From contig NZ_JBBNAD010000004.1 in NCBI RefSeq assembly GCF_037996765.1, positions 372,001 to 436,000 of the forward strand: 64,000 nt of DNA, written 5' to 3'. Under the pieces are notes generated by a model, which was given only the letters and a program-made list of their open reading frames with translations, was not told the origin of the DNA and searched no databases. The position numbers and the translations under genes were made by a program. The DNA is from Bdellovibrio sp. GT3 (GTDB lineage: Bacteria; Bdellovibrionota; Bdellovibrionia; Bdellovibrionales; Bdellovibrionaceae). This document shows positions 1 to 64,000 of the stretch, in pieces. Each line of letters begins with the position of its first letter. Positions within the stretch are counted from its first letter, which is position 1.

Positions 1-2
1 CT

Positions 3-182
3 GGACTTGAGGAAGCCAGCGTGGATTGTGTGAAACTCATGTCCTGTGGAGCACAAGCAGATAAAGCAGCTAGAGAGAGAATCGAGATGTATGCATTTGT
101 CTTTTTCATAATTACCCCTATGCCAGACGTTAATGCATCGGTTGTGCCAACCGGAAAGGGCTTAAAATCGTCGCCGCTGTAA
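3..182 (+). CDS. C-terminal fragment of an unidentified gene cut by the window edge
   Basis: An open frame runs from the window edge to a TAA at 180-182 and encodes the last 59 residues of a protein. The fragment has two cysteines (VDCVKLMSC), a short charged helix (AARERIEMYA) and a hydrophobic stretch (FVFFIITPM). I do not recognise a family. It is open over its whole length, but 59 codons with no visible start is weak evidence, so it may be chance. From 183 to 327 I see no gene. Confidence 0.35.
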   Translation, partial: GLEEASVDCVKLMSCGAQADKAARERIEMYAFVFFIITPMPDVNASVVPTGKGLKSSPL

Positions 183-327
183 AGCTGAGTAACACTGTAA
201 AAAGAGTAGTTAACAATCAGGAAAATTCTCATCTTTTGGAGTCAATGAAACATTCTCGAATGAGACAGTGAGCGAAATTTCCCCAAGGAATTCAACAGGG
301 AACCGTCGAACGATTAACATAAGAATG

Positions 328-375
328 AAAAATGCGATGGATCCTGTCTCGATTTGGATCATCATCGCATTTTTT
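328..375. terminator. Long hairpin with A/T flanks, probable bidirectional terminator
   Basis: The arm AAAAATGCGATG pairs with CATCGCATTTTT. An inner GATCC/GGATC pair extends the stem, with a two-base bulge on the 3' side. The outer A and T runs allow it to work on either strand. It lies just past the 3' end of the minus-strand beta-propeller gene that stops at 421, and after the plus-strand fragment ending at 182. Confidence 0.65.
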
Positions 376-420
376 CTTTACTTCAAATTTTTGGAAGCGA
401 AGTTATTTAAAATTTTCTGT

Positions 421-2181
421 TTACTTTATTTGCGCTTTTTTCAGGTCATCGTCTGACACCAGAGACCAGGTCTTGCCATTGTTCTCAGAACGCAGAAGAG
501 CGTTGTTAAGATACGGGGACACAAATGACGGTTGTCCCTTTGCATCCTTCACCTGATATGGTGGGTACGGTCTCATGTTGCTGTATTCAACATATATATT
601 GTCTTTGCGATCCACAGTCATCACCTGATACCAGTGTGTGTACTCTGGAGCGTTAGGATACACAAGAACGCGAGCAGGATTCCAGCGGAAGGTTTTCGTT
701 TTTCTGTCGAAGTTTCCGTTCTGATAAACCAGGGCGCCGAAATATTCGAAATCGAAAACCTTTTTGTCATGCATCCACTGGCGATAAATGGTGTGAACTG
801 TGTCGTTCGCATCAATCATCATGGAGATATACGTTTGACTGCCTCCACCCCATACAGGTGAGCTGTAGTTGCTCTTATATCCTGTGTCCACGGTGTTCAT
901 CGGGACTTCCTTGCTCCAATCTGCAATGGAATCAGGCTTCAGGGAGTAAGTGGACATGAAGTGAGATCCATGGCCTCCGGAAACAACAATCAAGTTGCCA
1001 TTCCAGGTGCGAACGATGCCCGGCTGATTGTGAGTGTCGTTGACCGGCCAGGATTTAAGAATCGGCTTTTTACTGACCTTTTTTGTTTTAAGGTCGTATT
1101 CAGCAATCCAGATTTCAGAATAGGGCTGATTGTTGGCGTCGGGCTTAGGGATGATCGCACGTCCCGCGGAGTTCATTTTCGGTTTGAATTCACGATTCGC
1201 CTCAAGCCAGACAACGAAGTACTTGTTGCCGGAGCGAATGATCTTGGGCGAAGATCCGCTGCGGTAGCCAATCTCCTGGGCGCTAAGGCTTAGGAGTACG
1301 GGCTTTTCAGCCTCAAGTTGTCCTTTGGAATTCCTGGAGATTGGTTGCAGGTAAAGTTTTCCGACAGTTCCCAACCAGGAGTAGTCTTTTTCAAAGCCCG
1401 GAAGTTTTCCGTCGCTTAAATAGTAAAGCATTGCTGGAGGACCTTGAAGAGGAGCGCGGCTGTGCGGGCGTTCCAAATCATACAACTGTGGAAGTGGACA
1501 GTCATTCGTGCCAAGGACTCTGAAGATGCAAGCGGTGTCTTTGGTTCCCACCAAAGGCAGTCCCTGCCAGTTCAGTCCCTTGTCGTCGGAGTACATCATC
1601 ACATACGAAGTGTCTTTGTTGAAAACAGTGGTTTTCATGCGAAGCACCGTGTACATGCGATCGTTTTTATCAAAGACCGCCATCTTGGGATCCCACAAGA
1701 TGTCCTGTTTTGATTGCATAATCAAATCAGCAGCTTTGCTGTCGTAAAATGGAAGCAGTTGCTCGGCCATAAACGGGTAGTGAGTCCATGAGTTTTGGCG
1801 CAATGTTTGGAAACCATTGGCTACGGGGACAGTTTGCTCGCGGTCGTTGTAACGAAAGTAAGGTCTGTTTTTGGAGTCGAAAGAGGGCGCGGACACAGCA
1901 TATGATGGTGACCACTTAAAATCATGGCGTTCATGGAATGGCTCCACGAATTCATCCGCCGCGCGCAAGGAAGAAAACTTTTTTGCGGCAAGTACTTCAG
2001 CCTTCGGGAAGGGCTTAAGCTTTAAGGTTTCAAATTCCACTTTGTTCGTGGAGGACAGGTCCTGGGTTTCCACTTTTCTGGTGGTTAGATCTGAGTATTG
2101 AAGTCCGGAAAAGTATCCAATAAAAAGAGCGATACCAATACTTGCAGCTGTATATCTGGCTTTACTTACGATCACGATCAA
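421..2181 (-). CDS. Exported or membrane-anchored BNR/Asp-box (sialidase-fold) beta-propeller protein
   Basis: The 586-residue product starts with a short charged region and a hydrophobic segment (about residues 11-27), which is either a signal anchor or an uncleaved signal peptide. Two Asp-box motifs are visible, SDDKGLNW near residue 198 and SENNGKTW near residue 565. Between them are many beta-strand-rich repeats with aromatic ends. This is the pattern of BNR-repeat sialidase-like propellers, but I cannot place the arginine triad of true sialidases, so an enzymatic role is not shown. A prey-glycan or cell-surface binding role would suit a predator, but that is inference. The gene is monocistronic, with the regulator at 2272 upstream and a terminator between them. 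Confidence 0.7.
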   Translation of the reverse strand: MIVIVSKARYTAASIGIALFIGYFSGLQYSDLTTRKVETQDLSSTNKVEFETLKLKPFPKAEVLAAKKFSSLRAADEFVEPFHERHDFKWSPSYAVSAPSFDSKNRPYFRYNDREQTVPVANGFQTLRQNSWTHYPFMAEQLLPFYDSKAADLIMQSKQDILWDPKMAVFDKNDRMYTVLRMKTTVFNKDTSYVMMYSDDKGLNWQGLPLVGTKDTACIFRVLGTNDCPLPQLYDLERPHSRAPLQGPPAMLYYLSDGKLPGFEKDYSWLGTVGKLYLQPISRNSKGQLEAEKPVLLSLSAQEIGYRSGSSPKIIRSGNKYFVVWLEANREFKPKMNSAGRAIIPKPDANNQPYSEIWIAEYDLKTKKVSKKPILKSWPVNDTHNQPGIVRTWNGNLIVVSGGHGSHFMSTYSLKPDSIADWSKEVPMNTVDTGYKSNYSSPVWGGGSQTYISMMIDANDTVHTIYRQWMHDKKVFDFEYFGALVYQNGNFDRKTKTFRWNPARVLVYPNAPEYTHWYQVMTVDRKDNIYVEYSNMRPYPPYQVKDAKGQPSFVSPYLNNALLRSENNGKTWSLVSDDDLKKAQIK

Positions 2182-2230
2182 AGTCTCCCGATTTGAAACA
2201 CTTATCGGTTCATTTTGATCGATTTTTAAG

Positions 2231-2263
2231 TAAAAAGCCCCCTCAAAAGAGTTTTGAGGGGGT
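2231..2263 (-). terminator. Intrinsic terminator of the TIGR02147 regulator gene
   Basis: On the minus strand a stem CCCCCTCAAAA / TTTTGAGGGGG with a 3-nt loop is followed by CTTTTTA. It sits just downstream of the stop codon at 2272 and upstream of the beta-propeller gene, so it separates the two transcripts. Confidence 0.85.
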
Positions 2264-2271
2264 CTAGTTAT

Positions 2272-2775
2272 TTATTCATTTGTACTTGTCGGTTCCAGCA
2301 AGCGAACAGTCAGGTTGTACACCGAATCACTCTCCGAGGGTGCTTCGAGGTCCTTTGCTAATTGCTCCTGGAAAGTTTTGATCTTTTCCAGTGCATGAGC
2401 GTACTGTTCGCGTTTTACCTGGATGGCGATATGCGCCCCATCTGATAAACCGCTGAGATCCCGGCTGTCGATCGTTTCGATCAACTCCGTTCGAGCCTTG
2501 ACTCGACGTAGAGCCATCTCTTTCATAACCGCACTGCGTGCGTGTTCTGAGAGTGCCAAGTCGATAAAGTACTCTTTCTCTGGTTGAGTCAGATTCAGTC
2601 GCTCGGCAAGATTGATCGCCCGTGCCTCTGAAAGTCCCATTTTACGATTCAGAATTTCACTGAGTCGTGAGCTGGGCATTTCCAGATCTCTGGCGAATGC
2701 TCTTAGCGAGTAAGACGGATTCTTTTTCTGACGTTTTTCGAGTTCGCGTAAAATAAAGTCCCGATAGTTGTGCAT
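2272..2775 (-). CDS. TIGR02147-family HTH regulator, short form
   Basis: The 167-residue protein opens with YRDFILRELEKRQKKNPSYS, followed by a helix-turn-helix (RAFARDLEMPSSRLSEILN) and the family sequence AINLAERLNLTQPEKEYFIDL. These identify the TIGR02147 (DUF4423) regulators expanded in Fibrobacter and Bdellovibrio relatives. The usual C-terminal DUF4423 region is much longer (family members are about 270 residues), so this is a short member. It keeps an alpha/beta tail with IAIQVKREQYAHALEKI. The ATG at 2775 is preceded by TAGGTAG. Targets are unknown. A GAGAC element lies near 2868 upstream. Confidence 0.8.
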   Translation of the reverse strand: MHNYRDFILRELEKRQKKNPSYSLRAFARDLEMPSSRLSEILNRKMGLSEARAINLAERLNLTQPEKEYFIDLALSEHARSAVMKEMALRRVKARTELIETIDSRDLSGLSDGAHIAIQVKREQYAHALEKIKTFQEQLAKDLEAPSESDSVYNLTVRLLEPTSTNE

Positions 2776-2969
2776 GACTACCTAGCCTTTGGTTTGAATT
2801 TCCCCTAAAAACAAGTTTGCGAGATTCCGCGAAAAATCTCCAATTTATTTTTTATTCTGGCTACTCTTGAGACGCGGTCTGAAATTTCACTGTCTAACTT
2901 TTTTCAGAGAGAAATTAGCGCGTTTTCACTTAGACAGGTGTCAAAACTTCAGGCAGTAGTTTTGGATAC

Positions 2970-4406
2970 TTAGGGCTCTTCATCACGTTCAAACACAGGC
3001 GAGTACATGGAAAAATGATCGCGCTTCCACCAATGTCCGGTGTTTTTTAGCTCTTCCCAGTTGCTGAAATGGTACTGGTACTTCACGAAGCGCATGAATT
3101 TGGGGGATTTTCCCTCGAAAGGATCATGTTTAAATAACTCCTGTACCTCAGGGCATTCATCAAGCAGACGAGTCGCAAGATTCTGCAGCCAGAGATTTTC
3201 GTTGAATCCCTCGAGAGCCGCGAACCACATTTGCCAATCCAGGCGGGGCTGAAAGGGGGCGATCAAAGTCGGACGATGAGAGAGCTTTGTCGGCTTGTGT
3301 TTGAATTCGTACTCGAGCCAGGTATTGTTATCGTTACTGCCTTCAAGCACGATTTCAGGGCGGGTTTTGGTCATGACTGCAAATAACCCGTAAGGATTGG
3401 TGATACGGAATGGATAGAGGGCTCGCATCCACGGCAGCATGAAGTCCAAGGACTGACTTTTTTCAAAAGCCGTTTTAAATATCCAAAACAAATTTCCTGG
3501 AAGCAAAATGACCAGCACTGCCACAGCTATTTCTGTGGAGACACCTACCGGCAATATCCAGGATGTGTCAGTGAAGATCCAGAACCGGTCAGGAATCACT
3601 GACAGGCACATGCCCAATGTGATGAGGTTAAAGAATGCAAAGTTACCACTGAGGATAATCAGTACCTGCAACAGGATCAAAGCCAACGCACCACTGAAGC
3701 TTGCCAGGCCCGGAATGAAGATTAAAAATGGCACGGCAATTTCAATCACAAACATGAGTGCGCAGCTAAGCTTTTGCAAAGGCAAAGGAAGTTTGTCAGC
3801 AAACCAGGCCAGGGGAGTTGGCAGGGGTTGAGTCCAATAGTGGTAGCGGAGAGCGGTAAGGTTTTTCCAGTCAGGATCCTTGTTGGTTAGTTTAACGAGG
3901 CCTGATGAAAACATCAGTTTAAACAGAAGCAGCCAAACCAGTGCGAATATCATGGGGTGGATGGCATAACTTGCATAGGGAATCCACTCGATGGCGAAAG
4001 GCGCAAAGAACAGTCCTATGAGCCCCAGTTCCAATAGCAAATTGTCCCATTGATAGGAAAGGAAAACCTGCCCACAGGAGCAAAAAGACAAATACAAAAG
4101 CCAACATAGCAGCAACATCCAGCTTTGGCTGAACCCCAACAAAGCCAAGGACGAAGCCAGCATTCCAATAAGGCATGCGGCCTTTAAAGTAAAATCTCCG
4201 GAGGCAAGCCAAAACACCGAAGGAAAGTGCCGGATTCGTGAGACGCCCAATTCCTTATCCAGAAGATTAAGCAGATGATCAATGGACAGAATTCCACGGG
4301 ATCCAAAAAGACCCAGCACCTGTGTGGAAAGAGACAAGAATGCGATGAAATATGACAGAGCGAGGGCCTTGGAGATTACCCAACTACCAAAGAGATAGGA
4401 TTCCAA
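2970..4406 (-). CDS. Lipase maturation factor (LMF1)-family membrane protein
   Basis: The 478-residue protein has about eight hydrophobic segments in the first 320 residues. A soluble C-terminal part follows, with the LMF1 hallmarks NPYGLFAVMTKTRPEIVLEG, WLEYEFKHKP and QPRLDWQMWFAAL. In vertebrates LMF1 is an ER membrane factor needed to fold dimeric lipases. Bacterial homologues are uncharacterised and may help fold or modify exported proteins. The start is a TTG at 4406, chosen because AGGAGGG lies 4 nt upstream and there is no closer ATG. It begins 17 nt after the mutS2 stop, so it is probably the last gene of the lnt-mutS2 operon. Confidence 0.85.
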   Translation of the reverse strand: MESYLFGSWVISKALALSYFIAFLSLSTQVLGLFGSRGILSIDHLLNLLDKELGVSRIRHFPSVFWLASGDFTLKAACLIGMLASSLALLGFSQSWMLLLCWLLYLSFCSCGQVFLSYQWDNLLLELGLIGLFFAPFAIEWIPYASYAIHPMIFALVWLLLFKLMFSSGLVKLTNKDPDWKNLTALRYHYWTQPLPTPLAWFADKLPLPLQKLSCALMFVIEIAVPFLIFIPGLASFSGALALILLQVLIILSGNFAFFNLITLGMCLSVIPDRFWIFTDTSWILPVGVSTEIAVAVLVILLPGNLFWIFKTAFEKSQSLDFMLPWMRALYPFRITNPYGLFAVMTKTRPEIVLEGSNDNNTWLEYEFKHKPTKLSHRPTLIAPFQPRLDWQMWFAALEGFNENLWLQNLATRLLDECPEVQELFKHDPFEGKSPKFMRFVKYQYHFSNWEELKNTGHWWKRDHFSMYSPVFERDEEP

Positions 4407-4423
4407 TAGACCCTCCTAAAAAA

Positions 4424-6757
4424 TCAAGCTTCGCCAATCTCCGCCCACGTGATGCCATCGCCACCGTGTTCAGGAGATCCCGCTTTCCATTTTTTTACAT
4501 AAACAGAACGAGACAGGTATGTGCGGACGGCCTTTTTCAACGCCTCCGTGCCATGCCCATGAATGATCTTCAGGCGATCTTCGCGGGTGGTGGCAGCCTT
4601 GTCCAAAGCAATCTCCAATTCCTGTAGTGCTTCTTCGACGGTTTTGCCGCGTAAATCCAATGTGCGATCCTCGTCGGCCATCGAGGCTGAGAAGCCACCT
4701 GAATTTTTTCTTACCAGTTGGGAAGTGGGGTTCTGTGGTTTACCAGGCAGTCTTAAATCCTGCCAGTTTACCTGCAGGCGCACTGAGCCTGACAAAATCA
4801 ACAGATCCCCTTTGTTGTTCGGTGCACTTTGCACGATGCCGTCCTGATTCAAAGTAGGTACGAACACTTTCGAACCTGGAGGGAATTTTTTTGCAAACTC
4901 ATCCGCTGTCTGTGGAGCTCCGGCTTGCACGACCGGTTTGGCTTTGACGATTTCAGGAAGCTGATACTTGATTTCCTGAAGAGCCGCGTGCCGCTTGAAA
5001 GTTTCTGCCACTTTGGCTTGTGCAATAGCGTCCTCCACTTTGCGTTCAGCTTTCTTCAAAGTGCGTTGCAGCCACTCATCTTTGTCTTTGTTGAATTGCG
5101 CAAGCAATCCATCGTACTTGTTTTTGGTTTCGACAGCCTTTTTGGTTTCTTTGCGCAAATGATCCTGAAGAATTGAGATATCACTTTTCAACTGTTCAAT
5201 CTGTTCAAGGCCTTCCAGGCGTGCGCGCGTGGCTGGTGCCAATACATCCATGGCTCTTTGAACGATGGATTGGGCGACGCCAACACGTTTTGCAGTTTGA
5301 ATCGCCAAGGAGTCACCAGGTATCCCTGCCAAAAATCCATATGTAGGGCGGCCGGTTTTAGGATCGTATTCCATGCTGCCGTTAAGGACGCGGGAGTTTT
5401 CATCCCAGCCGGATTTCAAAGGGCCCAAATGCGACGTTACGATGGCAAAGACATCGTTCGCAGAGAATTCCTCGATGAAGGCACGCGCCAGGGCACTTCC
5501 TTCTTCGGGATCTGTGGAGCCACAGATTTCGTCGATTAAGATCAGATTTTGATGGCCTTTGACGGAAGCGGCCTTGCCCAGAATTTTCAAGTGGGCTGCA
5601 AATGTGGAGAGTTCCTCGTCAACACTTTGGCTGTCGCCGATCCCGATCAGGACATCTTTAAAAAACGGAATGCGCGAAGTTTCGCTGGCGCAAATAGGAA
5701 GTCCGCAGCGAGCCATCTGGGCAGCAAGCCCAATTGATTTTAGCAATACGGTTTTACCGCCGGCATTGGGACCGCTTAAAAGCAGGATGCTTTTTTTGCC
5801 ATCCAAAAGGACCGTGTTTGAAATAACTTTTTTGCCACTCAGTTGTAGCAGCGGATGGCGCACTTCGATAAGTTCCATTGTGTCTGTGGCGAACTCAATC
5901 GGATGTCCGTTGATTTGGTTTGTGAACTGGGCCTGGGAAAAGCGAATATCGCCTTCCTCCATCAAGACACGCGAGCTTTCAATGTCTATCACCTGTGATG
6001 AAAGATAGTGAGAAAGCTGGGTTAACAGTCTTTCGATCTCGTCCTCGATTTCCGCTTCAACCTGTCTGAGGCGGTTGTTGGTCGGAATGACTTTTTCGGG
6101 CTCAATGAAAACGGTTTGCTTACTTTGTGAAGAACCGTGAATCACGCCAGGAAGTTTGCTTTGCATGCCTGCGCGAACGGGTAGAACCCAACGTCCTTCG
6201 CGGGTTGTGACGAATTTATCCTGAATGACGGTTTCCATCTGATGGTCGCGCACCAGGCGATCCAGGGTGTTCTGGACTTCGCGGGCCAGGCGTTCTTTCT
6301 CTTTGAACAAGTTGTACAAAGTCTCGCTCGCGTCAGAACGGATTTCTCCGCCGGGAGTCAGGATCTGATCGATGGCTGAAAGAGGTTCTTCCGCATCCAT
6401 CAGGCTGTCATGCATTCTTTTTGCCCAAGAGTTTTCAATGGGTTCAAGCGCTTCCTTCAAGGCCAGGGCTTCCATGCAGAAGCTGCGAACGTCTTTAATT
6501 TCCAGAGTTTTAAGGACGGCTTTCTTTTTCAGACGAGCGATCCATGTTGAATACAGATCCAGGCTCTGCATGTAGGGGCGGAGTCCTTGATTCAGAACTT
6601 CAGTGGCATCGGCAATTTCCTGGAAGCTGACATATGCTTCTTCGGCGGAAGACAGCGGCTTGATGTCGAGTACAGCTTCACGGCCCACATCACTTGTGGC
6701 GTGGGATTTTATTTTTTCTAAAATTTCAATCCAATCAAGGACGACGAGATCTTGCAT
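4424..6757 (-). CDS. mutS2: Endonuclease/ribosome-rescue ATPase MutS2
   Basis: The 777 residues match the usual length of about 785. The order is a MutS core/lever region, the ATPase domain with Walker A GPNAGGKT and Walker B LILIDEICGSTDPEEGSA, a long coiled coil (EQLKSDISILQDHLRKETKK onward), and a C-terminal Smr domain with LDLRG and HGHGTEALK near the end. MutS2 lacks the mismatch-recognition domain. It is linked to suppression of recombination and, in Bacillus, to sensing collided ribosomes through the Smr domain. The ATG at 6757 lies inside the end of lnt (23-nt overlap), so translation is probably coupled to it. Confidence 0.95.
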   Translation of the reverse strand: MQDLVVLDWIEILEKIKSHATSDVGREAVLDIKPLSSAEEAYVSFQEIADATEVLNQGLRPYMQSLDLYSTWIARLKKKAVLKTLEIKDVRSFCMEALALKEALEPIENSWAKRMHDSLMDAEEPLSAIDQILTPGGEIRSDASETLYNLFKEKERLAREVQNTLDRLVRDHQMETVIQDKFVTTREGRWVLPVRAGMQSKLPGVIHGSSQSKQTVFIEPEKVIPTNNRLRQVEAEIEDEIERLLTQLSHYLSSQVIDIESSRVLMEEGDIRFSQAQFTNQINGHPIEFATDTMELIEVRHPLLQLSGKKVISNTVLLDGKKSILLLSGPNAGGKTVLLKSIGLAAQMARCGLPICASETSRIPFFKDVLIGIGDSQSVDEELSTFAAHLKILGKAASVKGHQNLILIDEICGSTDPEEGSALARAFIEEFSANDVFAIVTSHLGPLKSGWDENSRVLNGSMEYDPKTGRPTYGFLAGIPGDSLAIQTAKRVGVAQSIVQRAMDVLAPATRARLEGLEQIEQLKSDISILQDHLRKETKKAVETKNKYDGLLAQFNKDKDEWLQRTLKKAERKVEDAIAQAKVAETFKRHAALQEIKYQLPEIVKAKPVVQAGAPQTADEFAKKFPPGSKVFVPTLNQDGIVQSAPNNKGDLLILSGSVRLQVNWQDLRLPGKPQNPTSQLVRKNSGGFSASMADEDRTLDLRGKTVEEALQELEIALDKAATTREDRLKIIHGHGTEALKKAVRTYLSRSVYVKKWKAGSPEHGGDGITWAEIGEA

Positions 6758-8351
6758 TCAGGGCTCCAATTAGAACAATGCCGAAAAGCGCGAGCAGTAA
6801 AACGAACCAATCATAGTGGCCCCATTTAACATAGGCGGTGGCTGGTGCATTTTTCAAATACTTTACCGTAAACTGTCCTGTCCACTCTTCATGAAGTGGG
6901 GAAGTTTGTTGAAGGTCACCGTTTGCCAGCATCACCGTGCTAATCCCGGTGTTGGTTGAACGAATCAGTGGGCGACGGACTTCAATCCCTCTCGCCAGCG
7001 TCATGTACATGTGTTGTAAGGGCTCAAAGGTGCGCCCGAACCAAGAGTCATTTGTAACATTCACCAGAATGTCAGAATTCGCTGCCGCCAAGCCGCGGGA
7101 AAAGGCGGGATCCAATCCTTCATAGCAAATCTGACCACCCAGGCGAATGGTGTCGTCTTTGTGATTCCAATTCAGGGCCCGCGGACCTGTGCCGCGTCCA
7201 AAGTTTGAAATGAAAGGCAGCCATTTAAGCATGATCGGGAATTTTTCGCTTAACGGAAGATACTCTCCAAACGCCAGAAGGTTCGTCTTCAAATAAGGAG
7301 AATCGAGGTTGTTTCCACGTCCATCAATCAGGAACAGGGCATTGAAAGTGGCTTCATCGCGATGCGGATCAACAACCGGGCTGCGCGAGTAGGCCCCGGC
7401 CAGAATTGGCTGCTGCAGGTTTACCAGTTCGCGAGCCAGAGTTTGCGAGTGCTTGCGATTTAAGAGGCGTTGATCCAGGTAATCGGGGAAAGCCGTTTCC
7501 GGCCAGACAAACAATTCAGTGTCAGGGAACTTTTGTGCAGCTTCCAGAGTCATCGCCGTGAATTTGCGCGTGATGAAGTCCTGGGCGCCACGGCCTTGCT
7601 CGGCCTGAATCTTGTCGGAGTTCCCGATGTTGGCTTGAATGATTGTGGCTTTGAATTCGCGATCGAAATGATCCCATGTGCTCTTATGGAAATGGCCACC
7701 TGCGACCAAGGCAATCAAAAGTACAAGCAGTGCGGTGATCTGGCCAAAACTGTGAAAAGACTTTTTGAAGCCGACCCAAATTGAAGCCACCCAGGCATTT
7801 AGTAGCAAGACTACTGCTGACAAGCCGGCAAAGCCAATCACGTCGGCCCATTGATAGGCCGGAATATGGGCCGCAAGAAGTGTGTAGCCCAAATTCCAAT
7901 CAAAAATGACCGGCCAGATGCGCTCCAAAAGAGCATGGGACAAGGCGATCGTGAATAAAGTCTGAGTTTGCGAGAGATTGAATTTCTTTTTTAGAAATAC
8001 TCCCAAAGTGGTCGCCGCAGGAATGTAGAGATGCATGAAAGCACAAAAAAGCAGCAGTGCTGCGAAGGAAATCACCCAAGGCATTGCGCCGAATTCATGC
8101 GCTGTGTAGGCAATCCAGTGAAAACCAATTGCTGTCAGAGTGAATTGCGTGCACCAGCCGCTCCAGAAGGCCTTTTTCAGAGGGGCGGAGGAATTATTTC
8201 CAGAGACTGAAATCCACAGAGGAGCATAGCAAAACAGCAAAGCCCATGGTGGAAGCGGGATGTAGCTTGTTCCCACCAAAATTCCCGAGAGTAATGCCCA
8301 ACGTAAATCGATGGCTTTGTGCTTGAATAATTGAACGGCTTTCTTCATCAT
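6735..8351 (-). CDS. lnt: Apolipoprotein N-acyltransferase Lnt
   Basis: Lnt is the inner-membrane enzyme that adds the third acyl chain to the lipid-modified N-terminal cysteine of lipoproteins. An N-terminal set of membrane segments is followed by a periplasmic nitrilase-type domain. The catalytic Glu is in WPETAFPDYL, Lys in YLKTNLLAFGEYLP and Cys in GGQICYEGLDP. A C-terminal membrane helix ends in ARSRRP. The ATG at 8351 (538 residues) is preferred over the GTG at 8384, which would abut the start of the divergent gene; neither has a good ribosome-binding site. The many lipoproteins in this window are expected substrates. Confidence 0.93.
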   Translation of the reverse strand: MMKKAVQLFKHKAIDLRWALLSGILVGTSYIPLPPWALLFCYAPLWISVSGNNSSAPLKKAFWSGWCTQFTLTAIGFHWIAYTAHEFGAMPWVISFAALLLFCAFMHLYIPAATTLGVFLKKKFNLSQTQTLFTIALSHALLERIWPVIFDWNLGYTLLAAHIPAYQWADVIGFAGLSAVVLLLNAWVASIWVGFKKSFHSFGQITALLVLLIALVAGGHFHKSTWDHFDREFKATIIQANIGNSDKIQAEQGRGAQDFITRKFTAMTLEAAQKFPDTELFVWPETAFPDYLDQRLLNRKHSQTLARELVNLQQPILAGAYSRSPVVDPHRDEATFNALFLIDGRGNNLDSPYLKTNLLAFGEYLPLSEKFPIMLKWLPFISNFGRGTGPRALNWNHKDDTIRLGGQICYEGLDPAFSRGLAAANSDILVNVTNDSWFGRTFEPLQHMYMTLARGIEVRRPLIRSTNTGISTVMLANGDLQQTSPLHEEWTGQFTVKYLKNAPATAYVKWGHYDWFVLLLALFGIVLIGALNARSRRP

Positions 8352-8384
8352 GGTATTAGTAACACAAAGAATGAGTGAGTCCAC

Positions 8385-9224
8385 GTGAAATTAAAAGTCC
8401 GATGCCCAGGTTGTGCTAAATTATACGAAGTTGCGAGTGATGATATTCATTCGGAAACTCCGGTATTTCAGTGCATTTCTTGCGACAACCGTTTTGGTTT
8501 CGAATATCCTCCGATGGATCCTGCGAGTGTGCTTACGTTCTTGGTACCTGTGACTGGTATGGCGCCAACTTCTGATGCGCAGCAAAAACAAGTCACGACA
8601 GAGGAAATCCTGGAATCCATCACAAAGCCCGCGGTTGAGCCAACAGTGGAGCAAGTGCAAAGCCAGGAAATGAAGTCATGCCCGAAATGCGGCGCTTTGA
8701 ATGGTCGTCGCGCTCATGAGTGCTATTCTTGCCACGTTTTGTTTGAGCGTTTGGTAGGGCTGCCTCAGGATGCCAGCCTCCGCGCGCAGCCAAGTCTGGT
8801 GCGCAAATGGAAAAACGTTTTGGATAATTTTGAAGATGAGAGCCTTCACGAGGCCTTCATCAAAAGTTGTGCGGAACTTGATGCTCATCGTTTTGCGATT
8901 TTGAAATACGAAGAAATTAAATCGGCTCAGGGTGGGGATGCACTTTGCGATCAAATGATCGCGCGTATCAACAGCATGATGATGGTGGGTATTTCTCAAA
9001 AGCCAACAACCAGAGTTGCCAACCCAGCGCACGCAAATCGTCCCAAGTGGATGAAGTGGGTCTACATCGGTCCATTCGCCGTCAGTGCTGTGTTGATTCT
9101 TTGGGGATTGCTAAATCTTGGAAACCGCAATTTGGTCGGCGTGGGCGTGGCATTAGCCTGTATGGCGACCGGTATGATCGTAATGATCCGCGGACGCTTA
9201 TCACTTTCAGATTTCATGGATTAA
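8385..9224 (+). CDS. Zinc-ribbon membrane protein of unknown function
   Basis: The 279 residues begin at once with a zinc ribbon of MJ0042 type (CPGCAKLYEV ... FQCISCDNRFGF). A linker and a second ribbon (CPKCGALNGRRAHECYSC) follow, then a helical region and two C-terminal hydrophobic segments (VYIGPFAVSAVLILWGLL and LVGVGVALACMATGMIVMI). Because the ribbon starts at residue 5, the GTG at 8385 must be the start. It lies only 33 bp from the divergent lnt start. MJ0042-type ribbons are common at the N-termini of myxobacterial and bdellovibrio proteins. No activity can be inferred. Confidence 0.75.
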   Translation: MKLKVRCPGCAKLYEVASDDIHSETPVFQCISCDNRFGFEYPPMDPASVLTFLVPVTGMAPTSDAQQKQVTTEEILESITKPAVEPTVEQVQSQEMKSCPKCGALNGRRAHECYSCHVLFERLVGLPQDASLRAQPSLVRKWKNVLDNFEDESLHEAFIKSCAELDAHRFAILKYEEIKSAQGGDALCDQMIARINSMMMVGISQKPTTRVANPAHANRPKWMKWVYIGPFAVSAVLILWGLLNLGNRNLVGVGVALACMATGMIVMIRGRLSLSDFMD

Positions 9225-9229
9225 AAAGC

Positions 9230-9259
9230 AAAAAGGCAGTCGGTGAGACTGCCTTTTTT
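9230..9259. terminator. Bidirectional intrinsic terminator between convergent genes
   Basis: AAAAAGGCAGTC pairs with GACTGCCTTTTTT around a 5-nt loop. It lies between the zinc-ribbon gene (stop at 9224) and the end of the convergent protease gene (9264), with T runs on both strands. Confidence 0.9.
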
Positions 9260-9263
9260 AGTT

Positions 9264-10631
9264 TTAGAAGCTTTCGTCGTCTGTGGCTTTGGTGCCCAGA
9301 CGAGTTGGCTTGGGTTTGCCGTTGCCAATCGCATTGATTAAAGAGCGACCAAAGCGGCTGACCTCGCTGGCGGCATGGCCCGCAGGAGCTTCATTCGGAT
9401 CAGCACCCAACTTTTGCATGCTATCCACATTTACTGTGACCACGCCTGAAGCCGACACGCCCTGATCCAAAATCGTCAAAGCTTTATATAGATTCAACTG
9501 ACGGGAAGTGCGTGTTTTGGTTGCAAGCTGAGTTTGCGCATCACCTGTTGCCAGGATGTACTTCTTAACATCAGCCGCCGTGAAGGCCTGCTTATTGGCC
9601 ATAACCAATACTGCTGCACCTGAAACAAAGGCTGTCGCTTGAGAGGTACCGGTCATGTAGCCGTAAGAGTTGCCAGGCAAGCACGAACGAATGTTTTGGC
9701 CGGGAGCTGCGATATCCACGGTTTCGACACCATAGTTGGACGAGCTTAGAACCTGAACTGTCGGGTCCAAGGCTGTCACTGAGATGATATTTTTAAGCTT
9801 ATAGTCTGCAGGGTAGTAATGATGCTCGTCCGAGTTGGAACGCTCATTACCAGCAGCTGCAACGAAAAGAATACCTTTCTTTTCGGCTTCCTTAACAGCG
9901 TCGTGCTCTTCTTGAGAGAACTCGGTGCCGCCACCTGAATAGTTGATGATCTTTGCACCCATTTTCACAGCGTAGTTAATTGCCGCAACCGTGTTTTTCA
10001 AGTTGTCGGTATTTGGAACTTTAGGATCGTAGTACTTAAGAACCATCAGGCTGACTTCAGGGGAAACACCGGCGATGCCCTTGCCATTGCCAGCTTCAGC
10101 ACCAATGATACCGGCGATATGTGTGCCATGTCCGTGATTGTCATCCAGCTTGTTGTTGTTGGAAACAAAGTTCCAACCGTGAACGTCATCCACGAAACCG
10201 TTGCCATCGTCGTCGATGCCGTTGGTCGCCTTGTCGCGCCCCAAAGCATCTTTGCCAGTTTCACCTGGGTTCATCCAAAGATTTTTGCTTAAGTCTTCGT
10301 GATTAACATCAATACCCGTATCAATAACTGCGACCACGATATCCTTGTCACCACGAGTGACGGACCACGCACGTGCCGCATCGGATTTTTTCAAACCCCA
10401 AGCCTGGCTGATGGCAGGGTCATTAAACAAAGCACTGGGTTCGTCTTCAACCTTGTCAGTCTGTGAAGTGATCTTGGAATTCTCAAAAAGACGTCCGTCT
10501 TTTTTGCTGAACTTGCTGGAGCTCTGCGAACGAGACGGGGAGGAGTCTGAAATATACAGGTAAGTGCCCAATCCACCAAAGAAGATCACGCCGACGGCAC
10601 CGGATGCTAACAACCACTTGCGAGAAAACAT
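9264..10631 (-). CDS. Exported subtilisin-like serine protease (S8)
   Basis: The 455-residue protein has an N-terminal hydrophobic signal or anchor (WLLASGAVGVIFFGGLGTYL). The catalytic triad is visible as VIDTGIDVNHED (Asp), HGHGTHIAG (His) and GTSQATAF (Ser), with oxyanion Asn in AAAGNE. An Asp/Asn-rich loop (NGIDDDGNGFVDDVHGWNF) resembles a calcium-binding insertion. The ATG at 10631 is chosen because AAAGGGGA lies just upstream; an in-frame TTG 21 nt earlier would place that site inside the gene. No long propeptide is obvious. A GTCTC-N5-GAGAC dyad at 10699-10713 lies upstream. A role in prey digestion is inferred. Confidence 0.92.
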   Translation of the reverse strand: MFSRKWLLASGAVGVIFFGGLGTYLYISDSSPSRSQSSSKFSKKDGRLFENSKITSQTDKVEDEPSALFNDPAISQAWGLKKSDAARAWSVTRGDKDIVVAVIDTGIDVNHEDLSKNLWMNPGETGKDALGRDKATNGIDDDGNGFVDDVHGWNFVSNNNKLDDNHGHGTHIAGIIGAEAGNGKGIAGVSPEVSLMVLKYYDPKVPNTDNLKNTVAAINYAVKMGAKIINYSGGGTEFSQEEHDAVKEAEKKGILFVAAAGNERSNSDEHHYYPADYKLKNIISVTALDPTVQVLSSSNYGVETVDIAAPGQNIRSCLPGNSYGYMTGTSQATAFVSGAAVLVMANKQAFTAADVKKYILATGDAQTQLATKTRTSRQLNLYKALTILDQGVSASGVVTVNVDSMQKLGADPNEAPAGHAASEVSRFGRSLINAIGNGKPKPTRLGTKATDDESF

Positions 10632-10689
10632 GAAGAGTTCCCCTTTCTCCAAGGGGCTTATCGGCAGATTTACGTCGAGGTGAAGCTAA

Positions 10690-10719
10690 AACCGCGCTGT
10701 CTCACTCTGAGACAGGCGC
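10690..10719 (-). terminator. Hairpin after the slt gene, overlapping the GTCTC-N5-GAGAC dyad
   Basis: On the minus strand GCGCCTGTCTCA pairs with TGAGACAGCGC (one bulged base) around a 3-nt loop and is followed by GGTTTTAG. It comes 11 nt after the slt stop codon (10730) and could terminate slt. The same bases form a perfect GTCTC-N5-GAGAC dyad about 70 nt upstream of the protease start, so it may equally be an operator. Confidence 0.5.
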
Positions 10720-10729
10720 TTGGTCGGGG

Positions 10730-12817
10730 TCACTTTTTGAAATTCAATAGTTCTTCAGGAAAACGAGTGGTTTGGGAAGGATGCAGCAGGCGATTGTAGA
10801 ACACATAATTGCGCATCGTAAGCTTGATATACGCGCGGGTTTCCTCGTAAGGCACTTCCTCGATAAACTCCACGGCATCAGAGCGGAAGCGAGTCTTCAA
10901 CCAGCCACGGATAGCGGAGTCATTGGCGTTGTAGCCTGAAACTGCCAGAATGTACTGATTGTCGTACTTCTTCATCAGATTTTTAAGTTCAAAGGCCCCC
11001 AAGGGGATATTGATCTCTGGTTTGTACAGGTCTAAGGCTTCTTTGTACTGAAGGCCATAGGTGCTGGCCAGATTCTTAGAAACGCTTGGCAAGAGTTGCA
11101 TCAATCCAAAGGCATCCACAGGGCTGCGGGCTTCCGGGTCGAACGCTGATTCCTGACGAATGATTCCGTAAATGAACTCCTGAGGAATACCACTCTTCGT
11201 GGAAGCTGCAGCCACGATATCGCCGTAGGGCTGAGGGAATAAAAGTTCCGGATGGTCGTTAAGCAGGCGATCTTTAACCTCTGGTTGCAGGGAACCCAGT
11301 GTCGAGAAAAGCGGGAGATAAAGTCCCGCACGAGCGTAACCCGAGAACATTGTCAGCCATGTTGTTTCGTCAGTGACATTTTCTTTTTTAAGATCATCAG
11401 AAGCCTGGTTCAGGGCTTTTTCTGCAAATTTCTTTTCGTTCACTGTGATCAGCCACTCAATTTGCAGGCGCAGGCGGCCTTGCAATTCATTTATACCTAA
11501 CACTGTGGCATTGGCTGAATTTTGAGAGCTGGCTTTGATGGCTGGATATTCGCGATTCAACTCACGATAGGCCATCATGCCATAATAACCCAAAGGATCT
11601 TCTTTAATCAGGCTTTCCAGCTCGGTTGTGGATTCAGTAGCTTTACCTTGGTTCTTGAGTGACCGGCCCAACCAGAACTTCGCTTTCATCTTGTCAGATG
11701 AATCTTTGACAGTATCACGCATTTGCTCAAGGTTTTTAGAGGCCTCGTCAAAGCGTTGCAGCTTGTAGTAGTTCCAGGATTTCATCCATGCGAGCTTATC
11801 GCGCAAGCCAGCCTGACTGACCGGTTGCTTGTAACTTTCCTCGTAGAACTCCAGAGCTTTTTCGAAGTTCCCTTTTTCCTCTTCGATGCGACCTTTGATA
11901 AAATAAACTTCATCCATCGGATACAAGCCACGAAGTTCGCGGTTGGTTGCTGTCAAAGTTTTATAAGCGAGCGTGGTTTGATCTTCAGTCCACAATGTCT
12001 TGGCCAACAAAACTTGAGCGTCGTGGTATCGTGCCAGAGCTTTGCGGTCCTTTTTGTTTGCCAGATATTGTTTCTTTGTGGTGTTCGAAAGCTCCGTCGT
12101 AGCATTGACGTAGTCCTGCTTGCGCTGGGCCACCTTGTAGGTCATGCGAACATTTTTGGTTGCTTGAAACTTGTCTTCGTTGCTGGCTTCTTTGTTGGAT
12201 AGGATTTTACGATAAGTCGCCAATGCCGGGTCAAATTCACGATTAAAGCGTTGATCCATGGCAACCGCACTTAAATCCTTAAACTCCGGAGCAGGATTTA
12301 AACGGGGAGAGTTCGCATACAGCTGCTCTTGAGCTTCCGTGATAAGCTCTGGAGATTGTAGTTTCTGAGCGTTCTCCAAAGCCTTTAAGAGGTAGTCCTC
12401 TTTTTTCTTTTTATTGGTTTCAACGGCCGCTTTGGCCAGATAGGCCTCGGCATCATCCTTTAGGTCGGTCGTTGCGGCAGAAGCTTTTAGTTTGATATCA
12501 GCAAAAAGTTCCGCGTACCACGGATTGATAGTCTCAGGCAGCGGATTTAGTTTTACCTCAGACGCGCAGACTTCATAAGCGCGTAGTAGTGCCAGATCAT
12601 GAATAGGCAGCTCGTGAAGGCTTGATAACTGTTTATAGTTATCGCATGCCACTTTGGGGTCTGATTTCTTTTTGGTGTTTGCTTCCAGGTAAAGTCGAAC
12701 CCATTCAGGATTATCCTGGGGGATCAATCTTTTTTCAAAGCGAGTGTCTTGGCGCGAAGTGGTCGCGCAACCCATAAGAACTGATAAAAATGAGAGGGTA
12801 ATAAAAAAACGAGGCAT
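10730..12817 (-). CDS. Slt70-like lytic murein transglycosylase lipoprotein
   Basis: The 695 residues begin with a lipoprotein signal ending in LSVLMGC. A long alpha-helical, TPR-like superhelix follows (about residues 100-520). The SLT catalytic domain comes last, with Glu in IIRQESAFDPEARSPVDAFG, then GLMQLLP and YNANDSAIRGWL. This is the layout of E. coli Slt70, a periplasmic exo-acting enzyme that makes 1,6-anhydro-muropeptides, but here anchored by lipid. In a predator it may act on its own or the prey wall. The first codons (ATG CCT CGT TTT TTT) form the 3' arm and T-run of a terminator hairpin that follows htpX. Confidence 0.93.
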   Translation of the reverse strand: MPRFFITLSFLSVLMGCATTSRQDTRFEKRLIPQDNPEWVRLYLEANTKKKSDPKVACDNYKQLSSLHELPIHDLALLRAYEVCASEVKLNPLPETINPWYAELFADIKLKASAATTDLKDDAEAYLAKAAVETNKKKKEDYLLKALENAQKLQSPELITEAQEQLYANSPRLNPAPEFKDLSAVAMDQRFNREFDPALATYRKILSNKEASNEDKFQATKNVRMTYKVAQRKQDYVNATTELSNTTKKQYLANKKDRKALARYHDAQVLLAKTLWTEDQTTLAYKTLTATNRELRGLYPMDEVYFIKGRIEEEKGNFEKALEFYEESYKQPVSQAGLRDKLAWMKSWNYYKLQRFDEASKNLEQMRDTVKDSSDKMKAKFWLGRSLKNQGKATESTTELESLIKEDPLGYYGMMAYRELNREYPAIKASSQNSANATVLGINELQGRLRLQIEWLITVNEKKFAEKALNQASDDLKKENVTDETTWLTMFSGYARAGLYLPLFSTLGSLQPEVKDRLLNDHPELLFPQPYGDIVAAASTKSGIPQEFIYGIIRQESAFDPEARSPVDAFGLMQLLPSVSKNLASTYGLQYKEALDLYKPEINIPLGAFELKNLMKKYDNQYILAVSGYNANDSAIRGWLKTRFRSDAVEFIEEVPYEETRAYIKLTMRNYVFYNRLLHPSQTTRFPEELLNFKK

Positions 12818-12846
12818 GAATTAAGCTTAAGCCGTTCATGCCTCGT
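12802..12846 (-). terminator. htpX terminator whose 3' arm contains the slt start codon
   Basis: A perfect 12-bp inverted repeat, ACGAGGCATGAA / TTCATGCCTCGT, encloses a 14-nt loop. On the minus strand it is followed by TTTTTT, which is the textbook form of an intrinsic terminator. The slt ATG (12817) lies in the second arm. Transcripts reading through from htpX would hide the slt start in the stem; no ribosome-binding site is visible outside it. Confidence 0.8.
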
Positions 12847-12864
12847 GTGCAAAGGATTAGAAAA

Positions 12865-13764
12865 TTACAGACGACCACCGCGTTGAAGCGCTTCGATGCG
12901 AACCTCAAGCGGTGGATGAGTCATCATAAGTCCAGCGATGCCGCCTTTGTCGCGGTTGGAGATCATCAGCGTTGCTGTCTGACCTTCTTCTGGTGGAATT
13001 GGCAGGTCATAAACGGAACGAAGCTTTTGCAAAGCTGCGATCATGTTTTCGCGAGAGGAGTATTTTGCGCCACCAGCGTCAGCACGGAATTCTCTTTTGC
13101 GAGAATAGTAGTTCACCACAAATGATCCCAGGAATGTGAATGCGATATCACCAATGATAACGCAGGCAAAGTGCACGATGCCGCGCATTTTCTCGTCCAC
13201 GTTTTGCGCAATCAAATTTGCCAGGATACGGGAGAAGAACATCGCAAAGGCATTTACGATACCTTGGATCAAGGTCATGGTAACCATGTCACCATTCGCG
13301 ATATGTGCCACTTCGTGACCAAGCACGCCTTCAAGCTCTTTTTCGTTCATTCTTTGCAGCAATCCTGTGGAAACCGCTACCAAAGATTTACTTTTCGAAG
13401 GACCTGTTGCGAATGCGTTGATGTCTGGAGATTCATAAATCCCGACTTCCGGCATTTTTGGAAGTTGCGCGCGACGAGCCAGATCGTGAACTGTGTTCAC
13501 AAGGTGACGAAGCTCTGGATTTGAGTTGTTTGGTTCAATGATTTTTACACCATGGAACATCTTTGCCATCCATTTGGACATCAGCAAAGAAATGAAAGCG
13601 CCGCCCATACCCCAAACAAGACAGAATGCCATCATGAATGGAAGGTAACTGTTCAAACCGGTCAAGCCCAATACGCGGCTTACGATCGACCAGACGATAC
13701 CGATGGTCACGATAACCATAACGTTCGTCAGTACAAATAATCCGATTCTTTTGAAAAATGCCAT
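12865..13764 (-). CDS. htpX: HtpX-type M48 membrane metalloprotease
   Basis: The 299-residue protein has two N-terminal membrane segments. The zinc-binding motif is GHEVAHIANGD, and the third ligand is in REFRADAGGAKYS. Two further hydrophobic segments lie between them. HtpX works with FtsH in degrading damaged inner-membrane proteins. The ATG at 13764 is set by AAAGGAGTT 6 nt upstream; the in-frame start 24 nt earlier has none. The length matches E. coli HtpX (293). It lies next to clpA, which suits a proteostasis neighbourhood. Confidence 0.95.
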   Translation of the reverse strand: MAFFKRIGLFVLTNVMVIVTIGIVWSIVSRVLGLTGLNSYLPFMMAFCLVWGMGGAFISLLMSKWMAKMFHGVKIIEPNNSNPELRHLVNTVHDLARRAQLPKMPEVGIYESPDINAFATGPSKSKSLVAVSTGLLQRMNEKELEGVLGHEVAHIANGDMVTMTLIQGIVNAFAMFFSRILANLIAQNVDEKMRGIVHFACVIIGDIAFTFLGSFVVNYYSRKREFRADAGGAKYSSRENMIAALQKLRSVYDLPIPPEEGQTATLMISNRDKGGIAGLMMTHPPLEVRIEALQRGGRL

Positions 13765-13825
13765 TTTTATAACTCCTTTAAGAGACATGTTAATTTTGAT
13801 GTCTCTCCAGGAATTGTCAATAGGG

Positions 13826-13856
13826 GCACCTCTTCAAATCTGTTAAGAAGAGGTGC
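13826..13856. terminator. Inverted repeat after clpA
   Basis: GCACCTCTTC pairs exactly with GAAGAGGTGC around an 11-nt loop, just past the clpA stop at 13866. The T-rich tract expected on the minus strand is missing, so this may be a factor-assisted terminator or a 3'-end stabilising stem. Confidence 0.55.
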
Positions 13857-13865
13857 TAAAAACGA

Positions 13866-16196
13866 CTAGGTTGTAACTGGCTGTTTTTGATTTTTTTGGC
13901 CCGTGCCGCCATTCGGTGTGGTGCTAAATTGGAACCGCAAAACGTCCTTATCCAGATCCACATTGACACGTCCACCATCCATAAGGCGACCGAATAAAAG
14001 TTCATCAACCAGAGCTTTCTTCAAGTGTTCGTCCACAGTTCTTGCCAACGGACGGGCACCATAAACCTTGTCGAATCCTTTTCTCATCAACCACTTGATG
14101 ACATCCTGAGAAACATTGAGTTCCACTTTTTTCTGCAGCAATACCATTTTCAGTTCGTCGACAAATTTCTGAGTGATTTTTAAAATCATGTCATCAGAAA
14201 GATCGCGGAAGGAAACAACGGCATCCAATCGGTTAATGAACTCTGGCGCAAAGGCTTTTTTGATCGCATCCATGGAAAGGCCGCTGCGGCTTTCTTCCAC
14301 GAAACCGATTGTTCCTCGTGCAGTTTCTGCGGCACCAGCGTTGGAGGTCATGACGATGACGGCATTCTTGAAGTCAGCAACGCGACCGTTGCTGTCCGTC
14401 AAGCGACCCGCATCCATCACTTGCAGAAGGATGTTGTTGATATCCGGATGCGCTTTTTCGATCTCATCCAGTAGTAGTACACAGTAAGGGTGTTTGGAGA
14501 CGGCTTCCGTCAACAAACCACCTTCTTCATAGCCCACGTATCCCGGAGGCGCACCGACCAGTCTTGAAACCGCGTGTTTCTCCATGTACTCACTCATGTC
14601 GAAGCGTTCAAAGTGAACGCCCATGATCTGCGCCAGCTGACGGCATACTTCAGTTTTACCGACACCGGTCGGGCCAGTGAACAGGAAGCTGCCAATCGGT
14701 TTATTGGGACGGCCCAAACCACTGCGTGCGAATTTGATGCTCGCAACGAGGCGGTCGATGGCCTCGTCCTGACCAAAGATCAGTGCTTTGAGTTTCTTAT
14801 CCAAATCGCGTAACTGAGTTTTTTCAGTCGAAGAAATGGTCGCGATTGGAAGGTTGGTCATTTTGGCAATAGTCTCTTCGATTTCGCCGATATCGATAGT
14901 CAGTTCTTTGTCTGTGTTATCTTTTAAACGGAAATGCGATCCTGCTTCGTCCAGGACGTCGATAGCTTTGTCGGGCAGAAGTTTTCCGTGAATATGCTTT
15001 TGCGACAATTCGACGGCAGATCGTAAGGCCGCATCTGTGTATTTCACATGATGAAAGTCCTCGTAAGCCTTGCGCAATCCAGTCAGAATCTTGATGCAGT
15101 CTTCGTTGGTCGGCTCGTTGATGTCGATCTTTTGGAAACGACGATTCAAGGCACGATCCTTTTCGAAGTACTGACGGTATTCCTGGTGAGTGGTGGAGCC
15201 GATACAGCTGATTTCACCATTCGCCAAGGCGGGTTTTAATAAATTCGAAGCATCCATCGAGCCACCGCTGGTAGCTCCGGCGCCGACGATTGTGTGGATT
15301 TCGTCAATGAACAAGATCGTGTGGGGACGTTTGGCGATTTCTTTGACGACGGCTTTTAGGCGTCCTTCAAAATCACCCCTGAATTTGGTGCCAGCAAGCA
15401 AGCCGCCCAAATCCAAGGAATAAATCACGGCGGATTTTAATTTTTCAGGAACATCGCCGTTGACTATTTTCTGAGCAAGGCCTTCTGCCACCGCTGTTTT
15501 ACCAACACCGGGTTCGCCGATCAAAAGAGGATTGTTCTTAGTGCGACGACACAGGACCTGAATCGTTCTTTCGATCACATCCTCGCGGCCAATAAGTGGA
15601 TCGAGTTTTCCGGATTTGGCTTTTTCGTTCAAGTTCACGCAGAAACTTTCAAGGGGAGATCCGCGACCTTCCTCGAAGGATTCCTGATTGAAGTCCGTTG
15701 AACGTGGAGCTGCTGACGGAGGGGAGTCGTGCTCTTTTCCGTCTTTGGTAATTCCATGTGAAACATAATTGATGATGTCGAACTGGGTCAGTCCCTGACG
15801 GGCCAGTGCAAATGTCGCATGGGAATCTTGTTCGTAGAACAAAGAAATTAAAAGACTGCCTTCGCTGATTTGATTGCGGCCAGCACTTTTCATCTGAATG
15901 GCGGCCCGTTGAATCAAGCGGTGACAGGCCAGCGTGAATTCCGGATTCCAGGAATCAAAACCACCATAGGAACCTAATTGTTCATCTGTGATTTGTGGGA
16001 TGCCGACCTTCAGGTGTTCGCGCAAGTCCGTGCGAAGTCGTTGCACGTTGACCGCGCAGGCTTCCAGGATTTCAACCATCACCGGAGATTCTGAAAGAAC
16101 CAGCAGGATGTGCTCCAGGGTTACGAACTCGTGGCGATGACGTTTTGCCAGCTCGGTGGCTTCTGCTAACTTTCGTTCTAGCTCGCGGCTCATCAT
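13866..16196 (-). CDS. clpA: ATP-dependent Clp protease ATP-binding subunit ClpA
   Basis: The 776-residue Hsp100 unfoldase feeds substrates to ClpP. An N-terminal double Clp-N domain ([20 protein letters not shown]) is followed by AAA1 with Walker A GEPGVGKT and AAA2 with GPTGVGKT. The ClpP-docking loop is present as GTIGFVEE (IGF). The first of two consecutive ATGs (16196) overlaps the clpS stop as ATGA, which supports that start and translational coupling. A C-terminal tail rich in Gln, Lys and Asn follows the last helical domain. Confidence 0.96.
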
Positions 16197-16537
16197 GGTT
16201 CCTCCTCCAGTGTGCTCTTAAGGGGATTCTGATTAAGTTGTGCGAATTGGTTGACCTGCATCACTTTCATCTCAGCTATTTCCAGACTGAAGACTCCTGC
16301 AACACCGGCACCTTTCTTATGTACATCTAACATTATTTTCGTGGCTTCTTCTTCTGATTTCGCGAAGAACCGACGCAATACAAGAACGACGAAGTCCATA
16401 GGGGTATAGTCGTCATTAAGAAGAATGACCTTGTACATCTTCGGAGTGTCTAGTTTTGGGACGAGCTGGACCCCGGCTTCGCCGTCGGGAGATCCATATG
16501 GATAGTTGTTGTTCCGATTACCGTTTTCATCAGCCAT
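16193..16537 (-). CDS. clpS: ClpS adaptor protein (N-end rule recognition)
   Basis: The 114-residue adaptor delivers proteins with destabilising N-terminal residues to ClpA. The core is typical: [20 protein letters not shown] with the substrate-pocket Asp-Asp, then [20 protein letters not shown]. The N-terminal 30 residues are an Asn/Gly/Pro-rich extension. The stop codon overlaps the clpA start by 4 nt. A GTCTCACA half-element lies 19 nt upstream of the ATG, beside AAGGAG. Confidence 0.95.
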
Positions 16538-16713
16538 GGGTTTATTCTACTCCTTGTCTCACATTGAGCACGAATTTGATGGAGGCAAGTCTAGTGGATT
16601 TAAAAAAGCTGGAGATTGGTCGTGTCTCATTTGCAGGTATAGCTCATGTTGAATCCCAAAACAAAACTTCGTTTCCTTGTAGTCACTTTGGTGAAGATCC
16701 CTTGATTTCATTA

Positions 16714-16741
16714 TTCAGTTTTGACACACTTATGTCGATAA
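16714..16741 (+). promoter_or_regulatory. Candidate sigma-28 (FliA)-like promoter of pilA
   Basis: TTCAGTTT, 12 bp, then GTCGATAA resembles the FliA consensus TAAAGTTT-N11-GCCGATAA (6 of 8 and 7 of 8 matches). An overlapping TTGACA at 16721 could instead be a sigma-70 -35 box, but no good -10 follows at 17 bp. The site lies about 57 bp before the pilA GTG. FliA-type promoters are known to drive attack-phase genes in Bdellovibrio, so a pilin target would make sense. Confidence 0.4.
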
Positions 16742-16797
16742 GCATTAGGTCAGTTTAAGTAAACGGAATTTTTTAAAAGACTAAATGGAGGTCTTCA

Positions 16798-17382
16798 GTG
16801 AAAAGAACTACTAGAACGTCACAGGCGGGTTTCTCCCTAGTGGAGTTGATGGTCGTCGTGGCGATTATCGGGGTGTTGGCATCAATCGCAGTGCCAGCAG
16901 TTAATAAGTACATCGCGAAAGCGCGTCAGTCAGAAGCAAAGACAAACTTGGCTTCGTTGTATACTTCAGAGAAAGCATTCTTCTCCGAGTATACGACTTA
17001 CGATTCTCGTTTCCAAGCGATTGGCTATTCTCCTGAAGGTCAACTTCGTTACAATGTTGGCTTTTCAGCAGCACACACAATTGCGACAGCAGCAGCGAAC
17101 GGTTTTGCAACACCTGTAACAGTTGCAGCAACAAATACTGGTACATTTTGTTTAGGTATTGCGGTTGCAATGCCAACGAATGGTACGGGCCCTGGCTGCA
17201 AAATGCTAGCTCCAGCGAATGGTACGGCAACAATTTCCGCATTGCCTGCAACTGCCGGAACTGGCAATACGTTTCGAGCAGCAGCGGCAGCAGTTATTCA
17301 TAGTAGCAGCGGTGCTCCAATTGATCAGTGGACTATGACTGATATGAAAGTGCTTTCAAATACAGTAAATGGTATTCCATAG
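16798..17382 (+). CDS. pilA: Type IV pilin (PilA-like prepilin)
   Basis: The short leader KRTTRTSQAG is followed by the cleavage site G/F and the pilin helix FSLVELMVVVAIIGVLASIA with Glu at mature position 5, as PilD substrates have. The mature protein is about 184 residues with a small-residue-rich globular domain and two cysteines (GTFCLGIA and GPGCKML) that could form the D-loop disulfide. The GTG start has GGAGG 6 nt upstream. In Bdellovibrio, pili formed by PilA are needed for prey entry; that this gene is the orthologue is inferred from sequence type only. Confidence 0.88.
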   Translation: MKRTTRTSQAGFSLVELMVVVAIIGVLASIAVPAVNKYIAKARQSEAKTNLASLYTSEKAFFSEYTTYDSRFQAIGYSPEGQLRYNVGFSAAHTIATAAANGFATPVTVAATNTGTFCLGIAVAMPTNGTGPGCKMLAPANGTATISALPATAGTGNTFRAAAAAVIHSSSGAPIDQWTMTDMKVLSNTVNGIP

Positions 17383-17394
17383 TTTGAAGAAATC

Positions 17395-18096
17395 ATGAGC
17401 GTGGTGAGTTTATATTCGTCATGTTTAAAGTCAAAAATCCCAAGCATCCTGCTTGGGATTTTTGCGTTTGTATTAGTTGTTGGAACTCAGCAAACAGCAG
17501 TTATTCCTGTAAAAAATGTACAAGCAAAGTACATCGCCCCTCCACAAATGTTGGAGAGATTTGCCTTCGGCTACGCTGAAGTAATGGCAGACACAATCTG
17601 GATTCGAGCAGTTCAAGACATGGACTACTGTGATGAGGTTTCCGGAAAAGTTGGCGAAGTCTCAATTTGTGCCAATGATTCCTGGCTGTACAAGATGATC
17701 GATACAATCACGAACCTGTCGCCAAAATTTCGCGCGCCCTATGCAGTGGGTTCATTAGCGCTGACGATCTTGATCACCGATGTTGACGGTGCGACAAAAA
17801 TTTTTGAAAAAGCAGTGAAAGAGTTTCCAACAGATTGGCCTATTCTCTACCGCGCGGCCTATCACTATATGTACGAAGTGAAAGACAACAAACGTGCAGC
17901 AGAACTTCTGATCCAGGCAGCAGATCATGGAGCACCTCCATGGACTCGGACTCTGGCGGGACGGTTGTACTCTGACTCCGGCAACCTTGATCTTGCAAAA
18001 AGCCTCCTTCAAAACATGAAGGACACAAACCAAGACGAGCACCTCATCAAACGCCTCGAAGACAAGATCCGCAGCATGGATCCTCAGTTTAAATAG
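17395..18096 (+). CDS. Membrane-anchored TPR-like protein downstream of pilA
   Basis: The 233-residue protein has one N-terminal membrane segment (IPSILLGIFAFVLVVG), a conserved-looking block (PPQMLERFAFGYAEVMADTI) and helical repeats of TPR type (ATKIFEKAVKEFPTDWPILY, DLAKSLLQNMKDT). Its ATG is 12 nt after the pilA stop. A 13-bp terminator hairpin with a T run lies inside codons 13-23, which encode the membrane segment. The gene may be expressed at a reduced level behind pilA. A role in pilus assembly is a guess from position. Confidence 0.7.
   Translation: MSVVSLYSSCLKSKIPSILLGIFAFVLVVGTQQTAVIPVKNVQAKYIAPPQMLERFAFGYAEVMADTIWIRAVQDMDYCDEVSGKVGEVSICANDSWLYKMIDTITNLSPKFRAPYAVGSLALTILITDVDGATKIFEKAVKEFPTDWPILYRAAYHYMYEVKDNKRAAELLIQAADHGAPPWTRTLAGRLYSDSGNLDLAKSLLQNMKDTNQDEHLIKRLEDKIRSMDPQFK
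17433..17463 (+). terminator. Intrinsic terminator inside the 5' coding region of the TPR gene
   Basis: AAAAATCCCAAGC pairs perfectly with GCTTGGGATTTTT around a 5-nt loop. It lies 51 nt after the pilA stop codon and within the open frame of the next gene. It can end most pilA transcripts while still coding for the membrane helix of the downstream protein when read through. Confidence 0.8.
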
Positions 18097-18176
18097 CTCT
18101 CGCTTAACGCAAGTCGTCCGCAGGGCCTCTAAGTGCCCATTTTAAATCAATAATTCCTCTTTTTTGCATTCCGCGT

Positions 18177-18206
18177 TTGACGAATCCTAACAAAGCACCA
18201 TATTTT
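18177..18206 (+). promoter_or_regulatory. Candidate sigma-70 promoter of dnaJ
   Basis: TTGACG at 18177, 18 bp, then TATTTT at 18201, about 45 bp before the dnaJ ATG. Only the -35 is strong. No CIRCE-type inverted repeat is visible nearby. Confidence 0.4.
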
Positions 18207-18249
18207 TAATCGTTAATTCATAGCGCATATTGTTGAAAATGGACGAGTC

Positions 18250-19347
18250 ATGGCCAAACGAGATTTTTACGAAATTCTAGGTGTCGAAAAAGGCGCCGAT
18301 CAGGACACAATCAAAAAAGCGTATCGTAAGATGGCGATGCAGTACCATCCGGATAAAAATCCCGGCAACAAAGAGGCAGAGGAAAAATTCAAAGAAGCTG
18401 CCGGTGCCTACGAAGTTCTAAGTGATACACAAAAACGCGCGCAATATGATCGCTTCGGCCACGATGCATTCACTGGCCGCGGTGGTGGCGGTGGATTCCA
18501 GGATACGGAAGACATTTTCTCGCACTTCGGTGATATTTTCGGTGATTTGTTCGGTGGCGGTGGTCAACGTCAGCAGCGTCGCAATCGCAATGAACCGCGC
18601 CGCGGTTCTGATCTTCGCTACGTCACTGAGATCAATCTAAAGGATGTGATCTCGGGCCTTGAAAAAGAAATTGAATTCGATACCGATGAAAATTGCAAAG
18701 TCTGCAACGGCTCTGGGGCAGAGAAGGGTTCTCACCCGGAAACCTGCCACACTTGTGGTGGTTCAGGTCAGGTTGTGCGCTCGCAAGGTTTCTTTGCCAT
18801 GGCTTCGACATGCCCAACCTGCCATGGTCAAGGCACTGTCGTAAAGAATCCATGCAAACCCTGCAAAGGCAAAGGGCGCACCAGCGTTCATAAAAAGATC
18901 CGCTTGAACATTCCTCCAGGTGTCGACACAGGAACTCGTTTGCGTGTGGCGACTGAAGGTGAGGGCGGTTACATGGGTGGCCAGCCGGGTGACCTTTATG
19001 TTGAGATTCGCGTAAAGCCTCACAACAAATTCGAACGTCGCGGTGATGACTTGATTGGCGAAATTTCTGTTCCTTACATCCAGATGCTTTTGGGTGGCGA
19101 GGTCGAAGTGCCAACGGTAACCGGCAAAGCAAACGTGGAAATCCCCAAGGGCTGTGAAAATGGCGATAACGTGAAACTTTCAGGTGAAGGCCTGCCTTCA
19201 CTGCGCGGCAACCGTCGCGGTGATATTTACTATCATGTCAGCGTTGAGTTCCCGGATAAGCTTGGTAAAGAAGAAGAAAAACTTCTTCGTGAAATTGCCA
19301 AAGAAAAAGGCCTGAAAGTCAGCGGCGGCAAAAAGCTGTTCGGCTAG
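18250..19347 (+). CDS. dnaJ: Chaperone DnaJ (Hsp40, type A)
   Basis: The 365-residue co-chaperone stimulates DnaK ATPase and binds unfolded clients. The J domain carries YHPDKNPGN (HPD motif). A Gly/Phe region follows ([12 protein letters not shown]), then four zinc-binding repeats ([32 protein letters not shown]) and the C-terminal beta domains. The length is normal. dnaK and grpE are not adjacent. The gene is not overlapped by its neighbours. Confidence 0.97.
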
Positions 19348-19353
19348 TTTTAC

Positions 19354-19701
19354 CTAGTGCGGGTTCTCAGGATGGACCCGCATTCTGTTCATGTCGTGGG
19401 TTTCGTGAAATTCAGTGTAGCTCGGAACCACGCGTCCCCCATCTGATTCAAACCGCATTTCAGCCGCACGTATCTCACTTAAAGAGTGGCTGCGGTCTTC
19501 TTCTTCCATAACAGCGGCATGCAGGCGTCCTTCGGCATCTTTCGGAGAGATGTGATATTTCTCGGCCAGAAGATCAATGACGGCTTCTGCACTCTCATTC
19601 AGTGAGTTGAGCTCCTCGTCCGTAATTCTGTCCCAGCGGCGATGAACCGCTGACGTCACAGCATCCCAGTTTGAATCTTGGCTTTCTCTTGATTTGTCCA
19701 T
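19354..19701 (-). CDS. CsbD-like stress protein with C-terminal extension
   Basis: The 115-residue protein contains a CsbD-like helical unit: NWDAVTSAVHRRWDRITDEE, then VIDLLAEKYHISPKDAEGRL. CsbD proteins (about 60-70 residues) are small general-stress proteins of unknown function. A C-terminal extension of about 45 residues (MEEEDRSHSLSEIRAAEMRF onward) is not part of that family. The ATG at 19701 follows GAGGTGG; an in-frame GTG two codons earlier would overlap the ribosome-binding site. A second CsbD-like gene lies at 45378. Confidence 0.7.
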   Translation of the reverse strand: MDKSRESQDSNWDAVTSAVHRRWDRITDEELNSLNESAEAVIDLLAEKYHISPKDAEGRLHAAVMEEEDRSHSLSEIRAAEMRFESDGGRVVPSYTEFHETHDMNRMRVHPENPH

Positions 19702-19885
19702 AACCACCTCGTTCTTATTCTACTCTTTTTGGGGCTCATGGAGTGTCTGTATTTCCTCATATCTATTGCGAGTTGTCTCCGATGTGACTGGGCAAAGTAA
19801 GTGAATTGCACCCACCATCGTCCGGTCGGTGGTTCACACGCCTTAAACAGGCATAAAATAAAGCTGCACGATAGAGGAGGCAGTT

Positions 19886-20092
19886 ATGGCAACACGCGAG
19901 AATAAACAAGCAAGCAGTAGTCGTGAATCAGTCAACCGTGAACGGGATAGCTCTTTCCGGGCTGATAAAAAAGCTGGCAGCGAAAAAGTGGAACGCGAAG
20001 CGCGCACTGATGTTACGAAAAAAGGAACAGATAACTTACACTCTTCCAGAAAATCTGGGAGCCGTATGAGTGAAGATGAAGATGTTTTCTAG
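19886..20092 (+). CDS. Small, highly charged, probably disordered protein
   Basis: The 68 residues contain almost no hydrophobic residues and are rich in Lys, Arg, Glu and Ser (for example NRERDSSFRADKKAGSEKVE). A strong GAGGAGG ribosome-binding site lies 6 nt upstream. I know no family with certainty. Its composition is like that of small stress-induced hydrophilic proteins, and its neighbours (CsbD-like, LEA-14-like) fit a desiccation or stress cluster, but this is inference. Confidence 0.65.
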   Translation: MATRENKQASSSRESVNRERDSSFRADKKAGSEKVEREARTDVTKKGTDNLHSSRKSGSRMSEDEDVF

Positions 20093-20137
20093 GGGCCGCG
20101 AACCAGCTTCCCATTGGGAAGCGCCATGCAGTCCCGA

Positions 20138-20181
20138 CCAAGGGAGCCGATTCCAGAACTGAAGGACTTGGGCTCCCTTGG
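20138..20181 (+). terminator. 11-bp inverted repeat after the small charged protein
   Basis: CCAAGGGAGCC pairs exactly with GGCTCCCTTGG around a 22-nt loop. There is no T run after it, so it may be a weak terminator or a structured leader for the LEA-14-like gene that starts at 20236. Confidence 0.5.
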
Positions 20182-20235
20182 TGCATCTTGACTAAAGAGA
20201 AATCAGCTGACAGGGTGGATCCAGCAGAGGTGCGT

Positions 20236-20691
20236 ATGAAGTATTTCGTGATCTTGATTATGGCGATTTCATTGAGTGGTTGCAGTTACTTTAAGGATCG
20301 TTATGGGCAAAAACCGGAAATTGATCTGGCAAACATTTACTTCCAAAACACCACACCTCTATCGACAACCATGGTCTTTGTTTTGAGTGTTAAGAATCCC
20401 AATAAAATTGATCTTAAAGTCGAAGAGTTGACCTATGAGGTTCAGCTGGATCAAAAAGAATTTGCCAAAGCCACGACAGATAAACTGATCACGATTCCAG
20501 CGGGGCAGACTTCTCAAGTGGAACTACCATTGCCGGTGAGCTTCCTAAAAGCGATTGATGGCATCACTAAAGTTTTAAGCGGGCAGGATGTGGGTTATGA
20601 AATTCTGGGTGAAGCTAAAGTTTCAGGAATCAGATTGCCGTTTAACGAAAAAGGCCAATTCAATATGAATGGCCTTACTAAAAAAGAATAA
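20236..20691 (+). CDS. LEA-14-like (WHy domain) lipoprotein
   Basis: The 151-residue product has a lipoprotein signal (YFVILIMAISLSGC) and a WHy/LEA-2 beta-sandwich: ANIYFQNTTPLSTTMVFVLS, then VKNPNKIDLKVEELTYEVQL and IPAGQTSQVELPLPV. Such domains occur in desiccation and hypersensitive-response proteins. The function in bacteria is unclear; a role in protecting the envelope is suggested. The ATG at 20236 (AGAGGTG just upstream) is preferred to the far upstream TTG because it gives a clean signal peptide. A hairpin (AAGGCCA / TGGCCTT, 20651-20676) lies within the last codons and may serve as the terminator. Confidence 0.85.
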   Translation: MKYFVILIMAISLSGCSYFKDRYGQKPEIDLANIYFQNTTPLSTTMVFVLSVKNPNKIDLKVEELTYEVQLDQKEFAKATTDKLITIPAGQTSQVELPLPVSFLKAIDGITKVLSGQDVGYEILGEAKVSGIRLPFNEKGQFNMNGLTKKE

Positions 20692-21025
20692 AATGGGAAG
20701 CCGGGATTCGTTTCACACCCGCTGCGGTGGTGGGGGCTTCGTCTGAGTAAAATACGCGGCGAACGAACCAGCAATTATTTGTAATAAAATTTCATTTGCG
20801 GGTGTTTTCAGCGTGCACCACAGAGCTAACATTCAAATAAAATTTCCACATCGCGACCGTTGATGTTGGTTGTAAAATCACGCAGCCGTGGGTCTTTTAG
20901 AGTGTTTTAAATCCGATTCACAAGCGTTCTTCCATTGTGTTCTGGTCTTATAAAAGACCCAAATTCTGGTCCCAAAAAGTCGTGATATGGTTCCTTCAAT
21001 TCCATACCCGCTACGGAGGTAAGAA
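20692..21025. other. 334-bp gene-free region with a direct-repeat copy and an inverted repeat
   Basis: No coding frame is supported here. It holds a copy (20712-20732) of a 21-bp sequence that recurs at the end of the next gene. It also holds a 10-bp inverted repeat, GGGTCTTTTA (20890-20899) and TAAAAGACCC (20951-20960), with a 51-bp spacer. Near the repeat, translation in the matching frame gives HTRCGGGGFV and a stop, which may be the decayed end of a paralogue. Confidence 0.6.
20712..20732. repeat. 21-bp direct repeat, left copy
   Basis: Identical over 21 bp to 21657-21677. With one indel the match extends several bases to the left (ATTCGT versus AATCG). The two copies flank the DUF222-type gene. 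Confidence 0.85.
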
Positions 21026-21697
21026 ATGAAGGACACTGCTTTTAAAATTGGTTACTTGTCGAATGTCGATTTGCTTGCGCGCTTCGGAAAGCTGGTGCAG
21101 ACCGAGCGAAAGATCATGCACCTGGTATTGGAGTGCATCGCAGAAATAGATGCGCGAAAGTTATACTTGGAGAAGGCCTATCCAAGTCTTTATGAGTTTT
21201 TGATCGAAGCATTTGGATATAGCCCCTCGGCCGCCATCAGACGAATCGAAGCAGCGCGCCTTTTGCGTGAAGTTCCGGAGGTGGCGCAAAAGATCGAAAG
21301 TGGTTCTTTGAACTTATCACAGCTGTCGAAATTCCAGCAGGCCGTGCGAACTGTTCAAAAAATAGAAGATCGAAAATTAGATGTTCAAGAAAAGATAGAA
21401 CTTTTGAGCCGCATTGAGAGCACCACTCAACAGCAAACCGAAGTGATTTTATGTCAGGCTTTGTCCTTGCCCATCATTGTAGAGAATAAACAGAAAATCC
21501 ACGGAGACGAATCCGTCACGCTGACGATCACATTTAGCAAAGAGCAAATGGCGGTCTTAAAGCGGGCTCAGGATTTAATTGCTCATGCCGTGCCGGCTAA
21601 AGACTGGAGTGAGGCTTTGACTTATTTGGCGCAAAAAGAAGTGCGCCGTCGAATCGTTCACACCCGCTGCGGTGGTGATCTGGAAAAGATGGCCTAA
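21026..21697 (+). CDS. DUF222/HNH-family N-terminal domain protein lacking the HNH part
   Basis: The 223-residue protein matches the N-terminal helical region of Bdellovibrio-type HNH endonuclease-annotated proteins: RKIMHLVLECIAEIDARKLY, YPSLYEFLIEAFGYS, AAIRRIEAARLLREVPEVA and SGSLNLSQLSKFQQAV. These proteins normally continue into a C-terminal HNH nuclease domain. Here the frame stops after RRRIVHTRCGGDLEKMA with no HNH motif, so it is a truncated or single-domain member. The start has GGAGG upstream. The last codons carry the right copy of a 21-bp direct repeat. Confidence 0.7.
   Translation: MKDTAFKIGYLSNVDLLARFGKLVQTERKIMHLVLECIAEIDARKLYLEKAYPSLYEFLIEAFGYSPSAAIRRIEAARLLREVPEVAQKIESGSLNLSQLSKFQQAVRTVQKIEDRKLDVQEKIELLSRIESTTQQQTEVILCQALSLPIIVENKQKIHGDESVTLTITFSKEQMAVLKRAQDLIAHAVPAKDWSEALTYLAQKEVRRRIVHTRCGGDLEKMA
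21657..21677. repeat. 21-bp direct repeat, right copy
   Basis: Right copy of the sequence at 20712-20732, lying in the codons for VHTRCGGD at the end of the DUF222-type gene. Confidence 0.85.
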
Positions 21698-21704
21698 AAG
21701 AAAT

Positions 21705-21729
21705 GCCCCCGGTTGAGTTCCGGGGGGGC
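21705..21729. terminator. GC-rich terminator between convergent genes
   Basis: GCCCCCGG pairs with CCGGGGGGC around a TTGAGTT loop. On the plus strand TATTTGTTTT follows. It lies between the DUF222-type gene and the convergent phnA-like gene. Confidence 0.85.
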
Positions 21730-21741
21730 TATTTGTTTTAG

Positions 21742-22098
21742 CTAGGCTTTTTTTACGAATTCTGATTTTAAGTTCATCGCGCCGAAGCCGTCGATTTTGC
21801 AGGAAATATCATGACCATCGCCGCCATCTTGCAGGCGAATGTTTTTTACTTTGGTTCCCACTTTAACTACGGAAGAGGAACCTTTGATTTTCAAATCTTT
21901 TACGACAACAACAGTGTCGCCATCTTGAAGAACATTTCCATTGGCGTCTTTAATAACATGGGCTGCATTGTCTTCGCTGATTTCGGCGGCTGCAGATTGC
22001 GCCGTCCACTCATTGGAGCACTCAGGGCAAATCCAAAGATTGCCATCTTCATAGATATTTTCGGAACCACATTGCGGGCATTTGTTTTCAGTACTCAT
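21742..22098 (-). CDS. PhnA/YjdM-family zinc-ribbon protein
   Basis: The 118-residue protein has an N-terminal zinc ribbon ([21 protein letters not shown]) and the conserved SH3-like C-terminal domain ([56 protein letters not shown]). This matches E. coli YjdM nearly block for block. Despite the old name PhnA, it is not needed for phosphonate use in E. coli, and its function is not established. The ATG at 22098 is chosen because it starts just before the zinc ribbon, as in YjdM. Confidence 0.93.
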
Positions 22099-22225
22099 AA
22101 AAGCAATGTTAAACATTACGAGTTGATGGGCAAGCTATTAATCTTTCAGGATTGTAAAATTGGCGCATTGATCGAAGCTTGCAGTTTAACATGATGAGCG
22201 GTTAAGTGATTTTAAAGGAGATTAT

Positions 22226-22687
22226 ATGAAAGCGTTTTTGATTCTATTGGCTACTTTAAGTGTAACGGCTCAAGTGAATGCGGGCGAGATCGTTCTTGAA
22301 ACAAACAATCACCTTTATCCGATTCCAGGTCGTGGTACGAGTTGTACGGCGATGAATGCCGGGCGTGAACAGGATCTGTCAGCACCTCATGTGAGCATTT
22401 CTGAACTTTATGTGACCAACAAAACTTCACAAAACTTCTATCCAACTCGTTTGACTTTCACAACGGGCGACACGGGCTACGTTTGTTCGTACACGGGGCA
22501 AGTTTTGGCTGATTTGGGCCTTGCGAAAAATATCCAACCGGGGCAGAGAGCGCAGACATTCTGCAACATGAAGTGTGGAGCCGTTCCTTTTGGGCAAATG
22601 GCGAAACCAGGCTATCTGACTGTTTACGGTCATATGAGCGATGGGCAAACTGTGGAAGCCACAGCTGAAATTGAAGTGATGAACTAG
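22226..22687 (+). CDS. Secreted protein of unknown function with four cysteines
   Basis: The 153 residues start with a clear signal peptide (FLILLATLSVTAQVNAG). The mature part has cysteines in TSCTAM, YVCSYT, QTFCNMKC and looks beta-rich (SISELYVTNKTSQNFYPTRL). I do not recognise a family. AAAGGAG precedes the ATG. It stands alone between the PhnA-like and truncated haemoglobin genes. Confidence 0.75.
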   Translation: MKAFLILLATLSVTAQVNAGEIVLETNNHLYPIPGRGTSCTAMNAGREQDLSAPHVSISELYVTNKTSQNFYPTRLTFTTGDTGYVCSYTGQVLADLGLAKNIQPGQRAQTFCNMKCGAVPFGQMAKPGYLTVYGHMSDGQTVEATAEIEVMN

Positions 22688-22714
22688 TTGCGTCCAATGC
22701 GTTAAAATAGTAGT

Positions 22715-22750
22715 TTCACCGCCGAGTTCCTCTAATGGGAGTGCGGTGAA
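22715..22750 (+). promoter_or_regulatory. Leader hairpin carrying the ribosome-binding site of the truncated haemoglobin
   Basis: TTCACCGC pairs with GCGGTGAA around a 20-nt loop, and the stem ends 3 nt before the ATG at 22754. The best Shine-Dalgarno (GGGAG, 22737-22741) is in the loop. The arrangement could tune translation or be a weak terminator for the upstream gene. Confidence 0.45.
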
Positions 22751-22753
22751 GCT

Positions 22754-23146
22754 ATGTCTCAAGAACAGAAAATGTACGAAATGATCGGCGGTGAGCCGGT
22801 CCTTAGAAAAGTCTGCCAACGTTTTTACGAAATTATGGCGACCTTGCCTGAAGCCAAAGGGATTCTGGAAATGCATCCAGAAAATCTGCGGGGTTCAGAA
22901 GAAAAACTCTTTATGTTTCTGTCTGGCTGGTTGGGGGGCCCTAACCTATTCCAGGAGCGCTTCGGACATCCACGTCTGCGTGCGCGACACCTGCCTTTTT
23001 CAATCGGAAAATCAGAGCGCGATCAATGGATGCTTTGCATGGTTATGGCATTTGAAGATGTGGGCATTCAAGAGCCCATTCGCAGCGAGCTGTTACACTC
23101 GCTTTTGAATTTGGCTGATCATATGAGAAACAAACCCGAGGCCTAA
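22754..23146 (+). CDS. Group II truncated haemoglobin (TrHbO-like)
   Basis: The 130-residue globin has the short 2-on-2 fold. Typical sequences are YEMIGGEPVLRKVCQRFYEI at the N-terminus, FMFLSGWLGGPNLFQERFGH, then PRLRARHLPFSIGKSERDQW, which includes the proximal His region and the conserved Trp of group II. These bind O2, CO, NO or sulfide and are thought to act in NO or peroxide detoxification. It ends 9 bp from the convergent permease gene. Confidence 0.93.
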   Translation: MSQEQKMYEMIGGEPVLRKVCQRFYEIMATLPEAKGILEMHPENLRGSEEKLFMFLSGWLGGPNLFQERFGHPRLRARHLPFSIGKSERDQWMLCMVMAFEDVGIQEPIRSELLHSLLNLADHMRNKPEA

Positions 23147-23155
23147 AACCGAACT

Positions 23156-24520
23156 TTACAAAGTGACAGTCTTTGGCAGGCGCAGGGATCTTTTCTTTTG
23201 GAAGTAGTAAACCGGAACACCCAGCACGATAATAAACAGACCCCAAAGACTTTCTTGTGGGCTTGTCATCAGTGTATTAATCAGTAACAAAACTGCCACT
23301 ATTAAAAACACCACCGGCACCACCGGATATCCCAGGGCTTTGTAAGGGCGGGGTGCGTTCGGCATGGTCTTTCTGAATTTGAATACAGATGAAGTTACCA
23401 GCGCATAGAAAATCCAGGAAGCAAAGATCACGTAGTCTGTCAGCTGATCAAAGGATCCCGTCAGTGCAAGGGCGATGGACAAAGCTGCTTGAACCAAAAT
23501 GGCGATATATGGAGATTCAGATTTTGGATGAAGCTTGGCCAATGCCGGCAGGAACAATCCGTCCTTAGCCATTGCGTAAGGCACGCGGGCGTTGGTCAGA
23601 ATAGAACCATTCATTGCTCCGATGGCTGAAAACATCATGGCGATTCCCAAAAATAAAATACCAGAAGGCCCCATGAAAGTTTCAGCAACTTTGGCTGCCA
23701 CTGGCAATGCATTAGGATGAGTCTTAGAGCTGGAAGTCAGGACTTCATTAAACGGCAGTGCATAGAAATAGCAATAGTGAATGGCGCCGTATAGGCCCAG
23801 AATCACCAATACGCCCAACCCCAAAGCCAAGGGAATGTTGCGGGAAGGATTCTTAATTTCTCCTGCGACCATGGGCATATTGTTCCAACCATCATAAGCC
23901 CACAGAGCTGCCAGCAGGGCTGCCCCAAATGCACTGAATCCTGGGAATACGGAACCCGAAGCCATAATGTTTTCGTTGCTGCCAGTGGTGGAGGAAATCA
24001 GAACGCCGCCAATAATAAATAACAACATGGCGATTTTTAGGAAGGTCATGAAGCTCGCCAAGCGTCCATTCAGTTTGACGTTCATGCAGTTAAGGCCAGA
24101 AAAGAAAACAATCAGCACGATCGCAAATCCCTTCAATCCGCCCATCCACTCCAGATTCATAATGGGAGCTGCAAATGTTGCTGTTCCCACTGCATAGGCT
24201 GCGATGGTCCCAGGTGCTCCCACCCAAAAGCGCATCCAACCATAAAGATACGCAGGCATCTCGCCAAAGGCTTCTTTTAAATAAACGTATTCACCGCCAG
24301 CGCGGGGAAAAAGAATTCCGATTTCTGCGTAGGTCAAGGCTCCGGCCAAGGAAAGCAATCCAGCCACAACATAAGCTATCAGAACCCAGGTAGCAGAACC
24401 CAGGTACTGAGACATGATCGCTGCCTTTAAAAAGACCCCCGTGCCCAGGATGGTTCCCACCACCAAGGAAAATACGGGAATAAATCCTAAAGTTCGATGC
24501 ATTTCATTTTGTGGTGTCAT
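23156..24520 (-). CDS. APC-superfamily permease, last gene of the URC-type operon
   Basis: The 454-residue protein has 12 predicted membrane helices and the APC signature GTILGTGVF in helix 1, with AEIGILFPRAGGEYVYLKEA and AYDGWNNMPMVAGEIKNPSR typical of the LAT/SteT-like amino-acid exchangers. Its ATG lies 12 nt after the udk stop, so it is most likely co-transcribed with the uracil genes. The substrate is unknown. It may import an amino acid, or a pyrimidine-derived compound, or export a pathway product. Only the family is certain. Confidence 0.88.
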   Translation of the reverse strand: MTPQNEMHRTLGFIPVFSLVVGTILGTGVFLKAAIMSQYLGSATWVLIAYVVAGLLSLAGALTYAEIGILFPRAGGEYVYLKEAFGEMPAYLYGWMRFWVGAPGTIAAYAVGTATFAAPIMNLEWMGGLKGFAIVLIVFFSGLNCMNVKLNGRLASFMTFLKIAMLLFIIGGVLISSTTGSNENIMASGSVFPGFSAFGAALLAALWAYDGWNNMPMVAGEIKNPSRNIPLALGLGVLVILGLYGAIHYCYFYALPFNEVLTSSSKTHPNALPVAAKVAETFMGPSGILFLGIAMMFSAIGAMNGSILTNARVPYAMAKDGLFLPALAKLHPKSESPYIAILVQAALSIALALTGSFDQLTDYVIFASWIFYALVTSSVFKFRKTMPNAPRPYKALGYPVVPVVFLIVAVLLLINTLMTSPQESLWGLFIIVLGVPVYYFQKKRSLRLPKTVTL

Positions 24521-24532
24521 AAACCGCTTTCT

Positions 24533-25159
24533 CTAGATGTTAAACTTCGTTGCCAAGTGCAGGCGAACCTGTGCCAGGGCCCGGTGATAGTCTTCATGGT
24601 CCTTTATAATCCTATGAGCGTGGGCCTTGGAAGGCTCTACAAACATATTGTGCATGGGGCGGACTTGGAGGTCGAATTGTTTCTGAACTCCCTCAGGAGT
24701 GCGGCCTCGTTCTTGAACATCGCGTTGCAGACGGCGTTCAAACCGAATGAACTCAGGAGTGTCAAAATAGATGGCTTCATCCAATTCGGCCCGAACTTCG
24801 GGGGAGTGTAAAATCAGAATTCCATCCACGAGGACAATGCGGGTGGGGTGTTTACTTTCTGTTTCAATTTTGCGAGTGTGTGTGACGAAATCATAAATTG
24901 GTACAGACAGGGCTTTGCCATCTTTCAAAGTGCGAAGGCCCTGCGCCAGTAGAGGGAAATCCAGGCTGTCCGGGTGATCGAAATTAACAGAACCTCCATC
25001 GCCGTCAAAACGTGCTGATTGATCGTGGTAGTAGTTATCCTGATACAGGATACTACAGTGGTCCTTGCCCAGCAGGTTTTGCAGCTCCCGGGCGAAAAAT
25101 GTTTTCCCGGAGCCGCTGCCGCCAGCCACGCCAATGATGTGAGGTCGTTGTGAGTTCAT
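24533..25159 (-). CDS. udk: Uridine kinase
   Basis: The 208-residue kinase phosphorylates uridine (and cytidine) to UMP. It has the P-loop GVAGGSGSGKT and the substrate region ILYQDNYYHDQS. NFDHPDSLDF and the lid region RRLQRDVQERGRTPEGV follow, as in the uridine kinase family. The ATG at 25159 is preferred to the GTG two codons earlier. It follows upp by a few bases and feeds the same UMP pool. In this operon it would route prey-derived uridine to UMP. Confidence 0.92.
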   Translation of the reverse strand: MNSQRPHIIGVAGGSGSGKTFFARELQNLLGKDHCSILYQDNYYHDQSARFDGDGGSVNFDHPDSLDFPLLAQGLRTLKDGKALSVPIYDFVTHTRKIETESKHPTRIVLVDGILILHSPEVRAELDEAIYFDTPEFIRFERRLQRDVQERGRTPEGVQKQFDLQVRPMHNMFVEPSKAHAHRIIKDHEDYHRALAQVRLHLATKFNI

Positions 25160-25165
25160 GCGCAC

Positions 25166-25798
25166 CTACTTAGTTTGAAAAAGTCTGTCTCCGGCATCGC
25201 CCAGGCCCGGAATCAAATATCCCATATCATTCATCTCGGTTTCAATATCCAAAGTCAATATTTCGACATCAGGATGAAAATGTTGGATTTTTTGAAGGCC
25301 TTTTTCGCTGACCAGAATACTAAGAACCTTGATTTTACCCACGCCATAGCTTTTCAAGCGGTCGATGCAGGCCATAATGGTGTCAGCTGTGGCAATCAAG
25401 GGATCGCACAAAAACACTTCTTTGCCCAATACATCAGGGGGCATTTTGAAATAGTACTCCACCGTGTTGTTGATAAATTTGTCCCGGTAAATTCCGATGA
25501 AACCTGTGCTGGCGAAAGGAAGCATTGAAAGGGCCGCATCCAGCATTCCGTTTCCGGCGCGCATCACTGACACCACGATAGGTGGGTTGCTGATGCGATA
25601 AGCCGTGGCTTGGGCCATCGGTGTCTCGATGTTGACCTTTTCCATTTGGGACCAATCCTTCATGGCTTCGTAAACCAGAATTTTCGTAACCTCTTTAACG
25701 AGCTCACGGAAGTCATGGGAGTAGGTGTTACGATCTCTCAGGTAACCCAATTTGTGTCGTAATAGCGGGTGATTGATAACTTTCATACGTGTTTGCAT
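25166..25798 (-). CDS. upp: Uracil phosphoribosyltransferase (URC6/Fur1 equivalent)
   Basis: The 210-residue enzyme makes UMP from uracil and PRPP. The C-terminal uracil-binding signature YLIPGLGDAGDRLFQTK is intact. The PRPP loop reads CDPLIATADT instead of the usual DPMLATGGS, which keeps the Asp and Thr but changes the glycines. GAGG lies 10 nt before the ATG. In the fungal URC pathway the same enzyme is essential for uracil catabolism, so its place directly after URC4 is meaningful. Confidence 0.93.
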   Translation of the reverse strand: MQTRMKVINHPLLRHKLGYLRDRNTYSHDFRELVKEVTKILVYEAMKDWSQMEKVNIETPMAQATAYRISNPPIVVSVMRAGNGMLDAALSMLPFASTGFIGIYRDKFINNTVEYYFKMPPDVLGKEVFLCDPLIATADTIMACIDRLKSYGVGKIKVLSILVSEKGLQKIQHFHPDVEILTLDIETEMNDMGYLIPGLGDAGDRLFQTK

Positions 25799-25818
25799 TT
25801 AAAAAACCTCAGAATAAA

Positions 25819-27033
25819 TTAAAAAACAGTTCCATCACTTTGAATGCGCAGGGGAGGGGATCCGTCGGCGCGTTTGTCTTTGGCCGCTTTGCGACCCGCC
25901 CACCAGGTGCCCCCTTCAAGAACTTTTGCCAATGGAAATTCGGTGGAGTCTTTTTTAAGTTCTCGTTGCACAGCCTGGCCAATTCGATCCAGCAAACTCA
26001 CTGTCAAACCACGCCACTCGATGACGATTTCAGAGTCAGGAGTGTGGATTTCTTCAGCCATTGAGGGATCTTTCAAAGTGATCAGCCCCAGATCCAACAG
26101 CAGGCCGCCATTGCGATACTCCGCAAGACCGGTCAGTTGATCGATGTCCGTCAATTTAAAACCAGCCTCCATCAAAGGTTCCATCAAGGAATAGGTCATC
26201 CACTGGGATAGTTTATGGAACGAAGCCATTCCTCCGGAAATCTTTGGATACTTCCAGGTATCCCCAAGGTTGACGCCATTCATTTGCATGCGACCCGGCC
26301 AGATATCACCAAGTCCATCAAGGACTGCGCGCAAAAGCTGCGGCCCGGTGACGGTTTTGCCATATTTTGCATCCAGGTAGTCGACCATGCTGCCAGGTCG
26401 TCCCAACGGGAAAATGTCTTTTTTCTCTGAGACGGCCTTGCCTAAGTTGTGCAAAAGCTGCAGACGTCCCTCGACGCCAACCAGTGGATTCCGAGAGGAT
26501 ACTTGAAATATCTTGCACAGAGCTTCGCGGCTTAAGGTTCTAAGGCCCAGATCGGTCGCCTGAAGCGGTTCATCCAGATCATCAGAAAGATAACCAATAA
26601 TAAATAAGTAATAGCTGGCAATCCCCAAGCCCTCGGAGCGCTGAAAGATTTTGCCGGTGCTTTCTTCTTTGAATGACCAGATATTGCCGGCTCCGGCATC
26701 AAGGAGAACAGAAGGAATGACCAGGTCCAATTTAATACGGGCCTGCTCCATCGGATCCAAATGTTGAATGCGCTTACGCAACCAAGAGGCACGATCAACG
26801 TGCCCAGCCTTGAAGTGCCCCCAACGTGAATGGAAGGGGATATCAAGTTCCGGATAGTTTTCACGAATGACCTGTAGGACGTAGTTGACCACACCGTTCA
26901 TCTTTTCCGGATGATAGTTGAAGTGAGTCTGACCTTTTTGCGTCAGCTCCAGGATTTGCTCAGCACTGTGGCGAACGGCTTGTGGAGAGAGAAGAAAATC
27001 CACGCCCTCCATTGCATAACTAACGTTGCTCAT
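25819..27033 (-). CDS. URC4/Urg3 family protein (DUF1688), uracil catabolism
   Basis: The 404-residue protein carries the DUF1688 blocks: RSEGLGIASYYLFIIGYLSD, GRPGSMVDYLDAKYGK, LGDIWPGRMQMNGVNLGDTW, FHKLSQWMTYSLMEPL and LAEYRNGGLLLDLGLI. In Lachancea kluyveri URC4 is one of the genes required to degrade uracil by the URC route; the reaction it catalyses is not settled. The ATG at 27033 lies within the end of URC1 (14-nt overlap) with AGAGG 7 nt upstream; the frame could open earlier, but the preceding region overlaps URC1 and is not family-like. The next gene is upp. Confidence 0.9.
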   Translation of the reverse strand: MSNVSYAMEGVDFLLSPQAVRHSAEQILELTQKGQTHFNYHPEKMNGVVNYVLQVIRENYPELDIPFHSRWGHFKAGHVDRASWLRKRIQHLDPMEQARIKLDLVIPSVLLDAGAGNIWSFKEESTGKIFQRSEGLGIASYYLFIIGYLSDDLDEPLQATDLGLRTLSREALCKIFQVSSRNPLVGVEGRLQLLHNLGKAVSEKKDIFPLGRPGSMVDYLDAKYGKTVTGPQLLRAVLDGLGDIWPGRMQMNGVNLGDTWKYPKISGGMASFHKLSQWMTYSLMEPLMEAGFKLTDIDQLTGLAEYRNGGLLLDLGLITLKDPSMAEEIHTPDSEIVIEWRGLTVSLLDRIGQAVQRELKKDSTEFPLAKVLEGGTWWAGRKAAKDKRADGSPPLRIQSDGTVF

Positions 27034-28282
27034 CGATACCTCTTCCTTGCACCATGGCCAGTTCGTGAACGGATTTCTGCATGCCCTGACTAAAGTATCC
27101 GGCGGCTTTCTTGGCTTCAATTTCGACCTGGGCATCGGCAGGAATTAGGTAGTCGGGAATTGAAATTCGATTCACGACCGAGATACCACTTTTAACAATG
27201 GCATCGTATTTCATGTTGCTCATCGAATGCAGATTGTGAATTTTTGTAATTCCAAAGAAGTTTAAAATATCCGGCATCAACTCCTGGAAACGGGCATCCT
27301 CAACTCCCGCGACACATTCTGTGCGATGGAAGTAAGTGGCAGCAGAGTCTCCGCCAACTTGGCGTTTTCGGGCATTGTAAACCAGGAACTTGGTCACTTC
27401 GCCAAGGGCACGACCTTCCTTGCGGTAGTAGGCGATGATACCAACTCCACCTCGTTGAGCGGTACGGGCCGCATCCTCGATGCCGTAAATCAAATAGGGA
27501 CGGCATGTGCAAATATCAGATCCAAAAACATCGGAACCATTGCATTCATCATGCACCCGGCAAGTCAGTTCGATTTCGGGATTTGCCAGATCCTTGGGAT
27601 CACCAAAAATATAGACAGTCGTGGATCCGATAGGTGGCAGCATCACTTTCAAATCCGGGCGTGTCACCAACTCTGGGAACATGCCGCCAGTTTCCTGAAA
27701 CAGAATTTTGCGCAAATCACCTTCATCGACGTTCAGGCGTTTGGCAATACCGGGCAGGTACCATACCGGTTCAATGGCGACCTTGGTTACTTTGACGTCT
27801 TTGTTTTCTGTGATTATTTTGCCGTCAATTTTCAGACGACCTTTTTCCAAGGCTTCTGTGATCTCGGGAATTTGCAGGCGAGCCTGAGTGACGGCAATAG
27901 TTGGGCGCACATCGTAGCCACAACCGTATGCTTCCTGAAAATGTGCCGGGATGTCAAAACCCCACGGATCCAGTGACACGATTTTGTCAGGGTCATACCA
28001 AGAAGGAAAAGGTCCGATCTTCACAGGGCTTTCAGTGTTGTGCAAGTCTGGACGATGATTGGTAGAGTAGCGACCTTGGGCCACAGATAAAGCCCGGTAG
28101 ACCGTGTAGCTGCCGCTATGTGTGCCGATGGCATTGCGTTTTTTCGAATCCGTCAAAGAGCCCACGACGGGACCGCGTTCCTTGGAGGATTTGGCGCCCC
28201 ATTTGATCGGCAGGCTTTCTTTAAACACATGGCTGGAGTGAGAAGTTAAAACAACGTGAGGTGATCTTTTCAGTTCATTCAT
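27020..28282 (-). CDS. URC1-type GTP cyclohydrolase II homologue, uracil catabolism
   Basis: The 420-residue protein has a GTP cyclohydrolase II core: CRVHDECNGSDVFGSDICTC holds the zinc cysteines, followed by YRKEGRALGEVTKFLVYNAR. It has a long N-terminal extension (about 190 residues, for example RSPHVVLTSHSSHVFKES) and a C-terminal tail not found in RibA. This is the layout of URC1, which in fungi is needed for uracil breakdown rather than riboflavin synthesis and is thought to open a ring in a uracil-derived nucleotide. The ATG at 28282 overlaps the upstream stop as TAATG. No other rib genes are present. Confidence 0.9.
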   Translation of the reverse strand: MNELKRSPHVVLTSHSSHVFKESLPIKWGAKSSKERGPVVGSLTDSKKRNAIGTHSGSYTVYRALSVAQGRYSTNHRPDLHNTESPVKIGPFPSWYDPDKIVSLDPWGFDIPAHFQEAYGCGYDVRPTIAVTQARLQIPEITEALEKGRLKIDGKIITENKDVKVTKVAIEPVWYLPGIAKRLNVDEGDLRKILFQETGGMFPELVTRPDLKVMLPPIGSTTVYIFGDPKDLANPEIELTCRVHDECNGSDVFGSDICTCRPYLIYGIEDAARTAQRGGVGIIAYYRKEGRALGEVTKFLVYNARKRQVGGDSAATYFHRTECVAGVEDARFQELMPDILNFFGITKIHNLHSMSNMKYDAIVKSGISVVNRISIPDYLIPADAQVEIEAKKAAGYFSQGMQKSVHELAMVQGRGIDEQR

Positions 28283-29757
28283 TATGACATCCAATTATTG
28301 TCGTGTTGTTGGTCCCATTTGACTGTGACTTTTTTTAAGTTTGACCAAAAATCCAAAGAAGAAGTTCCGGTTATGTCGCCATGACCGAATTTGGATTGAT
28401 TGATACCGCCGAAAGAGAATGGTTCCCGTGGGACGGGGACGCCCACATTCACTCCGACCATTCCGGTGCTTGCCATAGAAATCACTTTTTCGGCCAATGC
28501 GCCGGAAGAAGTGAAAACCGAACAGGCATTGCCCATCAGTGAAGAGTTCTCGATTCTCATGGCTTCTGAAATATCTTTGCAGCGAACGATACAAAGAACC
28601 GGTCCAAAGAGTTCAAGTTTGGAAATTTCCTGATGTGGCGACACGTAATCCAGAATTGTAGGGCCAATCCAGTTGCCTTGCTCCATACCTGGGGGCGGGG
28701 AGGCCTTTCTGCCATCGAGAAGAATTTTTGCACCCTCGGCGACTGCGTTTGCAATTTGATCATGCAGGAATTTGACTTGCGCCTTGCTGATGATCGCTCC
28801 CATGTCTTTGCCAAGTTCCAGGGAGCTTGCACGGTCGATAATTTTTTGAATGTGGTGACGAACCTCACCAACCGCGAGCACAACAGCCGCGGCCATGCAG
28901 CGTTGACCTGCGCATCCGGTGAAGGAGTCACTGATCCCGATGCCAGCAATTTCTGGATTTGCATCTGGAAGCAAGACAATATGATTTTTTGCTCCGCCAA
29001 GGGCGAGAATGCGTTTGCCGGCTTTAGTGCCACGCTCGTAGACCGCGCGGGCCACTGGTGTTGAACCGACAAAAGAAAGAGCCTGGACATCCGGGTGATC
29101 CAGAAGGGACTGCGCCACTTCGGCACCGCCTTGCAGAACTTGAAAGATGCCATCCGGAAGACCGGCTTCCTGCAGTGATTGGGCAATCTTCATCGAAGTC
29201 AGCGGTGTCTTTTCAGAGGGCTTCCAAATATAGGCATTGCCCAGGGCGAGTGCCGTTGGAATTGTCCAGAAGGGAACCATCGCTGGGAAGTTGAAAGGCG
29301 TGATACTGGCCACAACTCCCACAGGCATTCTGCGATACTCACAGCTTACACCCCGGGAAACTTCCAGCTTTCCGCCGACATCCAGATTTTGCAAAGATGT
29401 TGCAAATTCCAGAACCTCGATGCCTTTCATCAAACCGGCTTTTCCTTCCGCAAAAGTTTTGCCAGACTCTGAACTTTTTAAATGAGAAATTTCATCGATG
29501 TCGCGCAATAGAATTTGACGAAGCTGGAATAGAACTTTCGTACGCTCTTTAATAGGTGTCGCGGCCCATTCTTTCTGAGCTCTGCGTGCGTCTGCGATGG
29601 CAGTTTGAACCTCTTCAGAGGAAGATTGGTGAACTTCGCCAATCAAGGCCCCATTGTGCGGGGAGTGAATAGAAATTTTAGAACCCGTTCCAGCTTTGAA
29701 TTTTCCAGAGACAAAATTCAAAACAGGAATGGGCGAAAGAGGAATCTTAACGCTCAT
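28282..29757 (-). CDS. CoA-acylating (methyl)malonate-semialdehyde dehydrogenase, MmsA-type
   Basis: The 491-residue aldehyde dehydrogenase has catalytic Cys in GCAGQRCMA and the NAD-binding region FNFPAMVPFWTIPTALALGN. The general base of hydrolytic members (ELGGK) is replaced in LALGGAKNH, as in the CoA-dependent MmsA/IolA group. C-terminal VGVNVGVPVPREPFSFGG is also group-typical. Oxidising malonate semialdehyde to acetyl-CoA would complete catabolism of the 3-carbon product of the URC route. It is the first gene of the operon and shares a base with the URC1 start. The exact substrate is inferred. Confidence 0.88.
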   Translation of the reverse strand: MSVKIPLSPIPVLNFVSGKFKAGTGSKISIHSPHNGALIGEVHQSSSEEVQTAIADARRAQKEWAATPIKERTKVLFQLRQILLRDIDEISHLKSSESGKTFAEGKAGLMKGIEVLEFATSLQNLDVGGKLEVSRGVSCEYRRMPVGVVASITPFNFPAMVPFWTIPTALALGNAYIWKPSEKTPLTSMKIAQSLQEAGLPDGIFQVLQGGAEVAQSLLDHPDVQALSFVGSTPVARAVYERGTKAGKRILALGGAKNHIVLLPDANPEIAGIGISDSFTGCAGQRCMAAAVVLAVGEVRHHIQKIIDRASSLELGKDMGAIISKAQVKFLHDQIANAVAEGAKILLDGRKASPPPGMEQGNWIGPTILDYVSPHQEISKLELFGPVLCIVRCKDISEAMRIENSSLMGNACSVFTSSGALAEKVISMASTGMVGVNVGVPVPREPFSFGGINQSKFGHGDITGTSSLDFWSNLKKVTVKWDQQHDNNWMS

Positions 29758-29844
29758 AATCCGACCTTTATTACGTAAGTTTTAAAGACCTGACTTTATT
29801 GAAGAGCGGTAAGAATTATCAAATTAAGAAAGATTCATTAGCAA

Positions 29845-30174
29845 TTAGAAATGACTGCCGTTTTCGTAGTAATTCTTTTTTTCGAGAGGAATAAAGATAA
29901 CGGCGATATCATCTTGAGGACATAGTGCTTTTACTTTTTCAGTGATGATCATTGCACTTTTATCTTGCACCTCTTGGGACCTTTGAAACCAAAGAACCTC
30001 AACGAAGGGATACTCACCACCGCTTTGGCCTTTAATGAAATATTGAGTGTTGATGAGTTCAAATGAGAAATTGTCCTCACTTGTTTCCATCGAAGGTGCC
30101 AGTTGCTGTGGTAAGGTCTGGCTTAAATTCGCAACTTGCTCAGCTTTCATTCCGCGAAAACGTATATGTGGCAT
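29845..30174 (-). CDS. DUF1904 family protein
   Basis: The 109-residue protein begins MPHIRFRGMKAEQVANLSQT and contains TSEDNFSFELINTQYF and YPFVEVLWFQRSQEVQDKSA, which mark DUF1904. The family looks like a tautomerase-fold relative, but its N-terminal Pro follows the initiator Met and activity is unproven. AGGAGAT lies 7 nt upstream of the ATG. It is divergent from the chemoreceptor gene at 30284. Confidence 0.8.
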   Translation of the reverse strand: MPHIRFRGMKAEQVANLSQTLPQQLAPSMETSEDNFSFELINTQYFIKGQSGGEYPFVEVLWFQRSQEVQDKSAMIITEKVKALCPQDDIAVIFIPLEKKNYYENGSHF

Positions 30175-30283
30175 ATGTATGATCTCCTGAATAGAAAATA
30201 TGGAACAAACTCAGTTTCGAATCAAGCTTGTTAAGCCCCGGGTGGAAACACCCGATCATTTTAGCGTTAATTTGGAGGCTGAA

Positions 30284-31741
30284 ATGAGTGTACGTATATG
30301 GAATGGGCGAAGTTATCGCTATAAAACACTGGCATTGTTAATTGCAGCGCTGGTTCCCCTATGGGCGATTGTGTTGTTTTATTTGATGCCGATGGTTCGC
30401 GACAACATGTACGAGGATCGCAAGGTCATGTTACACAATACCGTTGATCTCGCCTCCAATACAATCCAACGATACTACAAGCAGTTCGAGGATAAGAAGA
30501 TCACCGAAGAAGAGGCGCAAAAGCTGGCGCTTGCGGCGATCTCTGAGTATCGCTATGCCGGCAGTGAATATTTTTGGATCAACGATTTTGGCCCGAATGT
30601 GTTGATGCATCCAATTAAGCCAGAGTTGGATGGTAAAGATGCCGGCGGGATCAAGGATCCTAACGGAGTGCATTTGTTCAAAGAGTTTGCGTTGATGGCG
30701 CAAACACCTGCGGCGGAAGGTTTCGTGAATTATATGTGGCCGAAACCAGGCTCGCCTCATCCGGTTCCTAAAATAAGTTTCGTCAGACAATTCAAACCTT
30801 GGAAATGGGTGGTTGGAACTGGCGTCTATGTGGATGACGTTGAAAAAATGGTCGCGGCAGTGCGCTTGAAAGTCATGATCGGATTCGGTCTGGCTTCGTT
30901 CATCGCCTTTGCGGTTTTTGCGATGTTTTCAAATAAATTGATGAAGTTCTTAACTCGTACGGTTGTTGATACCAGCGATGCCAGCAAGCAAGTGAAGGAA
31001 GCATCAAACATGCTTTCCAGTGCCGGTCAGAACGTGGCGCAAGGATCCGTTGAGTCGGCTGCAAAAATTGAAGACACGCTGGGTGCGGTGCGTACGCTGA
31101 GCGAAGTGGTTGGTGCCAATCAGGAGCGCGCAAACCAGGCTGCGAGTCTTGCGCAAAGTTCGGAGCAAGGGGCTGCCACGGGCGCTGATGAGATTCGTCG
31201 TCTGATGGAATCCATTACGGCCATGTCCAAGATCTCTGAGGAAATCACTTCGGCGATGGACATCATTGATGACATCGCATTTCAGACAAATCTACTGGCC
31301 TTGAATGCAGCGGTGGAAGCTGCCCGGGCCGGGGAGCAGGGTCGTGGTTTCGCCGTGGTGGCGGATGCAGTTCGTACACTTTCGTTAAAATCTGCGGAAG
31401 CGGCCAAGGAAGTAAAAGCGGTTGTGACCAGCAACGTGAATCAAACAAGGATTTCTCTGGATCTGGCACAAAAGAGTGATGAAGTCTTAAATGAGATCGT
31501 CAGTTCTGTGAAAAAAGTCAGCATCCTGAACAAGGAAATCGCAGATACCACTCGTGACCAAACAGAAGGAATTCAATCCATCTACAAATCGATGGAGGGG
31601 TTGGAAAGACAAACTCAGGCGTTCTCGGCTGCGGCAGAGGAAACGGCTGCGACTTCAGAAGAAATGTCTGCCCAAGCCAGCAACCTTGAGTTGATGGTCA
31701 ATAATATCGCTGTGGAAGTCGTGGGTAAAAAGGCCGCCTAA
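30284..31741 (+). CDS. Methyl-accepting chemotaxis protein with sCache_2 sensor
   Basis: The 485-residue chemoreceptor has a first membrane helix (LALLIAALVPLWAIVLFYL), then a periplasmic single Cache domain with YFWINDFGPNVLMHP and RQFKPWKWVVGTGVYVDDV. A second membrane helix (IGFGLASFIAFAVFAMF) follows, then the coiled-coil signalling domain with hairpin tip DIAFQTNLLALNAAVEAARA and GEQGRGFAVVADAVRTLS. The ATG at 30284 has GGAGG 6 nt upstream; an in-frame ATG at 30200 has no such site and would add 28 charged residues. sCache_2 domains often bind small carboxylates. The ligand here is unknown. It overlaps the convergent DUF924 gene by 4 nt. Confidence 0.92.
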   Translation: MSVRIWNGRSYRYKTLALLIAALVPLWAIVLFYLMPMVRDNMYEDRKVMLHNTVDLASNTIQRYYKQFEDKKITEEEAQKLALAAISEYRYAGSEYFWINDFGPNVLMHPIKPELDGKDAGGIKDPNGVHLFKEFALMAQTPAAEGFVNYMWPKPGSPHPVPKISFVRQFKPWKWVVGTGVYVDDVEKMVAAVRLKVMIGFGLASFIAFAVFAMFSNKLMKFLTRTVVDTSDASKQVKEASNMLSSAGQNVAQGSVESAAKIEDTLGAVRTLSEVVGANQERANQAASLAQSSEQGAATGADEIRRLMESITAMSKISEEITSAMDIIDDIAFQTNLLALNAAVEAARAGEQGRGFAVVADAVRTLSLKSAEAAKEVKAVVTSNVNQTRISLDLAQKSDEVLNEIVSSVKKVSILNKEIADTTRDQTEGIQSIYKSMEGLERQTQAFSAAAEETAATSEEMSAQASNLELMVNNIAVEVVGKKAA

Positions 31742-32286
31742 AAGGTGGCCGAGCCCGGCATTTTCAAGTAAGCCAGCTCTTCTTTGGTTGAAGGCCGTCC
31801 CAATATTTCATTGCGATAGGGGTAGCGGCCGAACCTGTCGATAAGGATCTTGTGTTCCAGTTCATACTCCAGGGAGTTTTCAAGGCCCTGTTGAGAGAAT
31901 AAACGTACAGCCTCTTGGTGTATCAGATCTGATTCACTGTGCATGAATGGCATATACAGGAAGACTCGTTCGTCACGATCCAGTTTTTGATCGTCCCCGG
32001 TTGCAATCGCCTCCTGTGAGAGGGCCAAAGCGAGGCCGTCGTTTTTAAAGGCCTCCGGGGTATCTCTGAAAATGTTACGAGAGAATTGGTCCAGAACAAT
32101 AACTTCAGCCAGACGCCCGCGAGGCGTTGCTCGCCAGCGAAATGTCTCGCATCGTTCTACTTTTCTGTAGGTTCCCAAAAACTTTTGAAGAATCTCCCGG
32201 TCCAGGTCAGGCTTTTTAGCAAACCAGAGTTCGGGATTTAGCTCTTCAAACCAGAAATTGAGAACGCGTGAAGCTTCTGCATCCAT
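31738..32286 (-). CDS. DUF924 family protein
   Basis: The 182-residue helical protein has the DUF924 hallmarks VLNFWFEELNPELWFAKKPD, LAEVIVLDQFSRNIFRDTPE, DERVFLYMPFMHSESDLIHQ and DRFGRYPYRNEILGR. The fold is TPR-like and the function is unknown. The ATG at 32286 is used; an upstream TTG adds five residues. Its last codons overlap those of the chemoreceptor gene. Confidence 0.88.
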   Translation of the reverse strand: MDAEASRVLNFWFEELNPELWFAKKPDLDREILQKFLGTYRKVERCETFRWRATPRGRLAEVIVLDQFSRNIFRDTPEAFKNDGLALALSQEAIATGDDQKLDRDERVFLYMPFMHSESDLIHQEAVRLFSQQGLENSLEYELEHKILIDRFGRYPYRNEILGRPSTKEELAYLKMPGSATF

Positions 32287-32372
32287 GGATTGATAGTACA
32301 AATTTTAAAATCAGTTCGCACTTGTGTAGCTTCTTCCTTGTCAAAATACGCGGATACAGGCAGCGTGATGCT

Positions 32373-32816
32373 ATGAGTGGAATTAAATTGATTGCTTCCA
32401 TCGAGGCCGTCAAGGGCATCGCGGTGCTTTTTGTCAGTATCGGAATTCTAAGTTTGATGGGACAGGACATTCAAAGAGTGGGTGTGCAGGTCTCCCATTA
32501 CCTCGGAGTGGAGCACAATCATTTTTATAAGTCGATATTCACTGCGCTGAAGGAACACAGTCAAATACTCCGGCAGCTGGCTCTGTTGGCATTGGCGTAT
32601 TCAGCATTGCGATTTGTCGAGGCCTATGGATTGTGGAATGAACGCAGTTGGGCTGAGTGGTTGGCAATTGTTTCCGGGGGCATTTATCTGCCATTTGAGA
32701 TCTTGAAGCTCATCGAGGGTTTTGCCTGGTGGAAAGTGGGCATCACGGTAGTGAATGTCCTGATTGTCGCTTACTTGATTTATTTTAAAATTCGCCGGGA
32801 CCGGCTTTTAAAATGA
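32373..32816 (+). CDS. DUF2127 family membrane protein
   Basis: The 147-residue protein has four hydrophobic segments and family sequences GIKLIASIEAVKGIAVLFVS, ALAYSALRFVEAYGLWNERS and WAEWLAIVSGGIYLPFEILK. The function is unknown. The ATG at 32373 matches the family start; the frame is open to 32268, but that part overlaps the DUF924 start and looks non-coding. There is no clear ribosome-binding site. Confidence 0.85.
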   Translation: MSGIKLIASIEAVKGIAVLFVSIGILSLMGQDIQRVGVQVSHYLGVEHNHFYKSIFTALKEHSQILRQLALLALAYSALRFVEAYGLWNERSWAEWLAIVSGGIYLPFEILKLIEGFAWWKVGITVVNVLIVAYLIYFKIRRDRLLK

Positions 32817-32819
32817 CAC

Positions 32820-32842
32820 GGCCGACCTTATGAGGGTCGGCC
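32820..32842. terminator. Terminator between the DUF2127 gene and the convergent lipoprotein
   Basis: GGCCGACC pairs with GGTCGGCC around a 7-nt loop, just after the DUF2127 stop codon. The T tract is poor. Confidence 0.7.
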
Positions 32843-32894
32843 CAAAGTATTTGGTTTGAGGGGAACCGCTGACCTTGTTTGTGTCAGCGAGGTC

Positions 32895-33326
32895 TTAGTT
32901 AAACCACTGACCTTGGTAGTTTTGTGGATAACATGCCCATTGACCGTAAGAATTGATTTTATACCCGAAGAAAGCCACACCGTTTTGACCGCGGTATTGA
33001 GTACAACCAGCCTCCGGCAAGCAAGTTCCATTCACCAGAACATAACCTGATTGACCGTTACAAGTTGGAGTGCCAGTCGTAGTTGTTGTGCTGTAAGTAC
33101 CAGCCACACACATATTAGTAGAGTAGTCATAACCAAAGTTTGCAGCGTAACCCATGCTAGTACATTGAGCTGTTGGCAAGCAGCCTTTATTAGTTACGTA
33201 AGCGTATCCAGTTCCGCAGGAGTTAGCTGCAGTATTAGATGAACCGGAAGAATTGCTCTTAGAGCAATTGGCCAAGAATAATGTCATACCCATCAAAAGA
33301 ACCGTAAGAATTGTTTTCGTTTTCAT
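32895..33326 (-). CDS. Cysteine-rich lipoprotein with an internal duplication
   Basis: The 143-residue protein has a lipoprotein signal ending in LFLANC and a Ser/Asn linker. Two copies of a Cys-rich unit follow. Copy one contains GYAYVTNKGCLPTAQC and NFGYDYSTNMC; copy two contains GYVLVNGTCLPEAGC and FFGYKINSYGQWAC. The shared pattern is GYxxVxxxxCLPxxxC, then FGY and a further Cys. I do not recognise a named family. GAGGGA precedes the ATG, and the 16-bp element AAAAAACGTCTCACTT lies 17 bp upstream. Confidence 0.8.
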   Translation of the reverse strand: MKTKTILTVLLMGMTLFLANCSKSNSSGSSNTAANSCGTGYAYVTNKGCLPTAQCTSMGYAANFGYDYSTNMCVAGTYSTTTTTGTPTCNGQSGYVLVNGTCLPEAGCTQYRGQNGVAFFGYKINSYGQWACYPQNYQGQWFN

Positions 33327-33343
33327 ATCATCCCTCTTTGTTA

Positions 33344-33359
33344 AAAAAACGTCTCACTT
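33344..33359 (-). promoter_or_regulatory. 16-bp shared upstream element, copy 1
   Basis: AAAAAACGTCTCACTT, identical to 53698-53713 and in the same orientation and similar distance (17 and 20 bp) to a minus-strand start codon. It contains GTCTC, a half of the dyad seen elsewhere in the window. Confidence 0.45.
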
Positions 33360-33545
33360 GGGTAATACTCAAGGTCCGTGCCATCCGGGGCCACCCAATG
33401 CCTGCGTTTATTTTGATCTGAGTGTCTCGATTTGGAACATCGGCCAAGTCGGACGAAAAATGTTAGACAGTCGTTAGTTCCCGAATTCCACAATCCTGCA
33501 ACATTTAGGGTCTAGAATTTCTTTATAAGCACTGGAGAGGAATTT

Positions 33546-33986
33546 ATGACAGAGGATATGCAATTACATATATTACTGAGCAAGCTGACGATTGATTTTG
33601 AAACGGCTCTGGAAGAGTTCTTTCAGGAGTACAAACTAACCACCACTAGATTCATCATTCTGAACCTTCTTTATAATAGTCCCGATGGGATGACTCCAAC
33701 AGAGACAGCCAAGGCGGTGGGGGTTACCAATGCGACGATTTCAGCCATCATCTCGAATTTGAAACAGGTCGGATGGATTGATTCCCGTCAAAAGTTGGGG
33801 GACAGTCGTTCATACAGCATTGTTTTGTCAGACTCAGGTCTGGAACTAATGAATAAAGTCCTGCCAGTTTATAATCAAAACATCAGTCAAATGTGGTCCC
33901 AGTTCAGTAGCGATGAGAAACGGAATTTAGGGAACTTAATGACTCGAGTCAGTCAGCTGGTCGGGGTCATGAGCAAGAACAATTAA
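33546..33986 (+). CDS. MarR-family transcriptional regulator
   Basis: The 146-residue protein has the MarR winged helix: RFIILNLLYNSPDGMTPTET, AKAVGVTNATISAIISNLKQ (recognition helix) and VGWIDSRQKLGDSRSYSIVL (wing). GGAGAGG lies just upstream of the ATG. The gene ends 36 bp before the propeptide gene and may control the propeptide-protease pair, although no inverted-repeat operator stands out. Confidence 0.9.
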   Translation: MTEDMQLHILLSKLTIDFETALEEFFQEYKLTTTRFIILNLLYNSPDGMTPTETAKAVGVTNATISAIISNLKQVGWIDSRQKLGDSRSYSIVLSDSGLELMNKVLPVYNQNISQMWSQFSSDEKRNLGNLMTRVSQLVGVMSKNN

Positions 33987-34022
33987 CTCGAGTTATCAAA
34001 TGGTTATACCGATAAGATACCT

Positions 34023-34781
34023 ATGAAAAAGGGTCTTATTGTTTTAGGAATCGCACTTGTGGCGGCCTTTCTGTTTCGGGAAGGTCAGCGTGAAGGCGTA
34101 TCGACCCTGGCTAAAAACACTGGCAAGTCTCTGGATGTTCAAACGGAGAAGCTTTCGAATCTCGACAATAATACGAACGTGAGCAGTCCATCTCAACAGG
34201 CGGTGGCAGTGCAGCCGTCGCCATCACAAACTGTCGCCGAAGAAGACCCGGCTCAGATGCAGTCTCGGGAAATTGTTCCGCGTGAACTGGCACGTCCTCA
34301 AGCTCATCCTAAATTCGCAAAACCTGATTCCGGGGATTTAAAAGGAAATTATCTTTTTAGAAGTTCCTCTTGGAAAGTATGGACGGGGGTTCGTGCGGTT
34401 CCAAAAGTAAATGTGGAGCCAGGTGATGAGGTTGTGGGGCTGGCTGCGGGTTATGCGATAATCAGGGATTCTGCAATGCTCGGTGACGAGAGAAACTTTT
34501 CGCTGGCAGCTCCTATGGTGGTCTTTAACGAAAACGCCGGAAAAGTGGGCGTCATTCCTGGCCGGGTTGAAGTGAAGTTGAAGGATGCAAGACAGATTGG
34601 TCAGATTGAAAAGGAATACGGACTGAATGTTGTAAACCGATTCCCCCATCTCCGCCTGTTTTTTGTTACATCGTCATTACAGAATTTCGATTTAAGCAAA
34701 CTGGTTACTTTTTTAAAAAAAGACAAGCGTGTTGAAAAAGCTGATTTAGAGATTGTGAGTGGCAACCGTGTTAAGAACTAA
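34023..34781 (+). CDS. Stand-alone subtilase propeptide-like (chaperone/inhibitor) protein
   Basis: The 252-residue protein has an N-terminal membrane or signal segment (LIVLGIALVAAFLF) and a Gln/Pro/Ser-rich linker (residues 45-90). A small beta region is followed by a C-terminal domain that resembles subtilase N-terminal prodomains of fervidolysin type: VIPGRVEVKLKDARQIGQIE, YGLNVVNRFPHLRLFFV, VTFLKKDKRVEKADLEI. The gene ends 23 nt inside the next gene, which encodes a subtilase without its own propeptide. It therefore most likely acts in trans as folding chaperone and inhibitor of that protease. Confidence 0.72.
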   Translation: MKKGLIVLGIALVAAFLFREGQREGVSTLAKNTGKSLDVQTEKLSNLDNNTNVSSPSQQAVAVQPSPSQTVAEEDPAQMQSREIVPRELARPQAHPKFAKPDSGDLKGNYLFRSSSWKVWTGVRAVPKVNVEPGDEVVGLAAGYAIIRDSAMLGDERNFSLAAPMVVFNENAGKVGVIPGRVEVKLKDARQIGQIEKEYGLNVVNRFPHLRLFFVTSSLQNFDLSKLVTFLKKDKRVEKADLEIVSGNRVKN

Positions 34782-36525
34782 AAAGATTCTATCAGCTTTC
34801 CTTCTGGCTTTAAGCAGCGTGACTTTGAGTACGTTGCTGGTGAACTGCAATGGCAGCGGTTTTGAGCTGGCCGACTCGTGCTTTAATGATGGCGGTGACC
34901 CGTTGTTTTCTTATGCGTGGCACTTGGCTAACTGTGGGCAAAAAGGCCTGTCCAAAAATGGTGGAACCAGTGGCGTGGATTTAAATTTGCGTGCGACGTG
35001 GTCTGCGGGGATATTGGGGAATGGCGTAAAGGTTCGTGTGTCAGATGATGGTCTTCAGCATATTCATGAGGACCTCAGCCCAAATTTTCAAACTGTACAA
35101 CTTAGATCTCGGGACTATACCACGGGGAGTCCCTATGATTTCGCGACAGCTGCGCCACATGATTGTCCGAATGCCGATCCAGCTTTATCTGCTTATGATG
35201 ATCACGGAACTGCAGTTTCCGGGCTTATTGCCGCAGCCGGTGGCAATGGGGTGGGGTCGCGCGGAGTGGCTCCAAAAGCGCAATTAAGTATTGCAAATCT
35301 TTTAAGCTGTGCCGTGACTCAAGACAATGCGATGATTCTTGATCAGGCCACTGGCACGGACTTCGATGTTCTGAATATGAGTTGGGGCGTGGATCAGAAC
35401 TCGTTGCCAGAAGTATATGCTGCTTATGAAACTCAATTGGAGACAGCTGTGACCAGCTATCGCAGCGGCAAAGGTGCGATTCTGGTGAAGGCGGCGGGAA
35501 ATTTCTTTACGACTGAATGCCATCATACGGCATCCGATGACAATTCAAGCAGTACTTGTGTTGGTAATTCGAATTTGGACGGGGACAATACAAACCCATA
35601 CCAAATCCTGGTGGCGGCTTTGAACGCCAAAGGTTATGCTTCCAGCTATTCTTCGCCCGGTGCGAACATTTGGATTTCGGGCTTTGGTGGGGAGTTCGGT
35701 TATACGAATCCCGCGATGGTGACGACAGATCGCTCCGGTTGCAGTAATGGATTTTCCTACACTGGAAGCTCGACGACAGTTCCTTTTCAGAATGGAAGTT
35801 CGCCAAATACAAATTGTAATTATACGGCGACTTTCAACGGAACATCTTCGGCTGCGCCGACGGTATCTGGTGTCGCAGCGTTGTTGTTGGAAGCCAACCC
35901 CAACCTGACTTGGCGGGATGTGAAATACATTTTGGCAAAAACGGCCGTGCCTATGGACTACGTGACAACGGGTTCAATTTCTCATCCATTGGGGACGTCG
36001 GTTCCGTCGGGCTATTCTTGGGAGTTGCCTTGGAAGACCAATAGTGCCGGATTTAAGTTTCACAACTGGTATGGTTTCGGCAAAGTAAACGTGGATGCAG
36101 CTGTTGCCATGGCAAGATCCTATAGCACTTCACTGGGCACTTACTTCGAGAGTCCTTGGTTGTCATTTATGGGGTTGAGTTTGGATATTCCTGCGGGGAG
36201 TGCTGCTGGTGTGACCGATACCCGAAGCATTACAGTGGGCACCGATCAGGATGTAAAAATTGAAAGCGTACAAATTCGTCTTCAGGTCACGCACACGGAT
36301 TTATCAAAAGTGGCTATTGAGTTAACTTCTCCGTCGGGCATGCGTAGTATCATCGTAAACATGCACAACACTCTGACGACTGTTGCGAACTATAATAATG
36401 AAGTCTTTCTGTCGAATGCCTTTTATCAAGAGCGTTCCTCTGGATTGTGGACGATCAAACTGGTTAATGCCAGTGGAACCGGTACACTGACAAGCTGGGG
36501 AATCAGATTCACCGGCGTGAAGTAA
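34759..36525 (+). CDS. Kexin-like S8 protease lipoprotein with P domain
   Basis: The 588-residue protein has a lipoprotein signal (ALSSVTLSTLLVNC). The kexin-type catalytic domain carries VSDDGLQHIHEDL (Asp), DDHGTAVSG (His), VKAAGNF (oxyanion Asn) and NGTSSAAPTVSG (Ser). A C-terminal P (Homo B) beta-sandwich domain follows: VQIRLQVTHTDLSKVAIELT, SGLWTIKLVNASGTGTLTSW. No propeptide lies between the signal and the catalytic domain. This domain set is that of proprotein convertases and of Aeromonas ASP protease, which also needs a separate partner. The GTG at 34759 overlaps the propeptide gene; a second GTG 9 nt later is possible. Confidence 0.9.
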   Translation: MATVLRTKKILSAFLLALSSVTLSTLLVNCNGSGFELADSCFNDGGDPLFSYAWHLANCGQKGLSKNGGTSGVDLNLRATWSAGILGNGVKVRVSDDGLQHIHEDLSPNFQTVQLRSRDYTTGSPYDFATAAPHDCPNADPALSAYDDHGTAVSGLIAAAGGNGVGSRGVAPKAQLSIANLLSCAVTQDNAMILDQATGTDFDVLNMSWGVDQNSLPEVYAAYETQLETAVTSYRSGKGAILVKAAGNFFTTECHHTASDDNSSSTCVGNSNLDGDNTNPYQILVAALNAKGYASSYSSPGANIWISGFGGEFGYTNPAMVTTDRSGCSNGFSYTGSSTTVPFQNGSSPNTNCNYTATFNGTSSAAPTVSGVAALLLEANPNLTWRDVKYILAKTAVPMDYVTTGSISHPLGTSVPSGYSWELPWKTNSAGFKFHNWYGFGKVNVDAAVAMARSYSTSLGTYFESPWLSFMGLSLDIPAGSAAGVTDTRSITVGTDQDVKIESVQIRLQVTHTDLSKVAIELTSPSGMRSIIVNMHNTLTTVANYNNEVFLSNAFYQERSSGLWTIKLVNASGTGTLTSWGIRFTGVK

Positions 36526-36529
36526 AAAA

Positions 36530-36551
36530 AAAGGCCCCGGATGGGGCCTTT
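36530..36551. terminator. Terminator between the protease and the convergent small gene
   Basis: AAAGGCCCC pairs with GGGGCCTTT around a 4-nt loop, with a long A run before it and T-rich sequence after it. It is suitable for both strands. Confidence 0.88.
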
Positions 36552-36555
36552 CGCT

Positions 36556-36873
36556 TTATTGAACTCCTGCTGATTCGCGTGGAGGTCTTTCTCCTCTACC
36601 AGGACCACCAAAGCGAGTCGGTGGTTCAATGCCTTTTTCCTTTAAACAAGCATCCATGGCAGTTCTTTGCTCTTCAGTGGGGGCTGTCGGTCTTTGGCCG
36701 GGCTCGGGGCGTTCCATACCCGCAGCTTCGGCGCAGGCTTGAAACGCGGCTCTTTGTTCGGCGCTGGGGCCGCCGCCGCGAGGTCTTTCGGATTGTTGAG
36801 CCAGGGCAAAGGATGTCGAGTGCAGTGTGATAATGGATGCAGCGGTCATGAGGATCTTTTTGGAAATTTTCAT
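36556..36873 (-). CDS. Small secreted Pro/Arg/Gly-rich protein with a repeated Cys motif
   Basis: The 105-residue product has a signal peptide (LMTAASIITLHSTSFALAQ). Two copies of a motif follow: EQRAAFQACAEAAGMERPEP and EQRTAMDACLKEKGIEPPTR, both matching EQRxAxxACxxxxGxExP. The tail is GGPGRGERPPRE. I know no named family. The ATG at 36873 follows AAAGGGAG. The 15-bp dyad at 37009 lies between it and the divergent lipoprotein gene. Confidence 0.75.
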   Translation of the reverse strand: MKISKKILMTAASIITLHSTSFALAQQSERPRGGGPSAEQRAAFQACAEAAGMERPEPGQRPTAPTEEQRTAMDACLKEKGIEPPTRFGGPGRGERPPRESAGVQ

Positions 36874-37008
36874 AATATCTCCCTTTTTGGATTTTGAAAT
36901 TAGGGGGCTTTGCGAGTCCCTCAACTCGGGCCCCATATGTTAATGCTAGGGGGGGATTGTTGAAGGACCGTGGAGATCATCATTATTTTTGATTTGCTCG
37001 ACTAACGG

Positions 37009-37023
37009 GTCTCAAAATGAGAC
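37009..37023. promoter_or_regulatory. GTCTC-N5-GAGAC dyad, copy 2
   Basis: GTCTCAAAATGAGAC, a perfect 15-bp dyad between the divergent genes starting at 36873 and 37121. Identical arms recur at 10699-10713 and 41907-41921. Confidence 0.5.
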
Positions 37024-37120
37024 GTGGAATTTCCTGGGATATTGCAAGAAATAGCGAATTCTATTTAGGAAATTCCCAAAATTAGCCGATGACGTTAGTG
37101 CAGCCCGGGGGGAAGAACGT

Positions 37121-37834
37121 ATGAAATCTATTAAAAAAATTCTGGTAGCAAGTGGTACTGTGGTGGCATTGGCTGCTGTCGCGGTAAGCTTTCAAAACTG
37201 TGCTCCGGGTGCTTCTGAAGATGGAGCAAGCAATACAGTTGCAGCGGACGGCTATTCTGGAGATATCTATTATCCATCCAGTGGCAGTCCGATTGTGTTG
37301 ACGGCCGGTCAAAACATCACTCTTAAAATTTCCAAGCCTGCCAATTTAAGCGATCTTAGCAGCTATTATTGGGTAATCTATGATACGTCGGTTACGGCTG
37401 CGTACATCGGAACAATCACGCAAAGTGGAAGTTACTTCTATGTGTCTTTGCAGGTTAAGTCTGATTTGAGCTCTCAAAAGGATTTGCGCATCTATTTGTA
37501 TAATCCAACCACGAAATCTTATCTTGACGGCAACGGCGTTAAAATCAGCCTTCGTCCTTCTGTAAGCAATCCCTATTCTTCAGACTACGTCACAGAGGTT
37601 TGCAGTTTGAAGCAGAACTCTGCACCTACATTCTCTTTGAACAAGGCCGCAGCGTCTTCGTCAGCTCTTTACATCTTTGATAACGGGGCGGGTGTTGGTA
37701 ATACATCTTGCAGCATTGGTGGCGTGGCTTATAACTGCCTTGCGCCATCATCGTGGCCAAGCAACTGGACATCGTCCACGTTTACGGTTCAGGCCTACAA
37801 TCGTTGCGGTGTCGCCCGAACTCAGTCTTTCTAA
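37121..37834 (+). CDS. Lipoprotein of unknown function
   Basis: The 237-residue protein has a lipoprotein signal ending in VSFQNC, a lipobox type common in Bdellovibrio. The mature part is Ser/Tyr/Thr-rich and beta-like (TAGQNITLKISKPANLSDLS; SGSYFYVSLQVKSDL), with two later cysteine pairs. GGGGGGAAG lies upstream of the ATG. I recognise no family. It looks like a surface lipoprotein. Confidence 0.75.
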   Translation: MKSIKKILVASGTVVALAAVAVSFQNCAPGASEDGASNTVAADGYSGDIYYPSSGSPIVLTAGQNITLKISKPANLSDLSSYYWVIYDTSVTAAYIGTITQSGSYFYVSLQVKSDLSSQKDLRIYLYNPTTKSYLDGNGVKISLRPSVSNPYSSDYVTEVCSLKQNSAPTFSLNKAAASSSALYIFDNGAGVGNTSCSIGGVAYNCLAPSSWPSNWTSSTFTVQAYNRCGVARTQSF

Positions 37835-37858
37835 TTTCTTTTGTTATATTCAAAATGC

Positions 37859-37886
37859 AAAAAAGCCCTCGTAAGAGGGCTTTTTT
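37859..37886. terminator. Bidirectional terminator between convergent genes
   Basis: AAAAAAGCCCTC pairs with GAGGGCTTTTTT around GTAA. It lies between the lipoprotein (37834) and the Met-rich protein gene (37892). Confidence 0.92.
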
Positions 37887-37891
37887 CGTTT

Positions 37892-39535
37892 CTATCTGCC
37901 GGTTCCCATTATGACCGATGTTCCGGTCAGTGTTGTCGAGCTTGTCGGGGCGGGTACTACTCCGGGGATGGTGATGCCGCTGTTGTAGGTGTTTGTATAC
38001 GGCGAAGTATAGGTGTTTAAATAGCTGCTGGGTAAAGTGTAACCACTGGATGTGGATCCCATAATGACCCCGCCGGGCAAAGTGGTGGTGGCTGTGGTAA
38101 GACCGGTCGGGGAAATATAAGTTGAGCCCGTGTTGTAAAGACCGGTGTTTCCATAAACACCGCTGTAGGATTGCATCATGCTCATTTGATAGTTCAGCAT
38201 CGCCATCTGTTGTTGCATTGATGCCATCGCAGAATATTGCGAGTTCATCCCACTCATACCGTACATACTGTTCATGCCATTCATACCGTTCATTCCATAC
38301 ATCATTGATGGATTCAGGCCCATCATCGAATTCATCCCAGACATGCCATTCATCCCGTACGGAGAACCCATGCCGGTGTAAATTCCACCACTCATCATTC
38401 CGTACATGGAGTTCATGCCGGTCATCCCATTCATCGCACCCATCATGCCCTGGCCGCCCATCATCGAGTTCCCGCAACCAAACCCGCCTTGGCCGGAACC
38501 GCTGCTTAAAGCGCCGTACATTCCCTGCATCATATAGGGATATCCGAAGCTTGCCTGAGTGGGGTAACCGAGATTTGCGTTGGCATCTGTGACCATTTGA
38601 TTGGTCTTGTATCCCGCATACATGGATGCAGCACCTGTCACCACATTCGCAACCAGACTTGCTGTGTTTGATTGAGGTTGTTGATAGTTGTAGTTGTTAT
38701 TCTTTGCCATACACTCCGTGCAAACAGTGCCCTCTGTGGATTCGTCTTGGCGGGCATCCTGAATATCCTCTTGCAGGCGTTCAATCTGGTGATTCAAATC
38801 TTCGATGTCTGATTGAATTTTGGTCGATTGAATTGAGTTGGTTCTATAGCTGGCAATGGCCGATTTACATGTGGAGGTTCTGGCGCGGGAACCGTTGGCG
38901 CGATATGTGGAATTATCACAAACAGAAGTCAACACCGCTCCGGCGCGACCGGCATCGCAGTACTTTTTCCACTCCGCTGAAGTGAACACCTGCACGGGCA
39001 GCATATTGTCATTGGCTCCGCGGGATTCCGATCGTTGACGACGGGGAGGACGCATTCCTTTTCCTTGGGGGGGCGCCGGACGATCAGACTCGGCCATTTC
39101 TGATGATTCATCATCTGAAAATTCCAAACCGGATTCATCAATATCGCCAGTGACCGCGGGCTCCTGGTTATCATTTTGGGGTTCACTGACATATTCAGAA
39201 CAGCGGCGGGAGCTATCCATGTGGGCCATCAGAACTTCAGCATATTCCTCAGAGAGGTTGTTCGTGATATCAGACTTCGCGCGTTTTAATTCACGGTCAA
39301 ATTTCTTCTTTTCGGACTTTTTCTCGCTGATCTCTTGTTTTAGTTCGCTGATCTCAAGACGCAATTCCTGAATCTCATCCGATTCGGAACTCATCGCCTG
39401 GGCCGGACGTTGTTGGTAGGAACAGCCCTGATTAGCACCCCAGTAGCCTGTGCCCATCATCGTGGGACTCATCATTTGTGCCCACGAGGGGATTGCTGTA
39501 AGAGAGAGAGTTGCAATGAGGATCCTGAAGAACAT
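37892..39535 (-). CDS. Exported Met/Gly/Asn-rich repeat protein with coiled coil
   Basis: The 547-residue protein has a signal peptide (LIATLSLTAIPSWA), then MMSPTMMG. A coiled coil (residues about 55-90, ELRLEISELKQEISEKKSEK) and an acidic/Pro-rich linker follow. A Cys-containing helical part comes next, and then a low-complexity region (residues about 335-440) built of MNGM, MNSMYGM and SGMN units. The tail is Ser/Thr/Tyr-rich. Met-rich periplasmic proteins can bind Cu(I)/Ag(I) or act as oxidant sinks; neither is shown here. It lies 56 bp after the histidine kinase in the same direction, behind the Spy-like gene and its two-component system. Confidence 0.75.
   Translation of the reverse strand: MFFRILIATLSLTAIPSWAQMMSPTMMGTGYWGANQGCSYQQRPAQAMSSESDEIQELRLEISELKQEISEKKSEKKKFDRELKRAKSDITNNLSEEYAEVLMAHMDSSRRCSEYVSEPQNDNQEPAVTGDIDESGLEFSDDESSEMAESDRPAPPQGKGMRPPRRQRSESRGANDNMLPVQVFTSAEWKKYCDAGRAGAVLTSVCDNSTYRANGSRARTSTCKSAIASYRTNSIQSTKIQSDIEDLNHQIERLQEDIQDARQDESTEGTVCTECMAKNNNYNYQQPQSNTASLVANVVTGAASMYAGYKTNQMVTDANANLGYPTQASFGYPYMMQGMYGALSSGSGQGGFGCGNSMMGGQGMMGAMNGMTGMNSMYGMMSGGIYTGMGSPYGMNGMSGMNSMMGLNPSMMYGMNGMNGMNSMYGMSGMNSQYSAMASMQQQMAMLNYQMSMMQSYSGVYGNTGLYNTGSTYISPTGLTTATTTLPGGVIMGSTSSGYTLPSSYLNTYTSPYTNTYNSGITIPGVVPAPTSSTTLTGTSVIMGTGR
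38230..38480. repeat. Short degenerate tandem repeats encoding Met-Asn-Gly units
   Basis: Plus-strand 9- to 12-bp units related to CCCATTCATGCC, GTTCATGCC and CATACCGTACAT repeat irregularly. They encode the MNGM/MNSMYGM section of the Met-rich protein. Such repeats are prone to expansion and contraction. Confidence 0.7.
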
Positions 39536-39590
39536 AATGCCCGCCTTTGTATATCACTAAGGTAGCGGGCAAGTGTTTAAAGACTGTGGA

Positions 39591-41141
39591 CTAGGATTTA
39601 GGAAACCAAAATGAAACACGTCCACCCGAAATGTGACTCTCATTCGGGGACAGGACAAGGTTTTCCGCTTTCAGTTCGCCACCGTGAAGCTGAATGATTT
39701 CTCGCATGATCACGGAGCCAATGCCGACAGAGATTCGTTTGCCTGACGAACCATCTGATAAACTGCGGCTGGCTTTTTTGTGACCAAATTCTTTGAGTGA
39801 AGACTCCGAAAATCCAGGTCCGTCATCCGTGATGGAAAGATTCAGTTTGGGGCCACCGTTGGTGATACTAATATGCACCTCTCCCTTGGCAAAGGAGGAG
39901 GAGTTTTCAAACGCATTTCTTAGCAGGCGGTCCACCAGCTTTGATGAACCCATGACGTTTGCCTTGGAGGCATCCAAGGTGCTTTCGATTTTGAATTTCA
40001 AATTTGGATAACGGTTCTTAAAGACCGTCACCTGGTCCTGTACGCGTTCCAGTAAGTTGATCTCCTCGGTGCCTGCTGAATATTTTGGTTCGGTGATTTG
40101 TGCCAGGAACAACAAATCCTCAACCAGTTTTCCAAAGTATTCCACTTCCGAAAAACACAAGGAAACAATTTCCTGACGTTTCTCAGGCGCAAGTCGACCT
40201 TCGCCGACCTCCAGCGTTTCCAGAAAGGTCTGCAAAGAGGCCAGGGGAGTGCGCAAGTCGTGTGCGAGATCCTGCAGAAGTTGACGGCGGGCCTGATCGG
40301 CCTTGCGTAAACTTTCAACCATGCTTTCCACATCGCCGGCCATTTGATTGAAGGCTTGAACCAGTGGTCCCAATTCCTCCAATTTTTTTGTGGGCATACG
40401 TGCTGACAGATTGCCATGACGAAGTTCATTCAGAACATGGAAGGCTTCGTTGGCGCGATCGCGATAGCGGGAGAATTGGTAAAGCAAAGCCACACCCACC
40501 GAGATCAAAGTAAACACAATCAAAAAGCCAATTGTGATGAAGAGGGGATTTTTCCGACCCATGTTTGGTGGCGGAGGAGGAGCACCTTTGTGCGGTGGAG
40601 GAGGTCCCATTTCACCAGGATGTGGTCCTCTAAAGTCACCAGGACCGCCCGGTCCACCCGGAGGAGGTGGTTGGTCGCCCATAGGAGCACCGAAACCAGG
40701 CGGCGGACGAAAACGATGGACGAAGTAGACATCGGCAAACTTCGTTTTTGCGACTTCAATTTTGGGAGGTCCAAAATTGGACTCGCCGAAGCGAACGGAT
40801 TTATCCTGGGACATGGTCTTAAGATCTGAATCATTCAAAGCTCGGGGTAAAACAACTTCTCCGTTGACCAGGCTTTTTCCAGTTCTATCGACGATATCAA
40901 AACGCAAAAAGTTATCCGAAGTGTTGCTATCCTGAAGCTTTCTAAAAGCAACCAGGGGGTCGTTATCCAGTTGTTGATAAACGTTGCGGAACAAATGGTT
41001 GGGAGGTCGCACAAATTGGACCTGGGAGGGTTTGTCCAAATAGGAAACCAGCCATGTGGAGCCAAATGCCATAAAGATAAAAACGATGATGATTGAAACA
41101 AAGATAAAATAGTTTCTACCAAACAAGGAGCGGGTGATCAT
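39591..41141 (-). CDS. Sensor histidine kinase with Pro/Gly-rich periplasmic insert
   Basis: The 516-residue kinase has a first membrane helix (FIFVSIIIVFIFMAFGSTW) and a periplasmic domain. That domain ends in a Pro/Gly/His-rich stretch (about residues 150-195, for example GDQPPPPGGPGGPGDF, KGAPPPPPNMG). A second helix (LFITIGFLIVFTLISVGVAL), HAMP, the H box in LAHDLRTPLASLQTFLE, the N box RNAFENSSS and the G box ITDDGPGFS follow. Its ATG overlaps the regulator stop as ATGA. The closest functional analogues by layout are CpxA/EnvZ-like envelope sensors; the signal is unknown. Confidence 0.92.
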   Translation of the reverse strand: MITRSLFGRNYFIFVSIIIVFIFMAFGSTWLVSYLDKPSQVQFVRPPNHLFRNVYQQLDNDPLVAFRKLQDSNTSDNFLRFDIVDRTGKSLVNGEVVLPRALNDSDLKTMSQDKSVRFGESNFGPPKIEVAKTKFADVYFVHRFRPPPGFGAPMGDQPPPPGGPGGPGDFRGPHPGEMGPPPPHKGAPPPPPNMGRKNPLFITIGFLIVFTLISVGVALLYQFSRYRDRANEAFHVLNELRHGNLSARMPTKKLEELGPLVQAFNQMAGDVESMVESLRKADQARRQLLQDLAHDLRTPLASLQTFLETLEVGEGRLAPEKRQEIVSLCFSEVEYFGKLVEDLLFLAQITEPKYSAGTEEINLLERVQDQVTVFKNRYPNLKFKIESTLDASKANVMGSSKLVDRLLRNAFENSSSFAKGEVHISITNGGPKLNLSITDDGPGFSESSLKEFGHKKASRSLSDGSSGKRISVGIGSVIMREIIQLHGGELKAENLVLSPNESHISGGRVSFWFPKS

Positions 41142-41818
41142 GCCAATTTCTCCAGACGGTAACCTTGTCCATAGACGGAGTTGATTTTCACATTCTGAAT
41201 ACCGTTCTTGGTAAGTTTGGAACGAATGTGGCTGATATGGGAGTCAACGGTACGGTCAAAGAGTTCCTCTCCCGATGACAAACTGGCGATCAGCTTTTCC
41301 CGGGAGATAATTGTTTCGGGATTTTCAAAGAATACGCGCAGGATCTCAAACTCACGACGATTTAGATTCACCAGGCCGTCTTCGGTTTTTAGAACCTGCT
41401 GATTTTTAATCAGGGTTAAGCCAGCAAAACGCAACAAATCCAAAGTGGGCTTGCGGTCATTGAGTTGATTCTTGATCCGTACCATGATTTCTTTTTGGCC
41501 GAATGGTTTACGGATGTAATCGTTGGCACCATGCTCAAATCCACGAACGACACTTTCCTCGTCCGTGCGAGCAGTAAGGAACATGATCGGAGTTTGAATG
41601 CCTTCACTACGCAACCATTCACAGAACTCATAGCCATTTCCATCCGGAAGATTTACGTCCAGCAAAAATAAATCGATGCCCGGTTGAGTTTTGAAAATCT
41701 CACGACCAGCTGCCAATGATTTGGCCCAATGAACTTGAAATTGATCAAGCTCAAGCTGCATTTGAATTGCTTTGCCCAGTATAGGGTCATCTTCAAGAAG
41801 AAAAATTTGTACAGCCAT
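41138..41818 (-). CDS. OmpR/PhoB-family response regulator
   Basis: The 226-residue regulator has a receiver domain with acidic pocket LLEDDP, phospho-acceptor Asp in LFLLDVNLPDGNGYEF, Thr in MFLTART and Lys in YIRKPFG. A winged-helix DNA-binding domain follows (REFEILRVFFENPETIISRE, DRTVDSHISHIRSKL, INSVYGQGYRLE). It is coupled to the kinase gene by a 4-nt overlap. The Spy-like gene lies 160 bp upstream on the same strand, and the dyad at 41907 lies between them. Confidence 0.94.
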   Translation of the reverse strand: MAVQIFLLEDDPILGKAIQMQLELDQFQVHWAKSLAAGREIFKTQPGIDLFLLDVNLPDGNGYEFCEWLRSEGIQTPIMFLTARTDEESVVRGFEHGANDYIRKPFGQKEIMVRIKNQLNDRKPTLDLLRFAGLTLIKNQQVLKTEDGLVNLNRREFEILRVFFENPETIISREKLIASLSSGEELFDRTVDSHISHIRSKLTKNGIQNVKINSVYGQGYRLEKLA

Positions 41819-41906
41819 AATCACTCTCTAAGGTATCAAAATATACCCGTACCATTAAGTTCCATTTTGCAGCAGGATTATGGAGTGAGTGTGGAGCTGG
41901 ACCTTT

Positions 41907-41921
41907 GTCTCACTTCGAGAC
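41907..41921. promoter_or_regulatory. GTCTC-N5-GAGAC dyad, copy 3
   Basis: GTCTCACTTCGAGAC lies 89 bp upstream of the response-regulator ATG and 57 bp past the end of the Spy-like gene. It has the same arms and spacing as the dyads at 10699 and 37009, and shares GTCTCACTT with 33351 and 53705. Confidence 0.5.
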
Positions 41922-41977
41922 AATTGTGAAAAGAGAAACCAAGTCGGACCTTGGCTCCTCTTTTGATTGGATAATGT

Positions 41978-42415
41978 CTATGGTCTCAAATCGTCCAGGC
42001 ATTTCATTGCCGGGTCACGTTGTTCTGGATTCAGAATGTCAAAGAAGACCTTCATCTGGAAGTCACCCATCAATTTACCCATTGCGATGGCTTTTGAGCC
42101 CACATCAGCCTGTGCTGCGGCTCCGTCTTCTTTAGTTGAAGTCGCGCTGCTGAATGTCTTTTTCATATCTGACAATGACTTTCTAAGGTCGGTGCGCATG
42201 GCTTTGCGTTGGTCATTGAACTCCAGGAAGGCGTCACGAAGTGCCATCTGTTGCTCTTCAGTCGCCTTTACGGCTTTACAGGAGGCCGGTGCTTCAGGCT
42301 TCTTGTAGATGATTGTATCCACCATAGATACTGTAAGTTCCTGAGGTGTAGTCGCCATGGAAATGGCTGGAGTCACGAGTGCTGCAATGACAGCCAGTTG
42401 AGTAAGCTTTTTCAT
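41978..42415 (-). CDS. Spy/CpxP-like periplasmic protein
   Basis: The 145-residue protein has a signal peptide (LTQLAVIAALVTPAISMA) and a helical body: EEQQMALRDAFLEFNDQRKA, MRTDLRKSLSDMKKTF. An LTxxQ-like motif follows as ILNPEQRDPAMKC. Two cysteines (ASCKAV, MKCLDD) may pair. Spy and CpxP are periplasmic chaperones or inhibitors that respond to envelope stress. The ATG at 42415 follows AGGAGG. Its position directly before a two-component system with a long sensor fits a CpxP-CpxR-CpxA style arrangement, although similarity to CpxP itself is weak. Confidence 0.65.
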   Translation of the reverse strand: MKKLTQLAVIAALVTPAISMATTPQELTVSMVDTIIYKKPEAPASCKAVKATEEQQMALRDAFLEFNDQRKAMRTDLRKSLSDMKKTFSSATSTKEDGAAAQADVGSKAIAMGKLMGDFQMKVFFDILNPEQRDPAMKCLDDLRP

Positions 42416-42569
42416 TAATTGAATCCTCCTATTTATGTTGGAGTCTCGATTCAAGACAATATTCGGTAAAAAGAAAAGACGAACTCGTGTTTTTTGTTGA
42501 ATTGAATAGGGCAGAAATGCGGTAAACTGTGACTAGTCAAATTCTTGTATATCCCCGAGTTTGACTCGC

Positions 42570-42594
42570 GTTTACACAACGAATGTTGTGAAAC
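42570..42594. promoter_or_regulatory. Inverted repeat upstream of the KH-domain gene
   Basis: GTTTACACAAC faces GTTGTGAAAC across GAAT, with one base missing in the right arm. It lies about 30 bp before the candidate khpA promoter and could be an operator or a small hairpin. It does not look like a terminator. Confidence 0.35.
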
Positions 42595-42624
42595 AAGTTC
42601 TGGGCTAGGAAAGTTTTCTTCCAG

Positions 42625-42652
42625 TTGCGGAGTGACAAAATTTAAGTACAAT
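42625..42652 (+). promoter_or_regulatory. Candidate sigma-70 promoter of the KH-domain gene
   Basis: TTGCGG (42625), 16 bp, then TACAAT (42647), about 32 bp before the GTG start at 42684. Confidence 0.5.
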
Positions 42653-42683
42653 TCATTTTGTATCGGGACTTAAGGGAGTATTT

Positions 42684-42953
42684 GTGACAGTCGAGCAACA
42701 ATTGAACGAAGCACGTCAACGTATTGGATCCATCATGGCAACGGTAGTTAAAGAAATGACTTCTTGTAAAGAGAATGTGGAAGTCACTTTTTCTTGCGGG
42801 GAGAAAACTACGATATACAAAGTCGACCTTCCGCAAGAGTATCGCGGTAAGTTGATTGGGGCTCAGGGTAAGAATATTTCGTCCTTAAGAAATATACTGG
42901 GCGCGATGGCGGGGAATCATGGGTTCCGCGCAATTATTGAGCTGGTGGTTTAA
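42684..42953 (+). CDS. KH-domain RNA-binding protein (KhpA/YlqC-like)
   Basis: The 89-residue protein is nearly all one KH domain. The GxxG loop lies in YRGKLIGAQGKNISSLRNIL. KhpA-type proteins bind RNA and in Gram-positives partner KhpB to affect cell elongation and translation. Usually they sit next to rpsP; here the gene stands alone. The GTG start at 42684 has GGGAG 6 nt upstream, and no alternative start precedes the helix. Confidence 0.87.
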   Translation: MTVEQQLNEARQRIGSIMATVVKEMTSCKENVEVTFSCGEKTTIYKVDLPQEYRGKLIGAQGKNISSLRNILGAMAGNHGFRAIIELVV

Positions 42954-42994
42954 GTCTTAATTAAGACGGCATCGGCGAAAATCGAAAATGGAAG

Positions 42995-43043
42995 TTTTAA
43001 AAACACAAAAGGCACCTTATGGGTGCCTTTTGTGTTTTTAAAA
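42995..43043. terminator. 22-bp perfect terminator stem between khpA-like gene and dps
   Basis: TTTTAAAAACACAAAAGGCACC pairs base for base (22 of 22, 5-nt loop) with the arm at 43022-43043. It has A- and T-rich flanks and serves both convergent genes. Confidence 0.93.
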
Positions 43044-43052
43044 GCAGCAAAC

Positions 43053-43589
43053 CTAGGAGAGATGACTGCGAATCATCCAAGCTGCTTTTTCGTGGAAGCT
43101 GATCAAGTCTTCGTACAGAGTCACAGCACTGGTTTCCTCTTCTTGCTCCGCTGTTTCAAGGCGGGCTTTGTAGAGCTCTGCAAGTGTGGTGTGATCGGCT
43201 GTTAGTATATCGATCATTTTTGTAGCACTGAGTTTTTCATCAGTGCACTCTTCCACATCAGCTAATTTTTTAAAGGCTTGAAAACTGCCGGGCGCTGGCG
43301 ACTTCATGGCGCGCAACACTTCTGCGGAGCGATCCACATACTCGGCAATTTGTTCGTATTGTTTTTCGAATAGTTTATGCAGTGAAAAGAACAAAGGACC
43401 CTCAACATTCCAATGAAAGTTTTGGGTTTTTAGTTGTAGTAGATAAAGATCAGCCAGAGTTTTCTTCAATTCACCCACCGTGCCGGTTTGGGTGCTTTTA
43501 TCTGAATCCTTCTGTGAGCCTTTCGCAGTGGCTTTATTGAAGGTATGAACTGTGCCGGCTGAAGTTTCTTTTTGTGCTCCGTATTTCAT
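43053..43589 (-). CDS. dps: Dps ferritin-like DNA-protection protein
   Basis: The 178-residue protein protects DNA by oxidising Fe(II) with H2O2 inside a 12-mer. The ferroxidase residues lie in TQNFHWNVEGPLFFSLHKLF and EYVDRSAEVLRA, and the last helices are SAVTLYEDLISFHEKAAWMI. A Lys/Ser/Thr-rich N-terminal tail of about 35 residues could bind DNA as in E. coli Dps. AGGAGG precedes the ATG. A promoter and an OxyR site lie upstream, directly after the oxyR gene. Confidence 0.94.
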   Translation of the reverse strand: MKYGAQKETSAGTVHTFNKATAKGSQKDSDKSTQTGTVGELKKTLADLYLLQLKTQNFHWNVEGPLFFSLHKLFEKQYEQIAEYVDRSAEVLRAMKSPAPGSFQAFKKLADVEECTDEKLSATKMIDILTADHTTLAELYKARLETAEQEEETSAVTLYEDLISFHEKAAWMIRSHLS

Positions 43590-43624
43590 AATTTCCTCCT
43601 AGGGCAAAACCAGGTGACGTCCAT

Positions 43625-43690
43625 AGGATAGGCCTTTGAAAGCTAAATGAAAAATCTTCTTTTGCTATGGCGTATATAGGCTAAAACTAT
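43625..43690 (-). promoter_or_regulatory. OxyR operator (43654-43690) and promoter of dps
   Basis: CTAT (43665), N7, ATAG (43676), N7, CTAT (43687) match three of the four elements of the OxyR consensus ATAG-N7-CTAT-N7-ATAG-N7-CTAT with exact spacing. The fourth slot (43654-43657) reads ATCT. On the minus strand it is followed at once by TTTTCA (43648-43653), 17 bp, and TATCCT (43625-43630), a sigma-70-like promoter. The arrangement is that of OxyR-activated promoters, which bind the regulator next to the -35. Confidence 0.75.
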
Positions 43691-43703
43691 GTGTTGTGTG
43701 GCA

Positions 43704-44657
43704 CTAGCTGCGATGGCCTAAAGGATTGTCGACCTTGAACTGCTGCTTTGATTTTTGTAGAGGAACATCTTTCGGCAACGCTGTGATGATGGTTTCGATC
43801 AGTGCCTTCAAAAGCGCTTTGCGCTGAAAGTGAGGGCCATGCAGCAGGCTGACTTCCCGAGTGGGAATGGGTGCAGTGAATGGCTTTAAGCGCTTCTTGT
43901 CACGCACATCATCAGTCGCGAGCAAGGGAAGCAGGGTAAAACCGTCGCCTTGGTCAACGAGCTTTTTCAAAGTTTCCAGGCTGCCGCCTTCAAAGGAAAA
44001 ATTCGTGGTCACGTTTTCATTTTTTCTGTTTTTGCAAAGCCCCAGGCTTTGTTCCCGAAAACAATGTCCTTCGCTGAGCAATAACATTTCATTTAAGGAC
44101 AGATCTGATTCGTCGACATGTTTTTTTTGTAACAAAGGATGCTGAGGAGAGAAGTACGCTGTGAACGGTTCATAGAAAAGCACTTTCGAGGCGATATTGA
44201 TATCATCAATGGGCGTTACCGCGATTCCTATGTCCAGGGAGTTGTTGCGAATTTTCTCCACAAGTAGCTGCGTTTCCATCTCGTCGATCACCAGATGCAC
44301 ATCTGGGAATTTACTCATGAATTTATTCAGAAACAGCGGCAGTAAATAGGGAGCCAATGTGGGTATTATGCCGATGCGCAAAGTTCCACTGATAGCGCCT
44401 TTGTTTTCAGCGACGATCTCGCGAAGATGCTGCGAACTTTGAACTACAATTCTTGCTTGTTGCAGTACCAACTCTCCCACCTGAGTAGGACGCACGGGTT
44501 GTTTTGTGCGGTCAAACAAAATGACATTGAGTTCGTCTTCTAGCTTTTGAATCTGCATGCTAAGTGTAGGTTGTGTAACGTGACACTGAACAGCCGCTTG
44601 GCTAAAACTCCCGGTATCACCAACAGCTAAAATGTATTCAAGTTGTGTAAGTGTCAT
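43704..44657 (-). CDS. oxyR: OxyR, peroxide-sensing LysR-family regulator
   Basis: The 317-residue protein has an N-terminal LysR helix-turn-helix (LAVGDTGSFSQAAVQCHVTQ, PTLSMQIQKLEDELNVILFD) and a substrate-type C-terminal domain. The redox cysteines are in EGHCFREQSLGLC, which matches E. coli OxyR Cys199 and Cys208 (GHC and C with the same spacing). The ATG at 44657 is preferred because it starts MTLTQLEYI as in the family. It lies upstream of dps on the same strand. Confidence 0.93.
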   Translation of the reverse strand: MTLTQLEYILAVGDTGSFSQAAVQCHVTQPTLSMQIQKLEDELNVILFDRTKQPVRPTQVGELVLQQARIVVQSSQHLREIVAENKGAISGTLRIGIIPTLAPYLLPLFLNKFMSKFPDVHLVIDEMETQLLVEKIRNNSLDIGIAVTPIDDINIASKVLFYEPFTAYFSPQHPLLQKKHVDESDLSLNEMLLLSEGHCFREQSLGLCKNRKNENVTTNFSFEGGSLETLKKLVDQGDGFTLLPLLATDDVRDKKRLKPFTAPIPTREVSLLHGPHFQRKALLKALIETIITALPKDVPLQKSKQQFKVDNPLGHRS

Positions 44658-44711
44658 GAGTAAAGAGTGCACTTGCTCAATAGGGCGCGCAAGGGAAATA
44701 AGGATCTAAGG

Positions 44712-45374
44712 ATGGAACAATATCAGGATTTGCTGCTAAAAAGATCTCTGCCATTGTCTGAACAGGTTGTTGAGGCTTACTACCGACACCCAAGACACTT
44801 GTTTGTACCAGAATATACATTGCAAGAAGCTTACGAGGATATTCCTTTGCTGCTGTATAAAAAGGGAACCTTCGTTTCCACGATTTCTCAACCCAGCTTC
44901 GTGATGCGAATTCTTGATATGCTTCAGCTGGCACCTGGCCAAAAAGTTTTTGAACTGGGAGCAGGCTCCGGTTGGAATACCGCTTTGATTTCTTATATCG
45001 TGGGACCGGAAGGTAAAGTCGTCAGCACGGAAATTATTCCCGAGGTGGCTGATCGTGCTCGTGGCATTTTGGATCAGATGCGTATCACCAACGTCAAAGT
45101 CCTAACGGGTGATGGGTTTGAAGGGTACCAAGCTGAGGCACCTTATGACCGCGTGATCTTCACAGCCGGTTCCTTTGAGTTACCTCAGGGTATATTTGAA
45201 CAACTCAAAGAAGATGGATTGATGATTTTCGTAAAAAAGCAGGAAAAAAAGAATGACATGCTTCAATTGATCAAAAAGGTTCAAGGGCAAATGCAGATTC
45301 TGAATTCCATTCCCTGTTCGTTTGTCACTGTGAATCGCTCTGGCGAGTCCCGCCTTCAAGACGGGACCCTGTAG
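44712..45374 (+). CDS. pcm: Protein-L-isoaspartate O-methyltransferase
   Basis: The 220-residue enzyme methylates isoaspartyl residues for repair. The family start is VVEAYYRHPRHLFVPEYTLQ, then FVSTISQPSFVMRILDMLQL. The AdoMet-binding motif I is VFELGAGSGWNTALIS, and VVSTEIIPEVADRAR and PYDRVIFTAG follow. The ATG at 44712 follows AAGG; a GTG at 44667 is in frame but overlaps the oxyR end of the divergent region. It ends 3 bp from the convergent CsbD-like gene, so there is no room for a terminator. Confidence 0.9.
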   Translation: MEQYQDLLLKRSLPLSEQVVEAYYRHPRHLFVPEYTLQEAYEDIPLLLYKKGTFVSTISQPSFVMRILDMLQLAPGQKVFELGAGSGWNTALISYIVGPEGKVVSTEIIPEVADRARGILDQMRITNVKVLTGDGFEGYQAEAPYDRVIFTAGSFELPQGIFEQLKEDGLMIFVKKQEKKNDMLQLIKKVQGQMQILNSIPCSFVTVNRSGESRLQDGTL

Positions 45375-45377
45375 ACT

Positions 45378-45686
45378 TTAATGTTTAGGAGTTATGTCGG
45401 GACGAGTGTCCGGATCCTTAGGGGATAGCTCCATGATCCGTTCCTCTTTTTCCTTATCGGGAGTTGGTGTCGTCTCTTCGGGTTCATCATAAAGGTGGTA
45501 GCGCGAGGCAATTTCTGCAAATCTCTCGCTGGCATCCTCAATGCGCATTCCGACCTTTTTCTCCAAAAGATCGACAATCCTGTTGGAGTTACCCCGAGTG
45601 CTTTCCAACTCACTTTCAGTAAGCTCATGCCATTTTTCCATGAGCTCTCTTTTTAAATCCTGCCAAGCATTTCCCGGTGTAACCAT
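45378..45686 (-). CDS. CsbD-like protein, second copy
   Basis: The 102-residue protein has a CsbD-like unit: NAWQDLKRELMEKWHELTES, then NRIVDLLEKKVGMRIEDASE. It differs from the copy at 19354 by its Pro/Glu-rich C-terminal tail (EPEETTPTPDKEKEERIM). GGAG lies 9 nt upstream of the ATG. It starts 5 bp after the OmpA-family lipoprotein gene and is surely in its operon, so it may act in envelope stress. Function is unknown. Confidence 0.7.
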   Translation of the reverse strand: MVTPGNAWQDLKRELMEKWHELTESELESTRGNSNRIVDLLEKKVGMRIEDASERFAEIASRYHLYDEPEETTPTPDKEKEERIMELSPKDPDTRPDITPKH

Positions 45687-45691
45687 GATGT

Positions 45692-47008
45692 CTACTCCTG
45701 AATTTTAGGTTCGATAACCAAGTCGATACGACGGTTTTGTGCACGACCTGCAGCAGTGTTGTTGCTGCCGATAGGTTTTTCATCACCCAACCCAATAGCG
45801 TCAACTCCGGTAGCTGGCGTTCCGTTGGCGATCAATTGTTTTTGCACGGCTTGAGCGCGTTTCTCGGAGATGCGCATGTTGACGTCGTTGCTACCTGTGG
45901 AATCTGTATGACCTTGAACTTCAATTTTGGATGTTGGGATTTCCTCCAAAACTGATTCAACTTTGGTTAGCAATGCTTTGTTGCTGGCCGAAAGGTTTGC
46001 GCTGCCGGAAGGGAAGTTCAAGCCTTTCAGGCGTACTGTGACTTTGCCGTCTTGTGCGAAGACTTCGGCATCCTTGGCGTTCAACTCACTGCGGATTCTG
46101 GTCGCTGTTGCTGCTGCGGCTTCTGTGGAGCGTGCCGATTGCAATTGTTTTTCAGCGGCTGTGAGTTCGCGGGATTGAGTGGACGTCTCTGTGCGCAAGC
46201 TGGAAATTTGACGTTGTTGTTTTTCAGTTTGCAACACCAGTGCCTCAGTATTTCCGGCATTTACTTTAACCATCACTTCAGCCAGGTGATCTGAGGCTTT
46301 GGTTGCATTGGACGCTGAACGCGTAATGCCCGTGGTATTGCGAGGATCAGCTGCAATGAGTTTCATGGTCTCGTTGTATTGTCCTCGTGCCAGGCCCAAT
46401 GAGCGGGGAGCCTTTTCAGAGGCCTTGTCTTTTTCAGCAGCTTCAATTGTGCTCTTCGCACCGCCCAGGTAACGCTTTTCCACAGAATCGCGTTCCAACT
46501 GACGATAGGATGCCACGAGATCAGAGCCTCGTTTGTCGGCGGCCTTCAAACTTCCTTTTTCAATATCGGAAGTCATGTTTTCAAGTTTGCTTTCCAGTTT
46601 TTTCCATTCTTTTGGGTACATTTCAGGTGCATTGGCAGCCAAGGCGCCTGAACGTGCATCCACAATCGGTCCGATGGACTTGCGTGCAATGTCAGACTTT
46701 GTGGTTCCTTCTTGCAGCCAGCCTCTGGAGTAAGAAACCTGTTCCAGGATATCTGAAGCTTTGTCTTTGTCTGCGATGCCTTCTTTGGCTTTCGCTAGAG
46801 CTTTCTCCGCATTTTTGAAGTTGTCAGGGGAAAGGACGTCCATTTGCTTTGAACGGGCTTCATTTAGAAGTTGTTCAGTTTGTGAAATTTCAACCATTGG
46901 ATCTGAGGTATCAGGTATAGCTGAGTAACTTGGTGGTTTGCTGGCACATCCGATAATTCCGATAACAAAGGCAGATGATATAATCACCTTAGTGCAAAGG
47001 GACGACAT
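45692..47008 (-). CDS. OmpA-family peptidoglycan-binding lipoprotein with DUF4398-like region
   Basis: The 438-residue protein has a lipoprotein signal ending in GIIGC. A helical DUF4398-like region follows (QTEQLLNEARSKQMDVLSPD; AEKALAKAKEGIADKDKA), with further coiled coil. The C-terminal OmpA domain contains LKGLNFPSGSANLSASNKAL, EVQGHTDSTGSNDVNMRISE and GRAQNRRIDLVIEP, including the Asp and Arg that bind diaminopimelate. It probably tethers the outer membrane to the wall. A CsbD-like gene follows after 5 bp. Confidence 0.92.
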   Translation of the reverse strand: MSSLCTKVIISSAFVIGIIGCASKPPSYSAIPDTSDPMVEISQTEQLLNEARSKQMDVLSPDNFKNAEKALAKAKEGIADKDKASDILEQVSYSRGWLQEGTTKSDIARKSIGPIVDARSGALAANAPEMYPKEWKKLESKLENMTSDIEKGSLKAADKRGSDLVASYRQLERDSVEKRYLGGAKSTIEAAEKDKASEKAPRSLGLARGQYNETMKLIAADPRNTTGITRSASNATKASDHLAEVMVKVNAGNTEALVLQTEKQQRQISSLRTETSTQSRELTAAEKQLQSARSTEAAAATATRIRSELNAKDAEVFAQDGKVTVRLKGLNFPSGSANLSASNKALLTKVESVLEEIPTSKIEVQGHTDSTGSNDVNMRISEKRAQAVQKQLIANGTPATGVDAIGLGDEKPIGSNNTAAGRAQNRRIDLVIEPKIQE

Positions 47009-47185
47009 AATTCCTCCTGTAATAGATATTGGGACTTGTAACCTGCAAACAGGCTAAACCTCCTGTTTTAGAGTCTTCAAGAAAAAGCTGGTTGAAAGTG
47101 TCAATAGCTGACGATAGACACCGGACCTTAACAACCTTGGGCGTAATTATTGCGTCGTGGAAATTTAGAAAAGAAAAGAGAGGGA

Positions 47186-47797
47186 CTATTCTTCTTCGGC
47201 TTTTGCCAAAAGTAGTTGGCGGTTTTTGATCTGAATGGAGCGGCCCGTGGATTGATCCACGATGCCTTCTTTTTCAAAATTCGCCAGAGTGCGAATCACT
47301 GTTTCGGGAGTGGTCCCAGCCCATTGTGCGATTTCTTTTCTGGTCCAATTCTGTTGCGGGAAATTGTCTTGTAAAAACAAAATAGCATCGGCAACTCGGG
47401 CGGCGGCGTCTTTATCCATCTGACCGGTCCATTTGGCCTCAGCCAAACGCAAGTCACGGGAGAGGTATTCCAAAAACTGCATGGCCGCTTCCGGGTGATT
47501 GCGGAAAAGTGCCAGAATTTCAACCTTCGGAATAAAGGAAAGAACAGTGTCTTCAACCGCAATCGCCGAAGCATAGTAGTTTTCGCCAGCAAACAGGGCG
47601 CGGTAACCGACAAGTCCACCGGGTCCGATCAATCGCAAGGTATGAGCGGAACCACTGGAAGAGGATGAATCCAGTTTGATAAGCCCGGTGTTGATTTTAT
47701 AAAGCCCGAGTGGCTCGCTGCCAGCTTCAAATATAGTCTGTCCAGCCTTGTAACGCCTAAGTGTCTCGGCTCTATCCAATAAATCCTGAAGTTTCAT
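47186..47797 (-). CDS. Crp/Fnr-family transcriptional regulator
   Basis: The 203-residue protein has a cyclic-nucleotide-binding-type beta barrel (YKAGQTIFEAGSEPLGLYKI, LRLIGPGGLVGYRALFAGEN), the long dimer helix and an HTH (WTRKEIAQWAGTTPETVIRT LANFEKEG). It has no cluster of N-terminal cysteines, so it is not a classical Fnr. GxxGxxAL suggests a small ligand pocket, but the cAMP-contact residues are not intact. It starts 2 bp after the unknown gene at 47800. Confidence 0.9.
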   Translation of the reverse strand: MKLQDLLDRAETLRRYKAGQTIFEAGSEPLGLYKINTGLIKLDSSSSSGSAHTLRLIGPGGLVGYRALFAGENYYASAIAVEDTVLSFIPKVEILALFRNHPEAAMQFLEYLSRDLRLAEAKWTGQMDKDAAARVADAILFLQDNFPQQNWTRKEIAQWAGTTPETVIRTLANFEKEGIVDQSTGRSIQIKNRQLLLAKAEEE

Positions 47798-47799
47798 GA

Positions 47800-48819
47800 T
47801 TAACAGCGTACCAAATAGTTTTCAGTTAGCGAATGATTTTTGCTTAAAGCCTTATCTAACAGGACGCTGTCAGAGGGGTGTTGGTATTCGGAGGTATTCA
47901 GTCGTTCCGCGGCGGCCCATTCCTCTGCCGTGAAACTCCAGCTGGTCAAAACATTTTGGAAACAGTCTTTGAAATCTGCTTCCAGGCCGGGTGGCAGATT
48001 TTGCTTCATGTCCTCAGAGGTTTTGCGTTTGTAGAACCCCAAAAGCACGGCTTTTAGTGTTTTTAACAAGTGCAAGGGCACAGAATTCATGTCGGACATA
48101 AGATAATGAAATTCGTTCTTGAACAGATCATCTTCCGAGAGCATGTCATTGATCTGCTGCAGGCTTAGAACATGCAAAAGGTTTTTGCAGAAATGCACTT
48201 GTGCCGTGGCGCGGATCGGGTCATGAAAGAAATGATCCGCATGTATCAGATCATGAACAATAAACCCCAAAACATCCCGTCCGTCTTCCACGAAGGAGTC
48301 GATTTCATGGGGCTGAATCAGCATGCTGACACAACGCTGTCCCAAGGCTTGCATTTTAAGAACATCGAACGCGGAAGGGATTTCCGTGGTTAAATTCAAA
48401 TTATAGTGGCCCGTTTGCCACGAGTTTACCGTTCTTTGAACTGAAAAAGGAATCGATCTCCAGCTGCGCGCACAATATGCATCGACAAAATTTGCTTCGG
48501 TATCGAGGTGGCTTAAACTTTTGGCTCCTGCCAAGTGAGCCGGCAAAGAGTCGCGAAGCACCGAGATCACTTTGTGACCGGAAATACCTGAACGGGGAGT
48601 GTTGGGTAAGGGGAGATTGTGCAGTCCGCCTAAAAAATCCTGTGGACGTCGTAAAAAGCAAAAAACTAAAAGGTAAGTGCACACCATTTCAACATCGCTG
48701 AGATGTTTGTTACGCCACAGCGAAATAAACGGCGCAAGAGCAGTGATCGCTTGCTGTGTGTTGTTTTGCAAAAATGTTTCGTCCAATAGACGATGGCGAA
48801 ATCGCCCTGCTCGTAACAT
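47800..48819 (-). CDS. Unknown protein with a His/Asp-rich HDLIHADHFFHD motif
   Basis: The 339-residue helical protein has a distinctive metal-binding-like motif, GFIVHDLIHADHFFHDP, in its middle. It is otherwise unremarkable: no signal peptide or membrane helix is evident. The HDxxH spacing recalls the Coq4 family of quinone biosynthesis, but the rest does not match well, so I leave it unassigned. The ATG at 48819 is preferred; a GTG at 48861 adds 14 residues. It is the first gene of a two-gene unit with the Crp/Fnr regulator. Confidence 0.6.
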   Translation of the reverse strand: MLRAGRFRHRLLDETFLQNNTQQAITALAPFISLWRNKHLSDVEMVCTYLLVFCFLRRPQDFLGGLHNLPLPNTPRSGISGHKVISVLRDSLPAHLAGAKSLSHLDTEANFVDAYCARSWRSIPFSVQRTVNSWQTGHYNLNLTTEIPSAFDVLKMQALGQRCVSMLIQPHEIDSFVEDGRDVLGFIVHDLIHADHFFHDPIRATAQVHFCKNLLHVLSLQQINDMLSEDDLFKNEFHYLMSDMNSVPLHLLKTLKAVLLGFYKRKTSEDMKQNLPPGLEADFKDCFQNVLTSWSFTAEEWAAAERLNTSEYQHPSDSVLLDKALSKNHSLTENYLVRC

Positions 48820-48953
48820 AATTTCTTTTCTAAGTTTCCACGGCTGACCGAATCCTAACACTTATATCCTTGCATTAGGTCTTTGGTCCTTCTTTAATAT
48901 CTGTATAAGCAAAATAATACAAGACAGGGATGTCTTTTCGAGGGGGCCGTTAG

Positions 48954-49823
48954 ATGATCAGAAAGCTTCTTGCCGGAGCACTTGTATCGATCTGCGCGTT
49001 AAATGTTCATGCCGAGATTTCGGATTATGAAGATATAAACGGAAATAACCCACGATTTGACGAATACTACACTGTTTCCACTCAATCACCCACGAACCAT
49101 CACGAAGCACCTGAAAACAGAATAGATCCATGGGTTGCGGCTCAGGAGCTGTTTGATTCCTCTGCTGTGATCGGAGAGATCAAGGCCGCTGTCATTTCGC
49201 TTTTACACTTTGATCATCACAATGAAGATTATGGAAATGTGGGGCAGCCCTACAATCGTAAAAGTCATTTTGGTGGTTGGATTTATCCAAGCCATGATAA
49301 TTCGTGTTTAAACACACGGGGCTTGGTTTTAGCGCGGGATTCCAGTATTCCGGTGACTATGAATTCCAGTGGTTGTTCCGTGGTCAGCGGGCAATGGGCC
49401 GAGCCTTATACTGGCAAAACGGTGACGCAAGCTTCGGAGATTCAAATTGATCACTTTGTGCCGTTGAAAAATGCCTACGTCAGCGGCGCACATAAGTGGA
49501 ATTATTCAAAACGCTGTTTATATGCAAATTTCATGGGTAATAACTTTCAGCTTCTGGCAACAGACGGGCCTGAGAACATGAGAAAAAGCGATAACACTCC
49601 AGAAAGATACATGCCACCCAATCGCGCGTACTCTTGTCAGTATCTGGCGCAGTGGTTGAAAGTGAAATTGATCTGGGATCTGGGTTTGACGCCGCCGGAA
49701 AAGCAAATTGTCGAAAATTTGGTTCAACAAAATCATTGTGATCCAAAGCAATTTCAATACACAGTCAGCGAGCTTCAGACGCAAAAGCGACTTATGGCGG
49801 ATAACGCCAATTTGTGCCACTGA
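48954..49823 (+). CDS. Secreted HNH (DUF1524-type) nuclease
   Basis: The 289-residue protein has a signal peptide (LLAGALVSICALNVHA). The C-terminal nuclease motif is ASEIQIDHFVPLKNAYVSGA, then ANFMGNNFQLLATDGPENM and KSDNTPERYMPP. This is the DHxVPL...NL...N pattern of the DUF1524/GmrSD HNH group. Cysteines in SCLNTRG, SGCSVV and later positions suggest disulfides, as expected outside the cytoplasm. It probably degrades nucleic acid in the prey or medium. GAGGGGG lies upstream of the ATG. Confidence 0.88.
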   Translation: MIRKLLAGALVSICALNVHAEISDYEDINGNNPRFDEYYTVSTQSPTNHHEAPENRIDPWVAAQELFDSSAVIGEIKAAVISLLHFDHHNEDYGNVGQPYNRKSHFGGWIYPSHDNSCLNTRGLVLARDSSIPVTMNSSGCSVVSGQWAEPYTGKTVTQASEIQIDHFVPLKNAYVSGAHKWNYSKRCLYANFMGNNFQLLATDGPENMRKSDNTPERYMPPNRAYSCQYLAQWLKVKLIWDLGLTPPEKQIVENLVQQNHCDPKQFQYTVSELQTQKRLMADNANLCH

Positions 49824-49834
49824 AAATCGGCAAC

Positions 49835-49859
49835 GCGTGTCCGCTTTTTTTAGACACGC
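49835..49859 (+). terminator. Terminator after the secreted nuclease gene
   Basis: GCGTGTC pairs with GACACGC around an 11-nt loop, 12 bp past the stop. A short GGTTTTG tract follows. Confidence 0.6.
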
Positions 49860-49870
49860 CCTGGTTTTGT

Positions 49871-49886
49871 GAGTAGGATTCTACTC
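49871..49886 (+). promoter_or_regulatory. Hairpin over the ribosome-binding site of the antiporter gene
   Basis: GAGTAG pairs with CTACTC around GATT, ending directly before the ATG at 49887. The best Shine-Dalgarno (TAGGA) is in the stem and loop. It could lower translation. Confidence 0.4.
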
Positions 49887-51173
49887 ATGACATATACAAA
49901 TCTAGAACTCATCGGAACGATATTTTTTGCGTTGGCAGTGATTCACACCTTTATGGTGGGTAAAATATTGCATTGGTCTCACAAGTTTCCCAAAGGCTCC
50001 ATGACCAGCGGTGTTTTGCATTTGCTGGGAGAGATTGAAGCGGTTTTTGCGATTTGGGCCAGTATGTTCATGGTGGTTTATATTGCCATGGAAGGTTGGA
50101 CGCCAGCGATCACCTATCAGAATTCCCTGAATTTCACCGAACCGTTCTTTATTTTTGCGATCATGGTGGTGTGCTCAACACGTCCGATTTTAACAATTGC
50201 CCGTCAGGCCATTCTTGAATTAAGCACGTGGATTCAAAAGATTCTGAAAACACCGGCCGTGACAACGGATCTTGCAGTGGTCTTGATCATGGGTCCTTTG
50301 GCGGGAAGCTTTATCACCGAGCCTGCGGCGATGACTGTGACAGCGTTCATGCTAAATGCGATGTTGCAAAAAGAATCCAGCAAATTGATCTATGCATTGA
50401 TTGCAGTTTTGTTCGTGAACGTTTCTATCGGTGGGGCTTTGACTCCTTTTGCGGCGCCTCCGATCTTGATGGTCGCATCCAAATGGGGCTGGGACTTTAA
50501 TTATGTATTCACTCACCTTGGCTGGAAGTCGGCAATTGCTGTGGTGATCAATGCGATCGGTTTGGTTCTGATTTTCAAGAATGATTTTAAAGCGAATTGT
50601 ATCACTCTGCGCGATGTTGAAAACAGAATGGCGGGTGGGCAGAAGTCAATTCCTTGGCAGGTGACTTTGATCCATTTGGCATTCCTTGCGGGCATCGTGG
50701 TGACAGGACATCATCAAAATGCCTTCCTTGGGATTTTCCTTTTGTTCTTGGGGGTCGCAGCAGTGACCACTCGTTATCAGGATTCACTTCGTTTGAAGGA
50801 AAGTCTTTTGGTTTCATTGTTCCTTGGCGGGATCATTCAATTTGGTGCTTTCCAAAAATGGTGGTTGGCGCCACTCCTGGGTAGAATGAACGACATTGTG
50901 CTTTTCAAAGGCGCTACATTGCTGACAGCAATCACCGATAATGCCGCGTTAACTTATCTGGGATCACAAGTGGATTTATCTGATGCCAGTAAGTATGCGT
51001 TAGTTGCGGGGGCTTTGGCCGGGGGTGGTTTGACGATCATCGCGAATGCTCCGAATGCTGCAGGTTACTCGGTGCTAAGTCACAAGTTCCCAGGCGGCAT
51101 CAAGCCATTGAATCTGTTAATCGCAGCGTTGGCTCCAACGGCGGTTGCGATAGTCTGTCTTTGGATGCTTTAG
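49887..51173 (+). CDS. Putative Na+/H+ antiporter (PF07399 family)
   Basis: The 428-residue protein has about 11-12 membrane helices and sequences typical of the putative Na+/H+ antiporter family: LLGEIEAVFAIWASMFMVVY, VLIMGPLAGSFITEPAAMTV, FVNVSIGGALTPFAAPPILM and LLTAITDNAALTYLGSQVDL. It would exchange Na+ for H+ at the inner membrane. The ATG at 49887 is preferred over the GTG at 49869. Confidence 0.88.
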   Translation: MTYTNLELIGTIFFALAVIHTFMVGKILHWSHKFPKGSMTSGVLHLLGEIEAVFAIWASMFMVVYIAMEGWTPAITYQNSLNFTEPFFIFAIMVVCSTRPILTIARQAILELSTWIQKILKTPAVTTDLAVVLIMGPLAGSFITEPAAMTVTAFMLNAMLQKESSKLIYALIAVLFVNVSIGGALTPFAAPPILMVASKWGWDFNYVFTHLGWKSAIAVVINAIGLVLIFKNDFKANCITLRDVENRMAGGQKSIPWQVTLIHLAFLAGIVVTGHHQNAFLGIFLLFLGVAAVTTRYQDSLRLKESLLVSLFLGGIIQFGAFQKWWLAPLLGRMNDIVLFKGATLLTAITDNAALTYLGSQVDLSDASKYALVAGALAGGGLTIIANAPNAAGYSVLSHKFPGGIKPLNLLIAALAPTAVAIVCLWML

Positions 51174-51182
51174 AATTTAGGC

Positions 51183-51215
51183 AAAAAAAAAGGAACCCCG
51201 AGGGGTTCCTTTTTT
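51183..51215. terminator. Terminator between the antiporter and the convergent Ala/Lys-rich gene
   Basis: AAGGAACCCC pairs with GGGGTTCCTT, with A8 before and T6 after, so it works on both strands. Confidence 0.92.
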
Positions 51216-51243
51216 ACTTGGAGCAAAGCTCGAAGTACTCAGA

Positions 51244-51468
51244 CTAGTGAGCAGCTTCTTCTTTTTTCTCTTCAGTTTTTACAGCTTTTTTGCCGTGTTT
51301 TTTAGCAGCTTTTTTCTCAGCTTTTACTTCAGCTTTAGTTTCAGCAGCTGGAGCAGCAGCAGTAGTTTCTGCAGGAGCAGCTGGAGCTGCAGCAGCAGGA
51401 GCAGTTTGGTTAGCTTGAGCGATAACACCAGCGAATACAACAGACATCAAGATAGTTGCGAATTTCAT
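51244..51468 (-). CDS. Small exported Ala/Lys/Glu-rich protein
   Basis: The 74-residue product has a signal peptide (FATILMSVVFAGVIAQA), then a tail of Ala/Pro/Thr and Lys-Lys/Glu runs (KAEKKAAKKHGKKAVKTEEK). Such low-complexity periplasmic proteins are frequent in Bdellovibrio-type genomes. Its function is unknown; it may bind anions or the wall. The ATG at 51468 follows GGAGG. Confidence 0.7.
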   Translation of the reverse strand: MKFATILMSVVFAGVIAQANQTAPAAAAPAAPAETTAAAPAAETKAEVKAEKKAAKKHGKKAVKTEEKKEEAAH

Positions 51469-51555
51469 TGAAACCTCCAAAGGTTCTTTTTGTTTTCCGA
51501 TATTGGAAACAAAAATAGACTAGCAAACAGAGTTAAATCTGTGATTAAAAGCATA

Positions 51556-53016
51556 TTAAAAGTTTTTAATTTCAAATGAAAATATCGCGCCATTTTTTTC
51601 TGGGTGATTGCGGGCACTTAGCTTGGCGTCGTGTAAATTGGCGATCTTTTGTGCGATGGCCAGACCTAGACCAAAGCCTTTTACGCGGTTTTCCACGGAC
51701 GCGCCTCGCGAGAATCTTTCAAATATAAATGGCAATTTTTCGTCAGGAATTCCCGCGCCATTGTCTTCGACCACAAGTTCTGTTTTCGCGTTCTTCCAAA
51801 TCAGGGTGATGGTCACGACATCATTGTTGGGTGAATACTTGATCGCATTCTCAATAATATTGAAAACCAAATTCTCAAGAAGATCATTGTCGCCACGAAC
51901 GGTTTTGCGATCTGCATCGGATTCGTTGTTGATATTAAATTTAAGTTTGATGCCTTTTGAGCTGGCCAGCTTCTCGCAGCGGGTGAGGGCTTCAAAAACC
52001 AATTCTTCCAAGGAAATTTCCTGCAGACTTAAGGCATCAAGGCCTGCATCTGCGCGCGCCAGCAGCAACATTTCCTGAACAATGTTTGCAAGACTGTCCA
52101 CTTCCTGCAACGCACTTTTGGTGTATTGCTCCAGATCGATCTTGTTTTGCGTTTTCAAGAGTTCGATTTCCTGGCGCATGATCGTGAGAGGAGTCAGAAG
52201 CTGATGAGAAGCATCTGCAATAAAGCGTTCCTGGGATTGAAAGGCCTGTTCGATCCGATCCAGCATTTCATTCAGTGTGAGAGCCAGTTTTTTGACTTCG
52301 TCGTCAGCGACGGGCACGGGAACCCGGCGGGTCAGTTCGCTGGCTTTGATTTCCTTGGCGATATCAATCATGTGAATCACAGGCGCCAAAGCACGGGAAG
52401 ACAAAAACAATCCCCCCAAGGTGGCAATCAAAAGCACCACGGGAATACCGATTTCCAGAAGTGTCAGACGTTTGCTGATTTGGGTTTCCAGCAAGGTCAT
52501 CGGGACGGCAATTTGAAGTAAAAGTTGTGGGTTCGTGACGTTATCCAGAGGAAACGAGATCAGGCGATAAGAATCCGCCTCTGCCGATGGGATGTCATGA
52601 ATATGTTCAATGGTGCGATAAGTGGCCTCTTCGCCGGCCCAGATTCGTTCGAAATCTTTTTTGTACGGGGGATTGAATTCTCCAAAGTTTCCCACGCGAG
52701 CCAATACCGCGCCCGAGCTGTGACGTACTTGAATCAATGCTGTTCCCAGTGGGAACGGCAGGATTTTTCCATGATCCAGTCTTAGCGGTGGAAAGTTCAG
52801 ATCGCCTTTAACCCCGATCTCCACACCCTCGGAAACGTCCACGGAATAATTGAAAAGGGCGTCGTCGAAATCCTGCTGAAGGTTATCGATCGACATTTTA
52901 AAAATGACCATGTTGAACAGAATCGTCGTGGCGCCAAAAAACACGACAAAAAACAGGGACAGGCGAACGCGAATGCTGAGTTTCGCAAATAGGTTACGGA
53001 GACTCTTTAAGAACAT
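51556..53016 (-). CDS. Sensor histidine kinase, CusS/QseC-like
   Basis: The 486-residue kinase has two membrane helices (LFFVVFFGATTILFNMVIF and IGIPVVLLIATLGGLFLSSR) around a periplasmic domain of about 150 residues. HAMP, the H box in FIADASHQLLTPLTIMRQEI, the N box VFNIIENAIKYSP, VEDNGAGIPDEKLPFIF and GFGLGLAIAQKIA follow. The layout is CusS/QseC-like. The start overlaps the regulator gene by 23 nt. The signal is unknown; a metal or envelope cue is possible by analogy. Confidence 0.93.
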   Translation of the reverse strand: MFLKSLRNLFAKLSIRVRLSLFFVVFFGATTILFNMVIFKMSIDNLQQDFDDALFNYSVDVSEGVEIGVKGDLNFPPLRLDHGKILPFPLGTALIQVRHSSGAVLARVGNFGEFNPPYKKDFERIWAGEEATYRTIEHIHDIPSAEADSYRLISFPLDNVTNPQLLLQIAVPMTLLETQISKRLTLLEIGIPVVLLIATLGGLFLSSRALAPVIHMIDIAKEIKASELTRRVPVPVADDEVKKLALTLNEMLDRIEQAFQSQERFIADASHQLLTPLTIMRQEIELLKTQNKIDLEQYTKSALQEVDSLANIVQEMLLLARADAGLDALSLQEISLEELVFEALTRCEKLASSKGIKLKFNINNESDADRKTVRGDNDLLENLVFNIIENAIKYSPNNDVVTITLIWKNAKTELVVEDNGAGIPDEKLPFIFERFSRGASVENRVKGFGLGLAIAQKIANLHDAKLSARNHPEKNGAIFSFEIKNF

Positions 53017-53677
53017 AGCCGGTCCCCACTACGGTATGAAGAAGTCTTTTGTTGAAGGGGGCATCAATTTTTTTGCGCAAAAGATTGATATAGACATCGA
53101 TCACATTGGATTCGGAATCAAAGTGAATGTCCCAGACGTGCTCTGCAATCGAAACGCGACCCAATGGGCGTTCCGGGTGGCGCATGAAGTACTCAAGCAG
53201 CGCAAACTCCTTGGTCGTCAACGAGATATCCTGGCCGGAACGACGGACTTTGCGTTGTAAAAGATCAAGTTCCAGGTCGGCGTATTTTAAAACGTTCGTG
53301 ATAGCGCCACTTGTCGAGCCTTTACGGCGAAGCAAAGCGCGCACTCGGGCATGAAGTTCATCAAAAGAGTAGGGTTTGGTCAGGTAGTCATCGGCGCCAG
53401 CATCAAGGCCGTTCACTTTGTCTTTGGTGGTGGAAAGAGCTGTAACCATCAGAATCGGGCCAGTAAATCCATCGCGGCGGAAGTGCCGGGCCGTATCGAT
53501 GCCATTCTGATCCGGAAGCATAACATCCAGAATGACCAGGTCGTAGTCGCCTTGAGCCATGTAAGACTCGGCAGATGTACCGCTTTCGGCAATATCAACA
53601 GCGTAGCCGACTTCGTTAAGGCCTTTTTTAAGGAAGTTGGCCATTTTTGCCTGATCTTCAACTACGAGTATCCGCAT
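52994..53677 (-). CDS. OmpR-family response regulator, CusR-like
   Basis: The 227-residue regulator has its phospho-acceptor Asp in DLVILDVMLPDQNG, acidic residues in VVEDQAKM and Lys in DYLTKPYSFDEL. The DNA-binding domain contains LTTKEFALLEYFMRHPERPL and SNVIDVYINLLRKKIDAPF. It belongs with the CusR/CopR/PcoR group and pairs with the kinase that overlaps its end. The 16-bp element AAAAAACGTCTCACTT lies 20 bp before the start codon. Confidence 0.94.
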   Translation of the reverse strand: MRILVVEDQAKMANFLKKGLNEVGYAVDIAESGTSAESYMAQGDYDLVILDVMLPDQNGIDTARHFRRDGFTGPILMVTALSTTKDKVNGLDAGADDYLTKPYSFDELHARVRALLRRKGSTSGAITNVLKYADLELDLLQRKVRRSGQDISLTTKEFALLEYFMRHPERPLGRVSIAEHVWDIHFDSESNVIDVYINLLRKKIDAPFNKRLLHTVVGTGYVLKESP

Positions 53678-53697
53678 GGTTTCCCCTACTGTGTGGG

Positions 53698-53713
53698 AAA
53701 AAACGTCTCACTT
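53698..53713 (-). promoter_or_regulatory. 16-bp shared upstream element, copy 2
   Basis: AAAAAACGTCTCACTT, identical to 33344-33359, between the response regulator start and the small secreted protein gene. See copy 1. Confidence 0.45.
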
Positions 53714-53738
53714 CCACTCGGGGATGGCAAGGGTAATG

Positions 53739-54122
53739 CTAGATGTCAGGGATTTCACCGAAGTCATACTCGTGCTTTTTTTTAAATCCAGAGGAACTGG
53801 ATTTTTCGACGCTGAGTATTCTTTTTTCGGAATCGGCGGTGACAGAGACAGGAGAACCTCCGGGTTCCCCGGAGTCCTGCAACTGTTTTAACACAGTGGC
53901 GTAAGACGAAATTTTGCGCGGCAGGGTGTAGGCGCCACGGGCTTTGTCGGAGTCAAAGAACACTTCCACTTCGTCGGAAATATCACGGACCACGCGCACT
54001 TTGGCCGTGAATGACTCGGACTTCTCCTGAGTCGCCTCGGACTCATAAATACGGGTATTGACCTTCTTGCTTTGGGCATGGCCCGGATCCGATAGAAAAA
54101 GGAGAATTATCAAGCTGAGCAT
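53739..54122 (-). CDS. Small exported protein of unknown function next to the two-component system
   Basis: The 127-residue product has a signal peptide (SLIILLFLSDPGHAQ). The mature domain is strand-rich (FTAKVRVVRDISDEVEVFFD; PVSVTADSEKRILSVEK) with conserved charge and no cysteines. It lies 61 bp upstream of the response regulator on the same strand and may be part of the unit, for example as a signalling or target protein. I recognise no family. GAGGAA precedes the ATG at 54122. Confidence 0.65.
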   Translation of the reverse strand: MLSLIILLFLSDPGHAQSKKVNTRIYESEATQEKSESFTAKVRVVRDISDEVEVFFDSDKARGAYTLPRKISSYATVLKQLQDSGEPGGSPVSVTADSEKRILSVEKSSSSGFKKKHEYDFGEIPDI

Positions 54123-54355
54123 AATATGAGTTCCTCTAAGGGTTATTGTGCACGGAATTCGAAGCGTAAGTCCATTCTCCATTGTGGCCTATCTTGTTTT
54201 GAGACGGGGGATGGGAGCGGTGCTAAGAGCTTCTAAATAGCCGATTGAATTCAATTTTTAATAAGAAACACTTGCTGATTTGCGCAACGCAGAGCAGACT
54301 TTTGTTAAGGGTCTGGATATGGACTCATTTGGAAAATTGGAGCGTAGTGGAATTG

Positions 54356-54742
54356 GTGCATGTGTTGTTCGTTGATGACGAACCGACACTCCTATCTTTG
54401 TTCAAGCAGGAAGTTTCGCGGCAGAGTCCCGCGCTGTCCTTCCATTATCATCTTGTCGCCAATGCTCATGACGTGCTGAAACAGTTGGATGGTTTCGGTA
54501 ATGCCCCTGTCCTTGTTGTGATTTCAAAAGTAACCACGCCGGAAATGGACGAACTGGCACTTTTGAAGGTTGTGCAAAGAAAGCACCCACGCGCAAAAAT
54601 TTATATATGTACCGACGTGAATGCGCCCTATGTCCGCAAGGGAAATGAAGAGCATGGGGCTTTGAGATTTATTTCCAAACCGCTGAATTTCAAATCCTTA
54701 TACGGGGCTATTTCCGAAGACTTCCTGAATCCGCTATTTTAG
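54356..54742 (+). CDS. Pseudo-receiver domain protein, phospho-acceptor Asp replaced by Lys
   Basis: The 128-residue single-domain protein has the receiver fold: FVDDEPTLLSLF gives the acidic pocket, YICTD supplies the Thr position and FISKPLNFKSL the Lys-Pro. The strand-3 sequence is VLVVISKVTTPEMDEL. By alignment to DxMMPxMDG, the phospho-acceptor position is Lys, so the protein cannot be phosphorylated in the usual way. The GTG at 54356 is the best start; the open frame extends to 54245, but the upstream part is not receiver-like. Confidence 0.75.
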   Translation: MHVLFVDDEPTLLSLFKQEVSRQSPALSFHYHLVANAHDVLKQLDGFGNAPVLVVISKVTTPEMDELALLKVVQRKHPRAKIYICTDVNAPYVRKGNEEHGALRFISKPLNFKSLYGAISEDFLNPLF

Positions 54743-54887
54743 TTTCTGCTCGTAAGAATCCTTGATGCCAACTTTACAATCCGGAAAGAACGCGCGTGTC
54801 AGCACGCATTATCTATTTGAAAATCCAATAAATCGGCGCAAGATGTATTGTCTCAGAAAATGATAACAACCTTGATAGGGAGAAAGA

Positions 54888-55589
54888 ATGAATAAGTTAG
54901 TACTTGGAGGCCTTGTTGTTGCAATGGCTCTTACAACTGCTTGCAACAGAAAAGTTAAATTGGACACTGATATCAAAAAGGCGTCCTATGCTATCGGCCA
55001 ACAAATTGGCGGCAACTTGAAACAACAAAACATCGATTTCGATTCTGACGCTTTGGCGCAGGCTTTGAAAGATGCTTCTGTTGGTAAAAACGAAATGACC
55101 AAAGAAGACATGCAAGCAGCGATGATGAAACTTCAAGAGCTTGCGATGAAAAAACAACAAGAAGCAGCTGATACAAATGCTAAATCAGGTAAAGACTTCC
55201 TTGAGAAGAACAAATCTGCAGCTAACGTAAAAACAACTGCATCTGGTCTTCAATACATCATGGAAAAAGAAGGCACCGGCGCGATGCCTAAAAAAGAAGA
55301 CGTAGTTAAAGTTCACTACAAAGGTACTTTGACGAACGGCGAACAATTCGATTCTTCTTATGACCGTGGTCAACCAGCTGAATTCCCAGTTGGTGGCGTT
55401 ATCCCAGGTTGGACAGAAGCTCTTCAGTTGATGAAAGTTGGCTCTAAAGCAAAACTTTTCATCCCACCAGAACTTGCTTACGGCCCATCAGGTCGCCCAG
55501 GTATCCCACCAAATTCAGTTCTAGTATTCGAAGTTGAATTGATGGATATCGTTAAGGCTGACAAGCCAGCTGCAAAAGCTAAAAAATAG
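54888..55589 (+). CDS. Mip/FkpA-like FKBP peptidyl-prolyl isomerase lipoprotein
   Basis: The 233-residue protein has a lipoprotein signal ending in MALTTAC. A helical dimerisation domain follows (KKASYAIGQQIGGNLKQQNI). The C-terminal FKBP domain contains VKVHYKGTLTNGEQFDSSYD, VIPGWTEALQLMKVGSKAKL and PPNSVLVFEVELM. It catalyses proline isomerisation and folding in the periplasm. GGGAG precedes the ATG. pdxH starts 9 bp after its stop, with no terminator between them. Confidence 0.94.
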   Translation: MNKLVLGGLVVAMALTTACNRKVKLDTDIKKASYAIGQQIGGNLKQQNIDFDSDALAQALKDASVGKNEMTKEDMQAAMMKLQELAMKKQQEAADTNAKSGKDFLEKNKSAANVKTTASGLQYIMEKEGTGAMPKKEDVVKVHYKGTLTNGEQFDSSYDRGQPAEFPVGGVIPGWTEALQLMKVGSKAKLFIPPELAYGPSGRPGIPPNSVLVFEVELMDIVKADKPAAKAKK

Positions 55590-55598
55590 TCTGCAATA

Positions 55599-56186
55599 AT
55601 GTTTGATCTGACTATTGACCCTTATCTTCATTTCGATCGCCTCCTTAAAGAGGCGACTGAAAAGCAAATCCCGGAGGCGAACGCCATGTCGGTCGCCACC
55701 GTGGATGATAGGGGCATTCCCTCTGTGAGAGTTGTCTATCTAAAAGACAGAACTCCAGAGGGTTTTGTTTTTTATGGCAACTATCACAGCCATAAGGGAT
55801 TGGATCTGGAAGAAAATCCCAATATCTGTTTGAATTTTCATTGGCCAGCTATCTGGCAACAGATTCGCATCACGGGGATGGCAGTTAAAGTGCGCCCTGA
55901 AGAAAGCGATGCCTACTGGAAAACCCGTGCTCGCCTTAGTCAAATCGGCGGCTGGGCTTCAAATCAAAGCGAAGAAATTCCTGACTACGATTATCTTGAA
56001 CGTCGCGTGCGTGAATACGAAAAGCAATTCGAAGGACAGGTGATCCCGCGTCCACCGCATTGGGGAGGATGGTTAGTCATCCCCACCGAAATCGAATTCT
56101 GGTTTGGTTTAAATGGTCGATTGCATGAACGCTACATCTACGAAAAAACGGAAGAGGGTTGGAATACCTTCATGCGTTCTCCGTAA
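55599..56186 (+). CDS. pdxH: Pyridoxamine 5'-phosphate oxidase
   Basis: The 195-residue FMN enzyme makes pyridoxal phosphate from PNP or PMP. FMN-binding sequences RVVYLKDRTPEGFVFYGNYH and SHKGLDLEENPNICLNFHWP are present. The C-terminal signature is RPPHWGGWLVIPTEIEFWFG, with RLHERYIYEK. The final residues read RSP instead of the common RLAP. It follows the FKBP gene by 9 bp. Confidence 0.94.
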   Translation: MFDLTIDPYLHFDRLLKEATEKQIPEANAMSVATVDDRGIPSVRVVYLKDRTPEGFVFYGNYHSHKGLDLEENPNICLNFHWPAIWQQIRITGMAVKVRPEESDAYWKTRARLSQIGGWASNQSEEIPDYDYLERRVREYEKQFEGQVIPRPPHWGGWLVIPTEIEFWFGLNGRLHERYIYEKTEEGWNTFMRSP

Positions 56187-56200
56187 AAAATCTCATTAAA

Positions 56201-56836
56201 TTAGTGTCTGGTGTCGTCTTGAAAGCTTTCACCGGAATGCGACTCCGATTGGCGTCGTTGTTCACGACGGGCTTCGCGGGCCGCACGACGAGCGTCTCTT
56301 TCCTCGCGGCGATGTTCACGTTCTGAAAAACGTTGCTCACGTCGGGTTCTGCGCCCCTCAACAAAATCCATCAAAAACTCAGCTAATGCGCCATCAAGGC
56401 TGGAAGGTCGGGGATGCTCATGTTGTTGCATGCGTTCCTCCTCTTTTTCAGCTGCTTCCTCGGCCGCTTTTTTCTGCGCGTTTACTTTTTTAACTCCCGG
56501 CCATTGCTGAGTGAAAATGTACGTGTACCCACCAGCGGTGATTGCCGCCAGAATCAAACCCGCCCAGAGAGTGGCCGTTCCGTAGACGGTGCCCAACTTA
56601 TCATATTGAAGGGTGGCATCGATCAGTGCCATGAAAAGCCCGCCACAGAAAAAGAATGTGGCGCAGACGCCCAGTAAAACAAGCGTCACGGGTTTGCGCA
56701 GTCGCAGAGCAATGTCGTCAATAATTCCGGATTGAATTTTTTTAAGATCGAATCCGCCACCACCGCCTCCACCGCTAAATCCCATGGATTTGGAGCTAAT
56801 AAACATCGCAATTAAACTGCTCAGTATCTTCATCAT
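56201..56836 (-). CDS. Two-helix membrane protein with Arg/Glu-rich cytoplasmic tail
   Basis: The 211-residue protein has a possible signal or glycine-rich start (GFSGGGGGGGFDLKK). Two membrane helices follow (VTLVLLGVCATFFFCGGLFM and ATLWAGLILAAITAGGYTYI), then a coiled, very charged C-terminus (EAAEKEEERMQQHEH, RREERDARRAAREARREQRR). This arrangement with a tail of Arg/Glu repeats suggests a phage-shock-like or DUF883-like envelope protein, but I recognise no family. GGGAG lies upstream of the ATG. Confidence 0.65.
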   Translation of the reverse strand: MMKILSSLIAMFISSKSMGFSGGGGGGGFDLKKIQSGIIDDIALRLRKPVTLVLLGVCATFFFCGGLFMALIDATLQYDKLGTVYGTATLWAGLILAAITAGGYTYIFTQQWPGVKKVNAQKKAAEEAAEKEEERMQQHEHPRPSSLDGALAEFLMDFVEGRRTRREQRFSEREHRREERDARRAAREARREQRRQSESHSGESFQDDTRH

Positions 56837-56893
56837 GAATGACTCCCGTGCTTTTGAATTTTGAGTTGTGTTATAAGTTCAAGTTTTGGACGG

Positions 56894-56924
56894 GGGCTTT
56901 TCCGAGGGTGCGGTGGAAAAGCCC
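56894..56924. terminator. Hairpin between the DUF883-like and two-helix protein genes
   Basis: GGGCTTTTCC pairs with GGAAAAGCCC around an 11-nt loop, 11 bp past the DUF883-like stop. The T tract is only on the plus strand. Confidence 0.6.
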
Positions 56925-56935
56925 TCGTGTTTTAA

Positions 56936-57145
56936 TCAACGGCGTGAGCGAAGTATCGCACCTGCCACGAAGCCTACGGCGCATGCGCCAAGGACTGTGG
57001 CAGTTGGATGTTTATTCACCAACTCCGTGGATGTATCTACTGCTTGACGAGCACGGTTTTGAATTTCTTTATAACTGCTTTCCCAAAGAGAAGCCGCATC
57101 GCGAGCTGCTGATCGGGATTGTGAGTTTAATGCTGGTCCAGCCAT
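56936..57145 (-). CDS. DUF883 (YqjD/ElaB-like) membrane-anchored protein
   Basis: The 69-residue protein has a helical region (YKEIQNRARQAVDTSTELVN) and a C-terminal membrane segment (TATVLGACAVGFVAGAILRS) ending in RSRR. This is typical of the YqjD/ElaB proteins that tether ribosomes to the inner membrane in stationary phase. GGAG lies 7 nt upstream of the ATG. Its role here is inferred. Confidence 0.8.
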   Translation of the reverse strand: MAGPALNSQSRSAARDAASLWESSYKEIQNRARQAVDTSTELVNKHPTATVLGACAVGFVAGAILRSRR

Positions 57146-57161
57146 AACTAACTCCTTTGTT

Positions 57162-57195
57162 AGAGGATCAGATCCTGTTTAGATTCTGATCCTCT
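57162..57195. terminator. 11-bp inverted repeat upstream of the DUF883-like gene
   Basis: AGAGGATCAGA pairs perfectly with TCTGATCCTCT around a 12-nt loop. It lies between the GNAT gene end (57280) and the DUF883-like start (57145). It may be the GNAT-unit terminator or a leader structure; the T tract is weak. Confidence 0.5.
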
Positions 57196-57279
57196 CCAAG
57201 GGGGTTCGCCAGTGAACTTTGGCTAAAATGTTAGCGCACACGCGATCTTCGCGAAGGTGACTTCGACCTTCGGTCTTAT

Positions 57280-57879
57280 TTATTTCTGTTTTGGTGGGAA
57301 TTTGTACTTAATGCCGTAGTCTTCGCAGGTCGCCGCAAAGTTAATCATATCAAGCCATTTTTTATTTTCGAAAAGACGTTTTGAGCTGAAGCCTTCTTTT
57401 TTTAGTCCAATTTTTTTAGCTACTTTTAGGGAGGCTTTATTCGTGGGTTCGATATTAGCTTCAACGCGGTGAAGTCTTAGATCTTTGAAGGCAATTTGCA
57501 AAGCAGCGGAGCAGGCTTCTGTGGCAAAACCGTGGTTCCAATAGTTGTTGAAAATGCGGTATCCAAGAATTCCATTTTGCGAAGATGTACGATGAATGTT
57601 TCCAATAAAAACTTCGCCAATTAAAAGACCATCGTCCTTCAAGAATACACCAAAGGAGTAAACTCGGTCCAAGGCATGACCGTGCAACTGTTTCTTTAAA
57701 AGTGCTTTGAACTTTGCTTTGGTAAGTTCTGAATCAACCCAATTGGTTTCATCAAATTGATTTTGAGGTGGAAGCATACTGCTGTAGGCTTGCGACCAGT
57801 TCTCAAAGTCATGAAGTTCCAAAGGACGCAGGATGAGGCGTTTCGTTTTTTTAAACAGAGGCAAAGTTGTCGATTTCAT
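57280..57879 (-). CDS. GNAT-family acetyltransferase, RimJ/RimL-like
   Basis: The 199-residue protein has the GNAT fold: TKRLILRPLELHDFENWSQA, then LIGEVFIGNIHRTSSQNGIL, GYRIFNNYWNHGFATEACSA (AcCoA-binding region) and LHRVEANIEPTNKASLKVA. RimJ/RimL relatives acetylate ribosomal-protein N-termini or small substrates. The ATG at 57879 overlaps the preceding gene by 29 nt. A run of Lys and Phe at the C-terminus is unusual. Confidence 0.88.
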   Translation of the reverse strand: MKSTTLPLFKKTKRLILRPLELHDFENWSQAYSSMLPPQNQFDETNWVDSELTKAKFKALLKKQLHGHALDRVYSFGVFLKDDGLLIGEVFIGNIHRTSSQNGILGYRIFNNYWNHGFATEACSAALQIAFKDLRLHRVEANIEPTNKASLKVAKKIGLKKEGFSSKRLFENKKWLDMINFAATCEDYGIKYKFPPKQK

Positions 57880-58162
57880 TGCGTACCAGTCTAAGAGGAA
57901 TGCGCTCCAGGTTGCAATAGTAATAGCTAAGCTTTTGTGGGGCACGCACGATGGCTAAATGAGAGCGATGACCCGTCAGGCGCACTTCAATTTTTACATC
58001 TGCATTTATGGGAACAGCCACCATGCGGGGAGTGATAAACGGAGTGAGTTTGTCGTCGACCCAAATTTCAGCACCCTCTTGTTCAGACACCACCATACAG
58101 AGGCCCATTTCCTGGTCAGGTTTTTTTGGAACTTTTAAAAGATCACGTAGAGTTTTAAACAT
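57851..58162 (-). CDS. PEGA-like small domain protein
   Basis: The 103-residue protein has a beta domain with GAEIWVDDKLTPFITPRMVA and NADVKIEVRLTGHRSHLAIV, which resembles PEGA domains (S-layer-associated, often found with kinases). The match is moderate. The ATG at 58162 is used. Its end overlaps the GNAT start, so the two are one unit. Confidence 0.6.
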   Translation of the reverse strand: MFKTLRDLLKVPKKPDQEMGLCMVVSEQEGAEIWVDDKLTPFITPRMVAVPINADVKIEVRLTGHRSHLAIVRAPQKLSYYYCNLERIPLRLVRNEIDNFASV

Positions 58163-58250
58163 GGGCACGGTCTAACACAGGCCGCTTTGCGTTTACCAGA
58201 GTGGTTCTGAAAAACTGGACCTTTTTTGCTTAGAAGCAATTGAGGGGCTT

Positions 58251-58664
58251 TTAGTGAAGGGCGTTTGGAGCCACTAAGTAAAACTCTGGAATATCTACAG
58301 AGAAGCTTTGGCCATCTTCGGTGATCATGTGGTAGCGGCCCTTCATGCTTCCCGTCGGGGTGTTCAGGGGGCAGGCACTATCATATTCAAAGGTTTGGCC
58401 GGGCTGAATTTTCGGTTGCATGCCGATAACGCCGGGGCCGCGAACTTCCTCTTTTTTTCCAGTGGCGTCAGTGATCTCCCAGTGGCGACTCATCAATTGA
58501 GCCGGGGTTGAGCCTTGGTTCGTGATCGCAATTTTATAAGCAAAGAAATGATAGCCCTTTTCCGGGTTGGATTCGGAAGGAACATAAACCACTTTCGCGG
58601 TAATTTTAAATTCTGGGACGATCGTTTTCTGCATTGCCATGGTTGCTATATTACTGTGTTCCAT
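58251..58664 (-). CDS. apaG: ApaG (Co2+/Mg2+ efflux-associated) protein
   Basis: The 137-residue protein has the ApaG fold: FAYKIAITNQGSTPAQLMSR, SRHWEITDATGKKEEVRGPG, VIGMQPKIQPGQTFEYDSAC, TPTGSMKGRYHM. ApaG is a fibronectin-III-like protein tied to Co/Mg homeostasis in Salmonella; its precise role is unsettled. Either the ATG at 58664 or at 58640 could be the start; neither has a Shine-Dalgarno, and the shorter one gives the usual length (about 125). Confidence 0.92.
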   Translation of the reverse strand: MEHSNIATMAMQKTIVPEFKITAKVVYVPSESNPEKGYHFFAYKIAITNQGSTPAQLMSRHWEITDATGKKEEVRGPGVIGMQPKIQPGQTFEYDSACPLNTPTGSMKGRYHMITEDGQSFSVDIPEFYLVAPNALH

Positions 58665-58697
58665 AGGGTCGGGCAACGAAAACTGTGCAGACGCAAA

Positions 58698-59729
58698 TTA
58701 ACGTAGAATGATATTCTCGATTTCGAACACGATAGGATAATGATCAGATGGGATTCTTTGTTTGGCTTCCATCGTTTGTGGGACGCCTCGTTCACTGCCC
58801 AATTCGTCTCGGTAACGGAACGCTTTTGCAGAGTCCGCTTTTAAAAGGCCTTGCATCAGCGGTGACAGGAACGCGAAGTCAATCTGGCGACCCTCAGTGC
58901 GCGCGCTGCTTTTCACTTGATAAAAAGTGGCCCGCTGTTCAGGAGTTAGGTTGGCCACTTCAAAAACATCTTTAAGTCCCGTGGTGGAGTAGATGTCGCG
59001 AAACTCCTCATCGGTATTTAGAATGCCGGCATTGCCGTTGAAATCACCAGCAACCAAAATAGGAATTTGCGGATTGTTTTGCTCAAGTTCGCGGTAGATT
59101 TCCAATAGAGTTCGCAGCTCGGCCTGGCGGCGCTCAAAACCATTGGGGTCTATGCGCTCAGGATCCAAGCGGGATTTAAGGTGCGTCAACATGATGATCA
59201 TGAACGGCTTTTCCTTGTCCTGCTTAAAGAGCCTTAGCTCCACGACATCCCGGGAAAATTTATGACTGGAGGTGACTTTGCCGCCTTTGACCTGATAGCC
59301 CTGCGCCAGGCTTTGACGCTCGTGGGGGTAAAGGTAGTTGATGGGGCGGGCTTTGTTGGACAAAAGATCAAAATAGAAAGGAAGCTCTTTGCGAATCAAA
59401 AAGCCCACGTCAATATTGCGGTCGGAGTTTCCTTCAATCAAACATGGTGAGTACGCGCTGTTCATAAAGAGTTGGTTGAAGTTTTTCAGGGACTCGAAAC
59501 CGCCCACCTCGCACAGCATAATGACGTCGGCATTGATTTCCTGAAGGGCTTTGGCGATGTCTTCGCATTTTTTTAGGGATTTATTCTCATATATGGAAAT
59601 GGACTGACCCTGCCATTGACGCTCATTGTACTTAAGTACCTCGGCGGTTGGCGGCTCATCAAAAAGCAGAAACAGATTCTCTGCATTGAGTAAGCAAAAT
59701 TTAAGGTTTGTGGTCTCGGTCCACGTCAT
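58698..59729 (-). CDS. Endonuclease/exonuclease/phosphatase-family protein
   Basis: The 343-residue protein has the EEP core: CLLNAENLFLLFD (Asn), DVIMLCEVGGFES (Glu), MLTHLKSRLDPE (His), LVAGDFNGNAGIL (Asp-x-Asn) and SDHYPIVFEIE. EEP proteins include exonuclease III-type nucleases and sphingomyelinase-like phosphodiesterases. No signal peptide is visible, so it is probably cytoplasmic. apaG follows 33 bp downstream. Confidence 0.9.
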   Translation of the reverse strand: MTWTETTNLKFCLLNAENLFLLFDEPPTAEVLKYNERQWQGQSISIYENKSLKKCEDIAKALQEINADVIMLCEVGGFESLKNFNQLFMNSAYSPCLIEGNSDRNIDVGFLIRKELPFYFDLLSNKARPINYLYPHERQSLAQGYQVKGGKVTSSHKFSRDVVELRLFKQDKEKPFMIIMLTHLKSRLDPERIDPNGFERRQAELRTLLEIYRELEQNNPQIPILVAGDFNGNAGILNTDEEFRDIYSTTGLKDVFEVANLTPEQRATFYQVKSSARTEGRQIDFAFLSPLMQGLLKADSAKAFRYRDELGSERGVPQTMEAKQRIPSDHYPIVFEIENIILR

Positions 59730-59781
59730 ATTAATATTCTAGGGATTTTAGTCTTAAGCTCAAAGGAAAAGTGAGGAAATC

Positions 59782-61317
59782 GTGGCGAAAAAGAAGGCAA
59801 CTGCGCCTAAAGCGTCCGCAAAACTGCAAATCCGTTCATGGATCGAAACATTTGAAATCGGTAAAGAACTTAAAACAAAGAACGAAATGACGGGCTTTGT
59901 CTATTTCCTGGGTTCTGAGGACTCCAGCAAGCTGAATGGTTTGATTGATGACCATGCCTTGGCTTGGCAAATGGACACCTTGAAAAAGAACGACAAAGAG
60001 TTGGTCTTTTTTGTGGGGGTGCAGGGTCCGGTTTGGATTCTTCGTTCCAAAGGTAAAAATTCCGTGGGCCATGATGGCTTGTTGGATGAGGCAGCCTACA
60101 CATGGGCTCGCGATCAATTTGGTTCTTTGGTTCCTCACTTTAAGGCAAATCAGCTAAAAGCATTGCGTATCGAGTTCGCTGGGACTGCCAAGGTTCAGGA
60201 GATGGGTGCATTGGTTGGTTTGGATATGGCACCATACAACTATCGCCAATTTGTTGACGGCAAACAGCTAGTGGATCTGCCTAAAGTTTCACTTATTAGT
60301 TCGGACGATTTTGACAAATCAGTGTTGAAAGAAGCGGCGGCTCGTGCGCGTGCCGTGACTATGGCCCGTCACTTGGTGAACTTGCCTCCGAACGATTTGA
60401 ATCCGAAATCATACTCTGAACTTGCAGCCAAGAAAATTTCATGGGGCAAGAATCTAAAAATCACGATTTGGGATGAAAAAAAGCTTTCATCCGAAAAAAT
60501 GGGATTGCATCTGTCTGTAGGGCAGGGGGCAGCTCACGGTCCACGCATGGTTCACTTGAAATACCGTCCAACGAAAAAGTCAGGTCTGAAACCTGTGGCC
60601 TTTGTTGGTAAAGGGATCACGTTCGATACTGGTGGCTTGGATATTAAGCCTTCCTCTGCGATGCGTTTGATGAAGAAAGATATGGGCGGCTCAGCTGCAG
60701 TTATGGGCTTGGCTTTGTGGGCGGCAGAGTCCCAATATCCAGGTCCATTGGATTTCTATCTGGCGCTGGCTGAAAATGCGGTGGATGCAAATGCCTTCCG
60801 TCCAAGTGATATCGTGACAGCTCGTAACGGTATGAAAGTGGAAATCGACAACACCGATGCCGAAGGCCGTTTGGTTTTGGCTGATGTGTTGGATGTGGCT
60901 TGCAAACAAAAAGGTTCAGACGATCCAGAATACGTGATCGACGTGGCGACTTTAACCGGCGCTATCAAAGTCGGTTTGGGTGCCGAGATCGCAGGGCTGT
61001 TCTCGAATGACGATGATCTTGCGAACGAATTGACCAAAGCCGGTCAACGCGCCGGTGACTTGAACTGGCGCATGCCTTTGTTCGACAAATACTGGGGTGA
61101 TCTATCGTCGCCATTTGCAGACTGCAAAAACTCTGGCGGCGGTTTCGGTGGAGCCATCACGGCAGCGTTGTTCCTGCAAAAATTTGTAGGCGGCAAGAAG
61201 TGGGCTCACTTGGACATCTATGCCTGGGCAGACCGCGCCAGCGGCGCCATCGGCAGCAGCGGCGGCTCCGGCCAAGCCGTCCAATGCCTGATCGAATTCC
61301 TAGAATCCCGCGTTTAG
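59782..61317 (+). CDS. pepA: Leucyl aminopeptidase (M17)
   Basis: The 511-residue M17 enzyme removes N-terminal residues from peptides. The di-metal active-site motifs are VGKGITFDTGGLDIKP, LMKKDMGGSAAVMG and NTDAEGRLVLAD, the family signature. The N-terminal domain is less conserved. The GTG start at 59782 has GAGG upstream. In a predator it would help use prey peptides. It is followed by the terminator at 61378. Confidence 0.94.
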   Translation: MAKKKATAPKASAKLQIRSWIETFEIGKELKTKNEMTGFVYFLGSEDSSKLNGLIDDHALAWQMDTLKKNDKELVFFVGVQGPVWILRSKGKNSVGHDGLLDEAAYTWARDQFGSLVPHFKANQLKALRIEFAGTAKVQEMGALVGLDMAPYNYRQFVDGKQLVDLPKVSLISSDDFDKSVLKEAAARARAVTMARHLVNLPPNDLNPKSYSELAAKKISWGKNLKITIWDEKKLSSEKMGLHLSVGQGAAHGPRMVHLKYRPTKKSGLKPVAFVGKGITFDTGGLDIKPSSAMRLMKKDMGGSAAVMGLALWAAESQYPGPLDFYLALAENAVDANAFRPSDIVTARNGMKVEIDNTDAEGRLVLADVLDVACKQKGSDDPEYVIDVATLTGAIKVGLGAEIAGLFSNDDDLANELTKAGQRAGDLNWRMPLFDKYWGDLSSPFADCKNSGGGFGGAITAALFLQKFVGGKKWAHLDIYAWADRASGAIGSSGGSGQAVQCLIEFLESRV

Positions 61318-61377
61318 GTGCCAGGTCCTACTTACGGACGCACCGCTTCGTTCCAGAGGTACGGACTTACCTTCTCC

Positions 61378-61414
61378 AAAAAAAAACCCCGGTCTCATCG
61401 ACCGTGGTTTTTTT
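61378..61414. terminator. Bidirectional terminator between pepA and the immunity gene
   Basis: CGGTC pairs with GACCG around TCATC, extended by A9/T7 and CC/GG pairs. It lies between pepA (61317) and the end of the convergent second immunity gene (61421). Confidence 0.85.
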
Positions 61415-61420
61415 ATCTAG

Positions 61421-61747
61421 CTATTTTACGAAATCCTCTCGAATCATATCTCCATTCGACATATCAGGAACTGTGCTTGCACCTTCAACATCAACTGCGT
61501 GATATTCGTTATCATAGAAAAATATGTCGACATATGCCCGGGGCTTGCGCCCCTTGATTTGCCACAAGATTGTCAAATTCTCACTAACCATAAAGACATT
61601 GTCGTACAAGCAATGCCCCGTGCCTCGATTTTTCCAATGATCCAAAAGAACCAGATAGCCATTTGGGGTTTTCATGATCGTTCTGATTCTGTGAATAAAT
61701 GTAATAGAGTTGCCGTTTGCAGTTAGCATATTGTTTTTAGTTTCCAT
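61421..61747 (-). CDS. Candidate immunity protein, copy 2 (paralogue of the preceding gene)
   Basis: The 108-residue protein lacks a signal peptide. Its sequence parallels copy 1: SITFIHRIRTIM, YLVLLDHWKNRGTGH, ILWQIKGRKPRAYVDI, EYHAVDVEGASTV and IREDFVK at the C-terminus. GGAAGG lies before the ATG at 61747, 37 bp after the copy 1 stop. Tandem paralogues behind a toxin are typical of immunity genes. Identity between copies is moderate, so they may act against different toxins. Confidence 0.6.
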   Translation of the reverse strand: METKNNMLTANGNSITFIHRIRTIMKTPNGYLVLLDHWKNRGTGHCLYDNVFMVSENLTILWQIKGRKPRAYVDIFFYDNEYHAVDVEGASTVPDMSNGDMIREDFVK

Positions 61748-61784
61748 GGTTACAGCCTTCCGTTCCAAGTGCGTCTAATTTTCA

Positions 61785-62111
61785 TTATTTGACGAAGTAC
61801 TCACGAACTACTTTTCCCGTTTTCATGTCGATGACATTGCTGAAACCATCCCAATCTACCGCTCGATATTCGTCATTATTGTGAACGATAGAGGTGTAAC
61901 ACTTTTGTTTGGCACCTTGGATTTGCCATTGAATTTCGAGGCTCTTGTTGATTTTGTAAACGTTGTTCCAAATGTTGTATCCCATGCCTGATTTCACCCA
62001 AAATTTCAAGAGTACGATAGCTCCATCCTCGGTCTCTATGATCTCTTCAATGTCGTGAAGAAAGGTTATCGTTAGATCGTTTTCTGAAATCGAATTTTTG
62101 GAAATTTTCAT
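61785..62111 (-). CDS. Candidate immunity protein, copy 1
   Basis: The 108-residue protein has no signal peptide. Shared sequence with copy 2 includes DLTITFLHDIEEII, AIVLLKFWVKSGMGY, EIQWQIQGAKQKCYTSI, EYRAVDWDGFSNVIDM and VREYFVK. Its ATG shares one base with the toxin stop (TAATG), so translation is coupled to the toxin. That close coupling, small size and cytoplasmic nature support the immunity call; I know no named family for it. Confidence 0.65.
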   Translation of the reverse strand: MKISKNSISENDLTITFLHDIEEIIETEDGAIVLLKFWVKSGMGYNIWNNVYKINKSLEIQWQIQGAKQKCYTSIVHNNDEYRAVDWDGFSNVIDMKTGKVVREYFVK

Positions 62112-63469
62112 TATCTTACTCTCCCATCAATTTTCGAAGGTCGCCCGAAGTATTCTGGTGTGATGTTTCCCTTTATTAAATACTGACTACTGAATCGGGA
62201 ACTACTCGAATTAAAACTTGGGGCAACTCGCCCTTTGTACAATACTGTGCCGGCCGGTAATTTATTAAGTTCTAAAGTGTGCGTCGGAATAAAAGGGAGT
62301 GCCAGTTTATCTTGTATTTCCTTGGCAGTTAGGCCTTTGATTTCTCTTGTTTCAGTGATCCACTTTCCCATAGAGTTTTTTTCAGTTTCATTGAAGGCTC
62401 GTGAAAATGTACCAGCTGGTATGACATCGCTAGTAGTGAATTCATAAACTTTTGTGCCGGGTTTGAAAGCGTCTTGGGCGTAGCCCAACTCTCTGTTGAT
62501 TTCTTCTGCTGTTCTGACTTTTACCGAGTGCAGTGTTTTGTTGAGAGTCCCCGGTAAATGCCCCAGCTTTTCTGCGCGTTGTAGAAGGCGAGCCCCGGCG
62601 ATAGCGAAGGAACCAATTGCCGGAGTTAAGGCGCCAATAACGGCCCAAGTTCTTTCCGAATTGGAAAGAGGACGGCTTTCCAATAAAGATTTTCCAGTAA
62701 GAGCTTCGTAAATATCCCTTGGCCAACCAATTGGGCTAAAACCAACTGCAATGTCTAACGCCGCTTTTACAAGCTCCTTGGATGCAGCAGTTAGTTTGAA
62801 CGCCTCTTTCAACTCACCACGGTGTGCAGTTTCGTGGGAAAGTGATTGTAGAGTTTTGGCTTCCGCAAGCAGTCTTTGAGATTCGGGCTTTGCGCTACCA
62901 TTAATTGACTCATGGGCCTCGGCCATTTTTTTGTTGAGCTGATTCTGAAGTTTTGCGAAAGTCGTACCTTGCCCATAAGTGCTGCCTTCTTCATAGGTCC
63001 AATTGGGTGCGCCTTGAAATTTCCAGAATTCCTGACCGTAGCCTTTTTCAGCGCAGGTGTATGTGCCGGCACATTCCAACAGGCCTTTGACTGTCAGAAG
63101 TTTGCCTTCCGGTGTTTTGACGAAGTTGTCAGTATCAAAGCCGAAATGTTGAGAGGAGGGTTTGTCGGCACCATGAAATCCATGGTCGCGACTTTCCCAG
63201 TCAGAGCGGTCAAAGTCTCCATTTTCGTGTTGGTCGCCACGGTCGTGGTCGGGAGGGCCATCGTCATCATAGTCCCCACGGCCATCATCACCGCTGTCAT
63301 CACAACCAGAACCAACGCAGTTGCCATCATCATAGCCGTCGTAGTCTTCGCCGGGAGTGACGACATCAGGTGGATCATCGGAAAAATCGAAATCAAGATT
63401 GGCTTGGGCGGCACCAGAAAAGCAGATTTGAAAAGCTAAAACATATTTCAGCAGGGTCTTAAAAAACAT
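62111..63469 (-). CDS. Sec-exported polymorphic toxin with pre-toxin TG domain
   Basis: The 452-residue protein has a signal peptide (residues 1-23, LLKYVLAFQICFSGAAQA), then an Asp/Gly-rich region (25-100, DYDGYDDGNC, GDDGRGDYDDDG) that could bind calcium. A middle region follows with CAGTYTCAEKGYGQEFW and HEs-rich helix SLSHETAHRGELKEAF. A pre-toxin TG module lies at about 236-300: GFSPIGWPRDIYEALTGK, LTPAIGSFAIAGARLL. The C-terminal domain (about 320-452) contains SDVIPAGTFSRAF, GLTAKEIQDKLALPFIPTH and KLPAGTVLYKGRVAP, the core of contact-dependent toxin C-termini whose activity I cannot assign. GGAG before the ATG is in a hairpin (63471-63495). Confidence 0.75.
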   Translation of the reverse strand: MFFKTLLKYVLAFQICFSGAAQANLDFDFSDDPPDVVTPGEDYDGYDDGNCVGSGCDDSGDDGRGDYDDDGPPDHDRGDQHENGDFDRSDWESRDHGFHGADKPSSQHFGFDTDNFVKTPEGKLLTVKGLLECAGTYTCAEKGYGQEFWKFQGAPNWTYEEGSTYGQGTTFAKLQNQLNKKMAEAHESINGSAKPESQRLLAEAKTLQSLSHETAHRGELKEAFKLTAASKELVKAALDIAVGFSPIGWPRDIYEALTGKSLLESRPLSNSERTWAVIGALTPAIGSFAIAGARLLQRAEKLGHLPGTLNKTLHSVKVRTAEEINRELGYAQDAFKPGTKVYEFTTSDVIPAGTFSRAFNETEKNSMGKWITETREIKGLTAKEIQDKLALPFIPTHTLELNKLPAGTVLYKGRVAPSFNSSSSRFSSQYLIKGNITPEYFGRPSKIDGRVR

Positions 63470-63470
63470 A

Positions 63471-63495
63471 AAGGGCTCCTTTGCAGGAACCCCTT
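63471..63495 (-). promoter_or_regulatory. Hairpin hiding the toxin ribosome-binding site
   Basis: On the minus strand AAGGGGTTCC faces GGAGCCCTT across TGCAAA: 5 pairs, a mismatch, 3 pairs. The Shine-Dalgarno AAGGAG is in the second arm, 6 nt before the toxin ATG. It would limit toxin translation. Confidence 0.45.
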
Positions 63496-63602
63496 ATTTC
63501 ATGGAGCAGGCCATAGGTTTTTTAGCTCTACGGCTATACATTGAATTTGAGAGACGGGCTGTACGGAGTGTCGGACAGCTTTCTAGGAACTAAGAATCTG
63601 CG

Positions 63603-63956
63603 CTAGAGGCGTTCGCAAGTGGGTTCGGCGCGGCAGCTGGAGGCGAAAGAGCCCTCAATACAGGCGTTGCTTGCAATCGCGGCGGCTTCAACGCGGCTCT
63701 CGGCTTTTCCTTGGAATGTTTTACCCCAAGTCGAATCTTTCAGGACGCAAACCCAACCCCTGCTTTGTTCGGGGGCTCCGTATTCCAGTCGTTCTAATCT
63801 TTGTGAAAGTTGATAAACTTTGGATTCCAACTGATAAACCCGTCGTTGCAAATCCTGATCGCCGCGCATGTCTCCACGAGATTGAGCGACTGAGGGCATT
63901 GCGATCAACAAAGTCGCCATGGAAACAAAAACAGCAAAAGTACGTCGCATAAACAT
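63603..63956 (-). CDS. Secreted coiled-coil protein with Cys-rich C-terminus
   Basis: The 117-residue product has a signal peptide (TFAVFVSMATLLIAMPSVAQ), then a coiled coil (LQRRVYQLESKVYQLSQRLE) and a small Cys-rich domain (WVCVLKDSTWGKTFQGKAES; SNACIEGSFASSCRAEPTCE). The latter recalls small surface modules seen repeatedly in Bdellovibrio-type proteins. Function unknown. GGGGG precedes the ATG. 63470-63602 between this gene and the toxin holds only the toxin leader. Confidence 0.7.
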   Translation of the reverse strand: MFMRRTFAVFVSMATLLIAMPSVAQSRGDMRGDQDLQRRVYQLESKVYQLSQRLERLEYGAPEQSRGWVCVLKDSTWGKTFQGKAESRVEAAAIASNACIEGSFASSCRAEPTCERL

Positions 63957-64000
63957 AAGAACCCCCAGTGGTTTAAAAGTGCCTTCAACAGCGAAGGTGA

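Follow-up and report, generated by a model that had tools for sequence, protein, structure and literature searches.

The window analyzed here (64,000 nucleotides) comes from Bdellovibrio sp. GT3 (genome G000; 3.58 Mb, 99.97% complete). It carries six minus-strand genes in the order ALDH-URC1-URC4-upp-udk-permease, with short or overlapping spacings throughout. The first gene (28282..29757) encodes an aldehyde dehydrogenase (ALDH) of the CoA-acylating methylmalonate-semialdehyde type (MMSDH), which scores 460.3 bits against TIGR01722 (cut-off 448.5). URC1 (27020..28294) is a GTP cyclohydrolase II-like protein (NF005536, 735 bits, cut-off 403). URC4/DUF1688 (25819..27033) matches PF07958 at 474 bits; its start at 27033 was inferred from the translation, and the longest open reading frame (ORF) starts at 27135. 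URC4 also has a weak match to Q_salvage (PF10343, 26.9 bits, cut-off 25). This would be consistent with urea being released from ribosylurea by an enzyme with a nucleoside-hydrolase-like fold. Next come upp (25166..25798), encoding a URC6-like uracil phosphoribosyltransferase (UPRT; NF001097 229.5 bits, cut-off 114; TIGR01091 also over its cut-off), and udk (24533..25165), encoding uridine kinase (NF004018 221 bits, cut-off 180). The udk ORF is listed from a GTG, and an in-frame ATG lies two codons further in. The enzymes of a URC operon, URC1, URC4, and UPRT, are thus all present, and these matches over curated cut-offs agree with the uracil genes named in the original prediction. The last gene (23156..24520) is the permease, a 454-aa LAT-like APC protein with an ATG start, identified by its ORF and Pfam match (PF13520). 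A bacterial globin gene (22754..23146, plus strand) is convergent with it at a distance of 9 nt.

The yeast enzymes URC1 and URC6 (UPRT) together form 3-hydroxypropionate and ribosylurea, and URC4 produces urea (PMC7530994, in its available text). In fission yeast, urg1-3 are mutual neighbors and are induced by uracil (PMC2174524, available part). The locus resembles the Lachancea kluyveri URC pathway and fission yeast urg1-3 in its homologues of URC1, URC4, and UPRT, as these are described in the accessible portions of both papers (PMC2174524; PMC7530994). Unlike the yeast genes, it is a bacterial operon that includes ALDH and udk, and the permease is no regular part of such loci elsewhere. 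We compared 108 URC4 loci, 103 of them distinct, the named ones being the best 80 of 126. ALDH, URC1, URC4, UPRT, and UDK are all present in 63 of these 103 loci. This recurring five-gene set with an MMSDH-type ALDH suggests acetyl-CoA as the carbon exit, with malonate semialdehyde presumably converted to acetyl-CoA by the MMSDH-like ALDH. A limited search of the URC gene literature found no treatment of a transporter in bacterial URC operons.

The permease ATG lies 12 nt past the udk stop (gap 24521..24532, minus strand; the udk ORF ends at 24533), as originally predicted. In its own genus, the permease and URC genes are adjacent only in G000, G011, G021, and G022. The distance from the udk stop to the permease ATG is 12, 11, 11, and 10 nt in G000, G022, G011, and G021, respectively. 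Purine-rich stretches (AGAAAG, GAGAGG, AAAGG, or AAAGGA) occur within the gap or over the udk stop in all four species and are candidate ribosome sites. A scan for promoter-like sites found none on the minus strand inside udk, although the scan as a whole performed at chance level (7 sites found, 8.5 expected). Because spacing is 10-12 nt in every species with the arrangement, co-transcription of udk and the permease is likely. The permease would thus probably be transcribed as sixth gene of the operon, which supports its proposed membership. The dN/dS ratio of the permease is 0.023 for G022 and G011, the only usable pair within the clade (others were dS-saturated), indicating purifying selection. 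Together with the near-constant spacing in four species, this suggests that the arrangement may be useful, beyond being merely tolerated.

The permease scores 198.8 bits against AA_permease_2 (PF13520, cut-off 27) over residues 11-431, and PF00324 is the second and last Pfam family that it matches. Neither NCS1 (PF02133) nor NCS2 (PF00860) matches the protein at E 1e-3, and an NCS1/NCS2 uracil carrier was therefore rejected. These matches leave its fold in little doubt and confirm its prior assignment to APC carriers rather than to the nucleobase families. Profile search indicates that it is the sole PF13520 gene in its genome. Against the L-type amino acid transporter subfamily (TIGR00911) it scores 225.4 bits, far below the cut-off of 701.8, a difference from the mammalian LATs. 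Mammalian LATs such as b0,+AT and xCT function with a heavy subunit. The fructoselysine/psicoselysine transporter family (FrlA) matches over the full length at 153 bits, yet the cut-off is 800, and an FrlA-like sugar-amine carrier was rejected. The permease is also far under every curated cut-off for the ethanolamine permease, GABA permease, arginine/agmatine antiporter, and BcaP equivalogs. Since all curated NCBIfam equivalog and subfamily cut-offs are missed, no substrate is assignable from a curated family.

The closest solved structure is BasC, an alanine-serine-cysteine exchanger (6f2g/6f2w), with E 5e-68 to 6f2g over residues 14-444. It is followed by xCT (7ccs, 7p9u) and b0,+AT (7nf6, 6li9), which match over the full length at E about 1e-47 to 1e-54. 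With residues counted from the printed structure-database alignment, TM1 of the permease (GTILGTG; G22-T23-I24-L25-G26-T27-G28) aligns with GTVIGAG of BasC (G15-T16-V17-I18-G19-A20-G21), TM5 K162 corresponds to BasC K154, and TM7 Y244 corresponds to Y236. Permease W207-A208-Y-D210 aligns with BasC F199-A200-Y-D202. The permease thus has the marks of a LAT-type carrier, namely the TM5 lysine, the TM7 tyrosine, and the unwound TM1 motif that binds the alpha-carboxyl group. It shares AYDGW in TM6 with BasC and LWAYDGWN in TM6 with b0,+AT, and the outer-gate Phe199 of BasC is replaced by Trp207, as in b0,+AT. Another difference from BasC is that the permease gene, known here from its sequence, sits behind URC genes. 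In BasC, Ala20 and Gly21 hold the alpha-carboxyl group, Val17, Phe199, Ala200, and Asp202 hold the alpha-amino group. The same paper describes Lys154 and Tyr236 as fully conserved across LATs, and BasC as not transporting acetate, ethylamine, or GABA (PMC6472337, available text).

The BasC-like binding residues and the BasC non-substrates, as given in the accessible part of that paper, favor an alpha-amino acid as the substrate of the permease, which is probably an exchanger of small neutral alpha-amino acids. By the same analogy, the pocket speaks against uracil, which has neither alpha-carboxyl nor alpha-amino groups, and, less firmly, against beta-alanine and ureido acids. In their TM1, TM3, TM5, TM6, TM7, and TM8 segments, the URC-linked permeases closely resemble the permeases of G036, G132, G136, and other genomes with no URC4 match, and the pocket segments give no sign of a specificity shift. 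The original prediction had proposed a pyrimidine-linked substrate, which is not what a LAT pocket for alpha-amino acids, hardly different in relatives without URC, would suggest. Its other proposal, a ureido- or amino-acid-like intermediate or product of the pathway, is less firmly disfavored, BasC being described as refusing GABA (PMC6472337, in the text available).

Linkage of the permease to URC genes is rare. The URC loci were fetched with flanks of 10 kb at most, often less, and the permease was sought by tblastn at 1e-8. It adjoins udk in 4 of the 103 distinct loci (the named ones being the best 80 of 126), all from one clade. In two more of these 103 (L111 and L127), it lies 5.4 and 7.5 kb downstream of udk, and the remaining 97 fetched loci have no tblastn match at this threshold. 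Because the ORF caller always takes the longest ORF and performs poorly at GC-rich loci (about L146-L175), tblastn was used there for the URC genes and the permease. Recurrent linkage beyond one clade, as expected of a URC component, was thus not seen (4/103 adjacent, two more 5-8 kb away), and the check named in the original prediction, whether URC operons elsewhere carry the same family, gave a mostly negative result among these loci.

Other membrane proteins also occur beside URC loci. Sixty-one such ORFs were listed and 20 were scanned; the four permeases are among the remaining 41. The scanned ORFs belong to SSF, AEC-type Mem_trans, CLC, MFS (4), EamA (2), DUF2189 (2), TauE, Sbt_1, TerC, FUSC, HupE, ABC, NrsF, and GGDEF families, and one has no match. 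As these 20 are unrelated families, a common transporter partner of URC operons in other taxa was rejected. At one locus from a Bdellovibrionales MAG (L123, 2859-4313), an SSF-family symporter (484 aa) occupies the same slot, 12 nt after udk. In a Bacteriovoracaceae MAG (L104, 12467-13393), an AEC-type transporter (PF03547) lies 16 nt after udk. Related loci (L098, L100, L101, L107, and L135) have ORFs of similar length and hydrophobicity further downstream, the one in L104 being the one scanned.

In a tree of 37 permeases, with reading frames chosen by tblastn, the four URC-adjacent proteins form one clade (support 100/99). The permease of G010 (76% identity) is sister to this clade, with support of 100/100 for the five. 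Surrounding the URC-adjacent clade are 15 rows whose genomes gave no URC4 match. A URC-specific permease clade was rejected on this tree, on the 4 of 103 loci, and on the 14 of 21 genomes described below. In G010, the permease is on another contig than URC and is convergent with the same globin. The G010 URC locus keeps its upstream flank (DUF1904, MCP, DUF924), and behind udk it has other genes for 4.4 kb up to the contig end. One of them, a 291-aa ORF, has no Pfam match and is not claimed as a transposase. In G004 (48% identity), two genes lie between the permease and a globin, and URC is again on another contig. The globin adjoins the permease in G011, G021, and G010 and is near it in G004, even where URC is not adjacent; in G022, the ORF caller gave a different ORF at the globin position. 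Permease neighbors vary elsewhere. In one clade of Bacteriovoracaceae, the permease and URC4 share contig and strand at distances of 6.7 kb (G209), 15.5 kb (G158), and 8.8 kb (RE-26jul17-105); L111 and G209 have the same gene order on contigs of equal length and were counted as one genome. The rough chance of such proximity is ~1% for one lineage (a 32-kb zone in about 3.4 Mb), and with several lineages counted it is mildly suggestive.

These neighborhoods bear on whether the permease merely landed behind udk by accident and is separately expressed or gains nothing from the operon. A same-strand ORF within 50 nt after udk is common (30 of 73 loci with a udk hit) and its identity varies, the permease being 4 of these 30, so adjacency by itself carries little information. 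The globin is also still next to the permease in G010 and close to it in G004, and in neither genome does URC adjoin the permease. However, 12 nt is too short for a promoter, and the scan, at chance level overall, gave no minus-strand site in udk. In addition, the spacing has been kept in four species though synonymous sites are largely saturated. Accident in this strict sense is therefore unlikely.

Co-occurrence of permease and URC genes was compared at three scales. Among the nearest 59 genomes (own genome included; permease counted at ≥48% identity), 28 have URC4 and nine have the permease. URC is present in 6 of the 9 permease genomes vs. 22 of the 50 others (Fisher p = 0.29, uncorrected for kinship). 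Within the genus, URC4 is found in 17 of 24 genomes and the permease in six, all six having URC4. In a phylum sample of 191 genomes, a close permease (E ≤1e-115, plus fragments in G126 and G121; a cut set after the list was seen) is found in 21, URC4 in 68, and both in seven. URC accompanies 7 of the 21 permeases vs. 61 of 170 others (Fisher p = 1.0); without the genus, the values are 4 of 18 vs. 51 of 157 (p = 0.44), both uncorrected for kinship. Thus, permease and URC occur independently in the phylum sample. Fourteen of the 21 genomes with a close permease have no URC4 match, although G036 is 81% complete and its lack of URC4 is weaker evidence. The original prediction had named permeases of this clade that never accompany URC genes as evidence against it, and this is largely what the 14 of 21 represent. 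The pairing is probably incidental, because relatives are mostly apart from URC clusters and the pocket is suited to ordinary amino acids.

A working role in the URC pathway, in which the permease would import uracil or a nucleoside or export urea, 3-hydroxypropionate, or a beta-amino acid, draws on its position at the end of the operon, 10-12 nt behind udk in four species, and on what the genome appears to lack. In profile searches of G000 with positive controls, there was no NCS2 (PF00860), NCS1 (PF02133), CNT C-terminal (PF07662), or Nuc_H_symport (PF03825) match; in the PF03219 search the control was silent. Urease alpha also had no match in G000 despite the full URC operon, so urea would have to leave the cell, and the permease is the only PF13520 gene at hand. 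Against this role, URC is missing from most permease genomes and the permease from most URC loci, and the alpha-amino-acid pocket is unchanged in the URC-linked clade. GABA is not taken by BasC (PMC6472337, accessible part), and none of the 20 other membrane proteins tested beside URC loci is an APC permease. Strain 109J is said to use prey nucleoside monophosphates (NMPs), so a base carrier may be unneeded (PMC7529429, in the part available). Two points made in a metabolic-model paper are consistent with the permease acting on amino acids and with NMPs entering by another route. We consider such a pathway role improbable. It is more doubtful still that this only PF13520 permease of G000 was recruited to move an amino-acid-like URC compound or carry out a linked exchange, such as beta-alanine, derived from malonate semialdehyde, for amino acids of the prey.

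The best explanation, to which we assign a probability of about 74%, is that the permease is an ordinary LAT-type (SLC7/BasC-like) transporter for neutral alpha-amino acids whose gene, in one Bdellovibrio clade, came to lie last in a URC operon of the standard five-gene kind (ALDH-URC1-URC4-upp-udk). The permease may exchange neutral amino acids over the inner membrane during digestion of prey macromolecules. The benefit of the pairing is perhaps co-expression, as prey digestion frees both amino acids and nucleotides. The title of a 2024 paper states that amino acids fuel prey-independent growth (PMC11271337), and the word "permease" is absent from its available text. The data are explicable without transport of a pyrimidine or a URC product. 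A wider question is that of pyrimidine uptake and urea disposal in URC-bearing predators in which searches for the usual carriers and urease give no match. Caution is warranted in annotation, and the substrate of a transporter should not be read from a single operon neighbor; the gene at the end of a conserved core operon may differ from lineage to lineage.

Follow-up and report, generated by a model that had tools for sequence, protein, structure and literature searches.

The window, that is, the whole 64,000-nucleotide stretch of Bdellovibrio DNA analyzed here, comes from a genome of 3.58 Mb and carries at 34023-36525 two genes on the forward strand, a chaperone gene followed by a protease gene, in the layout that the initial annotation had read from the sequence. 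The first gene (34023-34781, +) encodes a prodomain-like external chaperone of the ORF2 family with 252 residues, and the second (34768-36525, +) encodes a protease with an S8 catalytic domain and a P-domain. These genes had initially been thought to overlap by 23 nt, with the protease starting at GTG34759. The overlap is real, but its length had to be revised: comparison of the family loci shows that the protease of the relatives starts with an ATG aligned with GTG34768, so the start at GTG34759 was dropped, the overlap in the window is 14 nt (34768-34781, +) and the protease has 585 residues. The homologous start, with its 14-nt overlap, is found in 21 of the 22 loci of the genus. Across Bdellovibrionaceae, 22 of 31 loci share the 14-nt overlap, and the remaining family overlaps measure 16, 4, 1, 0, and -2 nt. 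Directly 3' of the protease gene, at 36533-36551 (+), a terminator-like hairpin (GGCCCC-GGAT-GGGGCC, then TTT) can be read from the sequence.

The protease matches the Pfam families Peptidase_S8 (5.7e-36) and P_proprotein (7.2e-16). Its Peptidase_S8 catalytic domain lies at 35017-36081 (+; Pfam residues 87-441 of the 588-aa reading) and its proprotein convertase P-domain at 36259-36510 (+; Pfam residues 501-584 of the same reading). The catalytic Asp (D93, 35044-35046, +), His (H146, 35203-35205, +), and Ser (S360 in GTSSAAP, 35845-35847, +) are invariant in alignment A1. As had been claimed from the start, the protease has no propeptide: a Pfam scan finds no prodomain family ahead of the catalytic domain, which is preceded only by a lipoprotein signal and about 57 residues. 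This signal, predicted at 34768-34848 (+) and of the lipoprotein type, ends in LLVNC with Cys27 and is atypical in having Asn at position -1 of the lipobox. It is well conserved in relatives, Asn26-Cys27 being nearly invariant among 13 aligned homologues, in agreement with the earlier prediction that the protease is a lipoprotein. Asn also precedes the lipobox Cys in the products of 32895-33326 (-) and 37121-37834 (+), where the motifs are FLANC and SFQNC next to LLVNC (Cys at 34846-34848) of the protease. Since Asn-Cys is found in several predicted lipoproteins of the window as well as in the proteases of the family, these observations suggest that it is a tolerated atypical lipobox in Bdellovibrio.

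The protease is the sole P-domain protein of its genome, among about a dozen subtilases. Its best match in the PDB is the Aeromonas protease ASP (3hjr, 6.7e-74), and furin and kexin follow at about 1e-29. The P-domain protease of B. bacteriovorus HD100 (NP_967370.1) has been noted earlier (PMC2605481), and our literature search found no mention of a prodomain partner for it.

The upstream protein passes the cut-off of the Pfam family PF18492 (ORF_2_N; 34.7 bits versus 29.2), the family of ORF2, the chaperone of Aeromonas ASP. ORF_2_N is matched by 19 of 19 family members (E 0.1) and, across many phyla, by 34 of a set of 57 partners (E 0.01); 14 of these 57 partners match the fervidolysin prodomain. 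Gamma-proteobacterial and fused prodomains, scanned singly, stay below Pfam ORF_2_N and were assigned by an iterated profile and adjacency. An AlphaFold2 model of the chaperone, built on an alignment of the window protein with relatives from the scan, has a core (residues 101-243) with pLDDT above 93. This core consists of an N-terminal beta region (residues 101-178; 34323-34556, +) and a beta-alpha-beta-beta-alpha-beta prodomain (residues 180-243; 34560-34751, +) with its strands and helices at 181-242. In a Foldseek search with the model, 3wqb_B, the ORF2 chain of the ASP complex, ranks first (E 1.6e-3, probability 1.00). VIA-align places all 99 residues of 3wqb_B on residues 107-252 of the window protein (Z 9.4, rmsd 2.4), starting within the beta region at residue 107. 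The next structures in the fold comparison are the furin/PC1 and then the subtilisin prodomains (rows 9fid, 9fie, 3cnq, 1spb, 1scj), and the prodomain part matches those of PC1, subtilisin BPN', subtilisin E, and Tk-subtilisin.

Sequence identity between the chaperone and ORF2 is low (14-19%). PDB sequence searches with the chaperone, either as a single sequence or as a profile, gave chance matches only, and 3wqb_B was reached by fold alone. Likewise, a locus search with the chaperone alone as query found no relatives, and one with the protease alignment as query succeeded. A fold unrelated to prodomains had been named in the initial annotation as an outcome that would speak against its reading of the upstream protein; the best matches are ORF2 and the furin and subtilisin prodomains, so the reading is not refuted. 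Taken together, the ORF_2_N match, the predicted fold, and the strict linkage within the family uphold the earlier view that the upstream gene encodes a subtilase prodomain-like C-terminal domain. They support a model in which a protease lacking a propeptide has its prodomain encoded in the gene immediately before its own.

The N terminus of the chaperone is the hydrophobic segment MKKGLIVLGIALVAAFLF. Residues 4-19 (34032-34079, +) form a helix in the AlphaFold2 model and are probably an uncleaved membrane anchor; they are followed by a low-confidence, probably flexible linker (residues 20-100; 34080-34322, +) with pLDDT mostly of 50-77. A signal-peptidase-like AxA/AxG motif near the hydrophobic core is present in 5 of 54 upstream-type homologues from Bdellovibrionota versus 26 of 41 others, and the spacing between hydrophobic core and prodomain is about 150 aa in Bdellovibrionota versus 80-108 in other lineages, the two collections behind these counts sharing some genomes. 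By the same motif rule, which is not a trained predictor, the window chaperone has no AxA-like motif. Since the motif is rare and the spacer long, these sequence features suggest that the chaperone stays tethered to the inner membrane by an uncleaved anchor and a long linker.

The chaperone and protease genes are adjacent and in the same order in each of the 31 Bdellovibrionaceae loci that were read completely, and eight further loci with an S8 + P protease (L166-L173), including three genomes missed by Pfam, also have the chaperone. This recurrent adjacency argues that the pair is not a chance arrangement. Every S8 + P protease of Bdellovibrionaceae with a readable upstream flank has the chaperone gene in front of it, and one genome has two such proteases and two chaperones. 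No chaperone gene lies alongside nine P-domain proteins that have no S8 domain (L174-L181 and L183), one of which is Pfam-confirmed as trypsin-like and the others of which were recognized by a common N-terminal pattern. These nine make up a second Bdellovibrionaceae family, lipoprotein-like, with a trypsin-like domain, a C-terminal P-domain, and an IYGxDxRxDxYQ-like N-terminal motif.

Scanning named genomes with the protease alignment, we found 78 loci, and the iterated profile detects a partner at 66 of them, several of the other 12 being cut by contig ends. The partner is upstream of the protease in 35 loci, downstream in 25, fused in front of it in 3, and downstream but convergent in 3. Downstream partners occur in Shewanella, Desulfobacteraceae, Anaeromyxobacter MAGs, Fluviispira, and others. 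At the convergent loci (L143, L146, and L149), the partner is 3' of the protease on the opposite strand, so the two genes cannot share one transcript. In four genomes the partner is unlinked, lying far from the protease or on a different contig, without a protease as neighbor, and keeps its tail length. These unlinked cases (L131, L144, L129, and L133, with L185-L188) are MAGs labelled gamma-proteobacterial, in which the only detected prodomain gene is unlinked. Two Bacteriovoracaceae loci (L148 and L153) have no partner beside their S8 + P protease and have a weakly matching one elsewhere (L189 and L190), and L112 has two tandem pairs, with proteases at 4550-6614 and 8662-10723 and a partner after each. 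On a quick protease tree, parsimony requires at least 8 changes of arrangement. In the same quick tree, strong support places L100, which is of the downstream type, beside relatives of the upstream type, and monophyly of the upstream order was ruled out (AU test on a quick tree, p 4e-7). The survey shows repeated fusion, splitting, and relocation of an ORF2-type prodomain in the course of evolution.

Where the prodomain stops has stayed nearly constant through these changes. In the window, the tail IVSGNRVKN (34752-34778, +) comprises nine residues after the last strand position of the prodomain (E243) and is expected to reach into the active site of the protease; its pLDDT is about 50 in the model of the chaperone alone. 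Measured with a profile cut off at the last strand, the distance from this strand to the chaperone C terminus is nine residues in 89 of 94 homologues of any arrangement, a count in which some genomes were entered twice via two collections. In the three natural fusions (L123, L132, and L150), residue nine is Met, within RPM, QPM, and HPM, and the split relatives of the fusions' clade end in VPM. Because the nine-residue end is fixed and Pro-Met is common to the fusions, the stop codon appears to stand where a fused form would be cut, and we infer from these sequences that the cut in the fused form would come after residue nine of the tail. A model of the fusion L150 is confident overall, with a pTM of 0.86, and pro-subtilisin chains are absent among the matches listed for it.

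In most loci of Bdellovibrionaceae, the tail reads aromatic-x-Lys-(Asn/Phe/Tyr/Lys). With an ATG start and the 14-nt overlap, the codon at chaperone position -4 must have AT as its last two bases, which mostly gives Tyr; the window has a GTG start and Arg at this position. The tail pattern is kept in some loci without the 14-nt overlap, so the overlap alone does not account for its conservation. The window tail ends in Val-Lys-Asn and would thereby place in S1 a residue, Asn, that is unusual there.

The Bdellovibrio pair is homologous to Aeromonas ASP/ORF2 (PDB 3wqb), with the gene order reversed and the partner, as predicted, anchored. Like that system, it combines a homologous propeptide-less S8 + P-domain protease, its triad intact, with a separate partner of the ORF_2_N family that has the ORF2 fold and a tail running to the same end. 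For Aeromonas, it is reported (PMC5638518) that ORF2 is needed for ASP maturation and also inhibits ASP, that its C terminus contacts the catalytic site close to the catalytic serine, and that its gene is downstream of asp. The initial annotation thus correctly placed the Aeromonas partner gene downstream but went too far in calling its layout unrelated; since the two pairs are true homologues, the contrast is one of gene order and anchoring, not of kind. Unlike in Aeromonas, the Bdellovibrio partner gene is upstream in each of the 31 family loci and, in the window, overlaps the protease gene by 14 nt, its product combines an anchor predicted to stay uncleaved with a long linker, and the protease is a predicted lipoprotein. 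Moreover, ORF2 ends in Gln-Pro-Lys, whereas the window tail ends in Lys-Asn.

The partner has the same fold as the prodomains of furin/PC1 and subtilisin, which are intramolecular chaperones, and three fusions of the present protease family likewise bear the prodomain on the protease chain. Unlike those prodomains, which are cut from one polypeptide, the Bdellovibrio prodomain would have its cut replaced by a stop codon. The lipase foldases Lif and LipH are described (PMC13381987 and PMC3352829) as inner-membrane-anchored periplasmic steric chaperones with one client. The Bdellovibrio protein would resemble them in build only, as an anchored dedicated steric chaperone; unlike Lif, it has an alpha/beta prodomain core of unrelated fold and a protease as client, and it does not belong to the Lif family.

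We consider it very probable that this is a pair of the ASP/ORF2 type, in which the upstream gene encodes a membrane-anchored steric chaperone that is also a product-like temporary inhibitor of the protease. In the mechanism that we propose, the protease's own prodomain was split off and would now be encoded first, by the upstream gene. The overlap would couple translation of the two genes, so that the chaperone is made first and in step with the protease. The N-terminal helix and long linker would keep the chaperone at the inner membrane with its prodomain in the periplasm, where the newly exported lipoprotein protease may fold on it. The nine-residue tail would then lie in the active site as a self-cleaved propeptide does after the cut, with the stop codon of the chaperone gene replacing the cleavage itself. 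Once the chaperone is lost or degraded, the active protease would be free to reach the outer membrane, and its final location may be the cell surface. Weighing against this reading are the low sequence identity to ORF2, the Asn at the tail end, the low model confidence of the tail, and the atypical lipobox.

The upstream protein might instead be a stand-alone inhibitor, an immunity-like protector inside the maker of a protease that folds unaided. Prodomain-like proteins can indeed be pure inhibitors, as exemplified by the propeptide-like inhibitor of malaria SUB1 (PMC6993865), and a membrane anchor fits a local protector. We regard this explanation as improbable, since the protease has no prodomain of its own, the linkage is strict and an unlinked partner is still in the genome, and the ORF2 relative is reported to be needed for maturation (PMC5638518).

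It is very unlikely that the prodomain-like protein has a different client or function, such as sensing or regulation together with a MarR protein, and is only incidentally adjacent to the protease. A MarR-type regulator gene (33546-33986, +; Pfam MarR 2.4e-08) does precede the pair in the window by 36 bp, and a MarR relative lies 35-40 bp upstream of the pair in most of 5 other loci holding one, all within one subclade. Most loci have no MarR gene and always have the protease, and the trypsin + P-domain proteins are without a partner. For the regulator, the gap of 36 bp given in the initial annotation is real, but its suggested control over the pair does not hold in general: the gene is at this position in only 6 of 31 family loci, with other genes elsewhere, and MarR was ruled out as a general regulator. 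As a possible local regulator, it may act on the chaperone-protease pair in this one subclade.

Frameshifting through the gene overlap into one joined chain is barely credible even with the natural fusions of the same two domains (L123, L132, and L150), given that the overlap varies (14, 16, 4, 1, 0, and -2 nt) with no common slippery site seen, that fusion would bury the conserved lipoprotein signal of the protease, which also has a start codon of its own, and that the partner is downstream, convergent, or unlinked in many lineages.

Beyond the anchored chaperone-inhibitor that we favor, the pair may be an instance of a pre-cleaved zymogen, a reading that we hold tentatively and find slightly harder to accept than to doubt. 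Self-cleavage would repeatedly have been swapped for a stop codon as the prodomain was fused, split off on either side, placed convergently, and moved away, its last residue falling almost always at the cleavage point, and the Bdellovibrio form would be a membrane-anchored foldase, similar in build to lipase foldases but of different fold, confining activation to one place in the predator's envelope. A prodomain is usually regarded as part of the enzyme chain. Here, a single family spans the range from one chain to two unlinked genes while keeping the prodomain end almost to the residue. Because this one family has every arrangement, swaps between natural variants could test what a prodomain on the same chain, and its cutting, add. 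For the Bdellovibrio protease itself, the upstream gene supplies a partner that is probably needed for its expression. A second subtilase is encoded inside the window at 9543-10346 (-) (G000:C4:381543-382346), and another lies beyond the window end (C4:439354).
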